From Phyllobacterium sp. OV277 (lineage in GTDB: Bacteria > Pseudomonadota > Alphaproteobacteria > Rhizobiales > Rhizobiaceae), in NCBI RefSeq assembly GCF_900104355.1, contig NZ_FNIY01000002.1, positions 1,054,001-1,118,000 on the forward strand: a stretch of 64,000 nucleotides of DNA, in the 5' to 3' direction. Below the pieces are notes generated by a model. The model was not told the origin of the DNA, made no database searches, and saw only the letters and a program-made list of their open reading frames with translations. Shown in pieces: positions 1 to 64,000 of the stretch. Numbering within the stretch: the first letter of the stretch is position 1; each line of letters begins with the position of its first letter. A program made the translations under genes and the position numbers.

Positions 1-1
1 G

Positions 2-877
2 CTGATAAATTTCTTGAACACTTGCATTAAAAGCAGTGAATTCGGAATGCAATCATTTCGATTGATACTCGTTGATGATGGCAGCAAGGACCGCACATGG
101 TCTATCATCAAGGATTTCACCGAGAAGCTCCCCGTAAAAGGCATCAAGTTAAGCCGAAATTACGGTCATCAAAGTGCTATGCTCGCCGGGCTGACTATTG
201 CGGACGCTGATGTTGTTTTGACCATCGACGCAGATCTTCAGGACGACATATCCACGATTGGGGAAATGCTGAAGGCATATCAGGAGGGAGTTGATTTAGC
301 TCTCGGGGTTCGTTCGTCGCGCGGGAATGATAGTGTAATTAAGAAGTCTACCGCCATCGGCTATTATAAGCTAATGCGCGCAATGGGCGTGAATATCATA
401 GAAGATCATGCAGACTTCCGATTAATGTCCCGGCGGTCACTTGATGTGCTTCTTGCCCACCAGGAAGTAAATCTCTTTCTCCGTGGCGTGATACCGTCGA
501 TCGGATTTCCGACGAAAATCATCCACTATGAACGACAGGATCGTGAATTCGGAGAGACCAAATATACGTTGCGAAAGATGTTGGGTCTGGCCATAAATGG
601 AATTACATCATTTTCTGTCGTCCCACTCCGTTTTGTAGCGTTCACAGGCGCAGCCTTCAGCTTTGCCGCCTTCGTCGGAGTATTCTGGGTCATAATTGTC
701 CGTGTATTTTTTTACGGTGACGTTGTGCCAGGATGGGCATCGATTGCACTCCCCATTCTATTTCTCGGTGGTGTTCAGCTTTTTAGTCTCGGCATTGTTG
801 GCGAATACATCGGGAAAATTTATCTCGAAGTAAAGAAACGCCCACGATTCGTGATCGAGGCGACAACAAATGACTGA
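2..877 (+). CDS. Polyprenyl-phosphate glycosyltransferase, family 2 (GtrB/ArnC/DPM1-like), 5'-truncated by window edge
   Basis: The frame is open to the left edge. A TTG at 14 could start it, but the codons before that read smoothly into the fold, so the true start is probably outside the window. Visible parts are the nucleotide-binding LILVDDGSKD strand, the metal/catalytic TIDADLQDD motif about 50 residues later, and two C-terminal membrane helices ending in GEYIGKIY. Enzymes of this type put a sugar from a nucleotide donor onto undecaprenyl phosphate at the inner membrane. It overlaps the next gene by 8 bp, so the two are probably translated together. The sugar cannot be told from sequence. 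Base composition is AT-richer than the rest of the window. Confidence 0.85.
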   Translation: MINFLNTCIKSSEFGMQSFRLILVDDGSKDRTWSIIKDFTEKLPVKGIKLSRNYGHQSAMLAGLTIADADVVLTIDADLQDDISTIGEMLKAYQEGVDLALGVRSSRGNDSVIKKSTAIGYYKLMRAMGVNIIEDHADFRLMSRRSLDVLLAHQEVNLFLRGVIPSIGFPTKIIHYERQDREFGETKYTLRKMLGLAINGITSFSVVPLRFVAFTGAAFSFAAFVGVFWVIIVRVFFYGDVVPGWASIALPILFLGGVQLFSLGIVGEYIGKIYLEVKKRPRFVIEATTND

Positions 878-2393
878 ATTTTCTTGGCAGTTCGTGCTCA
901 TTGTTTGGGAACACCCTTACATATTCATGTCACTGGTGGTGATCTTCCAGTTGGTTGTTTCTTTTAGCCTGCTAATGATGTGGCGTATTGAGATGCTGCC
1001 AATGCGAGGTGAGAATCCAGAAACGACCATGCGTGTCTCGGACGTGGCAATGCTTACAGCCATCGTGCTTGCTGCCGGCTTCTTTATTCAATTTCGTGAA
1101 AGTTTCACTTGGTGGGACGCAAACATTTTCTTCACAACGGTGAGCCCGACATCGTACCAATGGTATGCGCCGCCGATATGGCCCACCGGGGGAAGATTTT
1201 TCCCGCTGGCTCATCAAGAATTTCATTTTCTTGGCAAACTGAGCAAGACAATGGAATTCTACCGACTGTTTTCTACAGTCGAGTTTGCCGTTGTTTGCCT
1301 TCTTTCGTGGTGGATATTGAAGCCATCGAAAGCAGCTCCTCTTCTTTGGTTCGCCATTCTTTGCTCCACTCCAATTGCTTCCAGTTTTATCGATCTCATT
1401 TATCCTGAGCGCAACATTGCTCCGTTAAGCACGATAATCATCTGCGCAGTCTTCATATTCATACGCTCGGGAGGGTGGCTATCAGCTGCAGTTGCGAGTT
1501 TGGGTGTGTCGTTAATCGTTTTCTACAAAGAGACTTCAATAATACTTCCATCTTCTCTTGCTTTTTGCTGCTTTGCTAAAGCAGTTTGTGCTGATCATAA
1601 ATATAAAAATAGACTTATTGTTGCTTGTCTCATGACAGCAATACCGGTTGTAGTTTGGTTATCTCTATATGCTATTCTAATAATACCGCACATTACCGAT
1701 AGGTATCATTCAACATCGACGTTTATCGATGCACTTGTTTATCAGCTGGAATCTCCGTGGATTTACCTGTGTCTCGGCGCTTCGACTTATCGAATCATGA
1801 CGGGCAAGATTTTCGACCCCGTTTTTGATGCGCTGCCGCTCGCAGTTCTCGGGCACATTTTGGCTCTCGTTCTTTTGCAATTTGATATGCCCTACTACTC
1901 GGCATCTATCGCGCTTCTATCCATATTCTACGTGTTTTGGACATTTTCAGAGAGGACGAAACTGCTGTCTTTGATCGTAGCAGCATTGATAATCTGGCAA
2001 GCTCCCATCACGTGGAAGGATATTTCTGACAAGAAACAACTCACATACGCAAAAAGCCAGGCTGCCGATTTCCTGCTCAGCAAGATCCGGGATGGGGCGG
2101 TGATTCATATCTTCGGTTCAGCGTACGAAGCTGGTCTTTTCGGCGGATATCTGAAAGCTAAAAGCGGTATTGCCCTCGAGATCGTCGTTCATACCAACAA
2201 ATGGATGGGTGGAGATTGCTCACCCGATATCAAGATTTATTGCCATCCGCCCAGAGATATCAAAGGAGGCGAATACTTGCTTGGCTTGAGTGAAAAACCC
2301 ATTCTATCGGATGGCGACAATCTGGTTTTCGAGACGCAGCCCGCCCCTGAATTTTCAGGAAACCATAAAATGAAAGTTTATCAACGAATTTGA
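870..2393 (+). CDS. Polytopic membrane protein, possible GT-C type sugar transferase
   Basis: The 507-residue protein is mostly hydrophobic, with about ten predicted membrane segments and a soluble C-terminal part of about 110 residues. I do not recognise a named family. An acidic residue just after the second membrane segment (in SFTWWDANIFF, about residue 83) resembles the extracytoplasmic acidic loop of GT-C glycosyltransferases. Its 8-bp overlap with the lipid-linked glycosyltransferase upstream fits a flippase/transferase partner that uses the lipid-linked sugar, as GtrC-type proteins do. That role is inference. The stretch around 1540-1700 is strikingly AT-rich with codons unlike the downstream housekeeping genes, a sign of transfer. 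Confidence 0.6.
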   Translation: MTEFSWQFVLIVWEHPYIFMSLVVIFQLVVSFSLLMMWRIEMLPMRGENPETTMRVSDVAMLTAIVLAAGFFIQFRESFTWWDANIFFTTVSPTSYQWYAPPIWPTGGRFFPLAHQEFHFLGKLSKTMEFYRLFSTVEFAVVCLLSWWILKPSKAAPLLWFAILCSTPIASSFIDLIYPERNIAPLSTIIICAVFIFIRSGGWLSAAVASLGVSLIVFYKETSIILPSSLAFCCFAKAVCADHKYKNRLIVACLMTAIPVVVWLSLYAILIIPHITDRYHSTSTFIDALVYQLESPWIYLCLGASTYRIMTGKIFDPVFDALPLAVLGHILALVLLQFDMPYYSASIALLSIFYVFWTFSERTKLLSLIVAALIIWQAPITWKDISDKKQLTYAKSQAADFLLSKIRDGAVIHIFGSAYEAGLFGGYLKAKSGIALEIVVHTNKWMGGDCSPDIKIYCHPPRDIKGGEYLLGLSEKPILSDGDNLVFETQPAPEFSGNHKMKVYQRI

Positions 2394-2411
2394 TGATCTA
2401 CAGGAAACTTC

Positions 2412-3116
2412 ATGTCTCAAGAAGATGCACATAGCAATGAGTTTGACGCCTACAAATCGAGTTATGCTGACGCTGTAAATAAATCTATTTCGTTTTCGGG
2501 TTTGAATGTTGATTTTTTCATCCGTGCCAAGGCGGTTAGGCTCGTCGATATTCTAAGGAAGCATATTGGCGATCCGACAGAGTTGTCGATATTGGATGTC
2601 GGTTGCGGGGTTGGGACATATCATCCGCTATTGCGCGGCCAAGTCGGAAAGATTTCCGGCATCGACCCATCGGCGGAATGCATTTCAGAAGCTGAGAGCA
2701 ACAATCCGGATGTGGCCTACAAGTCATTTGATGGGAAACAGATTCCACATCCCGACGCTTCATTTGACGCGGCCTTTGCCATCTGCGTTATGCACCACGT
2801 ACCGCCGTCTGATTGGACATATTTTTCATCGGAGCTCGCCAGGGTTACGCGGCCCGGTGGACTTGTCGTCTTGTTCGAGCACAACCCTTACAACCCGCTT
2901 ACGCGCAGAGCCGTGAACACCTGCCCGTTTGACGCCGACGCGGTTCTCCTTACAAAGAAAACAGCATCGCAATATCTGCAAGGTGCGGGATTGCGTGACG
3001 TGGATGGACGGTACATCTTAACCGTCCCGGCAATAAAGGGAGTAATGCGCAAGGTTGACGACGCGTTTGGTCAATTGCCTTTTGGGGCGCAGTATTTCGT
3101 AATGGGTCGTGTTTGA
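2412..3116 (+). CDS. Class I SAM-dependent methyltransferase
   Basis: A 234-residue protein with a clear Methyltransf_11-type core: motif I ILDVGCGVGTY near residues 59-69, an acidic SAM-ribose strand (GIDPSAECI), and the post-motif strand FDAAFAICVMHHVP. It follows the membrane protein by 18 bp on the same strand and so belongs to the same three-gene cassette. A role in modifying a surface glycan or its lipid carrier fits the neighbours but is inference. The stop codon lies 5 bp from the 3' end of the convergent tRNA-Arg(CCT), so this gene is the last one of the AT-richer block. Confidence 0.8.
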   Translation: MSQEDAHSNEFDAYKSSYADAVNKSISFSGLNVDFFIRAKAVRLVDILRKHIGDPTELSILDVGCGVGTYHPLLRGQVGKISGIDPSAECISEAESNNPDVAYKSFDGKQIPHPDASFDAAFAICVMHHVPPSDWTYFSSELARVTRPGGLVVLFEHNPYNPLTRRAVNTCPFDADAVLLTKKTASQYLQGAGLRDVDGRYILTVPAIKGVMRKVDDAFGQLPFGAQYFVMGRV

Positions 3117-3121
3117 TTTTA

Positions 3122-3198
3122 TGGTGATCCCGACTGGATTCGAACCAGTGGCCTACAGATTAGGAATCTGTCGCTCTATCCTACTGAGCTACGGGACC
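3122..3198 (-). tRNA. tRNA-Arg (anticodon CCT)
   Basis: A 77-nt cloverleaf reads on the minus strand. The acceptor arms GGTCCCG and CGGGATC pair with one G-U, followed by discriminator A and an encoded CCA. The D arm GTAGCTCAG, the T arm with TTCGAAT, and a seven-base anticodon loop TTCCTAA giving CCT are all visible. The 3' end faces the AT-richer cassette at 1-3116; tRNA 3' ends are classic integration targets for genomic islands. Confidence 0.95.
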
Positions 3199-3314
3199 AT
3201 GCGGCCAGACATACTGTTTTTCAGCGGCAACGCCAAGTCTCAACATGCAGGAAATACGCACATCTCTCAGAGCAGTTTCTGCATATGTTCAGGCAGAAAC
3301 TGCTCGATGAGTAA

Positions 3315-4484
3315 TCAGGATGCGGCGGGCAGGGCGCTTTCGGCAAGCTGTACCCAATAGCTGATGCCGTGCGGAATGACGTCGTCATTGAAGTCATAGG
3401 CAGGATTGTGCAGCGAGGCACTCTCGCCATTGCCGATGAATATGAAAGCGCCGGGGCGTGCTTCAAGCATATAGGAGAAATCTTCCCCCGCCATCATCGG
3501 TGCAACTTCCTGATTGACTGCATTGTTGCCAGCCACACTCTGTGCCGTGCGGGCAGCAAACTCCGTCTCCTTATCATGATTGAACGTCACGGGGTAGTTG
3601 CGGTCGTATTCCAGCTTGGCAACCGCGCCGAGCGCCACCGCTACACCTTCGGCCACTTCGCGCAGGCGTTTTTCGGCAAAGTCGCGCATTTCCGGACGCA
3701 ATGTGCGCACCGTGCCCGCAAGCTCCGCCTTCTGCGGAATGATGTTGTGTGCATCACCCGCGTGGAATTTGGTCACTGACAATACAACGGAATCAAGCGG
3801 GTCCGTGCCGCGCGAAACGATGGTTTGCAGCGCGTTGACAAGCTGCGCGCCGATGACCACCGGGTCGATCGTGCGGTGCGGCTGGGCCGCATGGCCGCCA
3901 CGGCCTTCGATGGTGATGGTGAATTCATCGGTTGCGGCCATGATCGGGCCTTTGCGAATGGCAAACTGGCCTATGGGAAGCCCGGGAATATTGTGCATGC
4001 CATAGACTTCGGAGATGGAAAAGCGCTCCATCATGCCTTCCTTGACCATCTCGCGGCCACCACCGCCGCCTTCTTCGGCGGGCTGGAAAATCACGGCCAC
4101 CGAACCTTTGAAATTGCGGGTTTCAGCCAGATATTGCGCCGCGCCGAGCAGCATGGCGGTGTGGCCGTCATGGCCGCAGGCATGCATCTTGCCGGGGTTC
4201 TTCGACGCATAGGGCTTGCCGGTGATTTCATTGAGCGGGAGTGCATCCATGTCGGAGCGCAGACCAACCGTCTGGCCTTCGCCGTGGCGGCCATGAATGA
4301 TGCCGACCACGCCTGTCTGGCCGATGCCGGTGACCACTTCGTCAACGCCAAATGCATGCAGCTTATCAGCCACAAATTTCGCGGTCTCGTGAACATCGAA
4401 CATCAGTTCCGGGTTCTCGTGCAAATGGCGTCGCCACTGCGAAACCTCTTCCTGCATTTCGATGGCGCGATTGAGCAAAGGCAT
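3315..4484 (-). CDS. M20 family amidohydrolase (hippurate hydrolase/IAA-amino acid hydrolase-like)
   Basis: A 389-residue M20D peptidase/amidohydrolase that cleaves N-acyl amino acids. Motifs in order are RRHLHENPEL near the N terminus, GLRSDMDALP, the HACGHDGHTAMLLGA metal site, FQPAEEGGGG and a late MMAGEDFS. These hold the usual His, Asp and Glu ligands of the two-metal centre. The frame stays open upstream to 4826, but family N termini begin close to the ATG at 4484 (MPLLNRAIEMQ), and the extra residues are low-quality coding sequence. The gene stands alone, divergent from the carboxypeptidase at 4660. The natural substrate is unknown. Confidence 0.88.
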   Translation of the reverse strand: MPLLNRAIEMQEEVSQWRRHLHENPELMFDVHETAKFVADKLHAFGVDEVVTGIGQTGVVGIIHGRHGEGQTVGLRSDMDALPLNEITGKPYASKNPGKMHACGHDGHTAMLLGAAQYLAETRNFKGSVAVIFQPAEEGGGGGREMVKEGMMERFSISEVYGMHNIPGLPIGQFAIRKGPIMAATDEFTITIEGRGGHAAQPHRTIDPVVIGAQLVNALQTIVSRGTDPLDSVVLSVTKFHAGDAHNIIPQKAELAGTVRTLRPEMRDFAEKRLREVAEGVAVALGAVAKLEYDRNYPVTFNHDKETEFAARTAQSVAGNNAVNQEVAPMMAGEDFSYMLEARPGAFIFIGNGESASLHNPAYDFNDDVIPHGISYWVQLAESALPAAS

Positions 4485-4659
4485 TCTGGTACAACTCCAA
4501 ACGTGCGGACTCTGACAATTCAGTGAACAGTTCAAAGGTGTTTTGCCTTTTGACTGCCACATAGGATAGATAAGGCCATTGCGACCCGGCGGGAAGCCCG
4601 GCAATGAAATCACAAGGCCATTTCCCTGGTTCTTTATACAGACAGGCTGGATATCTGGA

Positions 4660-5775
4660 ATGCGTAAAACTGTAACACTCTTTCTTTCAGCTTGCATGGT
4701 GTCAACCATTGCGGGCCTGTCGACAGCAGCACTTGCGGGCCCGAACATCACTGTTGATGTGGGTACAGGCGAGATTTTGTCGCAGGAAGATGCGTTCCAG
4801 CGCTGGTATCCGGCGTCGCTTACCAAGCTGATGACGGCTTATGTGGCGTTTCGCATGATCGAATCAGGCCAGATCACACTGGACACGCCGATCAAGATGA
4901 CGGCGCGCGCCGCAAAAGAGCCGCCGAGCAAAATGGGCTATAAGGCGGGCTCAGAGCTGACGCTCGACAATGCGCTCAAGATTCTGATGGTCAAATCCGC
5001 CAACGATGTGGCGATGGCTGTCGGCGAGACGCTGGGTGGCTCGTCGGAAAAGTTCGCCGTGCTCATGAATGCGGAAGCCAAGCGCCTCGGCATGTATGGC
5101 TCGCATTTCGTCAATCCCAATGGCCTGCATTCGGACGATCATTATACGACTGCCCGCGATCTGGCTGTCCTGACCGTGCAGATGCGCCATGAATTTCCGC
5201 AATATATGCATTACTTCGATATTGAAGCGATTGATTCCGGTAACAAGATTCAGGCCAACTTCAATGCGCTGATCGGCCGGTTTCAGGGCGCAGATGGTAT
5301 GAAAACCGGTTTTGTCTGCCCGTCCGGTTTTAATCTGGTCGGTTCGGCCACGCGCGATGGCCGTAATGTCATTACTGTTGTTCTGGGTGAGCTGAAGCAA
5401 CCGGATCGCGCCACCAAGGCGGCGGAATTGCTGGCCAAAGGTTTTGAGACACGCGGCACCGGGACTACGCTGCAGGCATTGCAGCCCTATGGTCCTGCAA
5501 CGCGCGATGTCGCGGTGAATATGCGCCCGACCGTCTGCTCCAAGGAAGCTGCTGCTTCCGATAGCTGGGACGGCAAGGACGCGGAAGGTCATATCATTCA
5601 GGGCTCGCCCTATATGTACCGGATGGATCACGAGCCGCAGGCGGAACTCGTCGCGCTGCTGCCTTCGAAGATCGCACCCAAAGGCAAGGATATGAGCCGT
5701 ATTCCCATACCAATCCCGCGTCCTGATCGCGCATCGCTGAGCGATGCGGCGGATGCGGCAAAAACAGTGAACTGA
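4660..5775 (+). CDS. D-alanyl-D-alanine carboxypeptidase (penicillin-binding protein, S11 family)
   Basis: This periplasmic enzyme trims the terminal D-alanine from peptidoglycan pentapeptides. The 371-residue form from the ATG at 4660 begins with a signal peptide (MRKTVTLFLSACM up to about ALAG, residue 27). The penicillin-binding motifs are all present: SLTK (S53-K56), SAN (113-115) and KTG (215-217). An in-frame extension back to 4579 is rejected because it would place residues ahead of the signal peptide. It lies 24 bp upstream of the cobW-like gene on the same strand and may be cotranscribed with it. Confidence 0.92.
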   Translation: MRKTVTLFLSACMVSTIAGLSTAALAGPNITVDVGTGEILSQEDAFQRWYPASLTKLMTAYVAFRMIESGQITLDTPIKMTARAAKEPPSKMGYKAGSELTLDNALKILMVKSANDVAMAVGETLGGSSEKFAVLMNAEAKRLGMYGSHFVNPNGLHSDDHYTTARDLAVLTVQMRHEFPQYMHYFDIEAIDSGNKIQANFNALIGRFQGADGMKTGFVCPSGFNLVGSATRDGRNVITVVLGELKQPDRATKAAELLAKGFETRGTGTTLQALQPYGPATRDVAVNMRPTVCSKEAAASDSWDGKDAEGHIIQGSPYMYRMDHEPQAELVALLPSKIAPKGKDMSRIPIPIPRPDRASLSDAADAAKTVN

Positions 5776-5799
5776 ACAATTCAAGCTTAGGATGATATC

Positions 5800-6987
5800 A
5801 TGAGTGGCCTGCCTCTTCCCATTCCGGTTTCTGTACTCACGGGATTTTTGGGGTCGGGGAAGACCACCTTGCTCAACCGCCTGTTGAAAGATCCGGCTCT
5901 TGCCGACACGGCCGTCATCATCAACGAGTTTGGCGATGTCGGGATTGATCACCTTCTGGTGGAAACGGCGAGCGAGGGCGTTATAGAGCTCTCCGATGGC
6001 TGCCTGTGCTGCACGGTCCGGGGGGAGTTGGTTGATACGCTTGCCGATCTCATTGACCGTCTGCAGACGGGGCAACTGAAAAAGCTCAAGCGGGTCATCA
6101 TCGAAACCACGGGTCTTGCCGATCCTGCGCCAGTCCTGCATGCGATTATGGGCCATCCGGTGCTGTTGCAGGCTTTCCGCGTTGACGGGGTGATTACCAC
6201 TGTGGATGCGGTCAACGGCATGGCCACGCTCAATGCGCATGAGGAAGCCGTCAAACAGGCGGCGGTTGCCGACCGTATTGTGGTAACAAAAACCGACATG
6301 CCGGAGGCCGCTGAAGGACTGTCCGCACTGCATGCCCGGCTTGCGGCGCTTAATCCCGGTGCTGATATTATTGATGTTGGCGACGCGCGCACGGGCTATG
6401 CGGCGCTGTTTGAATGCGGTGTCTATAATCCTCAAACAAAAACCATCGACGTGCAGCGCTGGCTGAAAGCCGAAGCTTTTCGTGACCGGGAGCACGAGCG
6501 TGAGGAAGCCGAGCATCACACCCATCACGATCATGATCACCACCATCATGACCATGCGCATCATCATGACCATGATCACGACGGGCATCACCATCACGAC
6601 GTCAATCGCCATGATGCGGCGATCCGATCATTCTCTTTGACACATGATAAGCCGGTGCCACGCGCTGGTTTTGAGATGTTTCTTGATCTTCTGCGTTCAG
6701 CCCATGGCGAGAAGCTGCTACGCGTCAAAGGCATCGTGCAACTGGCGGATGACCCGGAGCGCCCGATGGTCATTCACGGTGTGCAGCAGATTTTCCACCC
6801 GCCAGTTCGTCTTTTGGCTTGGCCTGACTGCAAGCACGAAACCCGTCTGGTGATGATCGTGAAAGATTTGCCTGAGAGTTACATCACGCAGCTTTTCAGC
6901 GCATTCCTCAATGAGCCAAACATTGATACGCCGGATCGCGCCGGGTTGTTTGAAAATCCCTTGGCCATACCGGGTATGAAAATTTAG
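5800..6987 (+). CDS. CobW/G3E-family GTPase, putative metallochaperone
   Basis: A 395-residue COG0523 protein. The Walker A site GFLGSGKTT is at 15-23, the diagnostic metal-binding CxCC motif at C68, C70 and C71, and a very His-rich linker spans about residues 233-267 before the C-terminal CobW_C domain. Members bind GTP and deliver zinc or, in cobalamin-linked cases, cobalt. No cobalamin gene is adjacent (cobS/cobT lie 19 kb away), so a zinc role is as likely as a cobalt one. An AGGATG ribosome-binding sequence precedes the ATG. The His tract encodes a repeated CAT/CAC stretch that makes long antisense open frames. Confidence 0.85.
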   Translation: MSGLPLPIPVSVLTGFLGSGKTTLLNRLLKDPALADTAVIINEFGDVGIDHLLVETASEGVIELSDGCLCCTVRGELVDTLADLIDRLQTGQLKKLKRVIIETTGLADPAPVLHAIMGHPVLLQAFRVDGVITTVDAVNGMATLNAHEEAVKQAAVADRIVVTKTDMPEAAEGLSALHARLAALNPGADIIDVGDARTGYAALFECGVYNPQTKTIDVQRWLKAEAFRDREHEREEAEHHTHHDHDHHHHDHAHHHDHDHDGHHHHDVNRHDAAIRSFSLTHDKPVPRAGFEMFLDLLRSAHGEKLLRVKGIVQLADDPERPMVIHGVQQIFHPPVRLLAWPDCKHETRLVMIVKDLPESYITQLFSAFLNEPNIDTPDRAGLFENPLAIPGMKI

Positions 6988-7031
6988 CCATAAGCCGTTA
7001 ATCCAGTTTGCTGCAATTCATGTAGTGGGTA

Positions 7032-7285
7032 GTTCGACAAGAGCTCACCATGAGGGGTGTTCATACCACAAGGGGCATACCTCTCCCCGTCATCCTCGGG
7101 CTTGACCCGAGGACCCATAATCAGAACGCGCCGAGCATCCAGATCATTTGATTTCCTTAGCCGCGGGTCCTCGGGTCAAGCCCGAGGATGACGGGGAGGG
7201 GTGGGATTGGGGGGAGTCTAGTTCTGCAACGTTGATCATTATCTTTGCAATCACCCATCTCTGTCATGGTGAGGCTGTTGAACCA
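7032..7285. repeat. Composite palindromic intergenic element: type A arms with a type B palindrome nested inside
   Basis: The outer arms are GTTCGACAAGAGCTCACCAT near 7032 and an imperfect inverted copy ending in GTTGAACCA at 7285. The same outer arms recur at 34941, 41131, 52362, 52892 and 55494. A second, unrelated palindrome fills the centre (7081-7200). This element occupies most of the 333-bp geneless gap between the cobW-like gene and tusA. Confidence 0.75.
7081..7200. repeat. Type B palindromic element
   Basis: Arms of 36 bp at 7081-7116 and 7165-7200 are inverted copies with one mismatch, built around TCCTCGGGCTTGACCCGAGGA, itself a smaller palindrome. A second copy with the same arms is at 41249-41355, again nested inside type A arms. 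Confidence 0.85.
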
Positions 7286-7320
7286 TGAATCATCGCTTTG
7301 CAGATATCTGGATTTATGGC

Positions 7321-7545
7321 TTAGCCACGCTCGATATGAAAGCGGTGGCCGCCATCAATAGTCACCGTTTCAATCAGCCTGTGACCATCGGTCATGCAGA
7401 AATTGGGCATGTCGATCACGGCGAGGGGATCGCTTGTTTCAACCCACAGCCGCGTGCCCTCGGGCATGGTTTCCAGACGTTTGCGGGTTTTAAGCACCGG
7501 CAAAGGGCAATTCAGGCCGCGCAGGTCGTAAATATCAGCGCTCAT
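7321..7545 (-). CDS. tusA: TusA/SirA-like sulfurtransferase
   Basis: A complete 74-residue TusA-fold protein. The signature LRGLNCPLPVLKTRK near residues 8-22 holds the sulfur-accepting cysteine (C14) in the CPxP motif. TusA proteins carry persulfide sulfur for tRNA thiolation and other sulfur transfer. Length matches the family. It is on the same strand as, and 23 bp downstream of, the L,D-transpeptidase gene, so they may share a transcript although their functions differ. Confidence 0.88.
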   Translation of the reverse strand: MSADIYDLRGLNCPLPVLKTRKRLETMPEGTRLWVETSDPLAVIDMPNFCMTDGHRLIETVTIDGGHRFHIERG

Positions 7546-7568
7546 GCCGAATGCTCCGGATGGCTCAC

Positions 7569-8822
7569 TTAGTTACCAATGATTTTCCACCAGGCCTTTT
7601 TGGCAGGCTGTTCAGCAACAGTCGCTGAAACGTCCTGCACCTGAGCTGGAGCAACGGATGGCACGGGCGCTACCGTCTGGGTAACAACCGGTGCTGATGC
7701 ATTGGTTGCAACTTGATTGGCAGTTGAAGCCGGTATGGCGGCAACGGTCATGCGGTGCCGCTTACCAGCTTCTTTTTCGTCGCGCACCTTGTCGGCAGCC
7801 ACTGCGGAAGCGAGGCGAACCATCACCTGCGGTTTCAGCGCTGCGTCCTTGTCCTGCGGCGACAGGGATGGCGGCTCCTGCGTGACGCGTTCACCACGGG
7901 CGCGGCGGGCGCTCCATTCGGCGATGATCTTGGCTTCACTCAGTCCCTGAATCGAGCGGCTCGGCGGCGTGATGCTGCCTTTGCCTGCCATAGTCGAGAA
8001 TGCGGCCTCATAATTGTTCTGATAGCTCTGATAGGCCATCTTCAGCGTTTCGGGCTGCTGCATGGGCGGGCAGATAGCCGTCGCTGCAATCGGTGCATTC
8101 GGGTCGGTTGTGTGATTGAAGACATATTTCTTCTCGCACACATCCACCTTGGGCGGCACCTTGGTGATTTCGAAGTGGTCGTAACCTTCTTTCAGGTTCT
8201 TCCAGAAGCCATAGTTCGGATCGTCTTTGTAGCGCGCCATATTGGCTGCGGTCATACGGAACGGAAAGGCCTGCAGCTGGATCGAATCCTGGCCGCCTTT
8301 GAAAGCGTCGCGGGCGAAAGCATAGATTTCCTGAACCTGCGCGTCGGTCATCGAATAGCAACCCGACGACGAACATGCGCCGTGCACCATCAGATTGGCG
8401 CCAGTGCGGCCAAGGGCCTGATCAAGCGCGTTGGGGAAACCGGTGTTGAAGGACAGGTAATAGCTGGACTTCGGATTCATCTGGCCCGGACGCACGGCAT
8501 AAAAACCTTCCGGTGCCTGACGGTCGCCTTCGATGAATTTCGGGCCAAGCTTGCCCGACCATTTGCAAATCTTGTAGCTCGTGACGATATCGTAGCGGCC
8601 ATTGTCCTTGCGCTTCCACACTTCAAGAACGTTCTCTTCCTTGAAGATGCGAACCATAACCGGCGCGGTCATGCTCATGCCCTTGGTCTTCATCAGCTTG
8701 ACCATTTTTTCGGACAGTTGCTGTTCGGACTTTGGCGCAAGATCAGAAACGGATGCGCCCTGACAACCTGCGAGAAACAGGGTCAGCATCAACGGTGCAA
8801 GGATATGTGTCGGTATTTTCAT
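7569..8822 (-). CDS. L,D-transpeptidase (YkuD/YafK family) lipoprotein
   Basis: A 417-residue exported protein. A signal peptide ends in a lipobox LAGC with the lipidated cysteine at residue 20. The YkuD catalytic motif is visible as H148 with S153-G-C155 (MVHGACSSSGCYSM). The domain resembles YafK/murein L,D-transpeptidases, which make or cut peptidoglycan cross-links or attach proteins. The last third (about 260-417) is low-complexity, rich in Ala, Pro, Val and Thr, and probably spans the periplasm. Start codon is the ATG at 8822, directly before the signal peptide. Confidence 0.85.
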   Translation of the reverse strand: MKIPTHILAPLMLTLFLAGCQGASVSDLAPKSEQQLSEKMVKLMKTKGMSMTAPVMVRIFKEENVLEVWKRKDNGRYDIVTSYKICKWSGKLGPKFIEGDRQAPEGFYAVRPGQMNPKSSYYLSFNTGFPNALDQALGRTGANLMVHGACSSSGCYSMTDAQVQEIYAFARDAFKGGQDSIQLQAFPFRMTAANMARYKDDPNYGFWKNLKEGYDHFEITKVPPKVDVCEKKYVFNHTTDPNAPIAATAICPPMQQPETLKMAYQSYQNNYEAAFSTMAGKGSITPPSRSIQGLSEAKIIAEWSARRARGERVTQEPPSLSPQDKDAALKPQVMVRLASAVAADKVRDEKEAGKRHRMTVAAIPASTANQVATNASAPVVTQTVAPVPSVAPAQVQDVSATVAEQPAKKAWWKIIGN

Positions 8823-9141
8823 CTTCGCAGCTGTTACCAGTTCGCTTCGTCGAAATTGTGTGGATTGCTATCCACAACCCCCTATTTGCATCCGTTATAG
8901 TTGATAAAGCCTTACTGCAATGTAGCAAATTGCTCAATCACACAATCGTCACCTGCAATAAAGACAGGGCGGTTTTATGGCGAAATGCACTGTTTTCCCG
9001 GTATGATCTGCATTTTGTTGCCAGTATCTCTTCGAGAACGCGCCATTGACAGGAAGCATTCGCGCTCATCAATTGTTGTTTACTGACCCTCGGTCTCTCA
9101 CATCAAGTGTATGCTACACGACCCTTTCGGGGAGGAAAAGA
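8823..9141. other. Divergent intergenic region between the transpeptidase and SRPBCC genes
   Basis: This 319-bp gap has no convincing gene. It holds the promoters of two divergent genes and a small palindrome (TGTGGAT at 8859-8865 with ATCCACA at 8870-8876) that contains a one-mismatch DnaA-box-like CTATCCACA. A strong GGAGG precedes the SRPBCC start at its right end. Confidence 0.5.
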
Positions 9142-9609
9142 ATGGCAATTGCACCTTCATTGACGCTCAAACGCCATCTGAAAGCGCCACCGCGACTGGT
9201 CTGGGCCGCTTGGACCGATCCTGCCATGATTGTGCATTGGTGGGGTCCAACCGGTGCCAAAACCCTGAAAGCCGAGGCTGATCCGCGTGTGGGCGGCGCG
9301 TTTCGCGTGATTTTTCTTACGCCTGACGGGGAAGAGCACAATGTCAGCGGTGTCTATTGCGAAGTGCTGATCGAAAAACGTCTGGCTTTCACCTGGGTCT
9401 GGATCACTCTGCCCGATCGGGAATCGCTGGTAACGCTGGTGCTTGAGCCAGTGGACGGCGGCACGTTGTTCACTTTGATCCATGAGCGGTTTTTCGATGA
9501 AGCGGCACGTGATCGTCATCATGAGGGCTGGAGCGGGGCACTCGACAGTCTTGAAAAGTTTGTCGAACAACAGGCGGTTGCTCTCGCAACCGGGGGTAGC
9601 CGAACATGA
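9142..9609 (+). CDS. SRPBCC/AHSA1-domain protein
   Basis: A 155-residue START-like hydrophobic-ligand-binding domain of the Aha1 homolog 1 (AHSA1) family, recognised by the N-terminal RHLKAPPRLVWAAWTDPAMI pattern, the WWGP turn and the C-terminal HEGWSGALDSLEKF helix. A GGAGG ribosome-binding site sits 9 bp before the ATG at 9142; the longer frame from 9046 has no such signal. The stop overlaps the start of the acetyltransferase gene by 4 bp (ATGA), so they form a translationally coupled pair. The ligand is unknown. Confidence 0.85.
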   Translation: MAIAPSLTLKRHLKAPPRLVWAAWTDPAMIVHWWGPTGAKTLKAEADPRVGGAFRVIFLTPDGEEHNVSGVYCEVLIEKRLAFTWVWITLPDRESLVTLVLEPVDGGTLFTLIHERFFDEAARDRHHEGWSGALDSLEKFVEQQAVALATGGSRT

Positions 9610-10127
9610 CTGAGAACCCTGCAATCAGCTTCCGCCCGGCCTCGCTGTCCTATCTGCCTTTGATGGCAAGATGGCTGATGACGCCGCATGTGCGCGCTTT
9701 CTATCAACCCGATCCTATCACGCCGCGTGAGGTGGCGGAGGAATATGGCCCGATGTTCACAGGCGAGACCCCCGATATTTGCCATATCGCCTATTATGGC
9801 GAGCAGCCATTCGGCTATCTGCAATGCTACAGCAATGCCGATTACGAGGAGTGGGTTGAGTCAACGGGAGCAGATGCCGGTATCAGCCTCGATCTTTTCA
9901 TCGGCGAACCTGCCTATGTGGGAAAGGGTTTCGAACAGCTGATGTTGAAGCAGTATCTCGCACTGATCGCATTCCCGCATTTCGCCGATGAGCGCTTTGC
10001 TTACGTCTCCTATGAGGCGGAGAATCTTGATGCGATCGGAGCAGCGGAAACTGCCGGGTTCAGGCGCATTGATGAGTTTGATGAAGGCGGCGACCACATC
10101 ATCGTTCTCAGGTTCGAACGGGATTGA
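9606..10127 (+). CDS. GNAT family N-acetyltransferase (AAC(6')-like)
   Basis: A 173-residue GNAT-fold protein related to aminoglycoside 6'-N-acetyltransferases and siderophore-type Acetyltransf_8 domains. The beta-4/alpha-3 region (SLDLFIGEPAYVGKGFEQL) has the acetyl-CoA-binding G-K-G loop and is followed by the conserved AENLDAIGAAETAGFRR segment. It overlaps the SRPBCC gene by 4 bp. Similarity to AAC(6') does not prove antibiotic resistance, because chromosomal relatives often have other substrates. Confidence 0.8.
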   Translation: MTENPAISFRPASLSYLPLMARWLMTPHVRAFYQPDPITPREVAEEYGPMFTGETPDICHIAYYGEQPFGYLQCYSNADYEEWVESTGADAGISLDLFIGEPAYVGKGFEQLMLKQYLALIAFPHFADERFAYVSYEAENLDAIGAAETAGFRRIDEFDEGGDHIIVLRFERD

Positions 10128-10143
10128 GCCTACCACAAAATGA

Positions 10144-10171
10144 AAAAGGCGGCGCCTGAGCACCGCCTTTT
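10144..10171 (-). terminator. Rho-independent terminator of the HU gene
   Basis: A 9-bp stem, AAAAGGCGG paired with CCGCCTTTT around a 10-base loop, is followed on the minus strand by a run of five T. It begins about 20 bp after the HU stop codon and may also end the acetyltransferase transcript from the other side. Confidence 0.8.
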
Positions 10172-10193
10172 AAGAAATCAGCACCAACGGGGA

Positions 10194-10469
10194 TTAGCCG
10201 TTGAGGGCATCCTTCAGAGCCTTTGCAGGCTGGAAGGCAACCTTCTTGGAGGCTGCGATCTTGATCGTTGCGCCAGTTGCAGGGTTACGGCCTTCGCGAG
10301 CGGCGCGCGACTGTACCTTGAACTTGCCGAAGCCTGGCAGCGAAACTTCGTCGCCTGCGACGACGGCATCGGTGATGCCCTTAAGAACGCTATCTACAAT
10401 CGCCTTGGACTGAACCTTTGTAAGACCCTGATCAGCGACGAGCTTCTCGATAAGATCGGACGTATTCAT
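10194..10469 (-). CDS. hup: HU family DNA-binding protein
   Basis: A 91-residue HU protein that bends and compacts DNA as a dimer. The N-terminal helices (MNTSDLIEKLVADQGLTK), the VSLPGFGKFKV turn, the arm region with the minor-groove-intercalating proline in GRNPATG, and the C-terminal AFQPAKALKDALN helix are all canonical. Family length (about 90) sets the start at the ATG at 10469 rather than the longer frame from 10538. The gene is monocistronic, with its own terminator. Confidence 0.95.
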   Translation of the reverse strand: MNTSDLIEKLVADQGLTKVQSKAIVDSVLKGITDAVVAGDEVSLPGFGKFKVQSRAAREGRNPATGATIKIAASKKVAFQPAKALKDALNG

Positions 10470-10674
10470 GTTGGCGGTTTCCTCAGTATATTCGTTGATC
10501 GAAGGCGTCTGTATGGCACGCGTTGCCGCCTCTGTCATCAGGAATAGAGCGCATTTTCGGGGTTTATACCCAGTGTTTACAGGGTTTTTTGCAAATCCGG
10601 CTATGAATTTTCGGATGAGGGCCAGATCGGGCCTGCAAATTGACCCAGGTGATTCGCTCTCTGATTCTGTTCAT

Positions 10675-11616
10675 TCAGGGCTGACCCGTCCGCAGAGCGT
10701 CGGGCATTTGCCATATTGGCGGCTCGCCAATATGGCGCGCTAGGTGATCGATAAAGGCTCTGACCTTGGCCGACACATGCCGGGTCGGTGGATAGACCGC
10801 ATGGATGCGGTAGGGCAGCGGCTTGACTTGCGGCAGGACTGATATGAGCGTTCCATTGCGCAGGGCATCCGCCGCGATGAACATCGGCAGCAGCACCAGC
10901 CCCAGCCCGGCAATCGCCATGTCACGCATGGCCTCGCCATTATTGGCCACGATGCGCCCATGCATGGCAACGGAAACCGGTTCACCTGATGATGTCGGAT
11001 TCTCAAATTGCCAGAGCTGGCTGGTGTTGACGTTGGAATAGTCGATGCAGGCGAAGGAGCCAAGTTCGTCGAGGCTTTTGGGCAGGCCGTTCGCCGCCGC
11101 AAAAGCCGGGCTGCAACAAATGACGCGCGCGTCTGTGCAGAGTTTGCGGGCAATCAGACTTGAATCCTTGAGAATGCCGATGCGAACACCAACGTCAAAA
11201 CCGCCACGCACAAGATCGACCATGCGGTCATCAAGCTCGACGGCGATTTCAAGATCAGGATATTGCCGGGCAAAATCGGCGATCATGCGGCTGAGATAGA
11301 AAGTGCCGAAGGTCATGGGCGCGGTGATGCGCAAAGTGCCACGAATGGCGCTGTAGCGTTCACCTGCCGTATCAGCTGCCTCCATGATGTCGCGCACCAG
11401 CGGACGGACCCGTTCGACAAAGGCGTGGGCGTTATCAGTGGCGAGCAGTTTGCGCGGCGAACGCTGGAACAATTCTGTGCCGAGTGCCGCCTCAAGATCG
11501 GTGATGCGCTTGCTGACAACCGATTTTGACAGGTTAAGCCGTGCAGCACTCAAAGTAATGCTGCCGGTCTCCATCACATCAAGAAAAGTCAGTAAATCGT
11601 CGAAGCGCCATTTCAT
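10675..11616 (-). CDS. LysR-family transcriptional regulator
   Basis: A 313-residue LTTR. The N-terminal winged helix-turn-helix (residues 1-60, with LSKSVVSKRITDLEAALGTE as recognition region) is followed by a LysR substrate-binding domain. It is divergent from the ring-cleaving dioxygenase gene at 11785, the usual layout for an LTTR and its target. An inverted repeat with the T-N11-A form lies in the shared promoter (11669-11687). Control of the two dioxygenase genes by a quinone or phenolic ligand is inference from this layout. Confidence 0.88.
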   Translation of the reverse strand: MKWRFDDLLTFLDVMETGSITLSAARLNLSKSVVSKRITDLEAALGTELFQRSPRKLLATDNAHAFVERVRPLVRDIMEAADTAGERYSAIRGTLRITAPMTFGTFYLSRMIADFARQYPDLEIAVELDDRMVDLVRGGFDVGVRIGILKDSSLIARKLCTDARVICCSPAFAAANGLPKSLDELGSFACIDYSNVNTSQLWQFENPTSSGEPVSVAMHGRIVANNGEAMRDMAIAGLGLVLLPMFIAADALRNGTLISVLPQVKPLPYRIHAVYPPTRHVSAKVRAFIDHLARHIGEPPIWQMPDALRTGQP

Positions 11617-11668
11617 GGTTCTTTCATAACGGACTAATGGCGAATTTTAAAGCCTGTATGCGTGATAT

Positions 11669-11687
11669 TGTTCTGTTTTATCGAACA
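11669..11687. promoter_or_regulatory. Candidate LysR-type operator
   Basis: TGTTC and GAACA are inverted around 9 bases, giving the T-N11-A core typical of LTTR boxes. It sits between the LysR gene (starts 11616) and the dioxygenase gene (starts 11785), closer to the regulator. No binding evidence exists beyond the pattern and position. Confidence 0.4.
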
Positions 11688-11784
11688 TGGGTTGCATGGA
11701 AGCGCTCTTTATATGCCTGCCGACAGCGCAGATATTCACCCCAACGGCGAATGAGCGCCAAGCAAACCAATTCAGGAGGCTTTC

Positions 11785-12738
11785 ATGTCCTTACAATTGA
11801 CCGGTATCCATCATCTGACTGCCATTACGGCGAATGCGCCGGAGAACCTGCGTTTCTACACGAAGACCCTCGGCCTGCGGCTTGTCAAAAAGACAGTCAA
11901 TCAGGATGATACAAGTGCCTACCATCTGTTCTATGCGGATGGCGAAGCAACGCCCGGCACCGATTTGACCTTTTTCGACTGGCCTGTTGGCCCGGAACAG
12001 CGCGGCACGCATAGTATCTCACGCACCGGTTTGCGTGTTGGCAGCAAAGCCAGCCTCGACTGGTGGAAGGCACGTTTTATCGAGCTTGGCGTCAAATCAG
12101 GTGAGGTTACCGAAATCGGTGGCTACGACTCGCTGGATTTCGAAGATGGCGAAGGCCAGCGGTTCCGCCTGATCAATGATGGCGGCGCAGCCCCCTCACA
12201 TCCGTGGGACAAGAGCCCGGTTCCGGCTGAACATCAGATTCGCGGCCTTGGTCCAATCACCATCAGCGTGCCCGATATCACCAATACGGAAGCCATCCTT
12301 CTGCATGTGATGAACATGCGCCAGACCAGTAGCTATCCGTCACCTGATGGTGCCGGGCATGTGCATGTGTTTTCCATGGGTGAGGGCGGTCCTGCTGCCG
12401 AACTGCATGTGGCGGTGCAGCCGGATCTTCCCGTGGCACGGCAGGGTGCGGGCGCCGTCCATCACGTGGCATTCCGCGCGCCTGACGTGCAGCAATTGCA
12501 TGAATGGACCGAACGGCTGAAGAGTTTCCGTATGCCGTCCAGCGGCGAAGTCGAGCGTTACTACTTCCGCTCGCTCTATTTCCGCGAGCCCAATGGCATT
12601 CTGTTCGAGATTGCCACGGATGGTCCGGGCTTCACGGTCGATGAGCCTTTGGAAACACTGGGTGAAGGATTGTCGCTGCCGCCATTCCTTGAGGGAAAGC
12701 GGGCTTCCATCGAGGCGAACCTGAAGCCTCTGGTCTAA
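11785..12738 (+). CDS. Ring-cleaving dioxygenase, VOC superfamily (MhqA/MhqO-like)
   Basis: A 317-residue tandem glyoxalase/VOC protein. Two repeats are visible: ITGIHH-type start ([18 protein letters not shown], about 5-22) with its partner [19 protein letters not shown], and a second half with [10 protein letters not shown] followed by [18 protein letters not shown]. The histidines and C-terminal glutamate are the likely Fe(II) ligands. Relatives cleave hydroquinones or catechols and serve in quinone detoxification. A strong AGGAGG site precedes the ATG. It is divergent from the LysR gene and ends at a terminator. Confidence 0.85.
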
Positions 12739-12751
12739 TCTGGATAAACAG

Positions 12752-12778
12752 GCCCGGCATGAAAGTGCCGGGCTTTTT
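12752..12778 (+). terminator. Rho-independent terminator of the dioxygenase gene
   Basis: GCCCGGCA and TGCCGGGC form an 8-bp GC-rich stem with a 6-base loop, directly followed by TTTTT. It lies between two convergent genes and could help end transcription from both. Confidence 0.85.
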
Positions 12779-12782
12779 CTAT

Positions 12783-14336
12783 TTAGGAGGTGGCTTCAAT
12801 CCACTGATGTACGGCGTCGATGTCGTGCTGGCCGGTTTCGTGCCCGGCATAAACGCGTTTCACCGTGAGGTCTGCTCCGGCCTCGCGCAACAGTGCTTCG
12901 AGATCCGGGGTCTTGGCACCGAACAGGTCGTGCTCACCATTGACCATCAGAATATGCGTATTGCTCAGATCAACCTGTGGCGTTTCCTCCAGAACATTCA
13001 TTGCCCGCAGGAGAACTGCATTTCTGACAAGCCCGGGATGCAGCAACATGGTTGCAACCAGCATATTGGCGCCGTTGGAATAGCCGAGGAATACGGTCCG
13101 TTGCAGATCAAGGCGATAAGCTTCCACCGCGCCCTCGATGAAACCAGCGAGCGCTTCGGCTTCCGAACGGATATCGTTCTGGTCAAAGCTCAAAGGACCA
13201 AACCGCCGGAACCAGCGACCAATACCTTCCTCATTGCTGCGTCCGCGCAAGCCAATGAGCGTTGCCTGTGGTGCAGCATTGGCACCAAGCGGTAATAATG
13301 TGGTCTCATTGCCGTCAGAGCCATGCAAAAGCACAAGGGTCACGCCGTTCGGATGATCGGGCGTATAGACACGATGCACGAAAGGCAGCTCGCGATAGAT
13401 GAACCGTTCTTCGCCGGGCAGACCAAACTGCGGCAGCATCACTTTGAGGTTTTCGGTTTCTTGGGCAAAATGCGGCGGAATGAACAATTTGCTGCCCAGT
13501 GTTTCCAGTGTCTCATCCAGAAGCATGCCGGGGCCGTCGGTTGCCATTTCAAACAGGGTGCCGCCCGGTTCCCGCACATAGATTGAATGAAAATATTTGC
13601 GGTCGTGCATGGCCGTTGCGTCCGAACCGTCCTTGATCAGCCTGTCATAGATGGTCTGGACATGGGCAATGTCGGGCGCACGAAAGGCGATGTGATCGAT
13701 CGTTCCTGTGCCGGGTGCCGCGCTCCAGAACCCGGTTGCGTCCCTTACGTCGACACAATCACCGGAGGCCGAGACCATCCGCGTGATGGTGTCGATTTGC
13801 TCACCGGCGGTGAAGCCGAAATAGGTTTCGAGAAATGTGCAGGTGGCAAGCGGCTGCTCGGTCAAAACCGTAGCGCCGCGAATCCGCAATATGGCGTCCG
13901 CTTCGGATATGCCATTACCGGTCCAGATATCAGACCCCTTTACCTCGGATGTGCCGACAAGCTTGACGATAACGCCGTCAGGGTCTTTCAGGCGCAGGAC
14001 TGTTTCGCCAAATTCCTGCGAGGGCCCCGTGGTAGCAATGTTGTGCTGAAGGGCGCGGGTTAGCCAAAAGCCGATAGCATCAGGGGCAATGGCAAGCGCG
14101 ATTTCGCTGGGCTGGCCATAGCCGACACGTCCGAGCGATCCATCTTCCCAGACAAGAAAGGTAATCAGAGAACCCGGCGTTGCCGACGTGTCGCCGTAGA
14201 AGAGGTGGAGCTGGGTTGCGTCTTCATAACCGCCGGTGCGTTTGACAAGACGAAGACCAAGAAAACCGACATAGAAATCTACATTCGCCTGAACGTTACG
14301 GGTGATCAGGGTGATGTGATGAATGCCGCTTGTCAT
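12783..14336 (-). CDS. Fusion protein: MhqO-like ring-cleaving dioxygenase plus MhqD-like alpha/beta hydrolase
   Basis: A 517-residue two-domain protein. Residues 1 to about 305 are a tandem VOC dioxygenase (GIHHITLITRNVQANVDFY at the start, IDHIAFRAPD and VREPGGTLFEMATDGPG later), homologous to the stand-alone dioxygenase next door. From about 320 a carboxylesterase/phospholipase-type hydrolase follows, with VLLHGSDGNE as oxyanion region and a likely triad of S420 (GYSNGAN), D470 (GEHD) and H499 (AGHETGQHD). In Bacillus the equivalent enzymes MhqO and MhqD are separate products of one regulon. Fusion suggests ring cleavage and hydrolysis of the product in succession; that is inference. Confidence 0.85.
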   Translation of the reverse strand: MTSGIHHITLITRNVQANVDFYVGFLGLRLVKRTGGYEDATQLHLFYGDTSATPGSLITFLVWEDGSLGRVGYGQPSEIALAIAPDAIGFWLTRALQHNIATTGPSQEFGETVLRLKDPDGVIVKLVGTSEVKGSDIWTGNGISEADAILRIRGATVLTEQPLATCTFLETYFGFTAGEQIDTITRMVSASGDCVDVRDATGFWSAAPGTGTIDHIAFRAPDIAHVQTIYDRLIKDGSDATAMHDRKYFHSIYVREPGGTLFEMATDGPGMLLDETLETLGSKLFIPPHFAQETENLKVMLPQFGLPGEERFIYRELPFVHRVYTPDHPNGVTLVLLHGSDGNETTLLPLGANAAPQATLIGLRGRSNEEGIGRWFRRFGPLSFDQNDIRSEAEALAGFIEGAVEAYRLDLQRTVFLGYSNGANMLVATMLLHPGLVRNAVLLRAMNVLEETPQVDLSNTHILMVNGEHDLFGAKTPDLEALLREAGADLTVKRVYAGHETGQHDIDAVHQWIEATS

Positions 14337-14431
14337 GAATTTCCTCCGCCGGTGAGTCGGTTCGACTGATACGGGGAAAGGAGGCGGGGTGCAATATTGG
14401 GGAAAACTGTGTTGCGATCAGGCAGTGCCTG

Positions 14432-14470
14432 AAAAAACAACACCCACCGCGGGAGGAGGTGCGGTGGGTG
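14432..14470 (-). ncRNA. CCUCCUCCC hairpin 3 (cuckoo/CcsR-like small RNA) with terminator tail
   Basis: On the minus strand a 10-bp perfect stem (14441-14450 with 14461-14470) displays the anti-Shine-Dalgarno sequence CCTCCTCCC in its loop (complement of 14451-14459). It is directly followed by a T-rich tail (TTGTTTTTT), so this last hairpin also looks like the transcript terminator. Confidence 0.75.
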
Positions 14471-14478
14471 CTATTTGT

Positions 14479-14511
14479 AAAGGCCGACTGGGAGGAGGAG
14501 TGCCGGCCTTT
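14479..14511 (-). ncRNA. CCUCCUCCC hairpin 2 (cuckoo/CcsR-like small RNA)
   Basis: An 8-bp perfect stem (AAAGGCCG with CGGCCTTT) encloses a 17-base loop carrying CCTCCTCCC (complement of 14490-14498). It lies between hairpins 1 and 3 with short spacers where processing could occur. Confidence 0.72.
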
Positions 14512-14514
14512 GAA

Positions 14515-14548
14515 CGTTCGGGACCTGGGAGGAGGTTAATCCCGAACG
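14515..14548 (-). ncRNA. CCUCCUCCC hairpin 1 (cuckoo/CcsR-like small RNA)
   Basis: A 9-bp perfect stem (CGTTCGGGA with TCCCGAACG) holds CCTCCTCCC (complement of 14527-14535) in its loop. It starts 18 bp after the stop codon of the DUF1127 gene. In Rhodobacter sphaeroides the CcsR RNAs with the same loop motif are processed from the transcript of a DUF1127 gene. Confidence 0.75.
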
Positions 14549-14565
14549 CTAACTTTAGAATTCGA

Positions 14566-14715
14566 TTAGCGCGCTGCTGCGGCCTTCTTGGCAACGAAGG
14601 CGATATCGCCACGGGAGATGCCGAGGTCGTTCAGTTCACGTGCGGACAGGCGGTTCAGTTCTGTGACAGTGTCACGGTAACGGCGCCAGTTATTGTAAGA
14701 GCGGATCAGGTTCAT
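14566..14715 (-). CDS. DUF1127 small basic protein
   Basis: A 49-residue arginine-rich protein starting MNLIRSYNNWRRYRDTVTEL and containing the DUF1127 signature LNDLGISRGDI. Such proteins (for example CcaF1 of Rhodobacter) bind RNA and affect small-RNA processing or phosphate and stress responses. The stop is followed 18 bp later by three CCTCCTCCC hairpins, the known neighbour pattern of this family. An AAGGTGAG ribosome-binding sequence precedes the ATG. A -10-like CTATAT lies at 14776-14771, and a TGCAA/TTGCA inverted repeat at 14786-14798 is just upstream of it; both are only candidates for promoter parts. Confidence 0.88.
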   Translation of the reverse strand: MNLIRSYNNWRRYRDTVTELNRLSARELNDLGISRGDIAFVAKKAAAAR

Positions 14716-14896
14716 TTCACTCACCTTGGTAACTTATTGTTTGTTGGATCATTTCTTGATCGTGAGCTGCATATAGTCGATGCCTTGCAAAACTTGCAGT
14801 GACAAGAATGCATAGCTGCTTTGCAGGAAGTGAGGAGTGGATGGCTAAATTGCGGCGGGCGGAATCACGTCAATTGTGACGACTTTGAACAGCTGT

Positions 14897-15280
14897 TCAT
14901 TTCTTGTTGCGGGCGGCGAGTTCCTTGTCAGCTTTGCGCGCTGCAGCTTCACACCGGTTGCGGAATTCTTCGACTTCTTCCTCGGTCAGATGCTCGATGC
15001 CGATAAAGACGTTTTCGCCTTTCGAAACCCGGAGCAGTTCATCGAGTTTGGCCTGAATGGCGACACCGTCGCGGTTCTGCGTGTTCTGTATGAGAAAGAC
15101 CATCAGAAAGGTGATGATTGTGGTGCCGGTATTGATTACAAGCTGCCATGTATCGGAAAAGCCGAACAGGGGACCGCTCACCGCCCAGACGATCACAACC
15201 AGACAGCACAGGATAAAGGTCAGCGGCTTGCCGGCATATAAGGCAACCCTATTGGCGACTTGGGTAAACAGTTTTCGCAT
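14897..15280 (-). CDS. Low-affinity iron permease family membrane protein
   Basis: A 127-residue protein with two membrane helices (about 18-38 and 46-66: TFILCCLVVIVWAVSGPLFG and VINTGTTIITFLMVFLIQNT) and the family-typical QNTQNRDGVAIQAKLDELLR segment after them. It fits the Fet4-like iron permease domain family found in many rhizobia, where transport itself is unproven. The C-terminal 50 residues are charged and helical. The gene is monocistronic; the upstream otn genes end in the same direction 64 bp away. Confidence 0.8.
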   Translation of the reverse strand: MRKLFTQVANRVALYAGKPLTFILCCLVVIVWAVSGPLFGFSDTWQLVINTGTTIITFLMVFLIQNTQNRDGVAIQAKLDELLRVSKGENVFIGIEHLTEEEVEEFRNRCEAAARKADKELAARNKK

Positions 15281-15343
15281 CGTGCCACTCCTCTCACGTC
15301 GAGAAGAGAACTATTGGCTCGGCTATTCGTTCCAGAAACGGCG

Positions 15344-16120
15344 TTACAGAGAAACGCCCAGAGTATGAACCCAACTCAGCCCGTCATCGGTTGCAGCGCG
15401 CGGTCTGTACTCGCAGCCGACCCAGCCGCTATACCCAAGCCGGTCCAGTTCCGCCAGAACGGCTGTGTAGGCAACTTCGCCCTCATCGGGTTCTGCCCGG
15501 CTCGGGACAGCGGCAATCTGGACATGGCCGATCAGCGGCAGGTACTTTTCCAGCCGTTTGAAGATATCACCCTGACTGACGCCGACGTGGTAGACGTCGA
15601 ACATAACAGTCAAATTGGGCGCACCGATTTCCTCAATCAGCGAAACGGCTTCCTCAATCGTCGAATAGAAGTAGCCCGGCTTGTCGCGCTGGTTGATGGG
15701 TTCGAGCAGCAGGGTGAAATCCGCTGCCTTGTGTGCCGCGAGGGCGAGATTTTTGGCAAAGACAGCTCTTGCCTGCGGTTTTTGCTCCGGCGCAACAACA
15801 CCAGCCATGACGTGGATCGACGAAGCGCCTGCAATACGGGCATAATCGATTGCCTGATCGAGCGATGCCTCGAAATCTGCCTCTCTGCCCTGCAATACGC
15901 CAAGGCCGAATTCACCTTTCGTCGCATCGCCGGTTGGGGTGTTCAAGCCGAGCAAAGCAAGGTTATGGGCTGCGCAGATATTGCGTACTTCAATTGCCGG
16001 AATGTCATAGGGCCAGTGCAGTTCGACGGCTTTGAAACCGGCGCGGGCGGCGGCTGATATGCGGTCAAGCAGCGGTAGGTTGGGCCAAAGAAAGCCGAGA
16101 TTTGCAGAGAATTTTGGCAT
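15344..16120 (-). CDS. otnI: 2-oxo-tetronate isomerase (hydroxypyruvate isomerase family)
   Basis: A 258-residue AP-endonuclease-2-type TIM barrel. Seen are the N-terminal PKFSANLGFLWPNLPLLDRI, the metal-site strand LLLEPINQRDKPGYF, the VMFDVYHVGVSQGD segment, and the C-terminal WVGCEYRP glutamate. These match the Hyi/OtnI family. Placement 31 bp downstream of the otnK-like kinase on the same strand argues for the four-carbon acid sugar pathway (isomerising 2-oxo-tetronate to 3-oxo-tetronate) rather than hydroxypyruvate metabolism. The class II aldolase (OtnC) and dehydrogenase usually found beside them are absent here. Confidence 0.82.
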   Translation of the reverse strand: MPKFSANLGFLWPNLPLLDRISAAARAGFKAVELHWPYDIPAIEVRNICAAHNLALLGLNTPTGDATKGEFGLGVLQGREADFEASLDQAIDYARIAGASSIHVMAGVVAPEQKPQARAVFAKNLALAAHKAADFTLLLEPINQRDKPGYFYSTIEEAVSLIEEIGAPNLTVMFDVYHVGVSQGDIFKRLEKYLPLIGHVQIAAVPSRAEPDEGEVAYTAVLAELDRLGYSGWVGCEYRPRAATDDGLSWVHTLGVSL

Positions 16121-16151
16121 GGATCACTTCAATTCGATTTGACGTTTGTTT

Positions 16152-17405
16152 TCATGCAGTCCCGACTTGGAGAAGCGCTTTGGCAAAAAAGTCTTCGGCG
16201 CCGAAATTGCCGCTCTTCAACGCAAGGCCGATGGGTTGTTTGCCATCAGCCACCAATGCTGGAACGCCTGGATCAATTTCCTTGCCGATATGCAGGCTGT
16301 GCAGATTAAGCGCCTCGACCACCGCGCCAGATGTTTCACCACCGCCCACAACAATGCGCCGCGTACCCTGACTGACCAGACGTTGTGCCAGTTCGCCAAA
16401 AAACCGTTCTATTTTTACCGCAACCGCTTCACGGCCGAATTCTTTTTGGGCGCCGGAGACAGCCTCCGGATTGGCAGTCGAATAGACAATGGGTGTACTG
16501 CCGTTTTGCTGGCCAACCCAAGTGAGAGTGCTTTCCACGGTCATTTTACCGGCCATCAGTGCGGCCGGATCAATGGCAAGGCCGGGATGCGCTTGCAGAT
16601 AATTTGCAACCTGTGCCTGTGACGCGGTTGAACAGGAGCCGCAAAGCGCGATGCCGGGACCGCTGGCGAGGGGCAAGGAGCGGGGATTGTCCGAAAGCCT
16701 GCTCCGGTCGCGAAAATTCTGCGGCAACCCAAGCGCTATGCCTGAGCCGCCGGTAATGAGCTTATGATCCGCCGCCGCCGTGCCGATTATGCGCAAATCA
16801 TCATCGGTCACTGCATCTGTCACGACAAGCCGCCGTCCGGCCTCGGTTTCTGCTGCGAAGGCTTCGGTCAAGGCGGAGGTGCCTTTGCGGACCGTATCGA
16901 GCAGGATACTGCCCACCTCGCCATCGGTCTGGTGGCGCAGCCAGCGGCGAATATCCGGATCGGTCATGGGTGTGAGCGGGTGATTTTGCATGCCGGATTC
17001 GCTCAGCAGCCGGTCCCCTACAAACAGGTGCCCCATGAACAGACGTCGCCCCGTTGCCGGAAAGGCCGGGCATACGATTGCGATGTCAGCGCCAAGCAGA
17101 TCAAGCAATGCTTCGGCCACCGGCCCTATATTGCCGTGAGGTGTTGAGTCAAACGTAGAGCAATATTTTAAGATGATCTGCTCACAGCCCTGATCGAGCA
17201 GCCACCGCGCGGCTTCGACCGACTGGTGTACCGCCACATCGGCAGGCACTGACCTCGTTTTCAAGGCAACGACACCTGCTTCGCAATTGGGCACGGCGAT
17301 ATGGCCTGTCCCGACAAACTGCACCGTCGACATGCCGCCCTTGGCAAGAGTGTTAGCCAGATCGCTCGCACCGGTGAAATCGTCGGCAATGGCTCCAAGC
17401 AGCAT
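16152..17405 (-). CDS. otnK: 3-oxo-tetronate kinase (four-carbon acid sugar kinase family)
   Basis: A 417-residue DUF1537-family kinase. The N-terminal IADDFTGASDLANTLAKGG is the sugar-acid site; the C-terminal nucleotide-binding half contains VVGGGETSGAVVEAL and the LALKSGNFG end typical of the family. It phosphorylates 3-oxo-tetronate in D-threonate, L-threonate or D-erythronate use. It is first in a two-gene operon with otnI. No regulator is adjacent. Confidence 0.85.
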   Translation of the reverse strand: MLLGAIADDFTGASDLANTLAKGGMSTVQFVGTGHIAVPNCEAGVVALKTRSVPADVAVHQSVEAARWLLDQGCEQIILKYCSTFDSTPHGNIGPVAEALLDLLGADIAIVCPAFPATGRRLFMGHLFVGDRLLSESGMQNHPLTPMTDPDIRRWLRHQTDGEVGSILLDTVRKGTSALTEAFAAETEAGRRLVVTDAVTDDDLRIIGTAAADHKLITGGSGIALGLPQNFRDRSRLSDNPRSLPLASGPGIALCGSCSTASQAQVANYLQAHPGLAIDPAALMAGKMTVESTLTWVGQQNGSTPIVYSTANPEAVSGAQKEFGREAVAVKIERFFGELAQRLVSQGTRRIVVGGGETSGAVVEALNLHSLHIGKEIDPGVPALVADGKQPIGLALKSGNFGAEDFFAKALLQVGTA

Positions 17406-17651
17406 GTCAGGCTCCCGATAGTGTCAGTCTCATATCGGTGCAGGATAATGAACCCGCGCCCGCACACAACTCCCGTGCCGTTGTTTATTTGCCTGGGGAT
17501 ATATCCGCCATGGAGGACAGACTTTTCACTTGCGACGCCGACTCGGCAAATCGGAATTCCCCATTGGCCGTGGAATGAGTATGGACTTGCTGTCTGTTTA
17601 TGGCTGTCCCCGTCAGGATAAAGCTCCTGAAGTTCACGAGGGTACGGTGCC

Positions 17652-17780
17652 TTGCACGAAGAATATGAAGACAAGCAATATTTCCATTACACGACACCCG
17701 TCTGGGTCCATTTGCTGGCATTCGGTGTTGTCGTTGGTATTGCCGTACTGATTTGTGAAGTCTGCCATTCCTTGGCTTAG
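17652..17780 (+). CDS. Small single-pass membrane protein, hypothetical
   Basis: A 42-residue open frame from a TTG at 17652 with a GAGGG sequence about 9 bp upstream. The N-terminal 15 residues are charged and aromatic (HEEYEDKQYFHYT) and the rest is one membrane helix (WVHLLAFGVVVGIAVLICEV). The sequence has the character of a real short membrane protein rather than noise, and it lies in an otherwise geneless 475-bp gap between otnK and tRNA-Arg(ACG). The rare start codon and lack of a recognised homolog keep confidence low. Confidence 0.4.
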   Translation: MHEEYEDKQYFHYTTPVWVHLLAFGVVVGIAVLICEVCHSLA

Positions 17781-17880
17781 GCCTGATCGGGACCCGCTCG
17801 CCTTTTCAAGGCATCAAATGATCTGCGCCGGCGCACGCGAATGATACTGCGAAAACATGTCAGGATTTCTTGGGAAGAAA

Positions 17881-17957
17881 TGGCGCGCCCGAAAGGATTC
17901 GAACCTCTGACCCCCAGATTCGTAGTCTGGTGCTCTATCCAGCTGAGCTACGGGCGC
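17881..17957 (-). tRNA. tRNA-Arg (anticodon ACG)
   Basis: A 77-nt cloverleaf on the minus strand: acceptor GCGCCCG paired with CGGGCGC, discriminator G, encoded CCA, D arm GTAGCTCAG, anticodon stem CCAGA/TCTGG around loop CTACGAA giving ACG, and T loop TTCGAAT. The ACG anticodon is normally edited to ICG and reads the CGN codons common in this GC-rich genome. Confidence 0.95.
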
Positions 17958-18143
17958 GTGCCACAAATGCGCGTTCGTCTGCGCAGGCCGGTTCGTAATC
18001 GGTTGGGCTGTGAATTGCAAGCAGCTTTGGCAAAAAAACCGCAACAATTTTTTGCCAGACTGTCGCGCCCCGAATTATTCGGCGGCTTAACTCAGCAAAA
18101 GCGGGTTTTCCGGCAGCTTAGCCAAGCAATTCGTAGAGAAAAG

Positions 18144-18170
18144 AAAGGCCCGGGGAATGTCCGGGCCTTT
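18144..18170 (-). terminator. Terminator of accA
   Basis: A 10-bp stem (AAAGGCCCGG with CCGGGCCTTT, 7-base loop) begins about 10 bp after the accA stop codon and is followed on the minus strand by a T-rich stretch. Confidence 0.75.
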
Positions 18171-18179
18171 GTTTCGATA

Positions 18180-19133
18180 TTAAAGGGTGCGTCCAATGGC
18201 GAGAAATTTGTCACGCCGGTCTTTTCTGAGCGCTTCGCGGTCCATGGATGCCATGGATTTGAGCGCAACATTGATGATGTTGCCGGTGGCCTCGATCACA
18301 GCATCCTTGCCGCGATGGGCGCCACCCGTGGGTTCGGGGATGATGCCGTCGATAATCTTCAGCTCATACAAATCCTGAGCCGTGATGCGCATGTTTGTGG
18401 CGGCATCCTTGGCGCGGGTGGAATCGTGCCAGAGAATCGACGCGGCACCTTCAGGCGAAATGACAGAGTAAATCGCATGTTCGAGCATGTAGACGCGATT
18501 CGCCGTGGCAATCGCGATGGCACCGCCGGAGCCGCCTTCACCGATGATGACTGAAACCATCGGCACTTTCAGGTTAAGCGATGCAGCCGTGGAGCGCGCA
18601 ATGGCTTCCGCCTGTCCGCGCTCTTCTGCGGCGATACCCGGAAATGCGCCCGCCGTATCGACAAGCGTGATGACAGGAAGGTTGAAGCGGTCAGCCAGAT
18701 CCATGATACGCACGGCCTTGCGATAACCCTCGGGCATGGCCATGCCGAAATTGTGCTTGAGGCGGGATTTTGTGTCGTTGCCCTTTTCCTGACCGATCAC
18801 TGCGACGGCCTGACCATTGAAACGGGCAAGACCTGCCTGAATGGCTTCGTCCTCGGCAAAGTTGCGGTCACCGGCCAGCGGTGTGAAGTCGGTGAAGAGC
18901 CGGGCAATATAGTCGACGCAGTGCGGGCGGTCCGGATGGCGGGCAATCTGTGCCTTCTGCCATGGCGTCAGCTTGCGATACAGATCGCGCAAAGCTTCTG
19001 CCGAGCGCTTTTCCAGACGGGTGATCTCGTCATTGGTGTCGAGGGCACCGCCTTCTTCAGCGAGCTTCTTCAGTTCGATGATCTTGCCATCGAGATCAGC
19101 AACCGGCTTTTCGAAATCGAGATAGTTGTACAT
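18180..19133 (-). CDS. accA: Acetyl-CoA carboxylase carboxyltransferase subunit alpha
   Basis: A 317-residue subunit that, with AccD, moves carboxyl from carboxybiotin to acetyl-CoA to make malonyl-CoA, the first step of fatty acid synthesis. The start [15 protein letters not shown] is canonical for rhizobia and fixes the ATG at 19133. Carboxyltransferase landmarks include GQEKGNDTK, the [20 protein letters not shown] region, and the oxyanion-forming [11 protein letters not shown]. The gene is monocistronic with its own terminator. Confidence 0.97.
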
Positions 19134-19313
19134 GGACGAGGTGTCTGCCTGCAAAACGGTGGATTTTTCACGACCTAACTGGCTGTTGCGGACGCGCATG
19201 TCAAGGAAGCAAGGCTTACAAGGCGTGTTCGCGGGGTCAGTTATAGAGATAATTCCGGCGAAGGTGTGGTGGAATCCCGTGGATAAGGATGAAGATCAGG
19301 TCCTTGCCTAGTG

Positions 19314-19844
19314 CTATGCACCCGGCTTTTTGGGTGATCTTGGACGTTTGACCGGCGCTGTCCTGGGTTTTGCGGCTGGCTTCTTTGCCGCGTTGGCGCG
19401 CTTTGCAGGTTTGGGACGCTGCCAGCCGACCCACTGGCCTTCGCCGGCATAATAGTGAAAGCCGCCTGCTGCATTGTGGAGGCCCTTGCGCAGTTCGTCG
19501 CGATCAAGATCGGGCATATTCTGCAAAAGGGCAGGCGGAAGATTGTCGATATTCAGCCAGTCCGCGTCAAAATAGATGTGTTCGGGGCCATTTTCGTTTT
19601 CAACGATGATGAACCATTCGCTTTCCATGTAATCGCCAAACCACGGGTCGGGAAACATGGCCTGTTTGAAGGAAAAGCCGAAACCGTCGATCTCGTCCCA
19701 GTTCCAATGCTCCCGCCAGCCCATGTCGCGGATCAACTGGCTTGATCGTGTGAACCCCGTCTGGTCAAAGCGGATTACTTCGCTGTCAGTCGTGACAGTC
19801 GATGGTTCCGGTCCCGAAAACAGCTTTTTCAACAGCCGCCACAT
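19314..19844 (-). CDS. Conserved hypothetical protein with basic C-terminal tail
   Basis: A 176-residue protein I do not recognise by family. From the ATG at 19844 it starts MWRLLKKLFSG; an in-frame TTG five codons earlier is possible but less likely. The first 140 residues form a compact acidic, aromatic-rich domain (WREHWNWDEIDGFGFSFKQ, ESEWFIIVENENG), and the last 35 are Lys/Pro/Ala repeats (KPAKRANAAKKPAAKP), giving a strongly basic disordered end. It lies between accA and xerD on the same strand. No function is proposed. Confidence 0.65.
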   Translation of the reverse strand: MWRLLKKLFSGPEPSTVTTDSEVIRFDQTGFTRSSQLIRDMGWREHWNWDEIDGFGFSFKQAMFPDPWFGDYMESEWFIIVENENGPEHIYFDADWLNIDNLPPALLQNMPDLDRDELRKGLHNAAGGFHYYAGEGQWVGWQRPKPAKRANAAKKPAAKPRTAPVKRPRSPKKPGA

Positions 19845-19894
19845 AGAGTTTCCCGCCAAAGTCTATGGTCCCGCCTGTTTCGCGGGTAGATGGG

Positions 19895-20821
19895 TTAGTC
19901 TGCCAGAGGGTGGTGCTCCGTGACAAGGCGGTGCAGCCGCTCCTCCATGACATGGGTATAGATCTGGGTCGTTGAGATATCCGAATGACCCAGCAATTGT
20001 TGTACCGCACGCAAATCCGCGCCATTCTGCAGGAGATGGCTGGCGAAAGCATGCCGTAACACGTGGGGTGAAATTGCCGAAGTAACAAGTCCGGCACGGG
20101 CCGCAAGCCGCTTCAATTCACGGGCGAAAACCTGCCGGGCCAGAAAGCCAGATTCGGAAATTGCCGGGAAAAGCCAGGGATTATCGTCAAGGTTAGGCAG
20201 GGCATCGCGCACGGCAAGATATTTGCTCATCGCCTCGCGCGCTTTGCCTGAAAGTGGCACCATGCGATCTTTCGAGCCCTTGCCGCGCACCATCAGAAAG
20301 CGATGGTCGGAACGCGCCACTGTCACAGGCAGCCCAACCAGTTCTGAAACACGCAAACCTGTCGCATAGAGAATCTCCAACAGCGCGTGCAGACGCAGAG
20401 CCCGCAAATGATCACTCGCGGGTGCAGCTGCATCAAGCGTTTCCAGTTCAGCGCGCGCCAGCAGTTTCTCCACGTCCATCTCGCTCAGGATTTTGGGCAG
20501 GGAGCGATCTTTCTTGGGCGCATCAAGTGTGCCCGTCGGATCATCGGTGCGGATATTCTCCGTATAGAGAAAGCGGAAGAACTGACGCAGGGCGGAGAGT
20601 CGCCGGGCCTGCGAAGTAGCTGCATAGCCACGCCCGGCAATATCATCGAGATAGGCGCGAATTGTTCCAGGCTCCGCCAAGGTCAGCTGTATGCCCGTCG
20701 CGCTGGCAAAGGCAGCGGCATCATCCAGATCGCGGCGATAGGAATCGAGCGTGTTTTGCGCCGCGCCGCGTTCGGCGCTCATCATCTCAAGAAACGTCTC
20801 TATGGCTGCTGCTGCGCGCAT
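19895..20821 (-). CDS. xerD: Site-specific tyrosine recombinase XerD
   Basis: A 308-residue tyrosine recombinase that, with XerC, resolves chromosome dimers at dif under FtsK control. An N-terminal SAM-like core-binding domain (1-100) is followed by the catalytic domain with R157 (ATGLRVSEL), a GKGSKDR lysine turn near 180-186, H253 and R256 ([10 protein letters not shown]), H279 (LGHSD) and the nucleophile Y288 (QIYTHV). It follows a 53-residue membrane protein by only 4 bp, with aroK divergent beyond that. Chromosomal setting and length argue for the housekeeping XerD, not a phage integrase. Confidence 0.94.
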
Positions 20822-20825
20822 GGGT

Positions 20826-20987
20826 TTACTTTGGATTGCCTGGTTTGGGGTTGAGCTTTTCAGTGGGAATGCGGATGGTCAGTTCAGTCTGTGTCGGATG
20901 TACAAAGGTGACGAGCGCCAGCATACCGGCATAAACGAGCCCGGCGAGAACCGCGAGGGTTAGGATCAATCGGGTCAGTGTCGGCAT
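20826..20987 (-). CDS. Small membrane protein upstream of xerD
   Basis: A 53-residue protein starting [16 protein letters not shown] with one membrane helix (about 5-29) and a short polar C terminus ending in a Pro/Lys-rich stretch. Its stop lies 4 bp before the xerD start on the same strand, so they are likely one transcript. Its frame runs on into a long antisense frame of aroK, but the ATG at 20987 gives the natural protein. The function is unknown. Confidence 0.6.
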
Positions 20988-21134
20988 CAAATCGTCTTTG
21001 CAGGCTGGCTTCAGGTGTTCCATAATCTTGCAATGGAAACTCTTATGAATTGATGAAGGTCCGGCAGACTGAGAAACCCGCACTTTGCCATAGTTTGCTT
21101 GACGAAAGCCCGGTTTTCCTGTCGAAACGCATTT

Positions 21135-21740
21135 ATGAACAGCATTGATGATATTCTTGGCACAGCAGAGGTTCCGGAGTTGGCACGATCCATCCGTGAA
21201 CGGCTGGGCCATCGGTCTATTGTGCTCGTCGGATTGATGGGTGCAGGCAAATCCACCGTGGGTAAAAAACTGGCTTCGCTGGTCGAATTGCCATTTTTTG
21301 ACGCGGATAACGAGATTGAAAAAGTCTCGACCATGACCATTCCTGAGCTGTTCGAGGCCTATGGCGAAGCAGAGTTCCGTGATCTGGAGCGCCGGGTTAT
21401 TGCGCGTATGCTCGAGGATGGGCCGATTGTTCTGGCGACGGGCGGCGGCGCCTATATGAATGAGCAGACCCGCGGTACAATTGCTGCGGAAGGCATATCG
21501 ATCTGGCTCAATGCGGAACTCGACGTGCTGATGAACCGTGTGGTGCGCAAGCAGAACCGGCCGCTCCTCAAAAATGACAATCCGCGCGCGGTCATGGAAC
21601 GGCTGATGAGCGAGCGCTACCCCGTATATGCGCAGGCGGATCTCACCATTCATTCGCGTGAGGAAAAGAAGGAAATCATTGCTTTTGAGGCAATGCAGGC
21701 CGTTGCACAGCATCTGGACGACAAGGAATCGCTGATATGA
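21135..21740 (+). CDS. aroK: Shikimate kinase
   Basis: A 201-residue enzyme that phosphorylates shikimate in the chorismate pathway. The P-loop GLMGAGKST spans 33-41. The shikimate-binding DADNEIE motif, the LATGGGAY loop and the lid arginine region NRPLL follow in order. The ATG at 21135 is preferred over a TTG at 21099. The stop overlaps the aroB start by 4 bp, so aroK, aroB and the CorC-like gene form one coupled operon. Confidence 0.96.
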
Positions 21741-22852
21741 GCGAGCAGACGACAGTTCCCGTAAAACTCGGAAACCGCTCCTACGATATTCTCATCGGCT
21801 CGGGCCTGATCGAACGTGCAGGGCAGGAAATTGCCGCGCGCACCGGCGCTAATCGTGTTGCCATTGTCAGCGACGACAATGTTGCAGCCCTGCATCTGCA
21901 GCGCCTGACCGAAAGCCTCAAAGCGGGCGGGATTGATTCAACGCCGATCCTTGTAACGCCGGGCGAAAAGTCGAAAGGCTTTGCCACGCTGGAAACCGTT
22001 ACCAATGCGATCCTCTCCGCACGGCTGGAGCGCGGCGATATCGTGATTGCCTTTGGTGGCGGTGTGATCGGTGATCTTGCCGGTTTTGCCGCCAGCATTG
22101 CACGGCGCGGCATGGGTTTTGTGCAGATACCAACATCACTGTTGGCACAGGTGGATTCATCCGTCGGCGGCAAAACGGGCATCAACACGGCGCATGGCAA
22201 GAACCTGGTCGGCGCGTTCTACCAACCACAACTGGTGCTTGCAGATACAGATGTGCTGGATACGCTGAGCCCGCGTGAGTTCCGTGCGGGTTATGCGGAA
22301 GTTGCCAAATATGGCCTGATTGACAGGCCGGATTTCTTTGAATGGCTGGAGAAGAACTGGCAGGGTATTTTTGACGGTGGTCCGCAGCGAACCCACGCTA
22401 TTGCTGTATCGTGCCAGTCAAAAGCCGATGTCGTGGCGCGCGATGAGCGTGAAACCGGCGACCGGGCGCTGCTCAATCTCGGCCATACTTTTGGTCATGC
22501 ACTGGAAACCGCGACGAATTATGATTCCACCCGCCTCGTGCACGGCGAAGGTGTTTCCATCGGCATGGTCCTTGCGCATCAGTTTTCGGTCAAGATGAAC
22601 CTAGCGAGCGCCGACGATGCCAAGCGGGTTGAGGCGCATTTGCGTCATGTGGGCCTGCCTGTCTCCATCAGTGACATTCCGGGCGAACTGCCCACGGCTG
22701 AAAAGCTCATGGATTATATTGCGCAGGATAAAAAGGTAGCGCGCGGTGCGCTGACCTTTATCCTGACGCGCGGCATTGGACAGTCCTTTATCGCCAAGGA
22801 CGTGCCGCCATCAGCAGTGCTCAGCTTTTTGCAGGAGAAGCACCCAAAATGA
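21737..22852 (+). CDS. aroB: 3-dehydroquinate synthase
   Basis: A 371-residue NAD- and metal-dependent enzyme converting DAHP to 3-dehydroquinate. Recognisable are the NAD-binding [14 protein letters not shown] loop, the substrate-binding [17 protein letters not shown] stretch, and the metal ligands in the [11 protein letters not shown] segment and [11 protein letters not shown]. It overlaps aroK upstream and the CorC-like gene downstream by 4 bp each, so it is translationally coupled to both. Confidence 0.97.
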
Positions 22853-24138
22853 ACCTTGAACTCTGGATCTTTTGCGGAATCATCTTCCTTCTGATCCTGA
22901 TGTCTGGTCTTTTTTCAGGATCTGAAACAGCGCTGACCGCCGTGTCGCGCGCCCGGATGCATCGGCTTTCCAAGCGCGGTGACGACCGGGCGACGGTGGT
23001 CGAAGGTCTTATCGAGAAGCGCGACCGGCTGATCGGCGTCATGCTGATCGGCAACAATCTGATCAATATTCTCGCATCGTCCCTGACAACGAGCATGCTG
23101 CTCAACCTGTTCGGGCAGGCGGGTGTTGCCTATGCGACTGCGATCATGACCGTACTTCTGGTGATTTTTGCCGAAGTTCTGCCGAAATCCTGGGCAATCT
23201 CCAGCCCTGATCGCAATGCGCTGGCGCTGGTACGGTTCGCGCAACTTGCAGTGTTCATTTTTGGCCCGTTGTCTGATCTCATCAACTGGATCGTGCGGCT
23301 TATCCTCCGCCTGTTTGGCATTGATCTCGGTTCCGTGAAATCAATGCTTTCGGCGCAGGAGGAACTGCGCGGCGCCGTCGATCTTCTGCATCGGGACGGC
23401 TCGGTGGTGAAACGCGACCGCGACCAGATCGGCGGTCTGCTCGATCTGCGTGAGCTTGAAGTCTATGACGTGATGATCCACCGGACGGACATGGATTCAA
23501 TCAATGCCGACGATCCGATCGAGGATATCGTCAACCAGATCCTTGCCAGCCATCACACCCGCATTCCCGTCTGGCGCGGTGACAATGACAATATTGTCGG
23601 TGTTGTGCACGCCAAGGATCTGGTGCGCGCCATTCGCGATGCCAATCGCGATTTTTCCAAGATCAACATCATGAAGGTGGCAACCAAGCCGTGGTTTGTG
23701 CCTGATACAACCACGCTGCAGGACCAGCTCAATGCCTTCCTGCGCCGCAAGGCTCATATTGCCATCGTGGTTGATGAATATGGCGATGTGCAGGGTCTGA
23801 TCACGCTCGAAGATATTCTTGAGGAGATTGTCGGTGATATCGCCGACGAGCACGATATCGATGTGCAAGGCGTTCGTCCGCAGCCCGATGGGTCGGTGCT
23901 GGTCGATGGTTCCGTGCCGATCCGCGATCTTAATCGTGCACTGGATTGGCATTTGCCGGATGCGGAGGCCACAACCATCGCTGGTCTTGTCATTCACGAG
24001 ACCCAGAGCATTCCGACCGAAAAGCAGGCTTTCACCTTCCATGGCAAGCGATTCACCGTGCTGAAGCGCGAGAAAAACCGCATCACGCGGCTTCGTATTC
24101 GACCTTTGGAGGATGACGAGAAAGCCAAACCGAATTAA
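22849..24138 (+). CDS. CNNM/CBS-domain membrane protein of the CorC/HlyC family
   Basis: A 429-residue protein with an N-terminal CNNM (DUF21) membrane domain of four helices (about 1-190, including [20 protein letters not shown]), a CBS pair (about 205-330; [16 protein letters not shown] and [19 protein letters not shown]) and a C-terminal CorC_HlyC transporter-associated domain (about 345-425). Relatives are magnesium/cobalt exporters, and hemolysin is a legacy name. It is the third gene of the aroK-aroB operon, an arrangement common in Rhizobiales. Confidence 0.9.
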
Positions 24139-24198
24139 TCTCGATCCCTGATCGAGGCTCTTACAGACCGTATTCCCAGCAAATGTATCGAGGGTTGC

Positions 24199-24714
24199 AT
24201 GCATATTATTATTGCGGTTCTAGGTGCAGCCGCGTTGATTTTTTACTGGATACTGAGAGCGCAATCGGCCGCCCGCGCGGTGCGTGAACTGGATCGGGAT
24301 ACAAGAGGTCTGAGGAGCAAGGCCAAATACAGGTTTGAAGGTTTGATAGGCTCTCGTTACCGGCGAATCCGTGATCCGCGGCTGGCGGCAACGGTTCTGA
24401 TGATCCAGCTGGTGCGCACCGGCACACCACTCACCACCGACGAAAAGCTCAAAATCATAGAACTGATCAGCGGCCCGCTACAGATTGACGACCCCGATGC
24501 AATGTTCAAGAGAGCCTGGCAATACACCAAGCAACGGGGTTTCTTTTCGCCTATTGCCGATGAAATGGTGCCGATGCTGCGCGACCGCCTGACAATGGAC
24601 GAGCGCTTCCAGCTGATTGACATGTTGCGGCAAACGGCGTCTGCCTATGGCGAGGCGAGCGAATTGCAAACCGGAATGATTTCGCGTCTCAAGCGCCAGC
24701 TGGTGCAGGTTTAG
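24199..24714 (+). CDS. Conserved hypothetical protein with N-terminal membrane anchor
   Basis: A 171-residue protein with an N-terminal membrane helix (about 2-19, IIIAVLGAAALIFYWIL) and a cytosolic helical domain that may be TerB-like (LAATVLMIQLVRTGTPLTTDEK). Helical acidic repeats and a Q-T rich C terminus are seen, but no catalytic motif. It is 60 bp downstream of the CorC-like gene and could be in that operon. The last 4 bp overlap the convergent bolA-like gene. The TerB comparison is only a guess from pattern. Confidence 0.65.
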   Translation: MHIIIAVLGAAALIFYWILRAQSAARAVRELDRDTRGLRSKAKYRFEGLIGSRYRRIRDPRLAATVLMIQLVRTGTPLTTDEKLKIIELISGPLQIDDPDAMFKRAWQYTKQRGFFSPIADEMVPMLRDRLTMDERFQLIDMLRQTASAYGEASELQTGMISRLKRQLVQV

Positions 24715-25013
24715 CGGCGTGTCGCTTCACCCGGTGCTGTTGGTTCCAGCGCCAGAGCATGGACGCTGCCTGCCAGTTCGTCCTTCAACACGTCATTGAT
24801 TGCCCGGTGGCGTGCAACCCGTGAGAGGCCGGAAAAGGCATCCGCGACAATGCGCACGCGAAAATGCGTTTCACCCGAACCGTCAAATGTGCCATGATGC
24901 TCGCTGTCTTCATGGTGGTGGCCGGCATGAAGATGACTTTCGTTGATGACGGTCAGTGAAACAGGATGAAAAGCCTGCGTCAGTTTGTTTTCGATAGCTG
25001 ACTGAGTGGACAT
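24711..25013 (-). CDS. BolA family protein
   Basis: A 100-residue BolA-fold protein, starting MSTQSAIENKLTQAF. The family core is visible: LTVINESHLHAGHHHED, the HFRVRIVADAF strand with the invariant pattern, and LSRVARHRAINDVLKDEL. BolA proteins pair with monothiol glutaredoxins around iron-sulfur clusters and affect iron and stress responses. A His-rich insert (HAGHHHEDSEHH) gives extra potential metal ligands. Convergent with the preceding gene and divergent from the J-domain gene at 25157. Confidence 0.9.
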   Translation of the reverse strand: MSTQSAIENKLTQAFHPVSLTVINESHLHAGHHHEDSEHHGTFDGSGETHFRVRIVADAFSGLSRVARHRAINDVLKDELAGSVHALALEPTAPGEATRR

Positions 25014-25156
25014 TTCGTTCTCCTGCGCCCATATGGTAATTTCATTTGGCAAATCCGTACATGATCACAAATTTACCGCCATTTCAGGCGTTAGGTTGAT
25101 CCATGGGCAATTGTCAATTCTTGTCTTGTAAACCAATCCGTTGATAATCGTACGCA

Positions 25157-25810
25157 ATGACCTCAAATTCGAAATATTTTGACAGTATCCGTATCCGCCC
25201 GAAAAAGGCGGAAGAGGAGAAATCGCGCGTTCCCGTGTGCCAGTGGGATGGCTGTGAAAAACCCGGTCCGCACCGTGCGCCTGTTGGTCGCATGAAAGAA
25301 GGCGAGTTCTTCCATTTCTGCATCGATCATGTTCGCGAATATAATAAAGGCTATAATTATTTTTCCGGCCTTTCCGATGTGGAAGTTGCGCGCTACCAGA
25401 AGGAAGCGCTGACAGGCGACCGCCCCACCTGGACCGTTGCAGGTCTGCCGGGAAGCGGTGCAGGTGCCAGCGCGGCAGCCGCCGCTACAGGCGGTGCCAA
25501 GACATCGCCTGATTTTTCCAAACTGCGTTCAGGCCGGGCTGCCTATCAGAATCGCTTCCGTGACCCGAACAGCGTGTTCGGGGATGCGCGGCCGGCTGCG
25601 CGCCTGCGCAAAGCCAAGCCTTTGGAGGCAAAAGCGCTGGATACGCTGGGTCTTGATGTAAAAGCCACTGGCGAAGACATCAAGTCGCGCTATAAGGAGT
25701 TGGTGAAGCGCCATCATCCCGATGCAAACGGCGGTGATCGGGCTTCCGAGGATCGTTTCCGCGACGTTATCCAGGCTTATCAATTGCTCAAACAGGCTGG
25801 TTTTTGCTAG
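25157..25810 (+). CDS. J-domain protein (DnaJ-like) with N-terminal Cys/His region
   Basis: A 217-residue protein whose J domain is at the C terminus (about 160-217), with the HPD motif in KRHHPDANGG and the final helix ending in LLKQAGF. The J domain stimulates Hsp70 ATPase. The N-terminal half contains conserved-looking cysteines and histidines (PVCQWDGCEKPGPHRAP, then FHFCIDHVREYNKGYNYF), which could bind a metal. The architecture is common in Rhizobiales, just upstream of cobS. The client is unknown. Confidence 0.85.
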   Translation: MTSNSKYFDSIRIRPKKAEEEKSRVPVCQWDGCEKPGPHRAPVGRMKEGEFFHFCIDHVREYNKGYNYFSGLSDVEVARYQKEALTGDRPTWTVAGLPGSGAGASAAAAATGGAKTSPDFSKLRSGRAAYQNRFRDPNSVFGDARPAARLRKAKPLEAKALDTLGLDVKATGEDIKSRYKELVKRHHPDANGGDRASEDRFRDVIQAYQLLKQAGFC

Positions 25811-25830
25811 GACCGTGTTTGGCTGAATTC

Positions 25831-25852
25831 GAAGCCTCCCATTTGAGGCTTC
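25831..25852. terminator. Hairpin between the J-domain gene and cobS
   Basis: GAAGCCTC and GAGGCTTC form an 8-bp perfect stem with a 6-base loop, 20 bp after the J-domain stop codon. There is no immediate T run, so it is a weak or Rho-assisted terminator at best, or an RNA-stability structure. Confidence 0.4.
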
Positions 25853-25904
25853 ATGGGTGTGACTATTTTATTGCGTCTGCGCGTGCAGTCGCGCTGGAGG
25901 CATG

Positions 25905-26891
25905 ATGAATAAGGTTGATCGCGATATTGCGAATTTGCCGGATACAACGGTTTCTGCCGCAAAGCTTTTCGGATTTGATACCGACATGATGGTTCCTGCC
26001 TATAAGGCAGGTGATGCATATGTGCCGGAAACCGATCCGGATTATCTGTTCGACAAGCAGACCACACTCGCCATTCTGGCCGGGTTTGCCTTCAACCGAC
26101 GCGTCATGGTGTCCGGTTATCACGGCACAGGTAAATCAACCCACATCGAACAGGTCGCGGCCCGCCTCAACTGGCCATGCGTGCGCGTCAATCTCGACAG
26201 CCACGTCAGCCGTATTGATCTTGTTGGCAAGGATGCGATCGTCGTCAAGGAAGGCATGCAGATCACGGAATTCCGTGACGGTATCCTGCCTTGGGCCTAT
26301 CAGCACAATGTGGCGCTGGTGTTCGATGAATATGACGCCGGACGCCCCGACGTTATGTTTGTGATTCAGCGTGTTCTCGAATCCTCCGGCCGCCTGACCC
26401 TGCTCGACCAGAGCCGCGTTATCCGTCCGCATCCGGCTTTCCGCCTGTTCTCAACGGCAAACACCGTTGGTCTTGGTGATACGACAGGGCTCTATCACGG
26501 CACGCAGCAGATCAATCAGGCGCAGATGGATCGCTGGTCCATTGTGACGACGCTGAACTATCTGCCGCATGACAATGAGGCTGCAATCGTTCTGGCGAAG
26601 GCCAAGCATTACCAGAACAAGGAAGGCAAGGAGATCGTCTCGAAGATGGTTCGCGTTGCCGACATGACCCGTGCGGCCTTTATCAATGGTGATCTGTCGA
26701 CGGTGATGAGCCCGCGTACGGTTATCACCTGGGCCGAGAATGCCGATATCTTCAAGGATGTCGGCTTTGCGTTCCGCCTGACCTTCCTCAACAAGTGCGA
26801 TGAACTGGAGCGTCCTATCGTTGCCGAGTTCTATCAGCGCGCGTTCGGCAAGGAACTGCCTGAGTCAACGGCCAACGTGGTCATAGGCTGA
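25905..26891 (+). CDS. cobS: Cobaltochelatase subunit CobS
   Basis: A 328-residue AAA+ ATPase that works with CobT and CobN to insert cobalt into hydrogenobyrinic acid a,c-diamide in aerobic cobalamin synthesis. Walker [10 protein letters not shown] lies at 71-79 and the Walker B region is [13 protein letters not shown]. Two adjacent ATGs occur (25902 and 25905); the second gives better spacing from the GGAGG at 25896-25900. cobT follows after 13 bp. CobN is not in this window. Confidence 0.95.
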
Positions 26892-26904
26892 GCGTCATCA
26901 GAGC

Positions 26905-28803
26905 ATGGCGGGACCCGGAGACAATTCACGCACAAATCCGAAAGGTCCGGTTGATTCCGAACCTTTCAAGCGCGCGGTTACGGCCTGCATGCGGGCCATT
27001 GCCGGCGACCATGAGATGGAAGTCGGATTTGGCAATGATCGTCCGGCGCTGACAGGGCACCGGGCTCGTCTGCCCGATCTGCCAAAACGCCCCACGGCGA
27101 ACGATATTGCGGTAACTCGCGGCATCGGCGATTCCATGGCACTGCGCAAGGCCTGCCATAATGACCGTGTCCATGCGACGCTGGCGCCTGAGGGCAAGCA
27201 GGCGCGGGCGATTTTCGATGCGGTCGAACAGGCGCGCGTCGAGGCTATCGGCGCGCTGCGCATGGATGGCATGGCTGAGAATCTGACCTCCATGCTCTCA
27301 GACAAATACTCTCGCGCCAATTTCCCTGCTATTACCGACAAGGCAGAAGCGCCGCTTGAAGAAGCAATTGCGCTCATGGTGCGCGAGAAGCTGACGGGCC
27401 GCAAAGCGCCTGAGTCGGCTGGTAATGTCGTAAACCTCTGGCGCGACTGGATCGAAGAAAAAGCTGCGGATGACCTTGAACATCTCGGTGCCAAGATCAA
27501 CGATCAGAACGCCTTTGCCCGGGTTGTGCGTGAAATGCTGGCTTCCATGGAGATGGCTGAAGAGCTGTCACAGGAAAGCGAGCAGGACGACGAGCAGGAA
27601 AACAACGACGACGCGCCTGAGCCCGAAGAGAACAATGAGGGCGGCTCCGATGAAGATCAGGGCAGCGATGCCTCCGAGGATGATGATTCGGAAAGCGCCA
27701 GCGATGACAGCCAGTCGGGTGAAACCGAAGCGGCGGATGCTTCGTCTGACGATATAGATGATGATGCGGATACGGATGCGGAAATGCCCGGTGAGGCGCG
27801 CCGTCCGAATCAGCCTTTCTCCAATCTTGGCAGTGAGAGCGGCTATAAGGTTTTCACGCAGGAATTCGACGAAACCACCGATGCGGAAGAACTCTGCGAC
27901 GATGCGGAACTGGAGCGCCTGCGCGCATTCCTTGATAAGCAGCTCGCCAATCTTTCCGGTGTCGTCGGGCGTCTGGCAAACCGTTTGCAGCGCCGCCTGA
28001 TGGCGCAGCAGAACCGCTCATGGGATTTCGATCTGGAAGAGGGCTATCTCGATCCGGCGCGCCTTGTGCGCGTTGTCATCGATCCGACCCAGCCGCTTTC
28101 CTACAAGCAGGAACGCGATACGGATTTCCGCGATACGATCGTCACGCTGCTGATTGATAATTCCGGCTCCATGCGTGGCCGCCCTATCACGGTTGCGGCG
28201 ACCTGTGCTGATATTCTGGCGCGCACGCTCGAACGTTGTGGTGTGAAGGTCGAGATTCTCGGCTTTACCACCAAGGCGTGGAAGGGCGGTCAGGCGCGTG
28301 AAGCGTGGCTGGAGCGCGGCAAACCCGCCAATCCCGGTCGTCTCAATGATCTGCGCCACATCGTCTACAAGCGTGCTGACGCCCCATGGCGCCGCTCACG
28401 GCGTAATCTCGGGTTGATGATGCGCGAAGGGCTCTTGAAGGAAAACATCGATGGCGAAGCCCTGATCTGGGCGCACCAGCGTTTGCTGGGACGGCCTGAA
28501 CAGCGCAAGATCCTGATGATGATTTCTGACGGTGCGCCTGTTGATGATTCCACCCTGTCGGTTAACCCCGGCAATTATCTTGAACGGCATCTGCGCGCGG
28601 TCATTGAAGAGATCGAGACACGCTCGCCGGTCGAGCTGATCGCTATCGGTATTGGCCATGATGTGACGCGGTATTATCGCCGTGCCGTGACCATCGTCGA
28701 TGCGGAAGAATTGGCGGGTGCCATGACCGAGCAGTTGGCTTCGCTGTTTGAAGAGCAGGAACAGCGCCGCGGTGCCGGTAGATCATCTGCGCGGAAACGT
28801 TAG
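26905..28803 (+). CDS. cobT: Cobaltochelatase subunit CobT
   Basis: A 632-residue protein partnering CobS in the ATP-dependent cobalt chelatase. It has the expected three parts: an N-terminal CobT domain (1 to about 210), a long acidic Asp/Glu/Ser linker (about 216-292), and a C-terminal von Willebrand A domain whose MIDAS motif is DNSGS at 418-422. The VWA domain probably docks on the CobN subunit through a metal. The downstream phytase-like gene begins 2 bp after the stop, so transcription probably continues into it. Confidence 0.95.
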
Positions 28804-28804
28804 C

Positions 28805-29821
28805 ATGAACCGTATTGCGCTGATCTTGCGGCGCATACGGTTCTTACCCGTCCTTGCCATTCTGGGTGTGTTGCCATCCCTTGCGCAAACAAATGCCGTT
28901 GCAACGGCAGTGGTTACAGCCCGGCCTGTCTCCTATTTCCGCATCGGTTCCACCGAAACCCGCTTTGGCGACCTCGAATTTGTTGGCGGTCTGGAACTAC
29001 GGTCCAGCAATGGCAATTTTGGCGGCATGTCGGCGTTCCGCTATCTCGATCAGGGCAAATCCTTTCTCGGCATCACCGACACAGGGTTCTGGTATGCGGG
29101 CGATATGCAGCGGGATGCAAAGGGTGTTCCAATCTCCGTCAGCGATTTTCGTCTGGCCCCGATTCAGGATGCCGGAGGCAATGCCGTTGAAGGCAAACGC
29201 AATGCGGATGCGGAAGGCATGGCCGTATCAGGCAAAACGGTTACGGTCTCATTCGAGCGTATCCACCGCATTGCCGAATTTGATCTTGATCTGAAGGATT
29301 TCGCCTCACGGCCGAAAGATTTGCCGCTGCCTGTTCCGAAAGCCGAACTGCGCAACAATCGCGGTTTTGAAACGGTCGCCTACGCACCTGCGGCGAGCCC
29401 GTTGAAGGGCGCGCGGGTCGCGGTTACCGAGAAGAGCATCAACAAGGCGGGTGATATCTATGCCGCTGTGCTGGAAGGGCCCGGCAAGGGTATCTTCTTC
29501 GTCAAGCGGCTGGATAGTTTCGATATCAGCGACGGGGATTTTCTGCCCAATGGCGACCTCCTGTTATTGGAGCGCCGGTTCAATCTTGCCAGCGGCGTCA
29601 TGTTGCGCATCCGCCGGATTGCCGCTGCCGATATCAAGCCGGGTGCGACTGTGGATGGTCCGTTCATCCTTGAGGCTGATATGCGCGATCAGATCGACAA
29701 TATGGAGGGTCTGGCTGTCTGGCGGGCCGGGGATGGCTCGACCCGCATCTCAATGATGTCCGATGACAATACGTCGATCCTGCAGAGAAATCTCTATTTG
29801 GAATTCCGGTTGGCCGAATAG
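28805..29821 (+). CDS. Exported esterase-like phytase domain protein (PF13449-type)
   Basis: A 338-residue protein with a signal peptide or anchor (RFLPVLAILGVLPSLAQ, about 12-29). The body resembles the phytase-like beta-propeller family: FGGMSAFRYLDQGKSFLGITDTG near the start, NADAEGMAV and FERIHRIAEFDLD in the middle, and NMEGLAVWRAGDGSTRISMMSDDN near the end. Real phytase activity is unproven for this family. The ATG at 28805 follows the cobT stop directly and precedes the signal peptide. Its last 28 bp overlap the convergent yhhQ gene. Confidence 0.8.
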   Translation: MNRIALILRRIRFLPVLAILGVLPSLAQTNAVATAVVTARPVSYFRIGSTETRFGDLEFVGGLELRSSNGNFGGMSAFRYLDQGKSFLGITDTGFWYAGDMQRDAKGVPISVSDFRLAPIQDAGGNAVEGKRNADAEGMAVSGKTVTVSFERIHRIAEFDLDLKDFASRPKDLPLPVPKAELRNNRGFETVAYAPAASPLKGARVAVTEKSINKAGDIYAAVLEGPGKGIFFVKRLDSFDISDGDFLPNGDLLLLERRFNLASGVMLRIRRIAAADIKPGATVDGPFILEADMRDQIDNMEGLAVWRAGDGSTRISMMSDDNTSILQRNLYLEFRLAE

Positions 29822-30444
29822 ATTGCGGGGGCGAAAATGGCAAGGATCGCGCCATAGGGCACCAGCATCACCACCGCCATGACAATCTTCACCATCAGAT
29901 CGCCGAAACCGAGTGAAGCCCACAGGGGTATCATCTGGCCAAGGAACGGCACAGGCATGGCCAGTGACGAGTCGGCCTGTCCCGTGGCCGCATCGATCCA
30001 TGCAAATTGCGCGGCAAAGGCGATGGAGAAGAACAAGAGCGTATCAAGCAATGAGCCGAAGACCGCCGATGCAAAGGGCGCTTTCCACCATGTCAGTTGA
30101 CGGAGTTTGCTGAACACCGTGATGTCGAGCAGTTGCGCGCAAAGAAATGCCGTGCCCGATGCGATGGCGATGCGCGGCGTTGCCAGCCAGATCGACAGGA
30201 TCACCGCAATGAAGAAACCGGCATAGACGACCTTGCGGGCGAATTCCGGCCCAAAACGGCGGTTCGACAGATCATTGACTAGGAAGGCGATGGGATAGGT
30301 AAAGGCCCCGTAGGTCAGGATTTCGCCCAATCCGAAATGCTGGAATGGATACTGCACCAATATGTTTGATGCTGCCACCACTGCGCACATGGCGAGGACG
30401 GGGAGAATGAAATCTGACAGGGTATAGGCGCGCGAAAGCGGCAT
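29794..30444 (-). CDS. yhhQ: Queuosine-precursor transporter (YhhQ/COG1738 family)
   Basis: A 216-residue inner-membrane protein with about six helices that imports queuine-pathway precursors such as preQ0/preQ1. Family marks include SDFILPVLAMCAVVAASNIL near the N terminus, TYPIAFLVNDLSNRRFG, and the WWKAPFASAVFGSLLDTLLF stretch. The ATG at 30444 is set by a preQ1-I riboswitch that ends on it. A longer frame to 30501 would start inside the riboswitch and upstream hairpin. Overlap of 28 bp with the phytase-like gene is convergent. Function from family and riboswitch agree. Confidence 0.9.
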   Translation of the reverse strand: MPLSRAYTLSDFILPVLAMCAVVAASNILVQYPFQHFGLGEILTYGAFTYPIAFLVNDLSNRRFGPEFARKVVYAGFFIAVILSIWLATPRIAIASGTAFLCAQLLDITVFSKLRQLTWWKAPFASAVFGSLLDTLLFFSIAFAAQFAWIDAATGQADSSLAMPVPFLGQMIPLWASLGFGDLMVKIVMAVVMLVPYGAILAIFAPAIYSANRNSK

Positions 30445-30471
30445 TTTTTTATCCTGGGTAATGGAACCAGC
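30442..30471 (-). promoter_or_regulatory. preQ1-I riboswitch overlapping the yhhQ start
   Basis: On the minus strand the sequence reads CTGG, TTCCATTAC, CCAG, then GATAAAAAAATG. This fits the preQ1-I aptamer: P1 stem CTGG (30470-30467) with CCAG (30457-30454), conserved GGTTC and ACCC, and the A-rich tail. The loop CATT (30463-30460) can pair with AATG (30445-30442), forming the P2 pseudoknot out of the start codon itself. The AGGA Shine-Dalgarno (30455-30452) overlaps the P1 strand. Ligand binding would therefore hide both start signals and turn off translation. Confidence 0.82.
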
Positions 30472-30478
30472 AACAATA

Positions 30479-30498
30479 AGGCCAGCATGCGCTGGCCT
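30479..30498 (-). terminator. Hairpin after rpmB
   Basis: AGGCCAGC and GCTGGCCT make an 8-bp stem with a 4-base loop, 35 bp after the rpmB stop and about 8 bp before the preQ1-I aptamer. The following TATTGTTG is only weakly U-rich, so termination may be partial and let some transcripts run into yhhQ. Confidence 0.45.
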
Positions 30499-30532
30499 CA
30501 AGCGATTATGATTTTAGAACCGTGTTGCCCGA

Positions 30533-30832
30533 TCAGGCAGCAACAGGCGCTTCAGCCGACTTCTTGGCAATCTGGCGCTTCAGGAGGCGGGCACGCTGTG
30601 ACAGCTCCTTCTCGTCAGCCTTGTTCAAGAATGCATCCAGACCACCGCGATGTTCAACGGTGCGCAGGGCATGGGCCGAAACACGCAGACGGAAGCTCTG
30701 ACCGAGAGCTTCGGAGATCAGCGTAACGTGGCACAGGTTTGGCAGGAAGCGGCGGCGCGTTCTGTTGTTCGCGTGGCTCACATTGTTGCCGTACTGTACC
30801 GATTTAGCGGTCAATTCACATGTGCGGGACAT
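30533..30832 (-). CDS. rpmB: 50S ribosomal protein L28
   Basis: A 99-residue L28 protein of the alphaproteobacterial type, starting [20 protein letters not shown] and containing the conserved [20 protein letters not shown] core, which binds 23S rRNA. The upstream in-frame start at 30856 is rejected because MSRxCELT is the family N terminus. It is divergent from the DUF3108 gene with a 262-bp promoter gap, and the hairpin at 30479-30498 follows it. Confidence 0.97.
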
Positions 30833-31094
30833 TTGGGTCTCACCTTCAAAATTCATTACCTATAGCCCGAATGTTCTTTTTACCATCACACGTCGCCGTG
30901 CAGCGGCGCGCTTATCGGACAGGCGGCCTATTGGGAAGTCGCGTTTCTATAGTGATATGAGCCGCGCGCGTCAAGTGTGCTTGTGCTCTGGTTTTGTGTA
31001 TTTAACCGACCTCGCGTAATGTTTAACACAACTTTGCCTGCTTTATACGGTCTCACCACAGGCAATTCTTACATATACGACTTAGGAGCAGGAC

Positions 31095-31901
31095 ATGACT
31101 GGTCCCATTCAGCGGCCCGGCTACAGGAATACAGTGTTGGCTGCGGCGTCATTATTGGCGATTCTCTGTGCAGTGCCCGCCAGCGCAGAGGAAATCTATA
31201 AATCCGACTACCGGGTTTCCCTGCTTGGCCTGACAATCGCCAAGTCGTACTTCACGACCCGCGTTGCGGACGGTGCCTATGAAGTCTCGGGCAGTTTGCG
31301 CAGTTCAGGACTGGTTACTGTGTTTGACGACACCAAAGGTACGATTGACGTCAAAGGTCAGTTTACCAAAACCGGGGCAGTGCCCAATTCCTATGTGGTC
31401 AAATACCGGCATGGCAAGAAGGACAAGAGCACTTCGATTGCCTTCGCCAAGGGCAATGTGACCGAGACCACCAATGTTCCGCCCGTTCAAAAGAAAGACA
31501 AATGGGTGGAGCTTGCGCCTGAGTCCCTGCTGGGCGCCGCAGACCCGATTTCCGGCGTCATGGTCGCAGCCGATAGCATCGGTCAGGTCTGCACCCAGAC
31601 TTTGCATCTTTATGACGGGCAGACGCGGGTGGACCTTAAACTTTCTCCCGTGGGCGCTCCACAACCGTTCTCTACCAAAGGTTTCAAGGGCGATGCGGTC
31701 ACCTGCTCGGTCAAATTCATTCCCATTGGCGGCTACCGGCAGGGCCGCGATGCGATCGAATATCTGAAAAACAAGAGCAAGATCAGTCTCACCTTTGCAT
31801 CGCTGGGCAAGTCCGGTATCTATTCGCCGGTGCAGGCAAAGATCAGCACGCAGATTGGGACGGTTACCGTTTACGCGACCCGTTTTGAAAAGATGCAATA
31901 G
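31095..31901 (+). CDS. DUF3108 domain-containing exported protein
   Basis: A 268-residue periplasmic protein with a signal peptide ending at the Ala-Ser-Ala site near residue 31 (ILCAVPASA before EE). The DUF3108 body has YRVSLLGLTIAKSYF early and SVKFIPIGGYRQGRDAI late. The family is widespread in Proteobacteria with unknown function, and a lipid-binding or envelope role has been suggested by fold. An AGGAGCAGG ribosome-binding sequence precedes the ATG. The DMT exporter follows 40 bp downstream on the same strand. Confidence 0.85.
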   Translation: MTGPIQRPGYRNTVLAAASLLAILCAVPASAEEIYKSDYRVSLLGLTIAKSYFTTRVADGAYEVSGSLRSSGLVTVFDDTKGTIDVKGQFTKTGAVPNSYVVKYRHGKKDKSTSIAFAKGNVTETTNVPPVQKKDKWVELAPESLLGAADPISGVMVAADSIGQVCTQTLHLYDGQTRVDLKLSPVGAPQPFSTKGFKGDAVTCSVKFIPIGGYRQGRDAIEYLKNKSKISLTFASLGKSGIYSPVQAKISTQIGTVTVYATRFEKMQ

Positions 31902-31941
31902 AAGCGGCAGGGGCGCCGCTCTTTCCTAACGGGGGCGGCGC

Positions 31942-32808
31942 GTGGCTACGTTTGTCGGTTTTCTTGCGGTTATCATGTGGGCGATGCTCGCGCTTTTCAC
32001 CGATATGTCGGGCAAGGTGCCGCCGTTTCAGCTGACAGCCATGACATTTGCCATTGGCGCCAGCCTCGGGCTGATTTCATGGCTCTGGCGGCCGGGTGCA
32101 GCAAAGCATCTGCGCCAACCGGCAAAGGTCTGGCTGCTCGGCGTTGGCGGCCTGTTCGGCTATCATTTCCTGTATTTTACTGCCCTGCGCAATGCGCCCA
32201 CAGTTGATGCGAGCCTCATTGCCTATCTCTGGCCGCTGTTCATCGTGGTCGGCTCGGCGCTGATGCCGGGCGAGCGCCTGCGCTGGTTTCATGTGGCGGG
32301 AACATTGCTCGGCCTTGCCGGTACGGTGCTGATCATCACCAAGGGCGGTAATGTCGGCTTTGAAGCCAGATATGCCTTCGGTTACGCGATGGCCGGGCTC
32401 TGTGCGATCACATGGGCTGCCTATTCGCTGCTGTCGCGGCGCTTTGCCAGTGTGCCCACCGATGCGGTGACAGGCTTCTGCCTGGCAACGTCTGTTTTGT
32501 CGCTGATTGCGCATTTGCGGCTTGAACAGACCGTATGGCCCGAATCGCCAACGCAATGGCTGGCGGTGCTTGGGCTTGGGCTTCTGCCTGTTGGTGCGGC
32601 GTTCTATTGCTGGGACTTTGGCGTCAAGCGCGGCAATATTCAGGTTCTGGGCGCGTTGAGCTATGCATCGCCGCTTTTGTCGACGCTGGTGCTGATCATC
32701 GCCGGCGCCGCAGAACCAACGGTTCGTGTTCTCGTGGCCTGTCTGCTCATCACCCTTGGCGCGGTGCTTGCCGCCAAGGAGATGATCTTGCGCAAACCGA
32801 AGCCTTAG
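31942..32808 (+). CDS. EamA/DMT-family transporter
   Basis: A 288-residue protein with ten predicted helices in two EamA repeats, of the drug/metabolite exporter superfamily and close in pattern to aromatic amino acid exporters such as YddG (GLFGYHFLYFTALRNAPTVD, then a second-repeat LGALSYASPLLSTL). The start is a GTG at 31942 with a GGGGGCGG sequence before it. Its stop overlaps the convergent cupin gene by 4 bp. The substrate is not predictable here. Confidence 0.82.
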   Translation: MATFVGFLAVIMWAMLALFTDMSGKVPPFQLTAMTFAIGASLGLISWLWRPGAAKHLRQPAKVWLLGVGGLFGYHFLYFTALRNAPTVDASLIAYLWPLFIVVGSALMPGERLRWFHVAGTLLGLAGTVLIITKGGNVGFEARYAFGYAMAGLCAITWAAYSLLSRRFASVPTDAVTGFCLATSVLSLIAHLRLEQTVWPESPTQWLAVLGLGLLPVGAAFYCWDFGVKRGNIQVLGALSYASPLLSTLVLIIAGAAEPTVRVLVACLLITLGAVLAAKEMILRKPKP

Positions 32809-33239
32809 GGCTGCCAGCCCGGTTCAGCCAGTTCGAACTGGGCAAACTCAAAGCCCGGCGCAACCGTGCAGCCGACAAGCGTCCAGTCGCCAAGAGATTT
32901 GGCCGTCTGCCACTGCCCGGCGGGAACGACGGCCTGCGGGCGTTCACCGGCAAGAAGATCAAGCCCGAGCGTGTGGGTTTCGTGCGGGCCGCCTTCTTCG
33001 GCAATGGTGAGCGCCAACGGTGCGCCGCCATACCAGTGCCAGACCTCGGCCGCATCCTTCACCCGGTGCCATGCGGACACTTCGCCCTTTTCCAGAAGAA
33101 AATAAATGGCCGTGGAATGCCCGCGCCCGCCAACCGGCCAGTCACCCTGATTGTCGCGAAAAGTCTGGATATAGGCCCCGCCCTCCGGATGCCGTTCCAG
33201 CCCGAGTGCCTTGCGGATCTGATCTGCGGTCAATGTCAT
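32805..33239 (-). CDS. Cupin domain protein, DUF985 (Cupin_5) family
   Basis: A 144-residue cupin starting MTLTADQIRKALGLERHPEGG, the family signature for DUF985. The beta-barrel motifs SAWHRVKDAAEVWHWYGG and VPAGQWQTAK are visible, with histidines positioned as in sugar-binding cupins. The ATG at 33239 shares its first base with the gloB TGA stop, so the gene is coupled to gloB. The biochemical role is unknown, and its partnership with gloB is only positional. Confidence 0.85.
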   Translation of the reverse strand: MTLTADQIRKALGLERHPEGGAYIQTFRDNQGDWPVGGRGHSTAIYFLLEKGEVSAWHRVKDAAEVWHWYGGAPLALTIAEEGGPHETHTLGLDLLAGERPQAVVPAGQWQTAKSLGDWTLVGCTVAPGFEFAQFELAEPGWQP

Positions 33240-34009
33240 CAAAAATTATCCTTCCGCTTGCGGATTTCAGTGAAAACAGCCTCGTCGCTGGCATTTTCCA
33301 GTTTCAGGTTTCGACGGATTGCCGGATCGTGCCAGCGCAGGAATGGATTGGTGGCCATTTCCCGCAGCATCGTGGTGGGCAGGGTCGGCAGCCCCGCTTC
33401 ACGCAAGGCATAGATTTCCTTGGCCCGCTCTTTCAGCGCCGAATTATCCGGATCGATTGTCAGCGCGAACCGCGCATTGCTTTCCGTATATTCATGGCCG
33501 CAATAGATCTGTGTATCAACCGGCAGCTTGACCAGATGGTTCAAGGATTTGAACATGGTGGCCGGTGTTCCCTCGAACAGGCGCCCGCAGCCAAGCGAAA
33601 ACAGTGTATCGCCGGTGAAGACGACCTTGGCATCGGGGATGTAATAGGAAATCTCGCCCGCCGTATGGCCGGGTGTCGAAATAACCTCGACGTCAAAATT
33701 GCCGAAGCGGAAATGGTCGCCGTGCTTCAGCGCGCGGTCAATGCCCGGTATATTGGCCTTCTCCGCATCAGGGCCGAGGATTTCCAGCTTGAAACGCTTT
33801 TTCAGCGCCAGATTGGCACCGACATGATCATTGTGGTGATGGGTCGAGAAAATATGCGTGAGTTTCCAGCCCCGGCGTTTCAGGGCTTCCAATACGGGCT
33901 TTTCTTCCGGCGCGTCGATGGATGCGGTGAGATTGGCGTCGGGATCGTGGATCAGCACGCCGAAATTATCGCTGAGCGCGGTGAATTGTTCTATCTGGAG
34001 GTTCGACAT
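33239..34009 (-). CDS. gloB: Hydroxyacylglutathione hydrolase (glyoxalase II)
   Basis: A 256-residue metallo-beta-lactamase-fold enzyme that hydrolyses S-lactoylglutathione to lactate, completing methylglyoxal detoxification. The metal site THHHNDHVGANL, the GHTAGEISYY loop, the FTGDTLFSLGCGRLFEG loop and the IYCGHEYTESNARFA glutathione-binding segment are all present. Length is typical (about 255). It overlaps the cupin gene by one base and is divergent from a methyltransferase, the usual rhizobial neighbour. Confidence 0.95.
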   Translation of the reverse strand: MSNLQIEQFTALSDNFGVLIHDPDANLTASIDAPEEKPVLEALKRRGWKLTHIFSTHHHNDHVGANLALKKRFKLEILGPDAEKANIPGIDRALKHGDHFRFGNFDVEVISTPGHTAGEISYYIPDAKVVFTGDTLFSLGCGRLFEGTPATMFKSLNHLVKLPVDTQIYCGHEYTESNARFALTIDPDNSALKERAKEIYALREAGLPTLPTTMLREMATNPFLRWHDPAIRRNLKLENASDEAVFTEIRKRKDNF

Positions 34010-34115
34010 GGGAGGGCCTGTGCGGTTTGAACTTTGCCGTCAGGATAGCCAGCTGTCTCCAAGGTGCAACCCATCTTCAAGCCATTTTCTTGATGTTATG
34101 ATTTGCTGTCTGGAA

Positions 34116-34153
34116 CAACGGATATTCCAATGGTTCCATTTGAATATCCGTTG
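34116..34153. promoter_or_regulatory. 12-bp perfect inverted repeat in the gloB/methyltransferase promoter gap
   Basis: CAACGGATATTC at 34116-34127 is repeated in inverted form as GAATATCCGTTG at 34142-34153 with a 14-base centre. It lies between the divergent starts at 34009 and 34169, so it can serve as an operator or a hairpin in the methyltransferase leader, ending 15 bp before that start codon. I do not recognise the binding protein. Confidence 0.5.
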
Positions 34154-34168
34154 CTCTAGGCTGATCTC

Positions 34169-34918
34169 ATGCATCTCGACATTATCGACCTTCGCGCCTT
34201 CTATGCTTCCACTCTTGGTCATCTGACCGAGCGGGCGATTTCCATGGCTCTTGTACCGATCTGGCCGAAATTGCCCGGGGAACGCCTCGTTGGACTTGGC
34301 TATGTCGTGCCCTATCTCGACCGGTTTCGCGGCGACACCGAGCGGACCTTTGCCTTCATGCCCGCCGGGCAGGGCGCCATCAGCTGGCCGCCAGCCGAAG
34401 CCTCATCCACGGCGCTGGTGTTTGAAGAAGATTTGCCGCTGCCTGACTCCGCCGTGGACCGTATTTTGATGGTGCATGCGCTTGAGCATGCGGAAGACCC
34501 GCGCGAAACCCTGAAAGAAATGTGGCGGGCGCTCGCGCCCAATGGCAGGCTTGTTATTGTCGTGCCAAACCGGCGCGGGCTCTGGGCGCGTTTCGAGCAT
34601 ACGCCGTTCGGCAGTGGGCGGCCCTATAGCCGCGGGCAGCTGATCCGTATTTTGCGGGAGACCAATTTTACGCCGGGGCCATGGGCCGAGGCTCTGTTTT
34701 TTCCGCCATCATCAAAGCGCTGGATAATGCGCCCTTCCGGATTGTTCGAGCGGATCGGGCGGCGTTTTTGGCCTGTGTTTTCGGGGGTGCTTATCGTGGA
34801 AGCACAAAAGCGAATTTATCAGGGGTTGCCGGTCGCCAAGCGTTCATCCCGCCGTGTTTTCGTGCCCGTGTTGTCACCGCAGGGTACCGCGATGCATCAT
34901 AAAACTCATGAAGACTGA
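34169..34918 (+). CDS. SAM-dependent methyltransferase-like protein
   Basis: A 249-residue class I methyltransferase-like protein. The first glycine-rich motif is weak (LVGLGYVVPYL rather than a GxGxG), but the later core AVDRILMVHALEHAEDPRETLKEMWRALAPNGRLVIVVPNR is classic Methyltransf_11. The C-terminal 60 residues are basic. It is divergent from gloB, a conserved arrangement in Rhizobiales. The target is unknown, and the degenerate first motif leaves open whether it is active. Confidence 0.78.
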   Translation: MHLDIIDLRAFYASTLGHLTERAISMALVPIWPKLPGERLVGLGYVVPYLDRFRGDTERTFAFMPAGQGAISWPPAEASSTALVFEEDLPLPDSAVDRILMVHALEHAEDPRETLKEMWRALAPNGRLVIVVPNRRGLWARFEHTPFGSGRPYSRGQLIRILRETNFTPGPWAEALFFPPSSKRWIMRPSGLFERIGRRFWPVFSGVLIVEAQKRIYQGLPVAKRSSRRVFVPVLSPQGTAMHHKTHED

Positions 34919-34940
34919 GTAGTTCGCGTCAGCATTGTGC

Positions 34941-35110
34941 GTGGTTCGTGGTTCGACAAGCTCACCATGAGGGAGATGGGGGATGAACGATAATCGCAAA
35001 GATCGCAGATCACAAAGGTTGTAGAGATTGCAATTCACAAAAGTTGCAGAACTTGACTCCCTTTCATCACCTCTCTCCCTCATGGTGAGCTTGTCGAACC
35101 ACGAACCACG
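34941..35110. repeat. Type A palindromic element
   Basis: Arms of about 35 bp (34941-34975 and 35076-35110) are inverted copies, with GTTCGACAAGCTCACCATGA as core. The interior contains an ACGATAATCGCAAAGAT segment shared with the copies at 52362 and 55494. It fills most of the 222-bp gap between convergent genes. Confidence 0.85.
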
Positions 35111-35140
35111 AACCACTGTCCACCCAGGTACCGGCAGCGC

Positions 35141-35755
35141 TTAGCGTCGGAGCAAAAACACCGCCTGTTGCCCAAAGAGGTTCCAGAAGCCCCAAGGCAT
35201 ATTAAAACCAAGCCGCTGCCCCAAGGCATTCAGGGCCACAGCCGTTTCCACCTGCGCGCCGACTTCCTTTGTCATGTCGACAAAATCGTTGATGGTGCAG
35301 AAATGGATGTTGGGCGTGTCGTACCAGCTATAGGGCAGTTCTTCCGTCACCGGCATGCGGCCATTGACCAGCAGCGAGGCGCGCATGCGCCAATGGCCGA
35401 AATTCGGGAAGGAAACGATAGCCTTTTCGCCGATGCGCAGAAGTTCGCTTAAAACGTTCTTCGGATTGCGTGTGGCCTGCAATGTCTGCGACAGGATTAC
35501 ATAGTCAAAGCCGTCATCGGGATAATATTTCAGATCGCTGTCCGCATCGCCCTGAATGACCGAAAGACCGCGCGCCACGCATTCATTGACACCCTTCTGC
35601 GACAGTTCAACGCCGCGCCCGTCGACATTCTTGGTGTTCTGCAACAACTCAAGCAATTGGCCATCATCGCAGCCAACATCAAGCACCCGTGCGCCGGGGT
35701 TGACCAGCGATGCAATGACGTCGAAGTCGACGCGGGTCGTGGTGTTGATGCTCAT
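35141..35755 (-). CDS. metW: Methionine biosynthesis protein MetW
   Basis: A 204-residue methyltransferase-fold protein. Motif I is [13 protein letters not shown] (about 20-32), followed by the family's [15 protein letters not shown] and [10 protein letters not shown] stretches and a C-terminal [14 protein letters not shown]. MetW acts with MetX in making O-acetylhomoserine in many alphaproteobacteria. The start overlaps the metX stop by 4 bp, so it is translationally coupled to metX. Confidence 0.93.
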
Positions 35756-36945
35756 GGTTGCAAAAGCCCCTTGGCGCGCGCTGCGGAGCGGATGAAACCA
35801 TTGATGGCCGAAAACATCTCCGGCTCATCAAGCAGGAAAGCGTCATGGCCACGATCCGTCTCGATCTCAACGAAGGATACGGATGCACCGGCAGCATTGA
35901 GCGCATGGGCAACGGTGCGGCTTTCGCTGGTTGGAAATAGCCAGTCGCTGGTGAAGGAGACAATGCAGAACCGTGTCTTTGACCCGGCAAAGGCCTCGGC
36001 CAGCCGCCCCTGATGCTCAGCCGCCAGATCGAAATAATCCATGGCGCGGGTCATATAGAGGTAGGAATTGGGATCGAAACGATCGACAAAGGACATGCCC
36101 TGATGGCGCAGATAGCTTTCGATCTGGAAATCTGCATCAAAACCAAAAGTCACATTCTGCCGGTCCTGCAGGTTGCGTCCGAATTTGCGGTGCAGGGCCG
36201 TTTCCGACAGATAGGTGATATGCGCCGCCATGCGGGCCACGGAGAGGCCTTTGCGCGGGATGGTGCCTTGTTCCAGATAGCGGCCTTCCTTCCACTCAGG
36301 GTCCGCCATGACTGCCTGACGGCCTACTTCATGGAAGGCAATGTTCTGCGAGGAGTGCCGGGCACCGGTGGCAATGGCAACAGCAGAAAAAACCCGGTCG
36401 GAATGGCTGGATGCCCATTCGAGCACCTGCATGCCGCCCATGGACCCGCCGACGACAGCAAACAACTGTTTTATGCCGAAATGGTCGACCAGCATCGCTT
36501 GTGCCCGCACCATATCGGCAATGGTGATGATCGACAGATCAAGCGCATAGGGCGCGCCCGTGGCGGGATTGATAGAGGCTGGGCCTGTGGAGCCAAGACA
36601 GCCGCCAAGCACATTGGAACAGATAACGAAGAAACGGTCCGTATCCACAGGCTTGCCGGGTCCCACAAGCGTCTCCCACCAGCCATTCTTGCCGGTCACA
36701 GGATGAACGTTTGCCACATGCTGGTCGCCTGTTAGCGCATGGCAGATGAGGATGGCATTCGACTTGTCTGAATTGAGCTCACCGTAGCTCTGATACGCGA
36801 TGCGGAATGGTGAAAGCACAACACCGCTATCGAGACGCAACGGCTTGTCGGCGCCAAAATCCACCACAGGACTATGGGGATTTGTCGCTTCCTGACTTCT
36901 CTGGTCGTTACCGGCGGGCGCTTTGTTTGGCTTGGTCATGTTCAC
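35752..36945 (-). CDS. metX: Homoserine O-acetyltransferase
   Basis: A 397-residue alpha/beta hydrolase-fold enzyme transferring acetyl from acetyl-CoA to homoserine, the committed step of methionine synthesis. The nucleophile S168 is in [10 protein letters not shown]; the oxyanion region [11 protein letters not shown] and the terminal DRGHDAFL histidine complete the site. It heads the metXW operon. A sigma-70-like promoter at 36970-36998 leaves a leader of only about 20 bases, so no riboswitch is expected upstream. Confidence 0.95.
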
Positions 36946-36969
36946 ATGGTTATATCTTTATGGGTGGTT

Positions 36970-36998
36970 AGCTATGGTCGCGCTACCCGCAAAGTCAA
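36970..36998 (-). promoter_or_regulatory. Candidate sigma-70 promoter of metXW
   Basis: On the minus strand TTGACT (36998-36993), a 17-base spacer and ATAGCT (36975-36970) match the housekeeping promoter spacing. It lies 25 bp before the metX ATG. The pair also overlaps an imperfect inverted repeat (GGGTAGC with GCTAACCACCC) that could be an operator. Confidence 0.45.
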
Positions 36999-37154
36999 TG
37001 GTTTGTTTGATTTTCGAGGCCGCGTGTCGCAAGTTGGGCTCGACATCGGGCCTATTGGCGGTTATGCCCCGTGACTTGAGCCTTTCCTGTTTGGACAGAA
37101 AAGGCGCGCCTGCGATGACCATCGATTTCAACGATGCTACGGATCTTGAGAATC

Positions 37155-38261
37155 ATGACAACCACATTGAAAGACACGCGTCCTACTCCGAAGCCCGGTA
37201 TTCTTGATATTGCCGCCTATACGCCCGGCAAGGAATCGGCCCCCGGCGTTGCCAAGGTCTATAAGCTCTCTTCCAATGAAACTCCTCTGGGCGCGAGCAA
37301 GCACGCGACCGAGGCCTATCATGCTGCCTCTGAGCGCCTTGAAATCTATCCGGATGGTCAGGCTGCGCTGCTCAAGAAGGCAATTGCCGATGTTCATGGC
37401 CTGAACGCCGATAATATTCTGTGCGGCAATGGCTCGGACGAACTGCTTGGCCTGTTGTGCCAGACCTATCTCGCACCGGGTGATGAAGCCATTTATACCG
37501 AGCACGGTTTCATGGTGTACAAGATTTACATCATGGCCGCTGGTGCAACGCCGGTTATTGCCAAGGAAAAGAATGAGCAGGCGGAAGTCGACGCCATTCT
37601 TGCTGCGGTAACACCGCAGACCAAGATCGTGTTCCTCGCCAATCCGAACAACCCGACCGGAACCTATATTCCTTTCGAGGAAGTGCGGCGTCTGCATGCG
37701 GGCTTGCCAAAGAATGTACTGCTCGTGGTCGATGCGGCCTATGCGGAATATGTGCGCCGTAATGATTACGAAGCCGGTGTCGAACTCGTTTCGTCATTTG
37801 AAAACGTCGTGATGACCCGCACCTTTTCGAAAATCCACGGCCTTGCCGCTTTACGCATTGGCTGGATGTTCGCGCCTGCGCATGTCATCGATGCCGTTAA
37901 CCGCATCCGTGGTCCATTCAACCTGAATTCCGCTGCCATCGCAGCGGGTGCTGCGGCTATCCGCGACCGCGCGCATGTCGACAAGGCTGTCGCTTTCAAC
38001 GAAAAGTGGTTGCCATGGCTAACGGATGAACTGTCGGCACTGGGCCTGCGGGTAACACCGTCGGTTGGCAATTTCCTGCTCGTCCATTTTCCTGACGGTG
38101 CGGCGAAGTCAGCGGAAAAGGCCGATGCCTATCTCACCAGTCGAGGCTATATTTTGCGCCGCGTTACGGGCTACGGATTCCCGAACGCATTGCGCCTTAC
38201 CATTGGGTCCGAGGAAGCCAATCGCGGCGTAGTCGCTGCACTCTCCGAATTCATGAAGTAG
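37155..38261 (+). CDS. hisC: Histidinol-phosphate/aromatic aminotransferase
   Basis: A 368-residue fold-type I PLP aminotransferase. The substrate loop [12 protein letters not shown] (38-49), the NPNNPTG motif (163-169) and the PLP lysine K226 ([16 protein letters not shown]) are in place. HisC makes histidinol phosphate; copies located next to a prephenate dehydrogenase, as here (3-bp gap to tyrC), often also transaminate phenylpyruvate and 4-hydroxyphenylpyruvate. The ATG at 37155 is preferred over one at 37134. Confidence 0.9.
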
Positions 38262-38264
38262 CAA

Positions 38265-39197
38265 ATGTCTAAAATTCATTTCGATACAATTGCACTGATC
38301 GGCATTGGTCTGATCGGTTCGTCGCTGGCGCGCGTCATCAAACGCGAAGGTCTGGCGGATCACATCGTCATCTCAACCCGCAGTGAAAGCACGCTCAAAC
38401 GCGCAGAAGCGCTTGGCCTTGGTGACAGCTACGTCCTCGACAGTGCACAGGCGGTCAGGAATGCCGACCTCGTCATCATTTCCGTACCCGTTGGCTCATC
38501 GGGTGCTGTTGCCAAGCACATCGCCGGATCGCTGAAACCGGGCGCTATCGTCACCGATGTCGGTTCGACCAAGGGCTCGGTTATCGCGCAGATGCAGCCG
38601 GAACTGCCTGCAAACGTCCATTTCATTCCAGGCCACCCGCTGGCGGGTACGGAATATTCAGGCCCGGATGCGGGCTTTGCCGAACTCTTCTCCAATCGCT
38701 GGTGCATCCTGACCCCGCTAGAGGGGACTGATCCTGTGGCGCTCGACCGGCTGACCAAATTCTGGGAAGCCTGTGGCTCGCGTTTGGATACGATGGACCC
38801 CACGCACCATGACCGGGTGCTGGCCATCGTTTCACACCTTCCGCACATCATTGCCTACAACATTGTCGGCACGGCAAGTGATCTGGAAGAGGTGACCAAT
38901 TCGGAAGTGATTAAATATTCCGCGTCGGGTTTTCGCGACTTCACCCGCCTCGCGGCTTCAGACCCGACCATGTGGCGCGATGTGTGCCTGCATAACAAGG
39001 ACGCAATCCTTGAAATGCTGGCGCGGTTTTCCGAAGATCTCGCTTCATTGCAGCGGTCAATCCGTTGGGGTGATGGCGACGCGCTGTTCGATCTCTTCAC
39101 CCGCACCCGCGCTGTCAGACGTGGGATTATCGATGCGGGTCAGGAAGTGGATGCGCCTGATTTTGGTCGGCAAAAGGCGAGTGCTTCAGGTTCTTGA
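38265..39197 (+). CDS. tyrC: Prephenate/arogenate dehydrogenase
   Basis: A 310-residue TyrA-family enzyme for tyrosine synthesis. The NAD(P)-binding Rossmann motif GIGLIGSSLAR is at about 13-23, the catalytic histidine lies in FIPGHPLAGTEYSGP and the SHLPHIIAYNIV helix follows. The C-terminal dimerisation domain is complete. It lies 3 bp after hisC. No ACT domain is present, so it is not fused to a regulatory module. Confidence 0.92.
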   Translation: MSKIHFDTIALIGIGLIGSSLARVIKREGLADHIVISTRSESTLKRAEALGLGDSYVLDSAQAVRNADLVIISVPVGSSGAVAKHIAGSLKPGAIVTDVGSTKGSVIAQMQPELPANVHFIPGHPLAGTEYSGPDAGFAELFSNRWCILTPLEGTDPVALDRLTKFWEACGSRLDTMDPTHHDRVLAIVSHLPHIIAYNIVGTASDLEEVTNSEVIKYSASGFRDFTRLAASDPTMWRDVCLHNKDAILEMLARFSEDLASLQRSIRWGDGDALFDLFTRTRAVRRGIIDAGQEVDAPDFGRQKASASGS

Positions 39198-39300
39198 TGT
39201 AGTGAGGATGTAGGCATTGGCTGCATGACTGTGGTGCTTGGTGCACAAGCTCAGGAAGCTCGCCGGTGCTTTACCAGCGCTCCGGCGTTGATTTGAGGTG

Positions 39301-39464
39301 TTCACCCCCCTCTGTCCTGTCGGACATCTCCCCCACAAGGGGGGAGATCACATTGACATGAACGCTTTCCCACAACAGGAAACGTTGCAGATTGTGCAAA
39401 GGCGGCAATACAGCTGATCTCCCCCCTTGTGGGGGAGATGTCCGACAGGACAGAGGGGGGTGAA
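39301..39464. repeat. Type C palindromic element
   Basis: Arms (39301-39348 and 39417-39464) are near-perfect inverted copies carrying CCCCCCTCTGTCCTGTCGGA and ACATCTCCCCC. A second copy with related arms and a reversed centre is at 53044-53168. It fills most of the 291-bp gap between tyrC and the DUF2125 gene. Confidence 0.85.
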
Positions 39465-39488
39465 GTATCGCAGCCAACCTCTTTACCC

Positions 39489-40508
39489 TCACAATGAAGG
39501 CAAGCGCCCGATACTGATGAAGCCCACCGACATCTTCCCGTTTTTCACCGTGACGGGAAGGGTTGGGGCGCCGCTTGCGTCCTTTGGCACAAAGGCCATG
39601 GCCTGCACCACGGATGAAATGATCTTTTCCTGACCGGGGAGCACGGACTTGACCGTACTGGCAACGCTTTCAGGATTGCGCATGGTTATCTTGAAATCAC
39701 CGCTGATACGGCCATCATCTGCAACGGAAAACGGTCCTGAAATAGCAATGCCGCTACCATCGGGCAAAGCGAGATCAACACGGCGCAGCATGCCGGACTG
39801 TCCGCGCAGGACCGACAGATCGCGTTCCGGCTTGCCGATCAGGGCAAAACCGTTTGCCAGCTGGATATCGGCTGCGCCAGTCAGTTCCGGCAAAGGCTTG
39901 TCGTAAACGGTGTTGTCGGCAATTTTCAGGCTGCTGAAAGACAGCGCGATGTCCATAACAGGCTCGATGGCGCGGAAATGCACCTGGCCATCCTTCAGCG
40001 TTGCCAATGGTGTAGCTGCACCAGCTGGATTGTGCTGGTTGATCACGACATTGCGCCCCTCAACCGAGAGGCGGCGCGGGATCGGCTTATCAAGCCGAAC
40101 GCTCGATTTGAGATTGTCCCAGTTCAGATCAAGCGGTGCCATACCCGGCACGCTGACCGAGGCAGGGCTGTCAACCTCGCTGACGATGTGGAATGGCGCA
40201 TAGATCTGCGCGGCCGAGCGGAAAGCACCCGTATGAACCGAAACATTCTTGGCCTGATCGACCCATGAAACGCTGGAGCAGTTAAGGCCAAGGCGGAAGG
40301 GATAGCCACTGGCCCCGGCATTTTCGCAGGCGGCGTTGATGCCCTTGGCTTGCAGACCGGCAATATTGGTGGCAACGCGCGTTTCCAGCATATTGGCGAG
40401 ATAATACCATCCACCCGTATAGAGCAGGCCGACAATGACGATACCTGCGGCAAGGAAACGGATGCGCCTTCCGGCATTGTAGCTTTTGTCTGATGTCCTT
40501 GACGTCAT
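39489..40508 (-). CDS. DUF2125 domain-containing protein, membrane-anchored
   Basis: A 339-residue protein with an N-terminal membrane helix (about 17-38, IRFLAAGIVIVGLLYTGGWY) and a large periplasmic beta-rich part matching DUF2125. This family is widespread in Rhizobiales and unstudied. Two cysteines (ACENAGASGYPFRLGLNCSS) could form a disulfide. The ATG at 40508 sits directly before the anchor. The function is unknown. Divergent from chaC. Confidence 0.8.
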   Translation of the reverse strand: MTSRTSDKSYNAGRRIRFLAAGIVIVGLLYTGGWYYLANMLETRVATNIAGLQAKGINAACENAGASGYPFRLGLNCSSVSWVDQAKNVSVHTGAFRSAAQIYAPFHIVSEVDSPASVSVPGMAPLDLNWDNLKSSVRLDKPIPRRLSVEGRNVVINQHNPAGAATPLATLKDGQVHFRAIEPVMDIALSFSSLKIADNTVYDKPLPELTGAADIQLANGFALIGKPERDLSVLRGQSGMLRRVDLALPDGSGIAISGPFSVADDGRISGDFKITMRNPESVASTVKSVLPGQEKIISSVVQAMAFVPKDASGAPTLPVTVKNGKMSVGFISIGRLPSL

Positions 40509-40572
40509 GGTCCGTGTCTCGCTATCGGTCAGTAAAGAAGCTTCGCATCGAAGCACAGCTATCAGGACGGAT

Positions 40573-41100
40573 ATGGGCGATTTTTGGGTCTTTGGCTATG
40601 GTTCTCTCATGTGGAAGCCCGGCTTTGCACATGTTGAAACGATGCATGCGCGGCTTCATGGCTACCGGCGCGCGCTTTGCGTGCATTCCTATGTGCATCG
40701 CGGCACGCCGGAGCGTCCCGGACTGGTGCTTGGGCTTGATCATGGCGGTTCATGTCTCGGCCTCGCCTTCCGGGTTCCCGGCGATCTCGAAGAGGAGGTG
40801 GTCGCCTATCTGCGCGAGCGGGAACTGGTGACGAATGTTTATCTGGAAAAGCGGTTAGCCGTGCGTCTCAAGGACGGGCGCAAGGTCGAAGCGCTGACCT
40901 ATGTGGTCGACCGCAAACATGTGCAATATGCTGGCGCGTTAACCGTGGAGCAGGCCGCAGCCACCGTGCGCGGTTCGGTTGGCCAGTCAGGCCGCAACGA
41001 GGACTATGTGCACAGCACGCTGGAGCACATGCGCAAAATGAATATCCGTGACCACTGGTTTGAAACGCTGGTGGCTGCAGTTGATAGCAAGCAGGGATAG
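40573..41100 (+). CDS. chaC: Gamma-glutamylcyclotransferase, ChaC family
   Basis: A 175-residue ChaC-type enzyme that cleaves glutathione to 5-oxoproline and Cys-Gly. The substrate-binding VFGYGSLMWKPGF loop is at the N terminus, and the GLAFRVPGDLEEEV glutamate region holds the likely catalytic acid. The ATG at 40573, preceded by AGGACGG, is preferred over the longer frame from 40486. It belongs to no operon here; its right flank is a 376-bp repeat region. Confidence 0.88.
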   Translation: MGDFWVFGYGSLMWKPGFAHVETMHARLHGYRRALCVHSYVHRGTPERPGLVLGLDHGGSCLGLAFRVPGDLEEEVVAYLRERELVTNVYLEKRLAVRLKDGRKVEALTYVVDRKHVQYAGALTVEQAAATVRGSVGQSGRNEDYVHSTLEHMRKMNIRDHWFETLVAAVDSKQG

Positions 41101-41130
41101 GTGCAAATTTAGGGTGCTTGGTGGGGGATT

Positions 41131-41446
41131 GGTTCGTGGTCCGAGAGGCTCACCATGAGGGAGAGGGGTGATGCATCGATAGTCGCCAGCGTTGCAGAAT
41201 ATCCAATCACCAATGTTGCAGAACTTGGCTCCTCACAAACCCACCCCACCGTCATCCTCGGGCTTGACCCGAGGACCCATGAATTGAGTTCGAACGAACC
41301 TGAATGCCCGGCGCTTTTAAAGTGTGGGTCCTCGGGTCAAGCCCGAGGATGACGGAGATAGGTGGATTGCAGGGTGCCTTATTCTGCAACGCTGGCGACT
41401 ATCGATGCATCACCCAAGCCCCTCATGGTTGTTATGTCGAACCACG
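41131..41446. repeat. Composite element: type A arms with a nested type B palindrome
   Basis: The outer arms (near 41131-41161 and 41421-41446) are degenerate copies of the type A arms. The interior holds type B arms at 41249-41279 and 41325-41355. The same nesting occurs at 7032-7285. It fills almost all of the 376-bp geneless gap between chaC and plsC. Confidence 0.75.
41249..41355. repeat. Type B palindromic element
   Basis: Inverted arms with the TCCTCGGGCTTGACCCGAGG core, 31 bp each, around a 45-base centre. The copy at 7081-7200 has the same arms but a different centre. Confidence 0.85.
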
Positions 41447-41476
41447 CACGAGGTTCATGCAAAGGGGCCTGTAGCT

Positions 41477-42277
41477 TCAGACAATCACACCCAGTTCCTT
41501 CAGCCGCTGCACTGCTGTTGGCGGCATAGGCGGTGGATTGTCAGACCGTGCGGCTTCGATCAACAGTTCATCACAGGCGGCCTCCGTCACCTCCTGCAGC
41601 TTTCGCAGGAAGGCCTCCGCATCCAGACCCGGTTGGATCGGCGGCAGGATGCGGCAGCGGATTGTGCCCGGAAAACGCCGGAACTTGCGGCGTGGCCAGT
41701 ATAGACCGGCGACATGGGCAATCGGCAAAACAGGCACACCAAGTTCGCTGTAGATATGCGCCACGCCATATTTATAGGCGGGCGGTGCGCCGGGGGCCGT
41801 GCGTGTGCCTTCCGGATAGATCATCAGCTGGCGCCCTTGCGAAACCGCGTCCCGCGCACCCCGGACAGCTGCCTTCATGGCAACGGAGCGCTTGCCCCGG
41901 TCAATCGGCACCATCTTCATCTTGAGAATGTACCAACCGAACAGCGGTATCCACATCAACTCGCGTTTGAGGATGTAAACCGGATCGGCAATCTGCGGCA
42001 GGAACGCGTAGGCATCCCAGAAGGACTGGTGCTTTGGGGCGCAGATATAGGGACCGTCAGGGATATTCTCGAGGCCCTCGACCACATGATCAGTGCCCGC
42101 CAGTACCTTCTGCAACCAATGGTTGGACTTCGCCCAGTTCTTCGGCACGCTCCACGCATTTTTGCGGGGGCTGAGGAAATAGTAAGGGGTGAATATAATC
42201 ATCTGAACAATCAGATTGATATAAAAGGCGATGTTGAAAACAATTGATCGGATGATCGTCATGGGGGTCCCGGTCAT
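41477..42277 (-). CDS. plsC: 1-acyl-sn-glycerol-3-phosphate acyltransferase
   Basis: A 266-residue inner-membrane acyltransferase making phosphatidic acid. Acyltransferase motifs in order: APKHQSFWD (HX4D), the GKRSVAMKAA region, YPEGTR, and VPVLPIAHVAG. The N terminus is a membrane helix (FNIAFYINLIVQMIIFTPYY). Two in-frame ATGs (42277 and 42262) are both possible, as neither has a strong ribosome-binding sequence. It is 52 bp downstream of the YdcF-like gene on the same strand. Confidence 0.9.
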   Translation of the reverse strand: MTGTPMTIIRSIVFNIAFYINLIVQMIIFTPYYFLSPRKNAWSVPKNWAKSNHWLQKVLAGTDHVVEGLENIPDGPYICAPKHQSFWDAYAFLPQIADPVYILKRELMWIPLFGWYILKMKMVPIDRGKRSVAMKAAVRGARDAVSQGRQLMIYPEGTRTAPGAPPAYKYGVAHIYSELGVPVLPIAHVAGLYWPRRKFRRFPGTIRCRILPPIQPGLDAEAFLRKLQEVTEAACDELLIEAARSDNPPPMPPTAVQRLKELGVIV

Positions 42278-42329
42278 GGCGGTTGGATAGGTCTTCGTTA
42301 CAGCAAGTTGACCTCGCCGTGAACCACTA

Positions 42330-43058
42330 TCAGGCGTCTTTGACCCAACGGACGAGGGTTTGTGTGACAGCCGATAGATTATCCGGCAGAGCCGACCGAA
42401 TGACAGCACCAAGATATTTTACATATTCGACCACAAGCACGCGCACCACCTGACCACGGGCCAGCCAGTCGCCGTTGCGCAAATCGCTGTTGACGATGGG
42501 GTAGGGGATGAATTCGATATCCTGCGAGGCGCGTCTGAGTTCAACCAGAGTGCGGGGCATGTGGTAATTATTGGTGACCACGATGACGCGGCTATAGTGA
42601 TTGGCCTTGGCCCATTTGATGCTTTCGGATGCATTGCCGATTGTGTCCATGGCGGATCGGTCGATATCGACGCAGCATTCAAACAAGGTGGCATCGCCGC
42701 GCGTCACACGCTGCAATTCACCGCGTTTGGTCGAAGGATGCACGCCGCTGATGAAAAGCCGCTCGCCACGTTTGTTCTTGAGGAGATCGAGCGCGCCTTC
42801 AATGCGCGAATAGCCGCCGGTCAGGACGACAATACCATCCGCCGGTTCAACCAGATCCGGTGTCTGCATGGTGCTGACATGATCGCTGAAAACAATGAAG
42901 CCGCCGAGGAAAAGGCCGAGCGCCAGAACCCCGAGCAAAAAGAATGGCCGGGCAATCCGCTTGCGCAGCGCAGACGCGATCCCACCTGTGCGGCCTTCTG
43001 GGCCTGCGGGTGGTTGATTGCTGCTGTCGTTCGCGCCTTCCATTTTCGGGTCACGCAT
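42330..43058 (-). CDS. YdcF/ElyC family (DUF218) membrane protein
   Basis: A 242-residue protein with one N-terminal membrane helix (about 38-58, FFLLGVLALGLFLGGFIVF) and a periplasmic DUF218 domain: DGIVVLTGGYSRIEGALDLL, FISGVHPSTKRGEL, and ESIKWAKANHYSRVIVVTNNYHMPR. Related proteins (SanA, ElyC, YdcF) affect envelope integrity and peptidoglycan precursors. It lies in the order ftsE-ftsX-ydcF-plsC on one strand, a likely cell-envelope cluster. Confidence 0.88.
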   Translation of the reverse strand: MRDPKMEGANDSSNQPPAGPEGRTGGIASALRKRIARPFFLLGVLALGLFLGGFIVFSDHVSTMQTPDLVEPADGIVVLTGGYSRIEGALDLLKNKRGERLFISGVHPSTKRGELQRVTRGDATLFECCVDIDRSAMDTIGNASESIKWAKANHYSRVIVVTNNYHMPRTLVELRRASQDIEFIPYPIVNSDLRNGDWLARGQVVRVLVVEYVKYLGAVIRSALPDNLSAVTQTLVRWVKDA

Positions 43059-43154
43059 TGCCTTGTTCGTGGGTCATGTTACCGGGAGCTTATAGGCCTT
43101 GCCGGCAAACCTCCCCTAAATTTTTGTCGTCAAATTGAATCGAATCGGCGGGGT

Positions 43155-44153
43155 TCAGTTATCGTGACTTTCGCCAGCCCTTCCATCAACCTGCCGCAAA
43201 TGCGCTATGACTGTCATTCGTGTTGTAATCATGGTCAAAACACTGACTGCGAGTATGATCAGGACGACGCCGGTATAGCCGCCCGAACCGATGGAAAAGT
43301 TGCCAAACAGGGCTGTGGCCTGATCGGCTTCCGGGGTTGCCAGATTACGCGACGACCACCAGCCGATGATCAGGAAGATCAAAATGGCCAGCGCACCACC
43401 GCATAAAGCGCCTTTCAGGGCAGTCCAGAAAAAATGCCGCTCGAATTGCCGCGCGACGAATTTCTGCTCCGCGCCGATAAAATGCAGCACTTCGATGATG
43501 TGACCATTACCGGCCATGGCGCCGCGCGTGGCAAAAATAACCGTCAGAACCGTCGCTGCGACCACCAGTCCAAGCACTGCCATGCCGATCAGAACCGTGG
43601 AACGGGCCATGGAGACAAGCCGGTCGACCCAGTTGCGGTGATCATCGAAACTGGCGCCGGGAACGTTTTTCACAAGCTCGCTGCGCAGCGTGGCAAAATC
43701 CGGCGGGGAGGCTTCATCAAGGCTCACAACCACGAGCCGGGGAACCGGCAGGTCATCAATGTTCAGCCCGGTGCCGAGCCATGGCTCCAAGAGCCGTGCC
43801 GTTGCCGCGCGGTCAATCACACGGGTGGATTTAACCCCGGCAAAGCCTTCCGCCAGCTTGCTGGCCTGCACCAGCAGCTTTTCCATATCCTGTCCCTCGA
43901 CAGGGCGGATCTGGATGGTGGCTTCAGTGGAGATCTGGCTTTGCCATGTGGCGGCTGTCGATTGGACAAGGCTGACCGCGCCAATGGTCAGGCAGGCGAG
44001 GAATGTCATGATGGCGATGACAATCATCAGCGCATGACCGACGACGTTACCCGCCGGGACAATTGGCGCTTGACCCGTCTTGCCACGCACAAACTCTATC
44101 GCCCGGTCCATGAGACCGAGGGCCAGTACCCGGAGGCGGGCGACATCAATCAT
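43155..44153 (-). CDS. ftsX: Cell division protein FtsX
   Basis: A 332-residue membrane protein with an N-terminal helix, a periplasmic domain (about 80-180; VSLDEASPPDF, then WVDRLVSMARSTV) and three C-terminal helices of the FtsX/MacB type (TVLTVIFATRGAMAGNGHI, ALCGGALAILIFLIIGWW, TGVVLIILAVSVLTMITT). It couples FtsE ATP hydrolysis to peptidoglycan hydrolase activation at the division site. It overlaps ftsE by 8 bp. Confidence 0.92.
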   Translation of the reverse strand: MIDVARLRVLALGLMDRAIEFVRGKTGQAPIVPAGNVVGHALMIVIAIMTFLACLTIGAVSLVQSTAATWQSQISTEATIQIRPVEGQDMEKLLVQASKLAEGFAGVKSTRVIDRAATARLLEPWLGTGLNIDDLPVPRLVVVSLDEASPPDFATLRSELVKNVPGASFDDHRNWVDRLVSMARSTVLIGMAVLGLVVAATVLTVIFATRGAMAGNGHIIEVLHFIGAEQKFVARQFERHFFWTALKGALCGGALAILIFLIIGWWSSRNLATPEADQATALFGNFSIGSGGYTGVVLIILAVSVLTMITTRMTVIAHLRQVDGRAGESHDN

Positions 44154-44805
44154 AAATATCGAGCCTCCCCTGATCCAGAATCATGCGCCGGGCATTGACC
44201 TGATCCATAAGGGTGAGATCGTGAGTGGCGATGACAACGGCGGTCCCGGAACGGTTAAGCTCGCCGAACAGGCGAAGCAAGCGGCGGGCCAGCGGCGGAT
44301 CAACATTGCCTGTTGGCTCGTCGGCCAGCAGGATTTCCGGCTGGTCGATGAGCGCGCGGGCGATGGCGGCGCGCTGCTTCTCGCCGCCCGACAGAACCGG
44401 TGGCAGAACATGCATCCGCTCACCCAGGCCGACCCAGTGCAGCAGCTCTTCGACTTCGGCGCGATAGGTCGCCTCTTCCTTGCCGCGCACCCGCAGTGGC
44501 AGGGCGACATTCTGATAGGTTGTCATATGATCGAGCAGACGGAAGTCCTGAAACACCACACCGATCCGGCGGCGCAGCATCGGCATTTCTTTCGATGAAA
44601 TGGTGGCAATATCCTTGCCGAAAACCGTGATAAGGCCGCGTGTGGGCTTGAGGGTCATGAACAGCAGGCGCAACAGCGAGGTCTTTCCAGCGCCCGAAGG
44701 GCCGGTCAGAAACTGGAACGAGCGGGGTGAAATATGGAGGCTGACATCACGCAGAACCTCCGGGCCCATCCCGTATCGTAAACCGACATTCTCAAAACGA
44801 ATCAA
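44146..44805 (-). CDS. ftsE: Cell division ATP-binding protein FtsE
   Basis: An ABC ATPase with Walker A GPSGAGKTS, Q-loop VFQDFRLLDH, signature LSGGEKQRAAIARAL, Walker B ILLADEPTG and the switch His in IATHDLTL. The canonical start (L/M)IRFENVGLRYGMGPEVL falls on a TTG at 44805, giving 219 residues, the family's exact length. An ATG at 44898 would add 31 unrelated residues. GGAAAG lies about 7 bp upstream of the TTG. It is coupled to ftsX by an 8-bp overlap. Confidence 0.93.
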   Translation of the reverse strand: MIRFENVGLRYGMGPEVLRDVSLHISPRSFQFLTGPSGAGKTSLLRLLFMTLKPTRGLITVFGKDIATISSKEMPMLRRRIGVVFQDFRLLDHMTTYQNVALPLRVRGKEEATYRAEVEELLHWVGLGERMHVLPPVLSGGEKQRAAIARALIDQPEILLADEPTGNVDPPLARRLLRLFGELNRSGTAVVIATHDLTLMDQVNARRMILDQGRLDIYD

Positions 44806-44973
44806 GCGAGACTTTCCAAGTTTTTCATCCAAGCGTGTTTTATTCAGCGCGGACGGATTTGACCACCCATCAATCGCCGCATCGGCTCGTCGAAACATTA
44901 ATTATTGAGCGGTAGATTTGGGCCATGATTCGGAGGAACATGACTGCAACATGGCAGAGCGACCGGAAAATGC

Positions 44974-45339
44974 ATGATTGCACGATTTAAAACGACCAGC
45001 GGCGATTGCGCCTCGCATATCGGACCCTCCCTCCACTTCGACAAAGGCGGAGCGGAAGATGCAATATATGAGTCACTGTCGCCTCAGATTTTACAAGGCA
45101 TGCCATTAGCAGGATCACCCGCAAACAATCGTATGGCAATTCTACAAAAGTCGCAGCAGGCGGATGCGCGCATGCCCGGCTTTGCCTACTGGCTGCTGGT
45201 ACTGCTGGTTGCCGCGTCAACCTTCTGGATTTGCGGCGGATATGTATTGTTCAGCCCGCCATATAGCGTCAAGCCGCATGTATCAGGGTCAACAGCGCTT
45301 GATCTGTCGCAGCAACGCTATTCCGTCACCGGGCATTGA
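44974..45339 (+). CDS. Hypothetical single-pass membrane protein
   Basis: A 121-residue protein with one membrane helix near residue 70-95 (FAYWLLVLLVAASTFWICGG) and a short periplasmic-looking tail. Divergent from ftsE. In many rhizobia this place holds an MJ0042-type zinc-ribbon protein with a similar C-terminal helix; no CxxC ribbon is seen here, so this could be a shortened or diverged relative. That comparison is from memory and uncertain. Start and function are not firmly supported. Confidence 0.5.
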   Translation: MIARFKTTSGDCASHIGPSLHFDKGGAEDAIYESLSPQILQGMPLAGSPANNRMAILQKSQQADARMPGFAYWLLVLLVAASTFWICGGYVLFSPPYSVKPHVSGSTALDLSQQRYSVTGH

Positions 45340-45429
45340 TTTCCTTTCCAACAGTCGTTCAGCTTTTGCTTTTCTGGCTGATATCGGGCTATAGGGAGCC
45401 TCACTTGTCGGAAAATCAGGAAAAGTTGC

Positions 45430-45966
45430 ATGCCGAAGGTTGGCGAGAAAAATATCGATGTTCTGTTCAGTGCCGAGACGATTGCCGCGCGCAATCTTGA
45501 GCTTGCCGAGGACATCGTCGCAAAGCATTTCGACAATCTGCTTGTCATCTCGATCCTCAAGGGATCGTTTATTTTCGCCGCCGATCTGATCCGCGCCATG
45601 CATGATGCCGGTGCCGAGCCCGATGTGGAGTTCATCACGGTCTCCAGCTATGGCAAGGGCACGGAAAGCAAGGAAGTGCGGCTCTTGCGCGATATTGACA
45701 GCGATGTGCATGGCCGCGACGTGCTTCTGATCGACGATATTCTGGAATCAGGCAAGACGTTGAAATTCACGCGCGAACTGATGCTGGAACGCGGCGCGCG
45801 CAGCGTTTCCATTGCTGTTCTGCTCGATAAGAGCGTGAAGCGAAAAACCGATATCGAAGCGGATTTCAAGGGCTTTGAATGCCCTGATTATTTCGTTGTC
45901 GGTTATGGCATGGATGTCGGGCATTCGTTCCGGCAGTTACCCTATGTGGGTGTCGTGCGCGACTGA
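45430..45966 (+). CDS. hpt: Hypoxanthine phosphoribosyltransferase
   Basis: A 178-residue purine salvage enzyme making IMP (and GMP) from the base and PRPP. The PRPP-binding motif VLLIDDILESGKT is clear; the ILKGSFIFAADL loop and KGFECPDYFVVGYGMD segment are typical for the family. Length is normal. It is convergent with the TIGR02302 gene, whose stop lies 7 bp beyond. Confidence 0.94.
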   Translation: MPKVGEKNIDVLFSAETIAARNLELAEDIVAKHFDNLLVISILKGSFIFAADLIRAMHDAGAEPDVEFITVSSYGKGTESKEVRLLRDIDSDVHGRDVLLIDDILESGKTLKFTRELMLERGARSVSIAVLLDKSVKRKTDIEADFKGFECPDYFVVGYGMDVGHSFRQLPYVGVVRD

Positions 45967-45972
45967 TCCCGG

Positions 45973-48507
45973 TCAATCGAATTTCAGCAGACGTTCCAGA
46001 TAGTCCTTTTCCATCTGCGGGCTGAGCGCGTTACCCAGTCTTTGGCGGATCGCATCAAGGATTTGTTTGGCGCGCTGGATATCAGCTTCGCCGGGGAGCA
46101 TGGGCCTGTCGACATCGGAATAGGAACTGGTGCCGTCCTTGCCCTGCGGGCGTCCCAGCGGATCGAGACCGCCTTGCTCGCCTTTGCCCTTGCCCGTCTG
46201 CCCCATGGCCTGCATCTGCTTCATCATGTCCTGACCGCCCTTGCGCAGGGAATCAAGCGCGTTGCTCTGCTGGTCAAGTGCCTGTCCGCTGTCCGCATCG
46301 CCGAGTGATTTTTTGGCTTCACCCATGGATTTACCGGCGTCGCCGAAATCCTTGTTGGGCGTAATGCCCTGACCATTCAGATCATCCATCAGCTGCTGTA
46401 GGTCCGACTGAAGCTTGCCCTGACCTTCCTGCAGGCCCTTGAGTGCCTTGGCAATCTCTTCCTCGGACATCTGGCCCTGCTGGCCATCCTGCCCCATCTG
46501 GCCATTGTCCTGCATCATGCCGTTCTGGCGCTGCTGTTCCAGCCGGTGCGTCTCATTCATTGTTTGCTGCTGACGCCGCATCAGGTCGCCCAGTTTGTTC
46601 ATCTGCTGCTTCATTGAATCGCCCTGGCCATCTTTGCCCTGAGCCTGACGCATCTGCAGATTGTTCAGCATGTCATTGAGCTGCGAGAGCAATTGCTGGG
46701 CCTGTTCCTTCGAGCCCTGCTTGGCCAGTTCCTCGATCTGCTTGAGAATCCGGTCAATATCCTCCTGCCGCAGCTCGCGCGCATTGGGATCGGCCTGCGC
46801 CATCTTCGGGTTGCGCTGCGCCTGCTGGGCAAGCTCGCGCATATATTTGTTCATGGCCTTGCGCAGATCGGCCATGCGCTTTTCGATTTCCTCGGGGCTG
46901 GCATTCTGCTCGATCGCCTGCCGCAATGCTTCCTGGGCCTCGCGCAGGCTGCGTTCCGCTTCGGAGAGTGCGCCATCTTCAATACCGCGTGCCACCTGCC
47001 ACATATAGGCGACGACATCGCGCAACTGATCATCGCTGCGGGCAATGTTCAAACGCGAACGGATGCTGCGCAGGGCCAGATAATGGGTCGGGTTCTTGAT
47101 GGTTTCCTCAGGCCAGAGGGTGATGGCATCCAGCATGTTGAGCACATCAGGCTTGGTATTGGCATTGAGAGCAAGAACACGCCGCTGTTCCACGACAGCG
47201 CGGGCCAGTGGATTGGAGAATGGCCGCTCCGGCATGACCCAGGTTCTGGTTTCGCTTCTGGCTTCCTGCTTTGCATCATCGACTGCAAGAAGGGTTATGT
47301 GGATTTCCGATCCGGCCCAGACATGCTCGGTGAGGTCCTTGGTGGTCTTGGTATCACCGCCTTGCGCGCCGCGTTTTGGAAGGCTCAGCGGTATTTCAGG
47401 GGCGGCATAGAGCGGCCGTGCATCCTTGGCGGGTGGCGCGATCTGTTCGACCTTCGCCTGCGCACTGGCAGCGCCGTAATCGTCCTTGATCTCGTATGTC
47501 AGTTCCATCGTGCCATTGACGGCGCTTGACGGTTCCTTGGTAAAGCGGATCGTTGGCGGCTGATCCGGCAGAACTGTAAATGCCCATTCGGAATCGACAT
47601 TGCTGCTGTCAGTCAGCTTGATAGCGGTGTTGGTCTCAAGCGCCACTTCGAAATTGCGTGGCTGGTCCTTGGCAGCTGTGGCCTCTTCCGGCTTTGCCGC
47701 GTCCTTGACGGCGACCTCAGTAGGCTTGCCATCAGGCAGAGTCTTCGTGACTTTCTCCGAGCCGGTGCCGCCGATAATACGAATAACCAGCGTGCTGTTC
47801 TGCGGAACAGTGAACTGCTTTTCCTGATTATTGGCAGCCGAGGTGAGAAAAACCGGCGGGCGGCCCGTATAGCGCGGCGGCGTAACCCAGGCATCGATGC
47901 GAGGCGGCAAGGCATTGCTGGCGCTATGGCTTTTGAATGCATCGCTGAGGCGTCCACCGAGCGGACCACCGGAAAAAGCGAAGGCGATAACGAGGAGCAA
48001 TCCGACAACGGCCCGCAGGCCCCAAGGGTCGATTTCCGGAATATTCGTGCGTGGCAGTCCGCTTCTCAGACCCTTGATGCGCTCCGCCATGCGCCTGCGG
48101 TGCTCGTCCCACAAGGCTTGCGCGAACGGATCATCCTTGCTCGTCGCTATCGTTTCCGACTGGACGGCGATGGGCTGGTGGTCAAGTGTGTTGACGTCTT
48201 CGAGATGACGGCTGACTTCCGCGTGATCAGGCAGGCGGAATTTCAGCAGGATATAGAGGCAGGCCGGCAGTGAGAGCACGAACAGCGCCAGCAATCCCAG
48301 CCGCGCCAGATCGGGCAGGGTGCGGAAAATGCCAAACCAGGCAAAGATCACGAACAATGCGATGACAAGCAGTGTTGGTAGCACCAGCGGCCAGAGCCGT
48401 TCAAAGGCGAGGGTCAACCACGCGGACAAGCGAAGGCGATCGATATTTTTGAAAATATCGAACCTGACCCTTTCAGCGTCCCGTTGGTCCGGGTGTTGAC
48501 CGGTCAT
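45973..48507 (-). CDS. TIGR02302/DUF4175 family membrane protein with low-complexity Gln/Met-rich half
   Basis: An 844-residue protein of the alphaproteobacterial TIGR02302 family. Three membrane helices occur in the first 190 residues; a central beta-rich domain follows (about 200-410), then a long helical part (about 470-800) with repeated Gln, Met, Gly and Lys (MKQQMNKLGDLMRRQQQTMN and similar). The coiled-coil-like half may polymerise or bind a partner. The ATG at 48507 has GGAG upstream; a GTG at 48513 is also possible. The function is not known. Confidence 0.85.
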   Translation of the reverse strand: MTGQHPDQRDAERVRFDIFKNIDRLRLSAWLTLAFERLWPLVLPTLLVIALFVIFAWFGIFRTLPDLARLGLLALFVLSLPACLYILLKFRLPDHAEVSRHLEDVNTLDHQPIAVQSETIATSKDDPFAQALWDEHRRRMAERIKGLRSGLPRTNIPEIDPWGLRAVVGLLLVIAFAFSGGPLGGRLSDAFKSHSASNALPPRIDAWVTPPRYTGRPPVFLTSAANNQEKQFTVPQNSTLVIRIIGGTGSEKVTKTLPDGKPTEVAVKDAAKPEEATAAKDQPRNFEVALETNTAIKLTDSSNVDSEWAFTVLPDQPPTIRFTKEPSSAVNGTMELTYEIKDDYGAASAQAKVEQIAPPAKDARPLYAAPEIPLSLPKRGAQGGDTKTTKDLTEHVWAGSEIHITLLAVDDAKQEARSETRTWVMPERPFSNPLARAVVEQRRVLALNANTKPDVLNMLDAITLWPEETIKNPTHYLALRSIRSRLNIARSDDQLRDVVAYMWQVARGIEDGALSEAERSLREAQEALRQAIEQNASPEEIEKRMADLRKAMNKYMRELAQQAQRNPKMAQADPNARELRQEDIDRILKQIEELAKQGSKEQAQQLLSQLNDMLNNLQMRQAQGKDGQGDSMKQQMNKLGDLMRRQQQTMNETHRLEQQRQNGMMQDNGQMGQDGQQGQMSEEEIAKALKGLQEGQGKLQSDLQQLMDDLNGQGITPNKDFGDAGKSMGEAKKSLGDADSGQALDQQSNALDSLRKGGQDMMKQMQAMGQTGKGKGEQGGLDPLGRPQGKDGTSSYSDVDRPMLPGEADIQRAKQILDAIRQRLGNALSPQMEKDYLERLLKFD

Positions 48508-48638
48508 CCTCACTCCATCTCGTCAACTGCATGAATCTTTATGACGCGTCGACTTAACCTTGAGAATACCACTCATCGTGGCAAAGGCGAGGCCTTGGCG
48601 CAAAAAGCTGTTCACCGTTGTGTGTATATGCCGGTGCT

Positions 48639-49904
48639 CTAAAGCCAGTCGGGTATCGAATCGAGGCCTATCAGTTCCTCGTAGCTCGTGCGCGGGCGCA
48701 CAACGTGGAACTGATCGCCGTTCACAAGCACTTCGGGAACGAGCAGGCGGGTATTATAGGTGCCTGCCTGAACCGCGCCATAGGCTCCAGCCGTGCCGAT
48801 GGCAATCAGATCGCCGGGCGCTGGACGCGGAAGGTCGCGGTCAAGCCCGATATAATCGCCGGTCTCGCAAACCGGCCCGACCACATCGCCGCGAATGCGT
48901 GGATGGCTTGGCGTTGCTTCCTTGACCGGGCGGATCGTGTGGAATGCGTCATAGAGTGTTGGCCGGATAAGGTCATTCATCGCCGCATCGACAATGATGA
49001 AATTGCGCGCATCGCCCTCTTTGACGAAAATGACTTCACTGACCAAAATACCGGCATTGCCGACGATCAGGCGCCCCGGCTCGAATATCGTCTTCAGCCC
49101 CAGCGGCTTGATATGCTTGGTAACGATGGCTGCATAGGCATCGGGCAGGGGTGGCGGGTTGTTGTCGAAGTGGTAGGGAATGCCGAGGCCGCCGCCGAGA
49201 TCGACATGGTTGATATCATGGCCGTCAGCTTTGAGATCGCCGACCAGCTGTGCGAGCAGGGCAAAAGCATCATCAAACGGTTCCAGATCGGTGATCTGGC
49301 TGCCAATATGCATATCAACGCCCCGGACCTTGAGGCCGGGCAGCTTTGCCGCATGGGCATAGACGGAACGCGCCTTGGCCAAGGGAATGCCGAACTTGTT
49401 CTCGGACTTACCTGTCGAAATCTTCTTATGCGTCTTGGCGTCCACATCGGGATTGATACGCAGCGACACCGGCGCGATCTTTCCTGCTGCAACGGCCCGG
49501 CTGGAGAGAAGCTCCAGCTCAGGCTCGGATTCCACATTGAAGCAGTGAATCCCGGCACTGAGCGCAAAGTCCATTTCGCCCGGCTTCTTGCCAACGCCCG
49601 AAAAGACGATCTTGCTGGCCGGAATGCCCGCTGCGAGCGCACGGCGCATTTCGCCTTCCGACACCACATCGGCACCGGAGCCGAGACGCGCAAGGGTTTT
49701 CAAAACGGCCTGATTGGAATTGGCTTTCAGCGCATAGCAGACCAGTGCATCCATTTCGGCAAAGGCCGCGGCAAAAACCTTATAGTGCCGCTCGATGGTT
49801 GCCGTCGAATAGCAATAGAAGGGGGTGCCGACCGCCTTGGCGATATCGGGAATGCTGACGTTCTCGGCATGGAGAACGCCGTCCTTATAATCGAAATGGT
49901 TCAC
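48639..49904 (-). CDS. lysA: Diaminopimelate decarboxylase
   Basis: A 421-residue PLP enzyme making lysine from meso-diaminopimelate. PLP lysine K60 (CYALKANSNQAVL), the HIGSQITDLEPF stretch, the GGGLGIPY phosphate loop and the catalytic GPVCETGDYI cysteine region near the C terminus are all present. It follows the lptM gene by 11 bp and argH by about 280 bp on the same strand, an order common in Proteobacteria. Confidence 0.96.
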   Translation of the reverse strand: MNHFDYKDGVLHAENVSIPDIAKAVGTPFYCYSTATIERHYKVFAAAFAEMDALVCYALKANSNQAVLKTLARLGSGADVVSEGEMRRALAAGIPASKIVFSGVGKKPGEMDFALSAGIHCFNVESEPELELLSSRAVAAGKIAPVSLRINPDVDAKTHKKISTGKSENKFGIPLAKARSVYAHAAKLPGLKVRGVDMHIGSQITDLEPFDDAFALLAQLVGDLKADGHDINHVDLGGGLGIPYHFDNNPPPLPDAYAAIVTKHIKPLGLKTIFEPGRLIVGNAGILVSEVIFVKEGDARNFIIVDAAMNDLIRPTLYDAFHTIRPVKEATPSHPRIRGDVVGPVCETGDYIGLDRDLPRPAPGDLIAIGTAGAYGAVQAGTYNTRLLVPEVLVNGDQFHVVRPRTSYEELIGLDSIPDWL

Positions 49905-49915
49905 GAAAAATCAGC

Positions 49916-50104
49916 CTAGATTATCGAGTCGAGGAAAAAGCGCTTGTCTTCAACGGGCGGTTTGGCAGGTTTGGCCTCGCCCGGTGCCGGTGCGGTTACC
50001 GATGCTGGCGGCAGTTCAAGCGGGCCCTTGCGGCCACAGGCCGATACCGCGCTTACGATTGCAACCGCCATCAGAATTGTCGTGAGGTAAGAACGGCTTC
50101 TCAT
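49916..50104 (-). CDS. lptM: LPS translocon maturation chaperone LptM (YifL-like) lipoprotein
   Basis: A 62-residue lipoprotein. The signal peptide ends in a lipobox with C23 (AVSAC), directly followed by the family signature GRKGPLELPP. In E. coli LptM helps the LptD/LptE translocon form native disulfides. The position just upstream of lysA matches the usual gene order. The remainder is a Pro/Ala-rich linker. Confidence 0.88.
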   Translation of the reverse strand: MRSRSYLTTILMAVAIVSAVSACGRKGPLELPPASVTAPAPGEAKPAKPPVEDKRFFLDSII

Positions 50105-50183
50105 AGATTTTGATCCTGTCGTCCGGAAATATGTTGTCCTGTCTAACGTATGGGAACGCTATTTGCATCCCCCATCATCAGAC

Positions 50184-51584
<1,401 letters not shown>

Positions 51585-51641
51585 TGTAAACCTTGGGTGA
51601 GCCTTTGGTGAACCGGGGTGGATAGACGGAAAGTGTAAAAT

Positions 51642-52322
51642 ATGAGCGACGGCAACGAACCACAGAAGACCACGTCAGGCGGCAACAGGAAAATCATTCT
51701 TCTTGCTGCGCTCGCAGGCATAGTTGCCGGTGCGGTTGGGGTATACGTGATGGAGCGGCCCTCTGGCAACATTGTTGCCGGAACAAACACGACCGATCAA
51801 TGCACAGCCAAGACCGATACGGCCAAGAAGATCGATGCGGCAGCCACTGGCGCCGTTGCCGCCATGCGCGGAGCCGAAAAGCCGCAATCCATGTCTTCGC
51901 TTTCCTTCACTGGCCCCGATGGCAAGCCGATGCGGCTGGCGGATTTCAAGGGCAAGACCATCCTCGTCAATCTCTGGGCCACCTGGTGCGCGCCCTGCCG
52001 TGAGGAAATGCCCGCGCTTGATGCGCTGCAAACCAAAAAGGGCGGCGATAATTTTCAGGTCGTGACGATCAATATCGATACGGGCGACGATCAGAAGCCG
52101 AAGGGCTTTTTGAGCGATATCGGCGTGAAGTCCCTGACGCTTTATCGCGATCCAACCATGGGCGTGTTCAATGAGTTGAAGCGCAAGAATCTGGCATTTG
52201 GCCTGCCGGTGACGATGATCGTCGACAAGGACGGCTGCCAGATCGCCGCAATGAATGGTCCTGCACCATGGGAAAGCGATGATGCTGCCAAACTGATCGA
52301 TGCGGCAATATCGGCGCAGTAG
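51642..52322 (+). CDS. tlpA: Thiol:disulfide interchange protein TlpA
   Basis: A 226-residue membrane-anchored thioredoxin-like protein. An N-terminal helix (about 17-35) leads to the periplasmic domain with active site WCAPC (W115, C116, C119) in [15 protein letters not shown]. TlpA of Bradyrhizobium reduces ScoI and CoxB during copper centre assembly of cytochrome oxidase. Position divergent from argH is the same in other rhizobia. A second cysteine pair in the linker (TTDQCTAK) and near the end (DKDGCQIA) is also visible. Confidence 0.9.
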
Positions 52323-52361
52323 TCTGAGAGCCGTTCTTTACCAACAGGCTTGAACATGGAG

Positions 52362-52490
52362 GGTGGTTCGACACGCTGACCATGAGGGAGAGCGGTGGAT
52401 GCAACGATAATCGTAAAGATTGCAGATTACAGGGCTGCGGAACTTGACACCCTGCAATCCTCACTCTCCCTCATCCTGAGCTTGTCGAAG
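52362..52490. repeat. Type A palindromic element
   Basis: GGTGGTTCGACACGCTGACC at the left is matched by an inverted arm ending in CTTGTCGAAG at the right. The interior shares the ACGATAATCGTAAAGAT segment with other copies. It starts about 40 bp after the tlpA stop and may act in ending or stabilising that transcript. Confidence 0.8.
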
Positions 52491-52575
52491 GGCGCAACAA
52501 CGGTTCTGCAATCAACATATTAAGCTTCCCTATTGCCACGCCCGCTTTTGCGTCTGGCTATTGAAAGGTGGGAAA

Positions 52576-52838
52576 GACGGGCGATCCAAAGGGGAACGCG
52601 GAAGTCTTGGCATTGGTAGTGTAGTCAGTGCGTTCCCCGGAGATTTTCCTGTTTGAACCAAGAAAATAACCGGATCACCCGTCCCGATGACTGGTTTTAC
52701 CCTTGTGAGATAAAACCTTTCCTCTGCGGTTGGGGTCTCCCCGCAGGTGAAATCACTGATCCTTTCCTGACTTCGAAAGTTTTCCGGAGCATTCCCGCCG
52801 GAAAGGACACCATCAGAATAAGCGAGGTGGGATGGTGT
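52576..52838 (-). ncRNA. Candidate structured RNA, unidentified
   Basis: A stem of 12 bp joins 52576-52587 with 52672-52683 and encloses two hairpins, 52591-52599/52630-52638 (9 bp) and 52643-52648/52662-52667 (6 bp), as a three-way junction. Outside it, stems at 52693-52699/52711-52717, 52724-52729/52741-52746, 52781-52787/52798-52804 and 52807-52814/52831-52838 are perfect. The long stem has one position that is G-U on the minus strand but C-A on the plus strand, which favours a minus-strand RNA. I cannot match it to tmRNA, 6S, SRP or RNase P RNA. It could also be an unrecognised repeat. Confidence 0.35.
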
Positions 52839-52891
52839 TGGATAAGTTGGCGCTATTTTTTTGAAAATTGATCGTTGCATGAATGTTGTGC

Positions 52892-53036
52892 GTGGTTCGA
52901 CACGCTCACCATGAGGGAGAGAGGTGGGTTGCAGGGAGCCAAGTTCTGCAAGCTCTGCGCTGCACTCTTTGCGCTGCAATCTCTGCGATTAGCGTTGCAT
53001 CCACCCAAGCCCCTCATGGTGAGCCTGTCGAACCAC
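52892..53036. repeat. Type A palindromic element
   Basis: GTGGTTCGACACGCTCACCA (left) and CCCTCATGGTGAGCCTGTCG (right) are inverted copies. The centre differs from other copies except for short GCGATTAGCGTTGCAT-like patches. It is immediately followed by the type C element. Confidence 0.82.
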
Positions 53037-53043
53037 AGCGGCA

Positions 53044-53168
53044 TTCACCCCCCTCTGTCCTGTCGAACATCTCCCCCACAAGGGGGGAGATCAGCCTTCA
53101 CTACTGCCTTTGCACAATCTGCAACGTTTCCTGTTGTGGGAAATGTCCGACAGGACAGAGGGGGGTGA
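53044..53168. repeat. Type C palindromic element
   Basis: Arms match the copy at 39301-39464 (CCCCCCTCTGTCCTGTCGAA at the left). The centre is shorter and is the reverse complement of part of the other copy (GCAACGTTTCCTGTTGTGGG), so the two copies are in opposite orientation. Confidence 0.82.
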
Positions 53169-53216
53169 TTACATCTACCAACGTTGCGGTTGCGGACCGC
53201 AGTTCCTGTTGCATCG

Positions 53217-53240
53217 ATATGGTGAGCGTGTCGAACCACG
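53217..53240. repeat. Solitary right arm of a type A element
   Basis: ATATGGTGAGCGTGTCGAAC and the following CACG repeat one type A arm without a facing partner nearby. It may be left from a type A element split by the type C element. Confidence 0.55.
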
Positions 53241-53261
53241 CAAAATCTTTATGCAAAAACA

Positions 53262-53294
53262 AAACCCGCCGGGATTTTCATCCACGGCGGGTTT
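53262..53294 (-). terminator. Rho-independent terminator of the DEAD-box helicase gene
   Basis: AAACCCGCCG and CGGCGGGTTT form a 10-bp stem with a 13-base loop about 26 bp after the helicase stop, followed on the minus strand by GTTTTTGC, a usable U-rich tail. Confidence 0.78.
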
Positions 53295-53320
53295 GTATTC
53301 ATCACATCTGAGCGGCCCGA

Positions 53321-55294
53321 TTATTCAGCTTGACCGGCAGCGGCCTTGCGGGCTTTTTTGGCTTTGTATTTGTCAAAGCCGGAGGGATCGCCGGGCTTGC
53401 GTTCTTTGGGAGCTTTTTTGGCCTTTTCAGGCTTTTCCGTGGTCCAGCCTTCCGGCTTCGCCTTGGCAGGCTTGGCAGCCCAATCGGCTTTTGGCTTGTC
53501 GTCATAAGCACGGGGGCGATCATCGCGCGGTTTGTCATCGCGGGCACGGGGTGGCTTGCGGTCGTCCCATTCGCGCTTCTCGCCAAAGGTCTTCTTCGGC
53601 TTGAAATCGCTGCGTGGGGAGGATGATCCTGCGCCCTCGCTGCGGGTGATATTCACGCCCTTTTCGCCGGTGCCGTATTGCTTGATCCGGGCAAGAAATG
53701 CATCGGCCTTGCTGGCGGTGATTTCGAAGCGGGTTTCGGTCTCAAGAATCTTGATCGAGCCGACATCGGTCTTGGTAATATCGCCAGCCTTGCAGATCAG
53801 CGGCAGCAGCCAGCGCGGTTCGGCACGCTGTTTGCGGCCAACGCTGAGCGAGAACCAGGCGCCGCTTTCAAACTGTTCAAAACGATCTGAACGGGGAGCA
53901 CGGTCGCTGCGATCGCTACGATCACCGCGGCCCGGACGGTCGTCATAGCTTCCCTTGCGGATCGGCTCGAGGACGTGGGCTGGTGTGTTCGACAGTTCTT
54001 CCGGCGCAGGCCGTGCAGCCATTTGCTGACGCATATAAGCGGCTGCAATCTGTTCGGGCGAATGCAGCGCGAGCAATTCGCGCACATGATCGCCTTCTTC
54101 TTCGGTCATGACTTCGGTCAGTGACGCATCGTTGAGGATACGGTCATAATTGCGCTTGTTGATGGCGGCAGCATCCGGCGGCGGCACCATGGTGGTGCTG
54201 AGCTTGGCCATCTGCAGCAGGCGCTCGGCCGAACGGCGGCGCGATGCCGGTACGATCAGAACGCAGATACCCTTGCGGCCCGCGCGTCCCGTACGGCCAC
54301 TGCGGTGGAGCAGTGTATCGGGGTTGGTCGGCAGATCGGCGTGGATAACAAGGTCGAGATTGGGCAGATCAATACCGCGCGCGGCAACGTCGGTGGCAAC
54401 ACAAACGCGGGCACGGCCGTCGCGCATGGCCTGCAATGCATTGGTGCGCTCGGCCTGGCTAAGTTCGCCCGAGAGCGAAACAACGGAGAAACCGCGATTG
54501 GACAGGCGGCTGGTCAGGTGCTTGACCGCTTCGCGGGTCGAGCCGAATACGATAGTGTTCTGTGCATCGTAGAACAGCAGCGCATTGATGATCGCATTTT
54601 CGCGTTCGCGCGGGGCGACCGGCATGATGTGATATTCAATATCGCTGTGCTGGGACTTTTCGCTGGTGGCAGTGATGCGCAGTGCATCGTTCTGGAACTG
54701 TTTTGCCAGCTGGGCAATGGGTTTGGGCACGGTCGCCGAGAACATCAGCGTGCGGCGCTCTTTTGGTGCTTCGCCGAGGATGAATTCAAGGTCTTCACGG
54801 AAGCCAAGGTCGAGCATCTCGTCGGCTTCATCGAGAACAACGGCGCGCAATTCGGTCATATCGAGCGAGCCGCGAGTGATATGGTCGCGCAGACGACCCG
54901 GCGTGCCGACGACAATATGGGCGCCGCCCTGCAATGCACGGCGTTCCTTGGTCATGTCCATGCCGCCAACACAGGAGGCAATGCGTGCACCGGTTTTTTC
55001 GTAGAGCCATTCCAGCTCGCGGCGAACCTGCAAAGCAAGCTCGCGGGTCGGGGCAATGACCAGCGCATAGGGGGCGCCGATAGATGTGAAGCGGTCTTCG
55101 CCTTCAAGCAGCGTCGGTGCGATGGCGATACCGAATGCAACTGTCTTGCCAGAGCCCGTCTGGGCGGAGACGAGAAGGTCGGCGCCATCTGCTTCCGGAG
55201 CAAGCACAGCGGTCTGCACAGGCGTCAGGGTCTCGTAACCACGGGCCGCCAATGCACCGGACAGCGCCGGGGCGATAGAATCGAAAATAGTCAT
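53321..55294 (-). CDS. DEAD-box ATP-dependent RNA helicase with DbpA-type RNA-binding domain
   Basis: A 657-residue SF2 helicase. Walker A AQTGSGKT is at 44-51, the DEAD box in VVLDEADEMLD near 154, SAT in MFSATVP, and HRSGRTGRAGR in the second RecA domain. A DbpA-like RNA-binding domain (about 475-535; GAWFSLSVGRKQRAEPRWLL) is followed by a basic, disordered RGG/KPK-type tail to 657. Its profile fits CsdA/DbpA-like helicases in ribosome assembly or cold adaptation. The ATG at 55294 is chosen because MTIFDSIAPALSGAL is the family-like start. Confidence 0.9.
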   Translation of the reverse strand: MTIFDSIAPALSGALAARGYETLTPVQTAVLAPEADGADLLVSAQTGSGKTVAFGIAIAPTLLEGEDRFTSIGAPYALVIAPTRELALQVRRELEWLYEKTGARIASCVGGMDMTKERRALQGGAHIVVGTPGRLRDHITRGSLDMTELRAVVLDEADEMLDLGFREDLEFILGEAPKERRTLMFSATVPKPIAQLAKQFQNDALRITATSEKSQHSDIEYHIMPVAPRERENAIINALLFYDAQNTIVFGSTREAVKHLTSRLSNRGFSVVSLSGELSQAERTNALQAMRDGRARVCVATDVAARGIDLPNLDLVIHADLPTNPDTLLHRSGRTGRAGRKGICVLIVPASRRRSAERLLQMAKLSTTMVPPPDAAAINKRNYDRILNDASLTEVMTEEEGDHVRELLALHSPEQIAAAYMRQQMAARPAPEELSNTPAHVLEPIRKGSYDDRPGRGDRSDRSDRAPRSDRFEQFESGAWFSLSVGRKQRAEPRWLLPLICKAGDITKTDVGSIKILETETRFEITASKADAFLARIKQYGTGEKGVNITRSEGAGSSSPRSDFKPKKTFGEKREWDDRKPPRARDDKPRDDRPRAYDDKPKADWAAKPAKAKPEGWTTEKPEKAKKAPKERKPGDPSGFDKYKAKKARKAAAGQAE

Positions 55295-55493
55295 TAATGA
55301 ACTTTCAAGTACGTGTTTGGGCTGGTGTTTTCGGCTCGGCATATGTTGGGGCACGAGCGGCACGCATATAGCTTTGTTGCGCTCTCGTAGAGGTTGCGGG
55401 GCATTTCGTCAATGGCGGGGACGCATAGCTCGGTTGCAATTGAGCGGGAGCGGGGGTGCTGAGGGGGCGATTATGGCTTGATTCAGTTGGTGA
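55295..55493. other. Upstream region of the helicase gene
   Basis: About 200 bp between the helicase start and a type A element, part of a 369-bp geneless gap. It must contain the helicase promoter and leader. Nothing else is recognisable. Confidence 0.4.
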
Positions 55494-55655
55494 GTGGTTC
55501 GTGGTTCGACAAGCTCACCATGAGGGAGAGGGGTGATGCAAGGGAGTTAAGTTCTGCACCCTCTGTGATCTGCAACCTTTGTGATCTGCAAAACTGACGA
55601 TTATCGTTGCATCCTCACTCTCCCTCATGGTGAGCTTGTCGAACCACGAACCACA
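55494..55655. repeat. Type A palindromic element
   Basis: Arms of about 36 bp (55494-55529 and 55618-55655) are inverted copies, close to the copy at 34941-35110. The interior carries the GACGATTATCGTTGCATCC segment, i.e. the shared interior in reverse orientation. Confidence 0.85.
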
Positions 55656-55663
55656 CACAGTAC

Positions 55664-56140
55664 TTAAACAGCAAAACCCGCGCGTTTCAGGCGAACAATG
55701 GCAAGATCAAGCGCGGAAAGAAAGGCGGACCGGTCTTTTGGTGAAAAGGGTCTGGGGCCACCGGTGATCTGACCGGCAGAGCGCAACTCGTCCATCAGGT
55801 TGCGGGTGGCCAATGTGTTGCCGATGGATGCCTCGGTGAAGGCGCGGCCCGTGGGGGAGATGGCATCGGCCCCTGCTTTGACGCAGCGGCTGGCGAGCGG
55901 AATGTCTGCCGTCACCACCACATCGCCGCGCGAGACACGTTCGGCAATCCAGTCGTCAGCCGCATCAAAGCCATCGCTGACAATAACGCGCGCGATCATC
56001 GGATCGCGCGGGATGGTCATGAAGGAATTGGAGACGACGAAGACCTTGACGCCATAACGTTCGGCAACGCGGTAAATCTCCGCTTTAACAGGACAGGCAT
56101 CAGCGTCGACATAGATAGTGATGGATTTCTGATCGTTCAT
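55664..56140 (-). CDS. YaiI/YqxD family protein (UPF0178)
   Basis: A 158-residue protein of the UPF0178 family. The acidic N-terminal [14 protein letters not shown] motif and the [22 protein letters not shown] and DIPLASR segments are the conserved PIN-like/NYN-like core, which suggests a nuclease fold. No activity has been shown for the family. The ATG at 56140 lies 2 bp after the exoD stop, so it is coupled to exoD; the longer frame is antisense-like noise. Confidence 0.9.
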
Positions 56141-56142
56141 GC

Positions 56143-56781
56143 TCAACCGAATATATGAAGGGCGGCAAAACCGACAGATGCGGCAAAGCCAATGGCAAAT
56201 CCGACCGCCAGTGCAGCGACAAGCAGGCCGGTGCCAAGCCATACGCCATCCTGTTCGCCAAGGCCAATACTGAGCAGAACAATGCTGAGCGCCGGCAACT
56301 GGTTGACGAGGGGGACGGGCAGAACAACGAGAAAGGACAGCAAAAGAACGATGATACTGATGATCCGCTCCATGATTGCCTGCGGCAGCGGCCAATAGCG
56401 CGGCTGCGCAAGCCGTTCAAAGCGGGCAAGCAGTGGTTCGAGTTTGCGAACAATACGCCTGTAGGTTTCGATACTGATGAATTTGCGACGCAGGAGTGCC
56501 GGAAACCATGGGTTTTCCATGCCAATCAGCAATTGGGTCGACAGAAGGATGAGGGGAATGCCGAAGATCGTCGATGTTCCCGGCGGTAGGGGTATCAGAT
56601 TAAGCGCTGCGAAGAGAATGAACAGCGCGCCGAAGCTGCGCTCGGAAAGCGCGGACAGAATGTCATCGAATGAAATCCTGTCCGCGTCTGTTTCACCAAG
56701 CTCGACCAGAACGCTGGACAGGCGCCGTTCGGCGGGGTTTCCCGAAGGGTCCCAATCAAACGGTTTCCCACCAGCGTTCAT
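56143..56781 (-). CDS. exoD: Exopolysaccharide synthesis protein ExoD
   Basis: A 212-residue membrane protein of the ExoD family. Recognised by an N-terminal soluble stretch ([20 protein letters not shown]), then [20 protein letters not shown] and the C-terminal helices with [16 protein letters not shown]. In Sinorhizobium, exoD mutants are altered in exopolysaccharide and alkali tolerance. It lies between the TerC gene (upstream) and the UPF0178 gene in a likely operon. Confidence 0.88.
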
Positions 56782-56803
56782 GCGTGTTTCTCCATTGATA
56801 GGA

Positions 56804-57844
56804 TTAAGCTTTTCTCTCTGCCTCGGCGATGGAAAGTGCCGAAGCCTGTTCTGCATCTATCGTTAATTCAGACTCTGGCACATCGTTGCGGGTTTTCCAG
56901 AGAGAACTCAGGATACCGGCGGCAAGAATGCCAAGTGTGATCGACAGTGACCACATAGGCGGTATCTTGGCCAGTCCCAAAGCGTCCGCCACGAATATCT
57001 TTCCGCCAATGAAAACAAGCACCAGAGACAGGGCATATTTAAGGTAGACGAAGCGATGGATCAGACTTGCGAGGGCAAAATACAGCGCACGCAGACCAAG
57101 GATCGCAAAGATGTTCGAGGTGAAAACGATATAGGGATCGGTGGTGATGGCAAAAATCGCGGGGATGGAATCCACCGCAAAGATGACATCGGCGAGTTCC
57201 ACCATGACCAGCGCCAACAGCAGGGGAGTGATCCATGTCTTGGATTTGCCCGTATGCGGGTCAGTACGGCGGATCATGAATTTTTGCCCGTGCAATTCGC
57301 TCGTCACACGAAAGCGCTTATTCATGAACTTGAAGACGGGATTGGCGGAAACGTCGTATTCCTCGTCTCCCGCCATCAGCATGCGAATACCTGTGATGAT
57401 CAGGAACGTCGCGAACAGATAGAGGACCCACTCATATTGTTCGACAATCGCAGCACCCGCCGCGATCATGATGCCGCGAAGGATGACAACACCGAGAATG
57501 CCGTAAACAAGCACGCGGTGCTGGAATTGCTTGGGAATGGCGAAATAGCCGAAAATCATGGCGATGACGAAAATATTGTCCATCGCGAGGCTTTTCTCGA
57601 CCACAAAGCCGGTCAGGTACTGCATCCCGGCTTCGCTGCCGAGTTCCCACCAGAGGAAGCCGCCAAAGGCGACACCAAGGCTGATGTAAAATGCCGAAAG
57701 CCAAAGGCTCCGGCTCATGCCTATATCGTGATTTTTTCGATTAAGAACGCCCAGATCGAGGACGAGAAGAACAAGTACGAGGGCAAAAAAGCCAAGCCAC
57801 ATCCATAGGGGCTTGCCCATGGCATCAACAAACAGAATCTCCAT
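56804..57844 (-). CDS. TerC family integral membrane protein (Alx-like)
   Basis: A 346-residue protein with about nine helices. TerC family marks include VVEKSLAMDNIFVIAMIFGY and ELADVIFAVDSIPAIFAI, whose acidic residues line a probable metal path. Alx of E. coli exports manganese, and other members act in metal insertion for exported enzymes or tellurite resistance. It is 22 bp upstream of exoD on the same strand. I looked for a yybP-ykoY manganese riboswitch in its leader and could not make the consensus fit. Confidence 0.88.
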   Translation of the reverse strand: MEILFVDAMGKPLWMWLGFFALVLVLLVLDLGVLNRKNHDIGMSRSLWLSAFYISLGVAFGGFLWWELGSEAGMQYLTGFVVEKSLAMDNIFVIAMIFGYFAIPKQFQHRVLVYGILGVVILRGIMIAAGAAIVEQYEWVLYLFATFLIITGIRMLMAGDEEYDVSANPVFKFMNKRFRVTSELHGQKFMIRRTDPHTGKSKTWITPLLLALVMVELADVIFAVDSIPAIFAITTDPYIVFTSNIFAILGLRALYFALASLIHRFVYLKYALSLVLVFIGGKIFVADALGLAKIPPMWSLSITLGILAAGILSSLWKTRNDVPESELTIDAEQASALSIAEAERKA

Positions 57845-58029
57845 GTGAAAAATGATCCGCCGGCATCGGTTCCAGATTACAGCTCCGACATCACGAAAGA
57901 GCCGGTCACTTCCGCCAGAGGGGCCCGGTGCTGCAATTCTGTTTCAGTTGGGGAGAAGCACAGACCAATGCAAGGGTTTGATCGTAATAAATAATTCAGC
58001 CGGACAGAATGCCGCGCAGTGCGCAGCTA

Positions 58030-58911
58030 TCAGCGGGTTGGAACGGGGTTTTCACCGCGATAATCGTAAAAACCGCGCCCGGCCTTGCGCCCGAGCCAGC
58101 CAGCTTCGACATATTTGACCAGAAGCGGGCAGGGCCGGTATTTTGAATCCGCCAGACCATCATGCAGCACCTGCATGATCGACAGGCAGGTGTCGAGGCC
58201 GATGAAGTCGGCAAGCTGCAACGGGCCCATCGGATGATTGGCGCCAAGCTTCATAGCCGTATCGATGGCTTCAACCGAACCGACGCCTTCATAAAGCACA
58301 TAGATGGCTTCGTTGATCATCGGCAGAAGAATACGATTGACGATGAAAGCCGGGAAATCCTCGGAGACGGTCAATGTCTTGTCGAGGCTGGTAACGAACT
58401 GGCGCGCGGATTCGAAGGTGACGTTTTCCGTGGCGATGCCGCGGATCAGTTCAACCAGCTTCATCACCGGAACCGGATTCATGAAGTGAATGCCGATAAA
58501 GCGCTCGGGGCGATCCGTGGTGGCGGCAAGCCGTGTGATGGAAATCGATGAGGTATTGGTGGCGAGGATCGCCTCCGGGTTGAGGTTGGGGCAAAGCTGG
58601 GCAAAAATCTTGCGCTTGACGGTTTCGTCTTCCGTCGCGGCTTCAATGGCAAGATCAACGCCCGCAAGATCTTCCATGCGCGGGGCAGGGCGGATGCGCG
58701 ACATGCCCTTCACACGCTCTGCTTCCTCAAGCTTGCCGTGGGAAACCTGCCGCGCCATGTTGCCATTGACGGTGGCAATGGCCTTTTCCAGCTGTTCGGC
58801 GGATTGGTCGTGGATCAAAACATCATATCCGGCCAGTGCACAAACGTGAGCGATACCTCCGCCCATTTGTCCCGCGCCGATAATGCCTACAGTTTTGATC
58901 GAGCCAGCCAT
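58030..58911 (-). CDS. 3-hydroxybutyryl-CoA dehydrogenase
   Basis: A 293-residue 3-hydroxyacyl-CoA dehydrogenase. The Rossmann motif GAGQMGGGIAHV is at the N terminus, the catalytic His lies in FIGIHFMNPVPVMKLVEL and the C-terminal domain ends with KAGRGFYDY. The enzyme oxidises or forms 3-hydroxybutyryl-CoA in fatty acid or polyhydroxybutyrate pathways. It sits next to etfA and etfB on the same strand, an arrangement that links acyl-CoA oxidation to electron transfer, with a palindrome and terminator between. Confidence 0.93.
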   Translation of the reverse strand: MAGSIKTVGIIGAGQMGGGIAHVCALAGYDVLIHDQSAEQLEKAIATVNGNMARQVSHGKLEEAERVKGMSRIRPAPRMEDLAGVDLAIEAATEDETVKRKIFAQLCPNLNPEAILATNTSSISITRLAATTDRPERFIGIHFMNPVPVMKLVELIRGIATENVTFESARQFVTSLDKTLTVSEDFPAFIVNRILLPMINEAIYVLYEGVGSVEAIDTAMKLGANHPMGPLQLADFIGLDTCLSIMQVLHDGLADSKYRPCPLLVKYVEAGWLGRKAGRGFYDYRGENPVPTR

Positions 58912-58945
58912 GTTTCCATCCGTTTATTTATTGTAGCACCAAACC

Positions 58946-59015
58946 AGGGTCAAAACTCATTAATCTGGTGGAAATAGCACGAGGCTTTTCGACCAGATTA
59001 ATGAGTTTTGACCCT
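58946..59015. repeat. 70-bp perfect 24-bp inverted repeat
   Basis: AGGGTCAAAACTCATTAATC and the next four bases (to 58969) are repeated exactly in inverted form at 58992-59015, around a 22-base centre. It stands between the etfA terminator and the 3-hydroxybutyryl-CoA dehydrogenase start. It would form a strong hairpin or cruciform. Confidence 0.75.
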
Positions 59016-59017
59016 AA

Positions 59018-59050
59018 ATGGCCGGGGTAGCATTCGTCTACCCCGGCCAT
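59018..59050 (-). terminator. Terminator-like hairpin after etfA
   Basis: A 13-bp perfect stem (ATGGCCGGGGTAG with CTACCCCGGCCAT, 7-base loop) lies about 30 bp after the etfA stop. The T tract after it on the minus strand is short, so stopping may be incomplete. Confidence 0.6.
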
Positions 59051-59079
59051 GCAGATTCATTTCAATCTTGCGATTAAAA

Positions 59080-60009
59080 TCAGAGCGCTTTTTCAAGCTC
59101 CGGCAGAATAACGAAGAGATCGCCTACCAGACCGTAATCGGCAACCTGGAAAATCGGTGCTTCTTCGTCTTTGTTGATGGCAACGATGACCTTGGAGTCC
59201 TTCATGCCTGCCAGATGCTGAATGGCTCCGGAGATACCAACAGCGATGTAAAGATCAGGCGCAACAACCTTGCCTGTCTGACCAACCTGCCAGTCATTGG
59301 GAGCATAACCGGCGTCCACCGCAGCGCGCGATGCGCCGACGGCAGCACCGAGCTTGTCGGCAACCGGAAGGATGACTTCCTTGAACTTCTCGTTGGAACC
59401 AAGCGCACGGCCACCGGAGATGATGATCTTCGCCGAAGTGAGTTCCGGACGGTCACCGCCCGAAAGCTTGGCTTCGATGAACTTCGACAGGCCGGGATTG
59501 GCGGCAGCCGCAACAGTCTCGACAGAAGCCGAGCCACCTTCGCCAGCCGCCGCAAAGGTTGCGGTGCGTACGGTGATGACACGCGTTGCATCGGTCGCCT
59601 GAACGGTCTGCAGGGCGTTACCCGCATAGATCGGACGCTTGAATGTATCGGGTGCGATGACCTCGATAATATCGGAGATCTGCATGACATCGAGCAGAGC
59701 TGCAACGCGCGGCAGGATATTCTTACCGTTGGTGGTTGCAGCGGCAATGATGGTGTCATAGTTGCCAGCGATCGAAACGATCAGGGCAGCCGTGGCTTCC
59801 GCAAGGCGGTTGGCCAGATCATCGCTGTCTGCAAGCAGGACTTTCTTGACACCGGCAAGCTTGGCAGCCTGATCGGCAACGCCCTTGGCGCCTTTGCCAG
59901 CCACCAGAACATGCACATCGGAACCGATGGCAAGCGCTGCGGTCAATGCCTTGGCGGTCTGGTCGGAAAGGGTCTCGTTATCGTGTTCGGCAAAAAGAAG
60001 AATAGCCAT
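59080..60009 (-). CDS. etfA: Electron transfer flavoprotein subunit alpha
   Basis: A 309-residue FAD-binding ETF subunit. The C-terminal FAD region is visible ([21 protein letters not shown], then [20 protein letters not shown] and [12 protein letters not shown]). It pairs with EtfB to pass electrons from acyl-CoA dehydrogenases to ETF-ubiquinone oxidoreductase. It is 20 bp downstream of etfB in one operon. Confidence 0.96.
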
Positions 60010-60029
60010 GGTGAATTCCTTTCCTGATC

Positions 60030-60779
60030 TTAGAGAACGCCAGCTTCGTTCTTCAGCTTGCTGATGAGTTCGGCAACGTCCTTGACCTTGACGCCTGCCT
60101 TGCGGCCACCCGGCTCTTCGGTCTTGAGAACCTTGAGACGTGGTTTGGTGTCAACGCCGTAATCGGCTGCAGTCTTTTCATCCAGCGGCTTCTTCTTTGC
60201 CTTCATGATATTCGGCAGGGAAGCATAGCGCGGCTGGTTGAGGCGAAGGTCCGTGGTGACTATGGCCGGGAGCTTGATTTCGATGGTCTGGAGGCCGCCG
60301 TCAACTTCGCGGGTAACGTTGGCAGTATCGCCGCCAAGTTCAACCTTCGAAGCAAATGTGCCCTGGCTCCAGCCGAGGAGTGCCGAAAGCATCTGGCCTG
60401 TTTGGTTGGCATCGTCGTCAATGGCCTGCTTGCCGAGAATGACGAGCTTTGGCTGTTCGGCGTCGACAATGCCCTTCAAAATCTTGGCAACGGCCAGCGG
60501 CTCGACGAGATCGTCAACCTTGACCAGAATGCCGCGATCGGCGCCCATGGCGAGCGCAGTGCGGATGGTTTCCTGAGCCTGAGCAGGTCCAACGGAGACA
60601 ACGATCACTTCCTCTACCTTGCCAGCCTCTTTCAGGCGCAGGGCTTCCTCGACCGCGATTTCGTCGAACGGGTTCATCGACATCTTCACATTGGCAAGCT
60701 CAACGCCCGAACCGTCGCCCTTAACCCTGATCTTCACATTGTAATCGACTACCCGCTTTACCGGTACGAGGACTTTCAT
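60030..60779 (-). CDS. etfB: Electron transfer flavoprotein subunit beta
   Basis: A 249-residue ETF subunit starting [17 protein letters not shown]. The AMP-binding signature region [17 protein letters not shown] and the [21 protein letters not shown]-like segment are canonical. With EtfA it forms the soluble electron carrier of beta-oxidation. A 16-bp palindrome about 90 bp upstream may be an operator. Confidence 0.96.
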
Positions 60780-60868
60780 GGGGACTCCCTCTCAAAAAAC
60801 TGCAAGCTGATTTAACTGCCGGGCAATGGCACCCGCTTGCCGGATGCCGACATTGAAGCGAAAAAAAC

Positions 60869-60884
60869 GACACGCTGGCGTGTC
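60869..60884. promoter_or_regulatory. 16-bp palindrome upstream of etfBA
   Basis: GACACGC and GCGTGTC are inverted around two bases, following an A-rich stretch. It lies in the 195-bp gap before etfB and has the form of a regulator-binding site. The regulator is not known. Confidence 0.35.
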
Positions 60885-60974
60885 AGGATCGTGCGGGACC
60901 GTAAATATGACTAACGTAAAGGTCAATCGCGGAGTTTGCGCTTATCCGCCTTAAACGATTGAAAGTTGCCGGCT

Positions 60975-61736
60975 CTAGCGACCCCAGCGGGTTGATGGTG
61001 GTTCAGGCGGTGTCTGTTCCGATTGCTTGTCGATCACGACGGCGCGCGGTGAAACGATGGCGCGATCAAAAAGCGGGACGCTTCGCCGTTTGAACGGGAT
61101 CAGCAGGAGGGCACCGGCAATAATGCCGCCAACATGGCCAGACCACGATATGCGATCCTCGCCATGGGTGATCACCATGACGAACTGAATGCCGACCCAA
61201 AGCAGCAGGGGATAGAGCGCGGGGATGCGCAGGGGAATACGGCCAAAGGCCAGCACCCAGACCCGGACACGGGGATGCAGCAGCAGATAGGCCATGATCA
61301 CCCCGGCAATGGCGGCCGATGCCCCAATGAGCGGCCCCTCCGACATTGGATCAAGTGTGCCGTGCAGGAAAGCACCGGCGGCGGCGCAAAGCAGATAAAA
61401 GATCAGGAATTTGATGTGCCCCATTGCGTCTTCGACATTGTCGCCAAAAACCCAAAGGAACAGCATGTTGCCGCCCAGATGCCAAATATTGGCATGCAGG
61501 AAGGCATAGGTGACGTAGGTAAAGGTGGATGGCACGAAATCAAACTCGGGCGGAAGCACAGCTGAGTGGTGCATCACGGCCGGAATGTAGCCAAAGCCGA
61601 TAGCGGCAGCGTTGGAGGCGGTATCGGAGAGGCTCGTAAGGCAGAAAATTAGGACATTCAGGGCAATCAGCGTCAGGGTGACGTATTGAAGCTTGATGTA
61701 TTTGAGGCTGTTGGCGTCGTAGAGTGGTATGAACAT
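60975..61736 (-). CDS. Rhomboid family intramembrane serine protease
   Basis: A 253-residue membrane protein with six or more helices. The catalytic Ser is S140 in IGASAAIAG, and the partner His is H201 in SGHVGGIIAG. The HLGGNMLFLWVFGDNVEDAMG segment after the second helix and the first-loop region are typical. It cleaves membrane proteins within the bilayer; the substrate is unknown. It is 18 bp downstream of the adenosyltransferase gene. Confidence 0.92.
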   Translation of the reverse strand: MFIPLYDANSLKYIKLQYVTLTLIALNVLIFCLTSLSDTASNAAAIGFGYIPAVMHHSAVLPPEFDFVPSTFTYVTYAFLHANIWHLGGNMLFLWVFGDNVEDAMGHIKFLIFYLLCAAAGAFLHGTLDPMSEGPLIGASAAIAGVIMAYLLLHPRVRVWVLAFGRIPLRIPALYPLLLWVGIQFVMVITHGEDRISWSGHVGGIIAGALLLIPFKRRSVPLFDRAIVSPRAVVIDKQSEQTPPEPPSTRWGR

Positions 61737-61753
61737 CGGCGCCGTTCCCCCGT

Positions 61754-62335
61754 TCAGCGGTTCTTACCGGGCACCCATAACACGTCCCTTGCGCCATTGT
61801 CATTGACGGCACGCGCGGCGACGAAGAGAAAATCCGAAACACGGTTGATGTATTTGAGCGCCGCTGGCGTGACGATCTCATCGGGCTTTTGCGCCAGCTC
61901 AACCATGTGCCTCTCCGCGCGTCTTGCGACCGTGCGGGCAAGGTGCAGGGCGGCAGAAGCCGCCGATCCGCCCGGTAGAACGAAAGAGCGCAGCGGTGCG
62001 AGTTTTTCATTCAACAGGTCAATATCCGCCTCGACCCGCGCTGTCTGGCTGTCGACAATGCGCAAAGGCTCGTATTCAAGCTTTTCGCCCGTATCAGGGG
62101 TGGCAAGATCGGCACCAAGATCAAAAAGATCATTCTGGATGCGTGCAAGCATGGCATCGATCTCGGGAAAATCCTTCTCCGTATGCAACCGCGCCAGACC
62201 GACACAGGAATTGGCCTCATCAACCGTGCCATAGGCTTCGACACGAAGATCATGCTTCAGACGGCGCGCACCGCTGCCAAGGCCTGTCGTCCCGTCATCG
62301 CCGGTTTTCGTGTAGATCTTGTTGAGCTTAACCAT
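61754..62335 (-). CDS. Cob(I)alamin adenosyltransferase, PduO-type
   Basis: A 193-residue ATR. The ATP-binding N terminus KIYTKTGDDGTTGLGSG and the later VLPGGSAASAALHLARTVARRAER and INRVSDFLFVAARAVN segments define the PduO type. It makes adenosylcobalamin from cob(I)alamin and ATP, so it provides the cofactor for B12-dependent mutases. It overlaps none of its neighbours but is close to the rhomboid gene (18 bp) and the twin-TM gene (12 bp). Confidence 0.95.
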   Translation of the reverse strand: MVKLNKIYTKTGDDGTTGLGSGARRLKHDLRVEAYGTVDEANSCVGLARLHTEKDFPEIDAMLARIQNDLFDLGADLATPDTGEKLEYEPLRIVDSQTARVEADIDLLNEKLAPLRSFVLPGGSAASAALHLARTVARRAERHMVELAQKPDEIVTPAALKYINRVSDFLFVAARAVNDNGARDVLWVPGKNR

Positions 62336-62347
62336 GGGGCTTCCCGA

Positions 62348-62545
62348 TTAACTGGCAGCGCGGTGGAAATAAATCGCGCCAACAATCAGGATAATCGCCA
62401 CCAGTTGCAGGAAAATGCGCAGCTGCATCATCTTGTTGGAGAAATTGGCGTCGCCGCCTTTCATCATGTTACGCAGACCAATCAGCAGCACAATTGCGAC
62501 AGCGGCGATGGCGATGAGCGCCAGAAACTTGAAGATGATATCCAT
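62348..62545 (-). CDS. Twin transmembrane (HIG1-like) small protein
   Basis: A 65-residue protein with two membrane helices (about 4-24 and 43-61) joined by a short loop with MKGGDANFSNKMMQLRIFLQ, the core of the hypoxia-induced-gene (HIG1) family. In Rhizobiales this small protein is often called twin transmembrane protein. Mitochondrial relatives stabilise cytochrome oxidase; whether this one does so is unknown. It precedes the adenosyltransferase in the same direction. Confidence 0.85.
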   Translation of the reverse strand: MDIIFKFLALIAIAAVAIVLLIGLRNMMKGGDANFSNKMMQLRIFLQLVAIILIVGAIYFHRAAS

Positions 62546-62574
62546 TGTTCTTTCCTTTTCAGGCCAATCTCTTT

Positions 62575-63408
62575 TCAGGACTGACCGGCAAGCATGCGGT
62601 ATAGCGCACGCGACGACAGAAATCTGCGGACAAAAACAGCAAATTTCGCAGGTCGTGTGACGAGATAATGGGGTTTCGGGCGCGGATTTTCCAATGCGTG
62701 TTTCAGCACGGAATAGACGGCATCAGGACCAAGTTTGGCGCGTGACTTGGTGCCACCCTGTGACAGGCGGGCAATCTGCTTCTGATAGTCCGCACGATGT
62801 ACGGAACCTTCAACATCGATATATTTTTCGATCTGCTTCAGCGCATTGTAGGTGAAGCGCGACTCTATCGGGCCCGGCTCGATCAGGGATACGTGGATGC
62901 CGGAGCCTTCAAGCTCCATGCGTTGAACCAGCATCAGGCCCTCAAGCGCAAATTTGGACGAGACATAGGCACCGCGCCATTTCATCGGCACAAGCCCGAG
63001 GATGGATGAGCAATGAACGATCCGCCCGTGGCCCTGACGGCGCATGACCGGAACGATATGCCGGGTCAGCTCATGCCAGCCGAAGAAATTGGCGTCGAAT
63101 TGTTCCCGCAAACCTTCTATCGGCAAATCCTCCACCGCGCCCGGCAGTGCATAGGCGCCGTTGTTGTAGAGCGCATCCAGCGTGCCGCCGGTCGCCGCGA
63201 GCACAGTTTCAACCAGCGCTTTGATGGAATCCGGTTCGCGATAATCGAGATAATGGGCGGAAAGGCCATCGGCTTTCAGGGCTGCGATATCTTCATCCCG
63301 CCGCGCTGTTGCAAAGACCGTCCAGCCATCCGCCTGCAGCGCACGGGCGCAATAGGCGCCGATGCCGCTGGAACAACCTGTGATCAAAACCGTTCTGGAA
63401 CTGGTCAT
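62575..63408 (-). CDS. SDR family oxidoreductase
   Basis: A 277-residue classical short-chain dehydrogenase. The cofactor motif TGCSSGIG is near residue 10-17, the catalytic Tyr/Lys are in YVSSKFALEG, with SSILG before it. The C-terminal part (about 190-277) is long and ends with hydrophobic segments, similar to membrane-associated SDR proteins. The ATG at 63408 matches the family start. The substrate is unknown. Confidence 0.88.
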   Translation of the reverse strand: MTSSRTVLITGCSSGIGAYCARALQADGWTVFATARRDEDIAALKADGLSAHYLDYREPDSIKALVETVLAATGGTLDALYNNGAYALPGAVEDLPIEGLREQFDANFFGWHELTRHIVPVMRRQGHGRIVHCSSILGLVPMKWRGAYVSSKFALEGLMLVQRMELEGSGIHVSLIEPGPIESRFTYNALKQIEKYIDVEGSVHRADYQKQIARLSQGGTKSRAKLGPDAVYSVLKHALENPRPKPHYLVTRPAKFAVFVRRFLSSRALYRMLAGQS

Positions 63409-63508
63409 TCTTTTCCGATTGCTGCAAACCAAGCCACGAAATCAAAAAAAGACTTCACATATTCGCCTGTGCCTTGCAATGTCACGCCAAAGGGACGAAC
63501 CATTTTCA

Positions 63509-64000
63509 ATGCGTAGAGTATATGTTTTTCTCCGGCGGGTGGCCTTCGATACATTGAGGCATTTCAGCACGGATGACGGTTGGGCTTTCGCAAGCCATAT
63601 CGCCCTTTCAGGCATTCTGGCGCTGTTTCCGTTCCTGATTTTTGCCACGTCGCTTGCCAGCTTCCTTGGTGCCAGCGCCTTTACCGATACGGCAGTGCAT
63701 GTGGTGTTCGACACTTGGCCTGAAGTGATTGCGCGGCCAATTGCGCAGGAAGTGCGCAACGTTCTCAACGTGCAGCGCGGCGGACTTTTGACCATCAGCG
63801 TGATCGCCGCCGCCTATTTTGCCTCCAATGGTATCGAAGCGCTGCGCATTGCGCTCAACCGCGCCTATCGCGTGGTTGATACACGCTCGATTATCTATTG
63901 CCGGTTGCAGAGTCTTGGCTATGTGATTGTGGCGACCATCGGGATCATGGCCATCAGCTTTCTGCTGGTGCTTGCGCCACTTGCCTTGCGCATTGCGACG
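63509..64000 (+). CDS. YihY/virulence factor BrkB family membrane protein, 3' part beyond the window
   Basis: The frame is open to the right edge, giving the first 164 residues. It starts MRRVYVFLRRVAFDTLRHFS and continues with DDGWAFASHIALSGILALFP, the typical N terminus of YihY/BrkB proteins, followed by membrane segments (LLTISVIAAAYFASNGIEAL and YVIVATIGIMAISFLLVLAP). An ATG at 63479 would add ten residues. Older databases call the family ribonuclease BN, which is now known to be wrong. Divergent from the SDR gene. Confidence 0.85.
   Translation, partial: MRRVYVFLRRVAFDTLRHFSTDDGWAFASHIALSGILALFPFLIFATSLASFLGASAFTDTAVHVVFDTWPEVIARPIAQEVRNVLNVQRGGLLTISVIAAAYFASNGIEALRIALNRAYRVVDTRSIIYCRLQSLGYVIVATIGIMAISFLLVLAPLALRIAT

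Follow-up and report, generated by a model that had tools for sequence, protein, structure and literature searches.

RNAs of the PreQ1 family (RF00522) are associated with queuosine-precursor genes. The preQ1-I riboswitches of types I and II (Can, Tte and Bsu) are described as H-type pseudoknots with a specificity cytosine and an A-rich L3 (PMC10622847, PMC11625349); according to the same papers, the pseudoknot of Can and Tte takes in only the first two bases of the Shine-Dalgarno (SD) sequence and the Bsu riboswitch acts on transcription termination. The type III riboswitch is represented by the crystal structure of the Escherichia coli yhhQ element, in which the Watson-Crick pairs U11-A28, C10-G29 and C9-G30 are formed and preQ1 is contacted by C14, U6 and A27 (PMC10622847). 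This riboswitch is reported to prefer preQ1 strongly over preQ0 and, with preQ1, to repress a reporter 6.1-fold (PMC10622847). The P2 strand of type III is given as AAGG (PMC10622847, PMC11625349), and its occurrence is described as nearly confined to gamma-proteobacteria (PMC10622847) or to Pseudomonadota (PMC11625349). Control of yhhQ by preQ1 riboswitches in various bacteria is already known (PMC5372724).

We analysed a stretch of 64,000 nucleotides from Phyllobacterium sp. OV277 (the window), which carries yhhQ on its minus strand. Judged by its letters, the leader of this gene is, with a probability of roughly 0.85, a translational preQ1-I off-switch with the same plan as the E. coli type III aptamer. 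A gene for preQ1 import in rhizobia and related bacteria is probably shut off by a tiny RNA element that folds onto the start codon.

The yhhQ leader beside the E. coli type III riboswitch

The leader, read directly on the minus strand from 30470 to 30442, is CTGG-TTCCATTAC-CCAG-GAT-AAAAAA-ATG. The 5' arm of P1, CTGG (30467..30470), pairs with the 3' arm CCAG (30454..30457), and the nine-base loop between them (30458..30466) reads U6 U7 C8, C9 A10 U11, U12 A13 and C14 when numbered as in the E. coli crystal structure. The CAT within this loop (30461..30463) is the complement of ATG and would be the 5' strand of P2, the neighbouring loop positions being variable; its 3' strand would be the ATG start codon of yhhQ (30442..30444). 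L3 consists of GAT and six A (30445..30453), and its A at -1 (30445) corresponds to A27, whose role in E. coli is described in PMC10622847. The AG of the P1 3' arm is the first half of an SD-like AGGA (30452-30455). The leader contains a CUGG/CCAG P1, a nine-base loop that is rich in pyrimidines and includes C14 and U6, an A-rich L3 and a possible CAU:AUG P2, and we infer binding of preQ1 from the pocket bases and the gene.

The gene itself (29794..30444, minus strand) encodes a COG1738 queuosine-precursor transporter of 216 amino acids, matched by PF02592 and TIGR00697 above cut-off. The first-pass annotation had named this transporter and had read GGTTC, ACCC and seven A on the minus strand, where the ATG lies at 30444-30442; the letters, the strand and the coordinates were all right. 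It had also placed the whole AGGA within the P1 strand, where only the AG lies, the rest being outside the arm. A sequence search for a relative of the YhhQ transporter with a solved structure gave none (best E 0.47). Homologues of QueC and QueF (queC, queF) are present in the genome, so that the signal could stem from synthesis as well as from salvage.

The upstream neighbour on the same strand is rpmB, encoding ribosomal protein L28 (30533..30856; PF00830, TIGR00009), followed by an intrinsic-terminator-like hairpin (30477..30500, minus strand) that ends 6 bases before P1. Because this hairpin abuts the element, a yhhQ promoter would overlap it, or yhhQ relies on read-through; at its threshold, a promoter scan gave no sigma-70-like candidate. 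Hairpin-like stretches are seen by eye at the same place after rpmB in many relatives, one of them (L020) without a T-run. A pairing of the rpmB terminator arm GGCCAGC with the P1 arm was considered and set aside, as the stems differ in other genera.

The yhhQ leader of E. coli K-12 reads TTGGG-TTCCCTCAC-CCCAA-TGGTTAATC-AAAAAGG, with AAGG as the P2 tail. Placed in the E. coli register, the P2 of the window is U11-A28, A10-U29 and C9-G30. The window loop UUCCAUUAC has seven of its nine bases in common with E. coli and differs at the paired position 10 and the free position 12; a change from G29 to U29 in the tail compensates for the one at 10. The family loop TTCCATNAC with its AATG tail is therefore separated from E. 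coli by one compensated P2 pair (C10-G29 to A10-U29), by which P2 is shifted from the SD (tail AAGG) to the start codon and the base preceding it (AAUG).

Common to the window and the E. coli type III element are the yhhQ gene, C14, U6, the poly-A L3, the A before the P2 strand and three P2 pairs in register. However, P2 is made from AAGG of the SD in E. coli and from the start codon in the window, where the SD is located at the 3' arm of P1 and L3 is shorter. Counted from the top, the third pair of P1 is U-A in the window and G-C in E. coli, so that the three conserved P1 G-C pairs of type III (PMC10622847) are reduced to two G-C pairs followed by U-A, with C-G in the relative L171. The compact pyrimidine-rich nine-base loop of type III is found in the window and less well in relatives whose L1 reads UGG or UGC (72 of the 143 rows listed); half of the family rows listed have a G at L1 position 7, where E. 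coli type III has U7.

Compared with the other preQ1-I systems, the element shares with types I and II the specificity C, the A-rich L3 and, if P2 forms, the H-type pseudoknot, but their loops are described as larger. With RF00522 it would share the ligand class and the gene association (PMC5372724). Two general features of preQ1-I are present: the specificity C directly before the P1 3' arm with an L1 U and an A-rich L3 (C14 and U6 in 143/143 CAT rows) and, as far as letters can tell, a P1 hairpin with a closing G-C pair and a P2 between loop and 3' tail (19 aligned rows). The preQ1-I likeness seen in the first pass was borne out by these comparisons, which point to type III specifically as the nearest relative. 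The element is, by its features, a preQ1-I variant nearest to type III, and we did not place it in the published type III consensus because the AAGG tail and the three G-C pairs of that type are absent.

Conservation and covariation in Rhizobiaceae

The leader before yhhQ was kept in all 20 genomes of the genus that were examined, the window's own included. A loop-free pattern, which fixes only P1, the A-run (five A required before TG) and ATG and leaves nine loop bases free, matched 249 of 287 family genomes, while the same pattern read backwards matched 5 by our reading of the table. CAT occupied loop positions 9-11 in 143 of the 150 matches listed; the other seven look like chance, with unrelated loops and no CCCAG. 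One genome (G1046) holds two identical copies of the leader motif, at C30:48743-48771 and C32:23801-23829. Comparison supports the first-pass proposal that the start codon serves as the 3' side of P2, and this feature is spread through the family rather than peculiar to the window.

Thirteen distinct loop sequences were found among the 143 CAT rows listed, and U6, C9, A10, U11 and C14 were invariant in all of them, CAT being the selection criterion for these rows and U6 and C14 being left free. Position 7 was G or T and position 8 was C or G. Position 12 was C, A or T in 103, 23 and 17 rows, respectively, and the A at -1 was constant; of the pairing CATT:AATG proposed earlier, the three base pairs CAU:AUG were retained and the fourth was not, since its loop T varies against a constant A. 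Position 13 was A, C or T (C or T in 14 of the 143 rows listed), A13 being a possible gatekeeper in E. coli.

Among the same listed rows, G was present at position 7 in 72/143 and at position 8 in 56/143, the type III bases being U7 and C8. UGG or UGC replaces UUC in the L1 of 72 of the 143 listed rows, next to the ligand pocket, and an altered pocket or ligand preference is possible for such leaders. This variation of positions 7 and 8 beside the pocket would suit a reading in which the same pseudoknot and the same grip on the start codon serve another deazapurine (preQ0 or queuine) in some or all members of the family, most of all in those with UGG or UGC as L1. We hold this to be unlikely: U6, C14 and the A at -1 were constant in the 143 listed rows, the UUC loop of the window is that of E. 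coli except at positions 10 and 12, and the E. coli riboswitch is reported to prefer preQ1 strongly over preQ0 (PMC10622847).

Five of the listed rows, four from genomes of one genus and one from another genus, read CCCAGCC and have lost the AGG of the SD with P1 and CAT kept. Such rows bear on a reading in which the start region (SD, A-rich spacer and ATG) is conserved for ordinary reasons and forms no RNA structure. SD, spacer and ATG would indeed be kept under that reading too, but the SD is preceded by the 5' arm and CAT, P1 has changes in both of its arms, and CCAG and CAT outlast the AGG in these five rows; we disfavour it as extremely improbable.

Leaders anchored on yhhQ were read in 69 family loci, 24 from a first set of homologues and 45 from among 125 genomes in which one search had found no match, so that the 45 are enriched for exceptions; leaders L169-L175 were read outside this count. 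A P1 candidate was present in 58 of the 69, with CAT in 57 of the 58, and the one without CAT (L098) looks like chance. Among loci with no automatic candidate, L022 has the motif with CCGG/CCGG, in frame 57 codons before the start of the match, the copy in L094 is out of frame, that in L092 is in frame but its P1 is imperfect, and in eight others (L025, L093, L095, L104, L111, L114, L165 and L166) it was absent by eye. Several of the 11 loci without a candidate belong to genomes of 1.1-1.6 Mb. When the leader was shuffled by mononucleotides 200,000 times, 3.4% of the shuffles had a 4-bp stem with a nine-base loop and a fitting distance to ATG, and in 0.06% CAT was correctly placed as well. The element is beyond chance.

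For covariation we used an alignment (A2) of 19 chosen distinct rows, 18 from the family and E. coli with a shortened linker; two rows with ten-base loops (L112 and L169), contained in alignment A1, were left out. All lettered P1 cells paired and two pairs were changed on both sides, P1 reading CTAG/CTAG in L167 and CCGG/CCGG in L171. The P1 covariation score was reached by 0 of 500 shuffles, the count of further pair types (one of five measures) was reached by 40 of 500, and versions of P1 slid along the alignment paired in 23-49% of cells. P2 paired in every lettered row (17 or 18, E. coli having gaps).

P2 is invariant inside the family, and its covariation with the AUG context, which the first pass had proposed to look for among relatives, appeared as one compensated change between clades. 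The test of P2 was therefore made between clades, and P2 covariation rests on this one change. Versions with a GTG, TTG or CTG start were found in 0 stretches of the genome contigs by one exact pattern in which P1, spacer and A-run were fixed and which other forms could escape. With positions 10 and 29 freed, 120 phylum genomes were searched, and the pattern gave four matches in the family, all A10-U29, and 21 elsewhere. Each of these 21 was read. Eight stand before a YhhQ homologue (tblastn E <1e-23), every one of them with C10-G29, and the remaining 13 do not. In these eight yhhQ leaders, which come from other classes, ATG stands 6-9 bases after GG, outside P2.

Covariance models, folding energies and distribution

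A covariance model was trained on eight type III leaders, those of E. coli and L181-L187 (the latter seven from outside the class), with L188 held out, and was run at an E limit of 10 over 153 kb made up of the window, 28 family loci and L188. Its 17 matches were L188 (41.9 bits) and, always at the yhhQ leader, 16 of the 29 sequences from the family. Scores were mostly weak, only L188, L039, L150 and L171 falling below E 0.1. The 13 family loci that were missed comprise 12/12 of the UGG/UGC loops given to the model and one UUC loop (L090). In an unfiltered search of the window alone, the element was the top place with 11.7 bits (E 0.83) versus 9.8 for the next.

The Rfam PreQ1 model, named in the first pass as a check, gave no match over the window at the gathering threshold nor around the element at E up to 10. 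The same library gave no PreQ1 match to the E. coli type III yhhQ leader at E up to 10, nor, with E up to 1, to thirteen loci of the family and five more of type III. Because the control from E. coli is missed too, we rejected Rfam as arbiter, and its silence on the window, which the first pass had named as a refuting outcome, does not count as a refutation. Elsewhere in the window, Rfam gave a strong match to the alphaproteobacterial sRNA ar14 (RF02344, 103.1 bits) at 14435-14554 and a terC RNA match (RF03067, 52.7 bits, above gathering) at 57876-57936, both on the minus strand.

The lowest-energy fold of a 34-mer from the window was not P1; UCC was paired with GGA of the SD instead, and the minimum of a 126-base fold was likewise without P1. 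The folding energy of the element in the window was no better than that of shuffles, and neither was that of the E. coli control. Energy folding free of pseudoknots speaks neither for nor against a pseudoknot held by a ligand. The predicted SD-pairing fold, the presence of part of the SD inside P1 itself and the indirect way in which ligand binding is argued would all suit an element with no ligand, in which a conserved weak hairpin and CAU:AUG set a fixed level of translation or offer a landing site to a protein or small RNA. Against this, U6 and C14, the preQ1 readers of E. coli, are kept though unpaired in P1 or P2, and the downstream gene encodes the same kind of transporter; we regard an element with no ligand as very unlikely.

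Outside the family, the full architecture was found in none of 397 genomes of the order (UUC loop fixed; 11 such matches, all in the family), none of 385 genomes of the class (UUC loop fixed; the window being the sole such match) and none of 249 genomes of the order with the pattern open to UGG/UGC (9 such matches, all in the family); the set of 249 largely repeats that of 397, and a few family genomes were contained in each of these sets. The remaining matches of the order and class searches look by their letters like chance. Six yhhQ loci from outside the family (L023, L024, L026 and L028-L030), which are not among the 69, had no such leader by eye.

A search of genome contigs that lists only leaders with a shorter spacer gave nine in front of a YhhQ match, 9/9 with CAT, and eight other matches with neither YhhQ nor CAT. 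The named records with the shorter spacer are from Rhizobium, Sinorhizobium, Ensifer, Brucella oryzae, Chelativorans and one titled Marinicella sp. W31. The last (L149) has an L28-like ORF followed by the leader, its yhhQ is split over two frames, and it is perhaps misnamed. In the samples searched, the start-codon variant was seen only in the family of the window, which the named records point to as Rhizobiaceae in the broad sense of GTDB.

Proposed mechanism and its meaning

In the mechanism that we propose for the preQ1-I off-switch, P1 would be weak when preQ1 is scarce, and the AUG and the SD would be open. Rising preQ1 would bind between P1 and P2, where C14, U6 and the A that immediately precedes AUG would hold it. 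Bound preQ1 would lock CAU onto AUG, with the A-rich spacer between SD and AUG laid into the groove of P1. With the start codon closed to the 30S subunit, the preQ1/preQ0 importer would no longer be made. The same 29 bases would serve as aptamer and as expression platform, the aptamer ending inside the reading frame. We infer the closing of P2 on AUG, the loss of 30S access and the feedback on import from these features of the leader.

It seems to us fairly likely that these leaders form a family-wide preQ1-I lineage in which the ligand-gated pairing would have moved from the SD to the initiator AUG by one compensated pair, the first coding base becoming the ceiling of the pocket. Loss of the AGG, with P1 and P2 kept, would have followed in two or more genera, giving a preQ1 riboswitch on an SD-less mRNA, and the UGG/UGC branch may have a new mode of ligand recognition. 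Neither a start-codon P2 nor a preQ1 riboswitch of Rhizobiaceae is named in the accessible portions of the literature that we found (PMC10622847, PMC11625349, PMC10907184, PMC3766115, PMC2258182, PMC5372724), and the defining 2014 paper may contain some of the sequences. Riboswitches in SD-less mRNAs are called a future challenge in a 2024 review of the family (PMC11625349), and the leaders without AGG are candidates for such riboswitches.

At about 29 bases and with no separate expression platform, the element would be a minimal and easily tested switch. If our reading is true, a single compensated pair is enough to shift the target of a riboswitch from SD to start codon, and preQ1-I riboswitches would be present across Rhizobiaceae, where Rfam gave none in the loci scanned.
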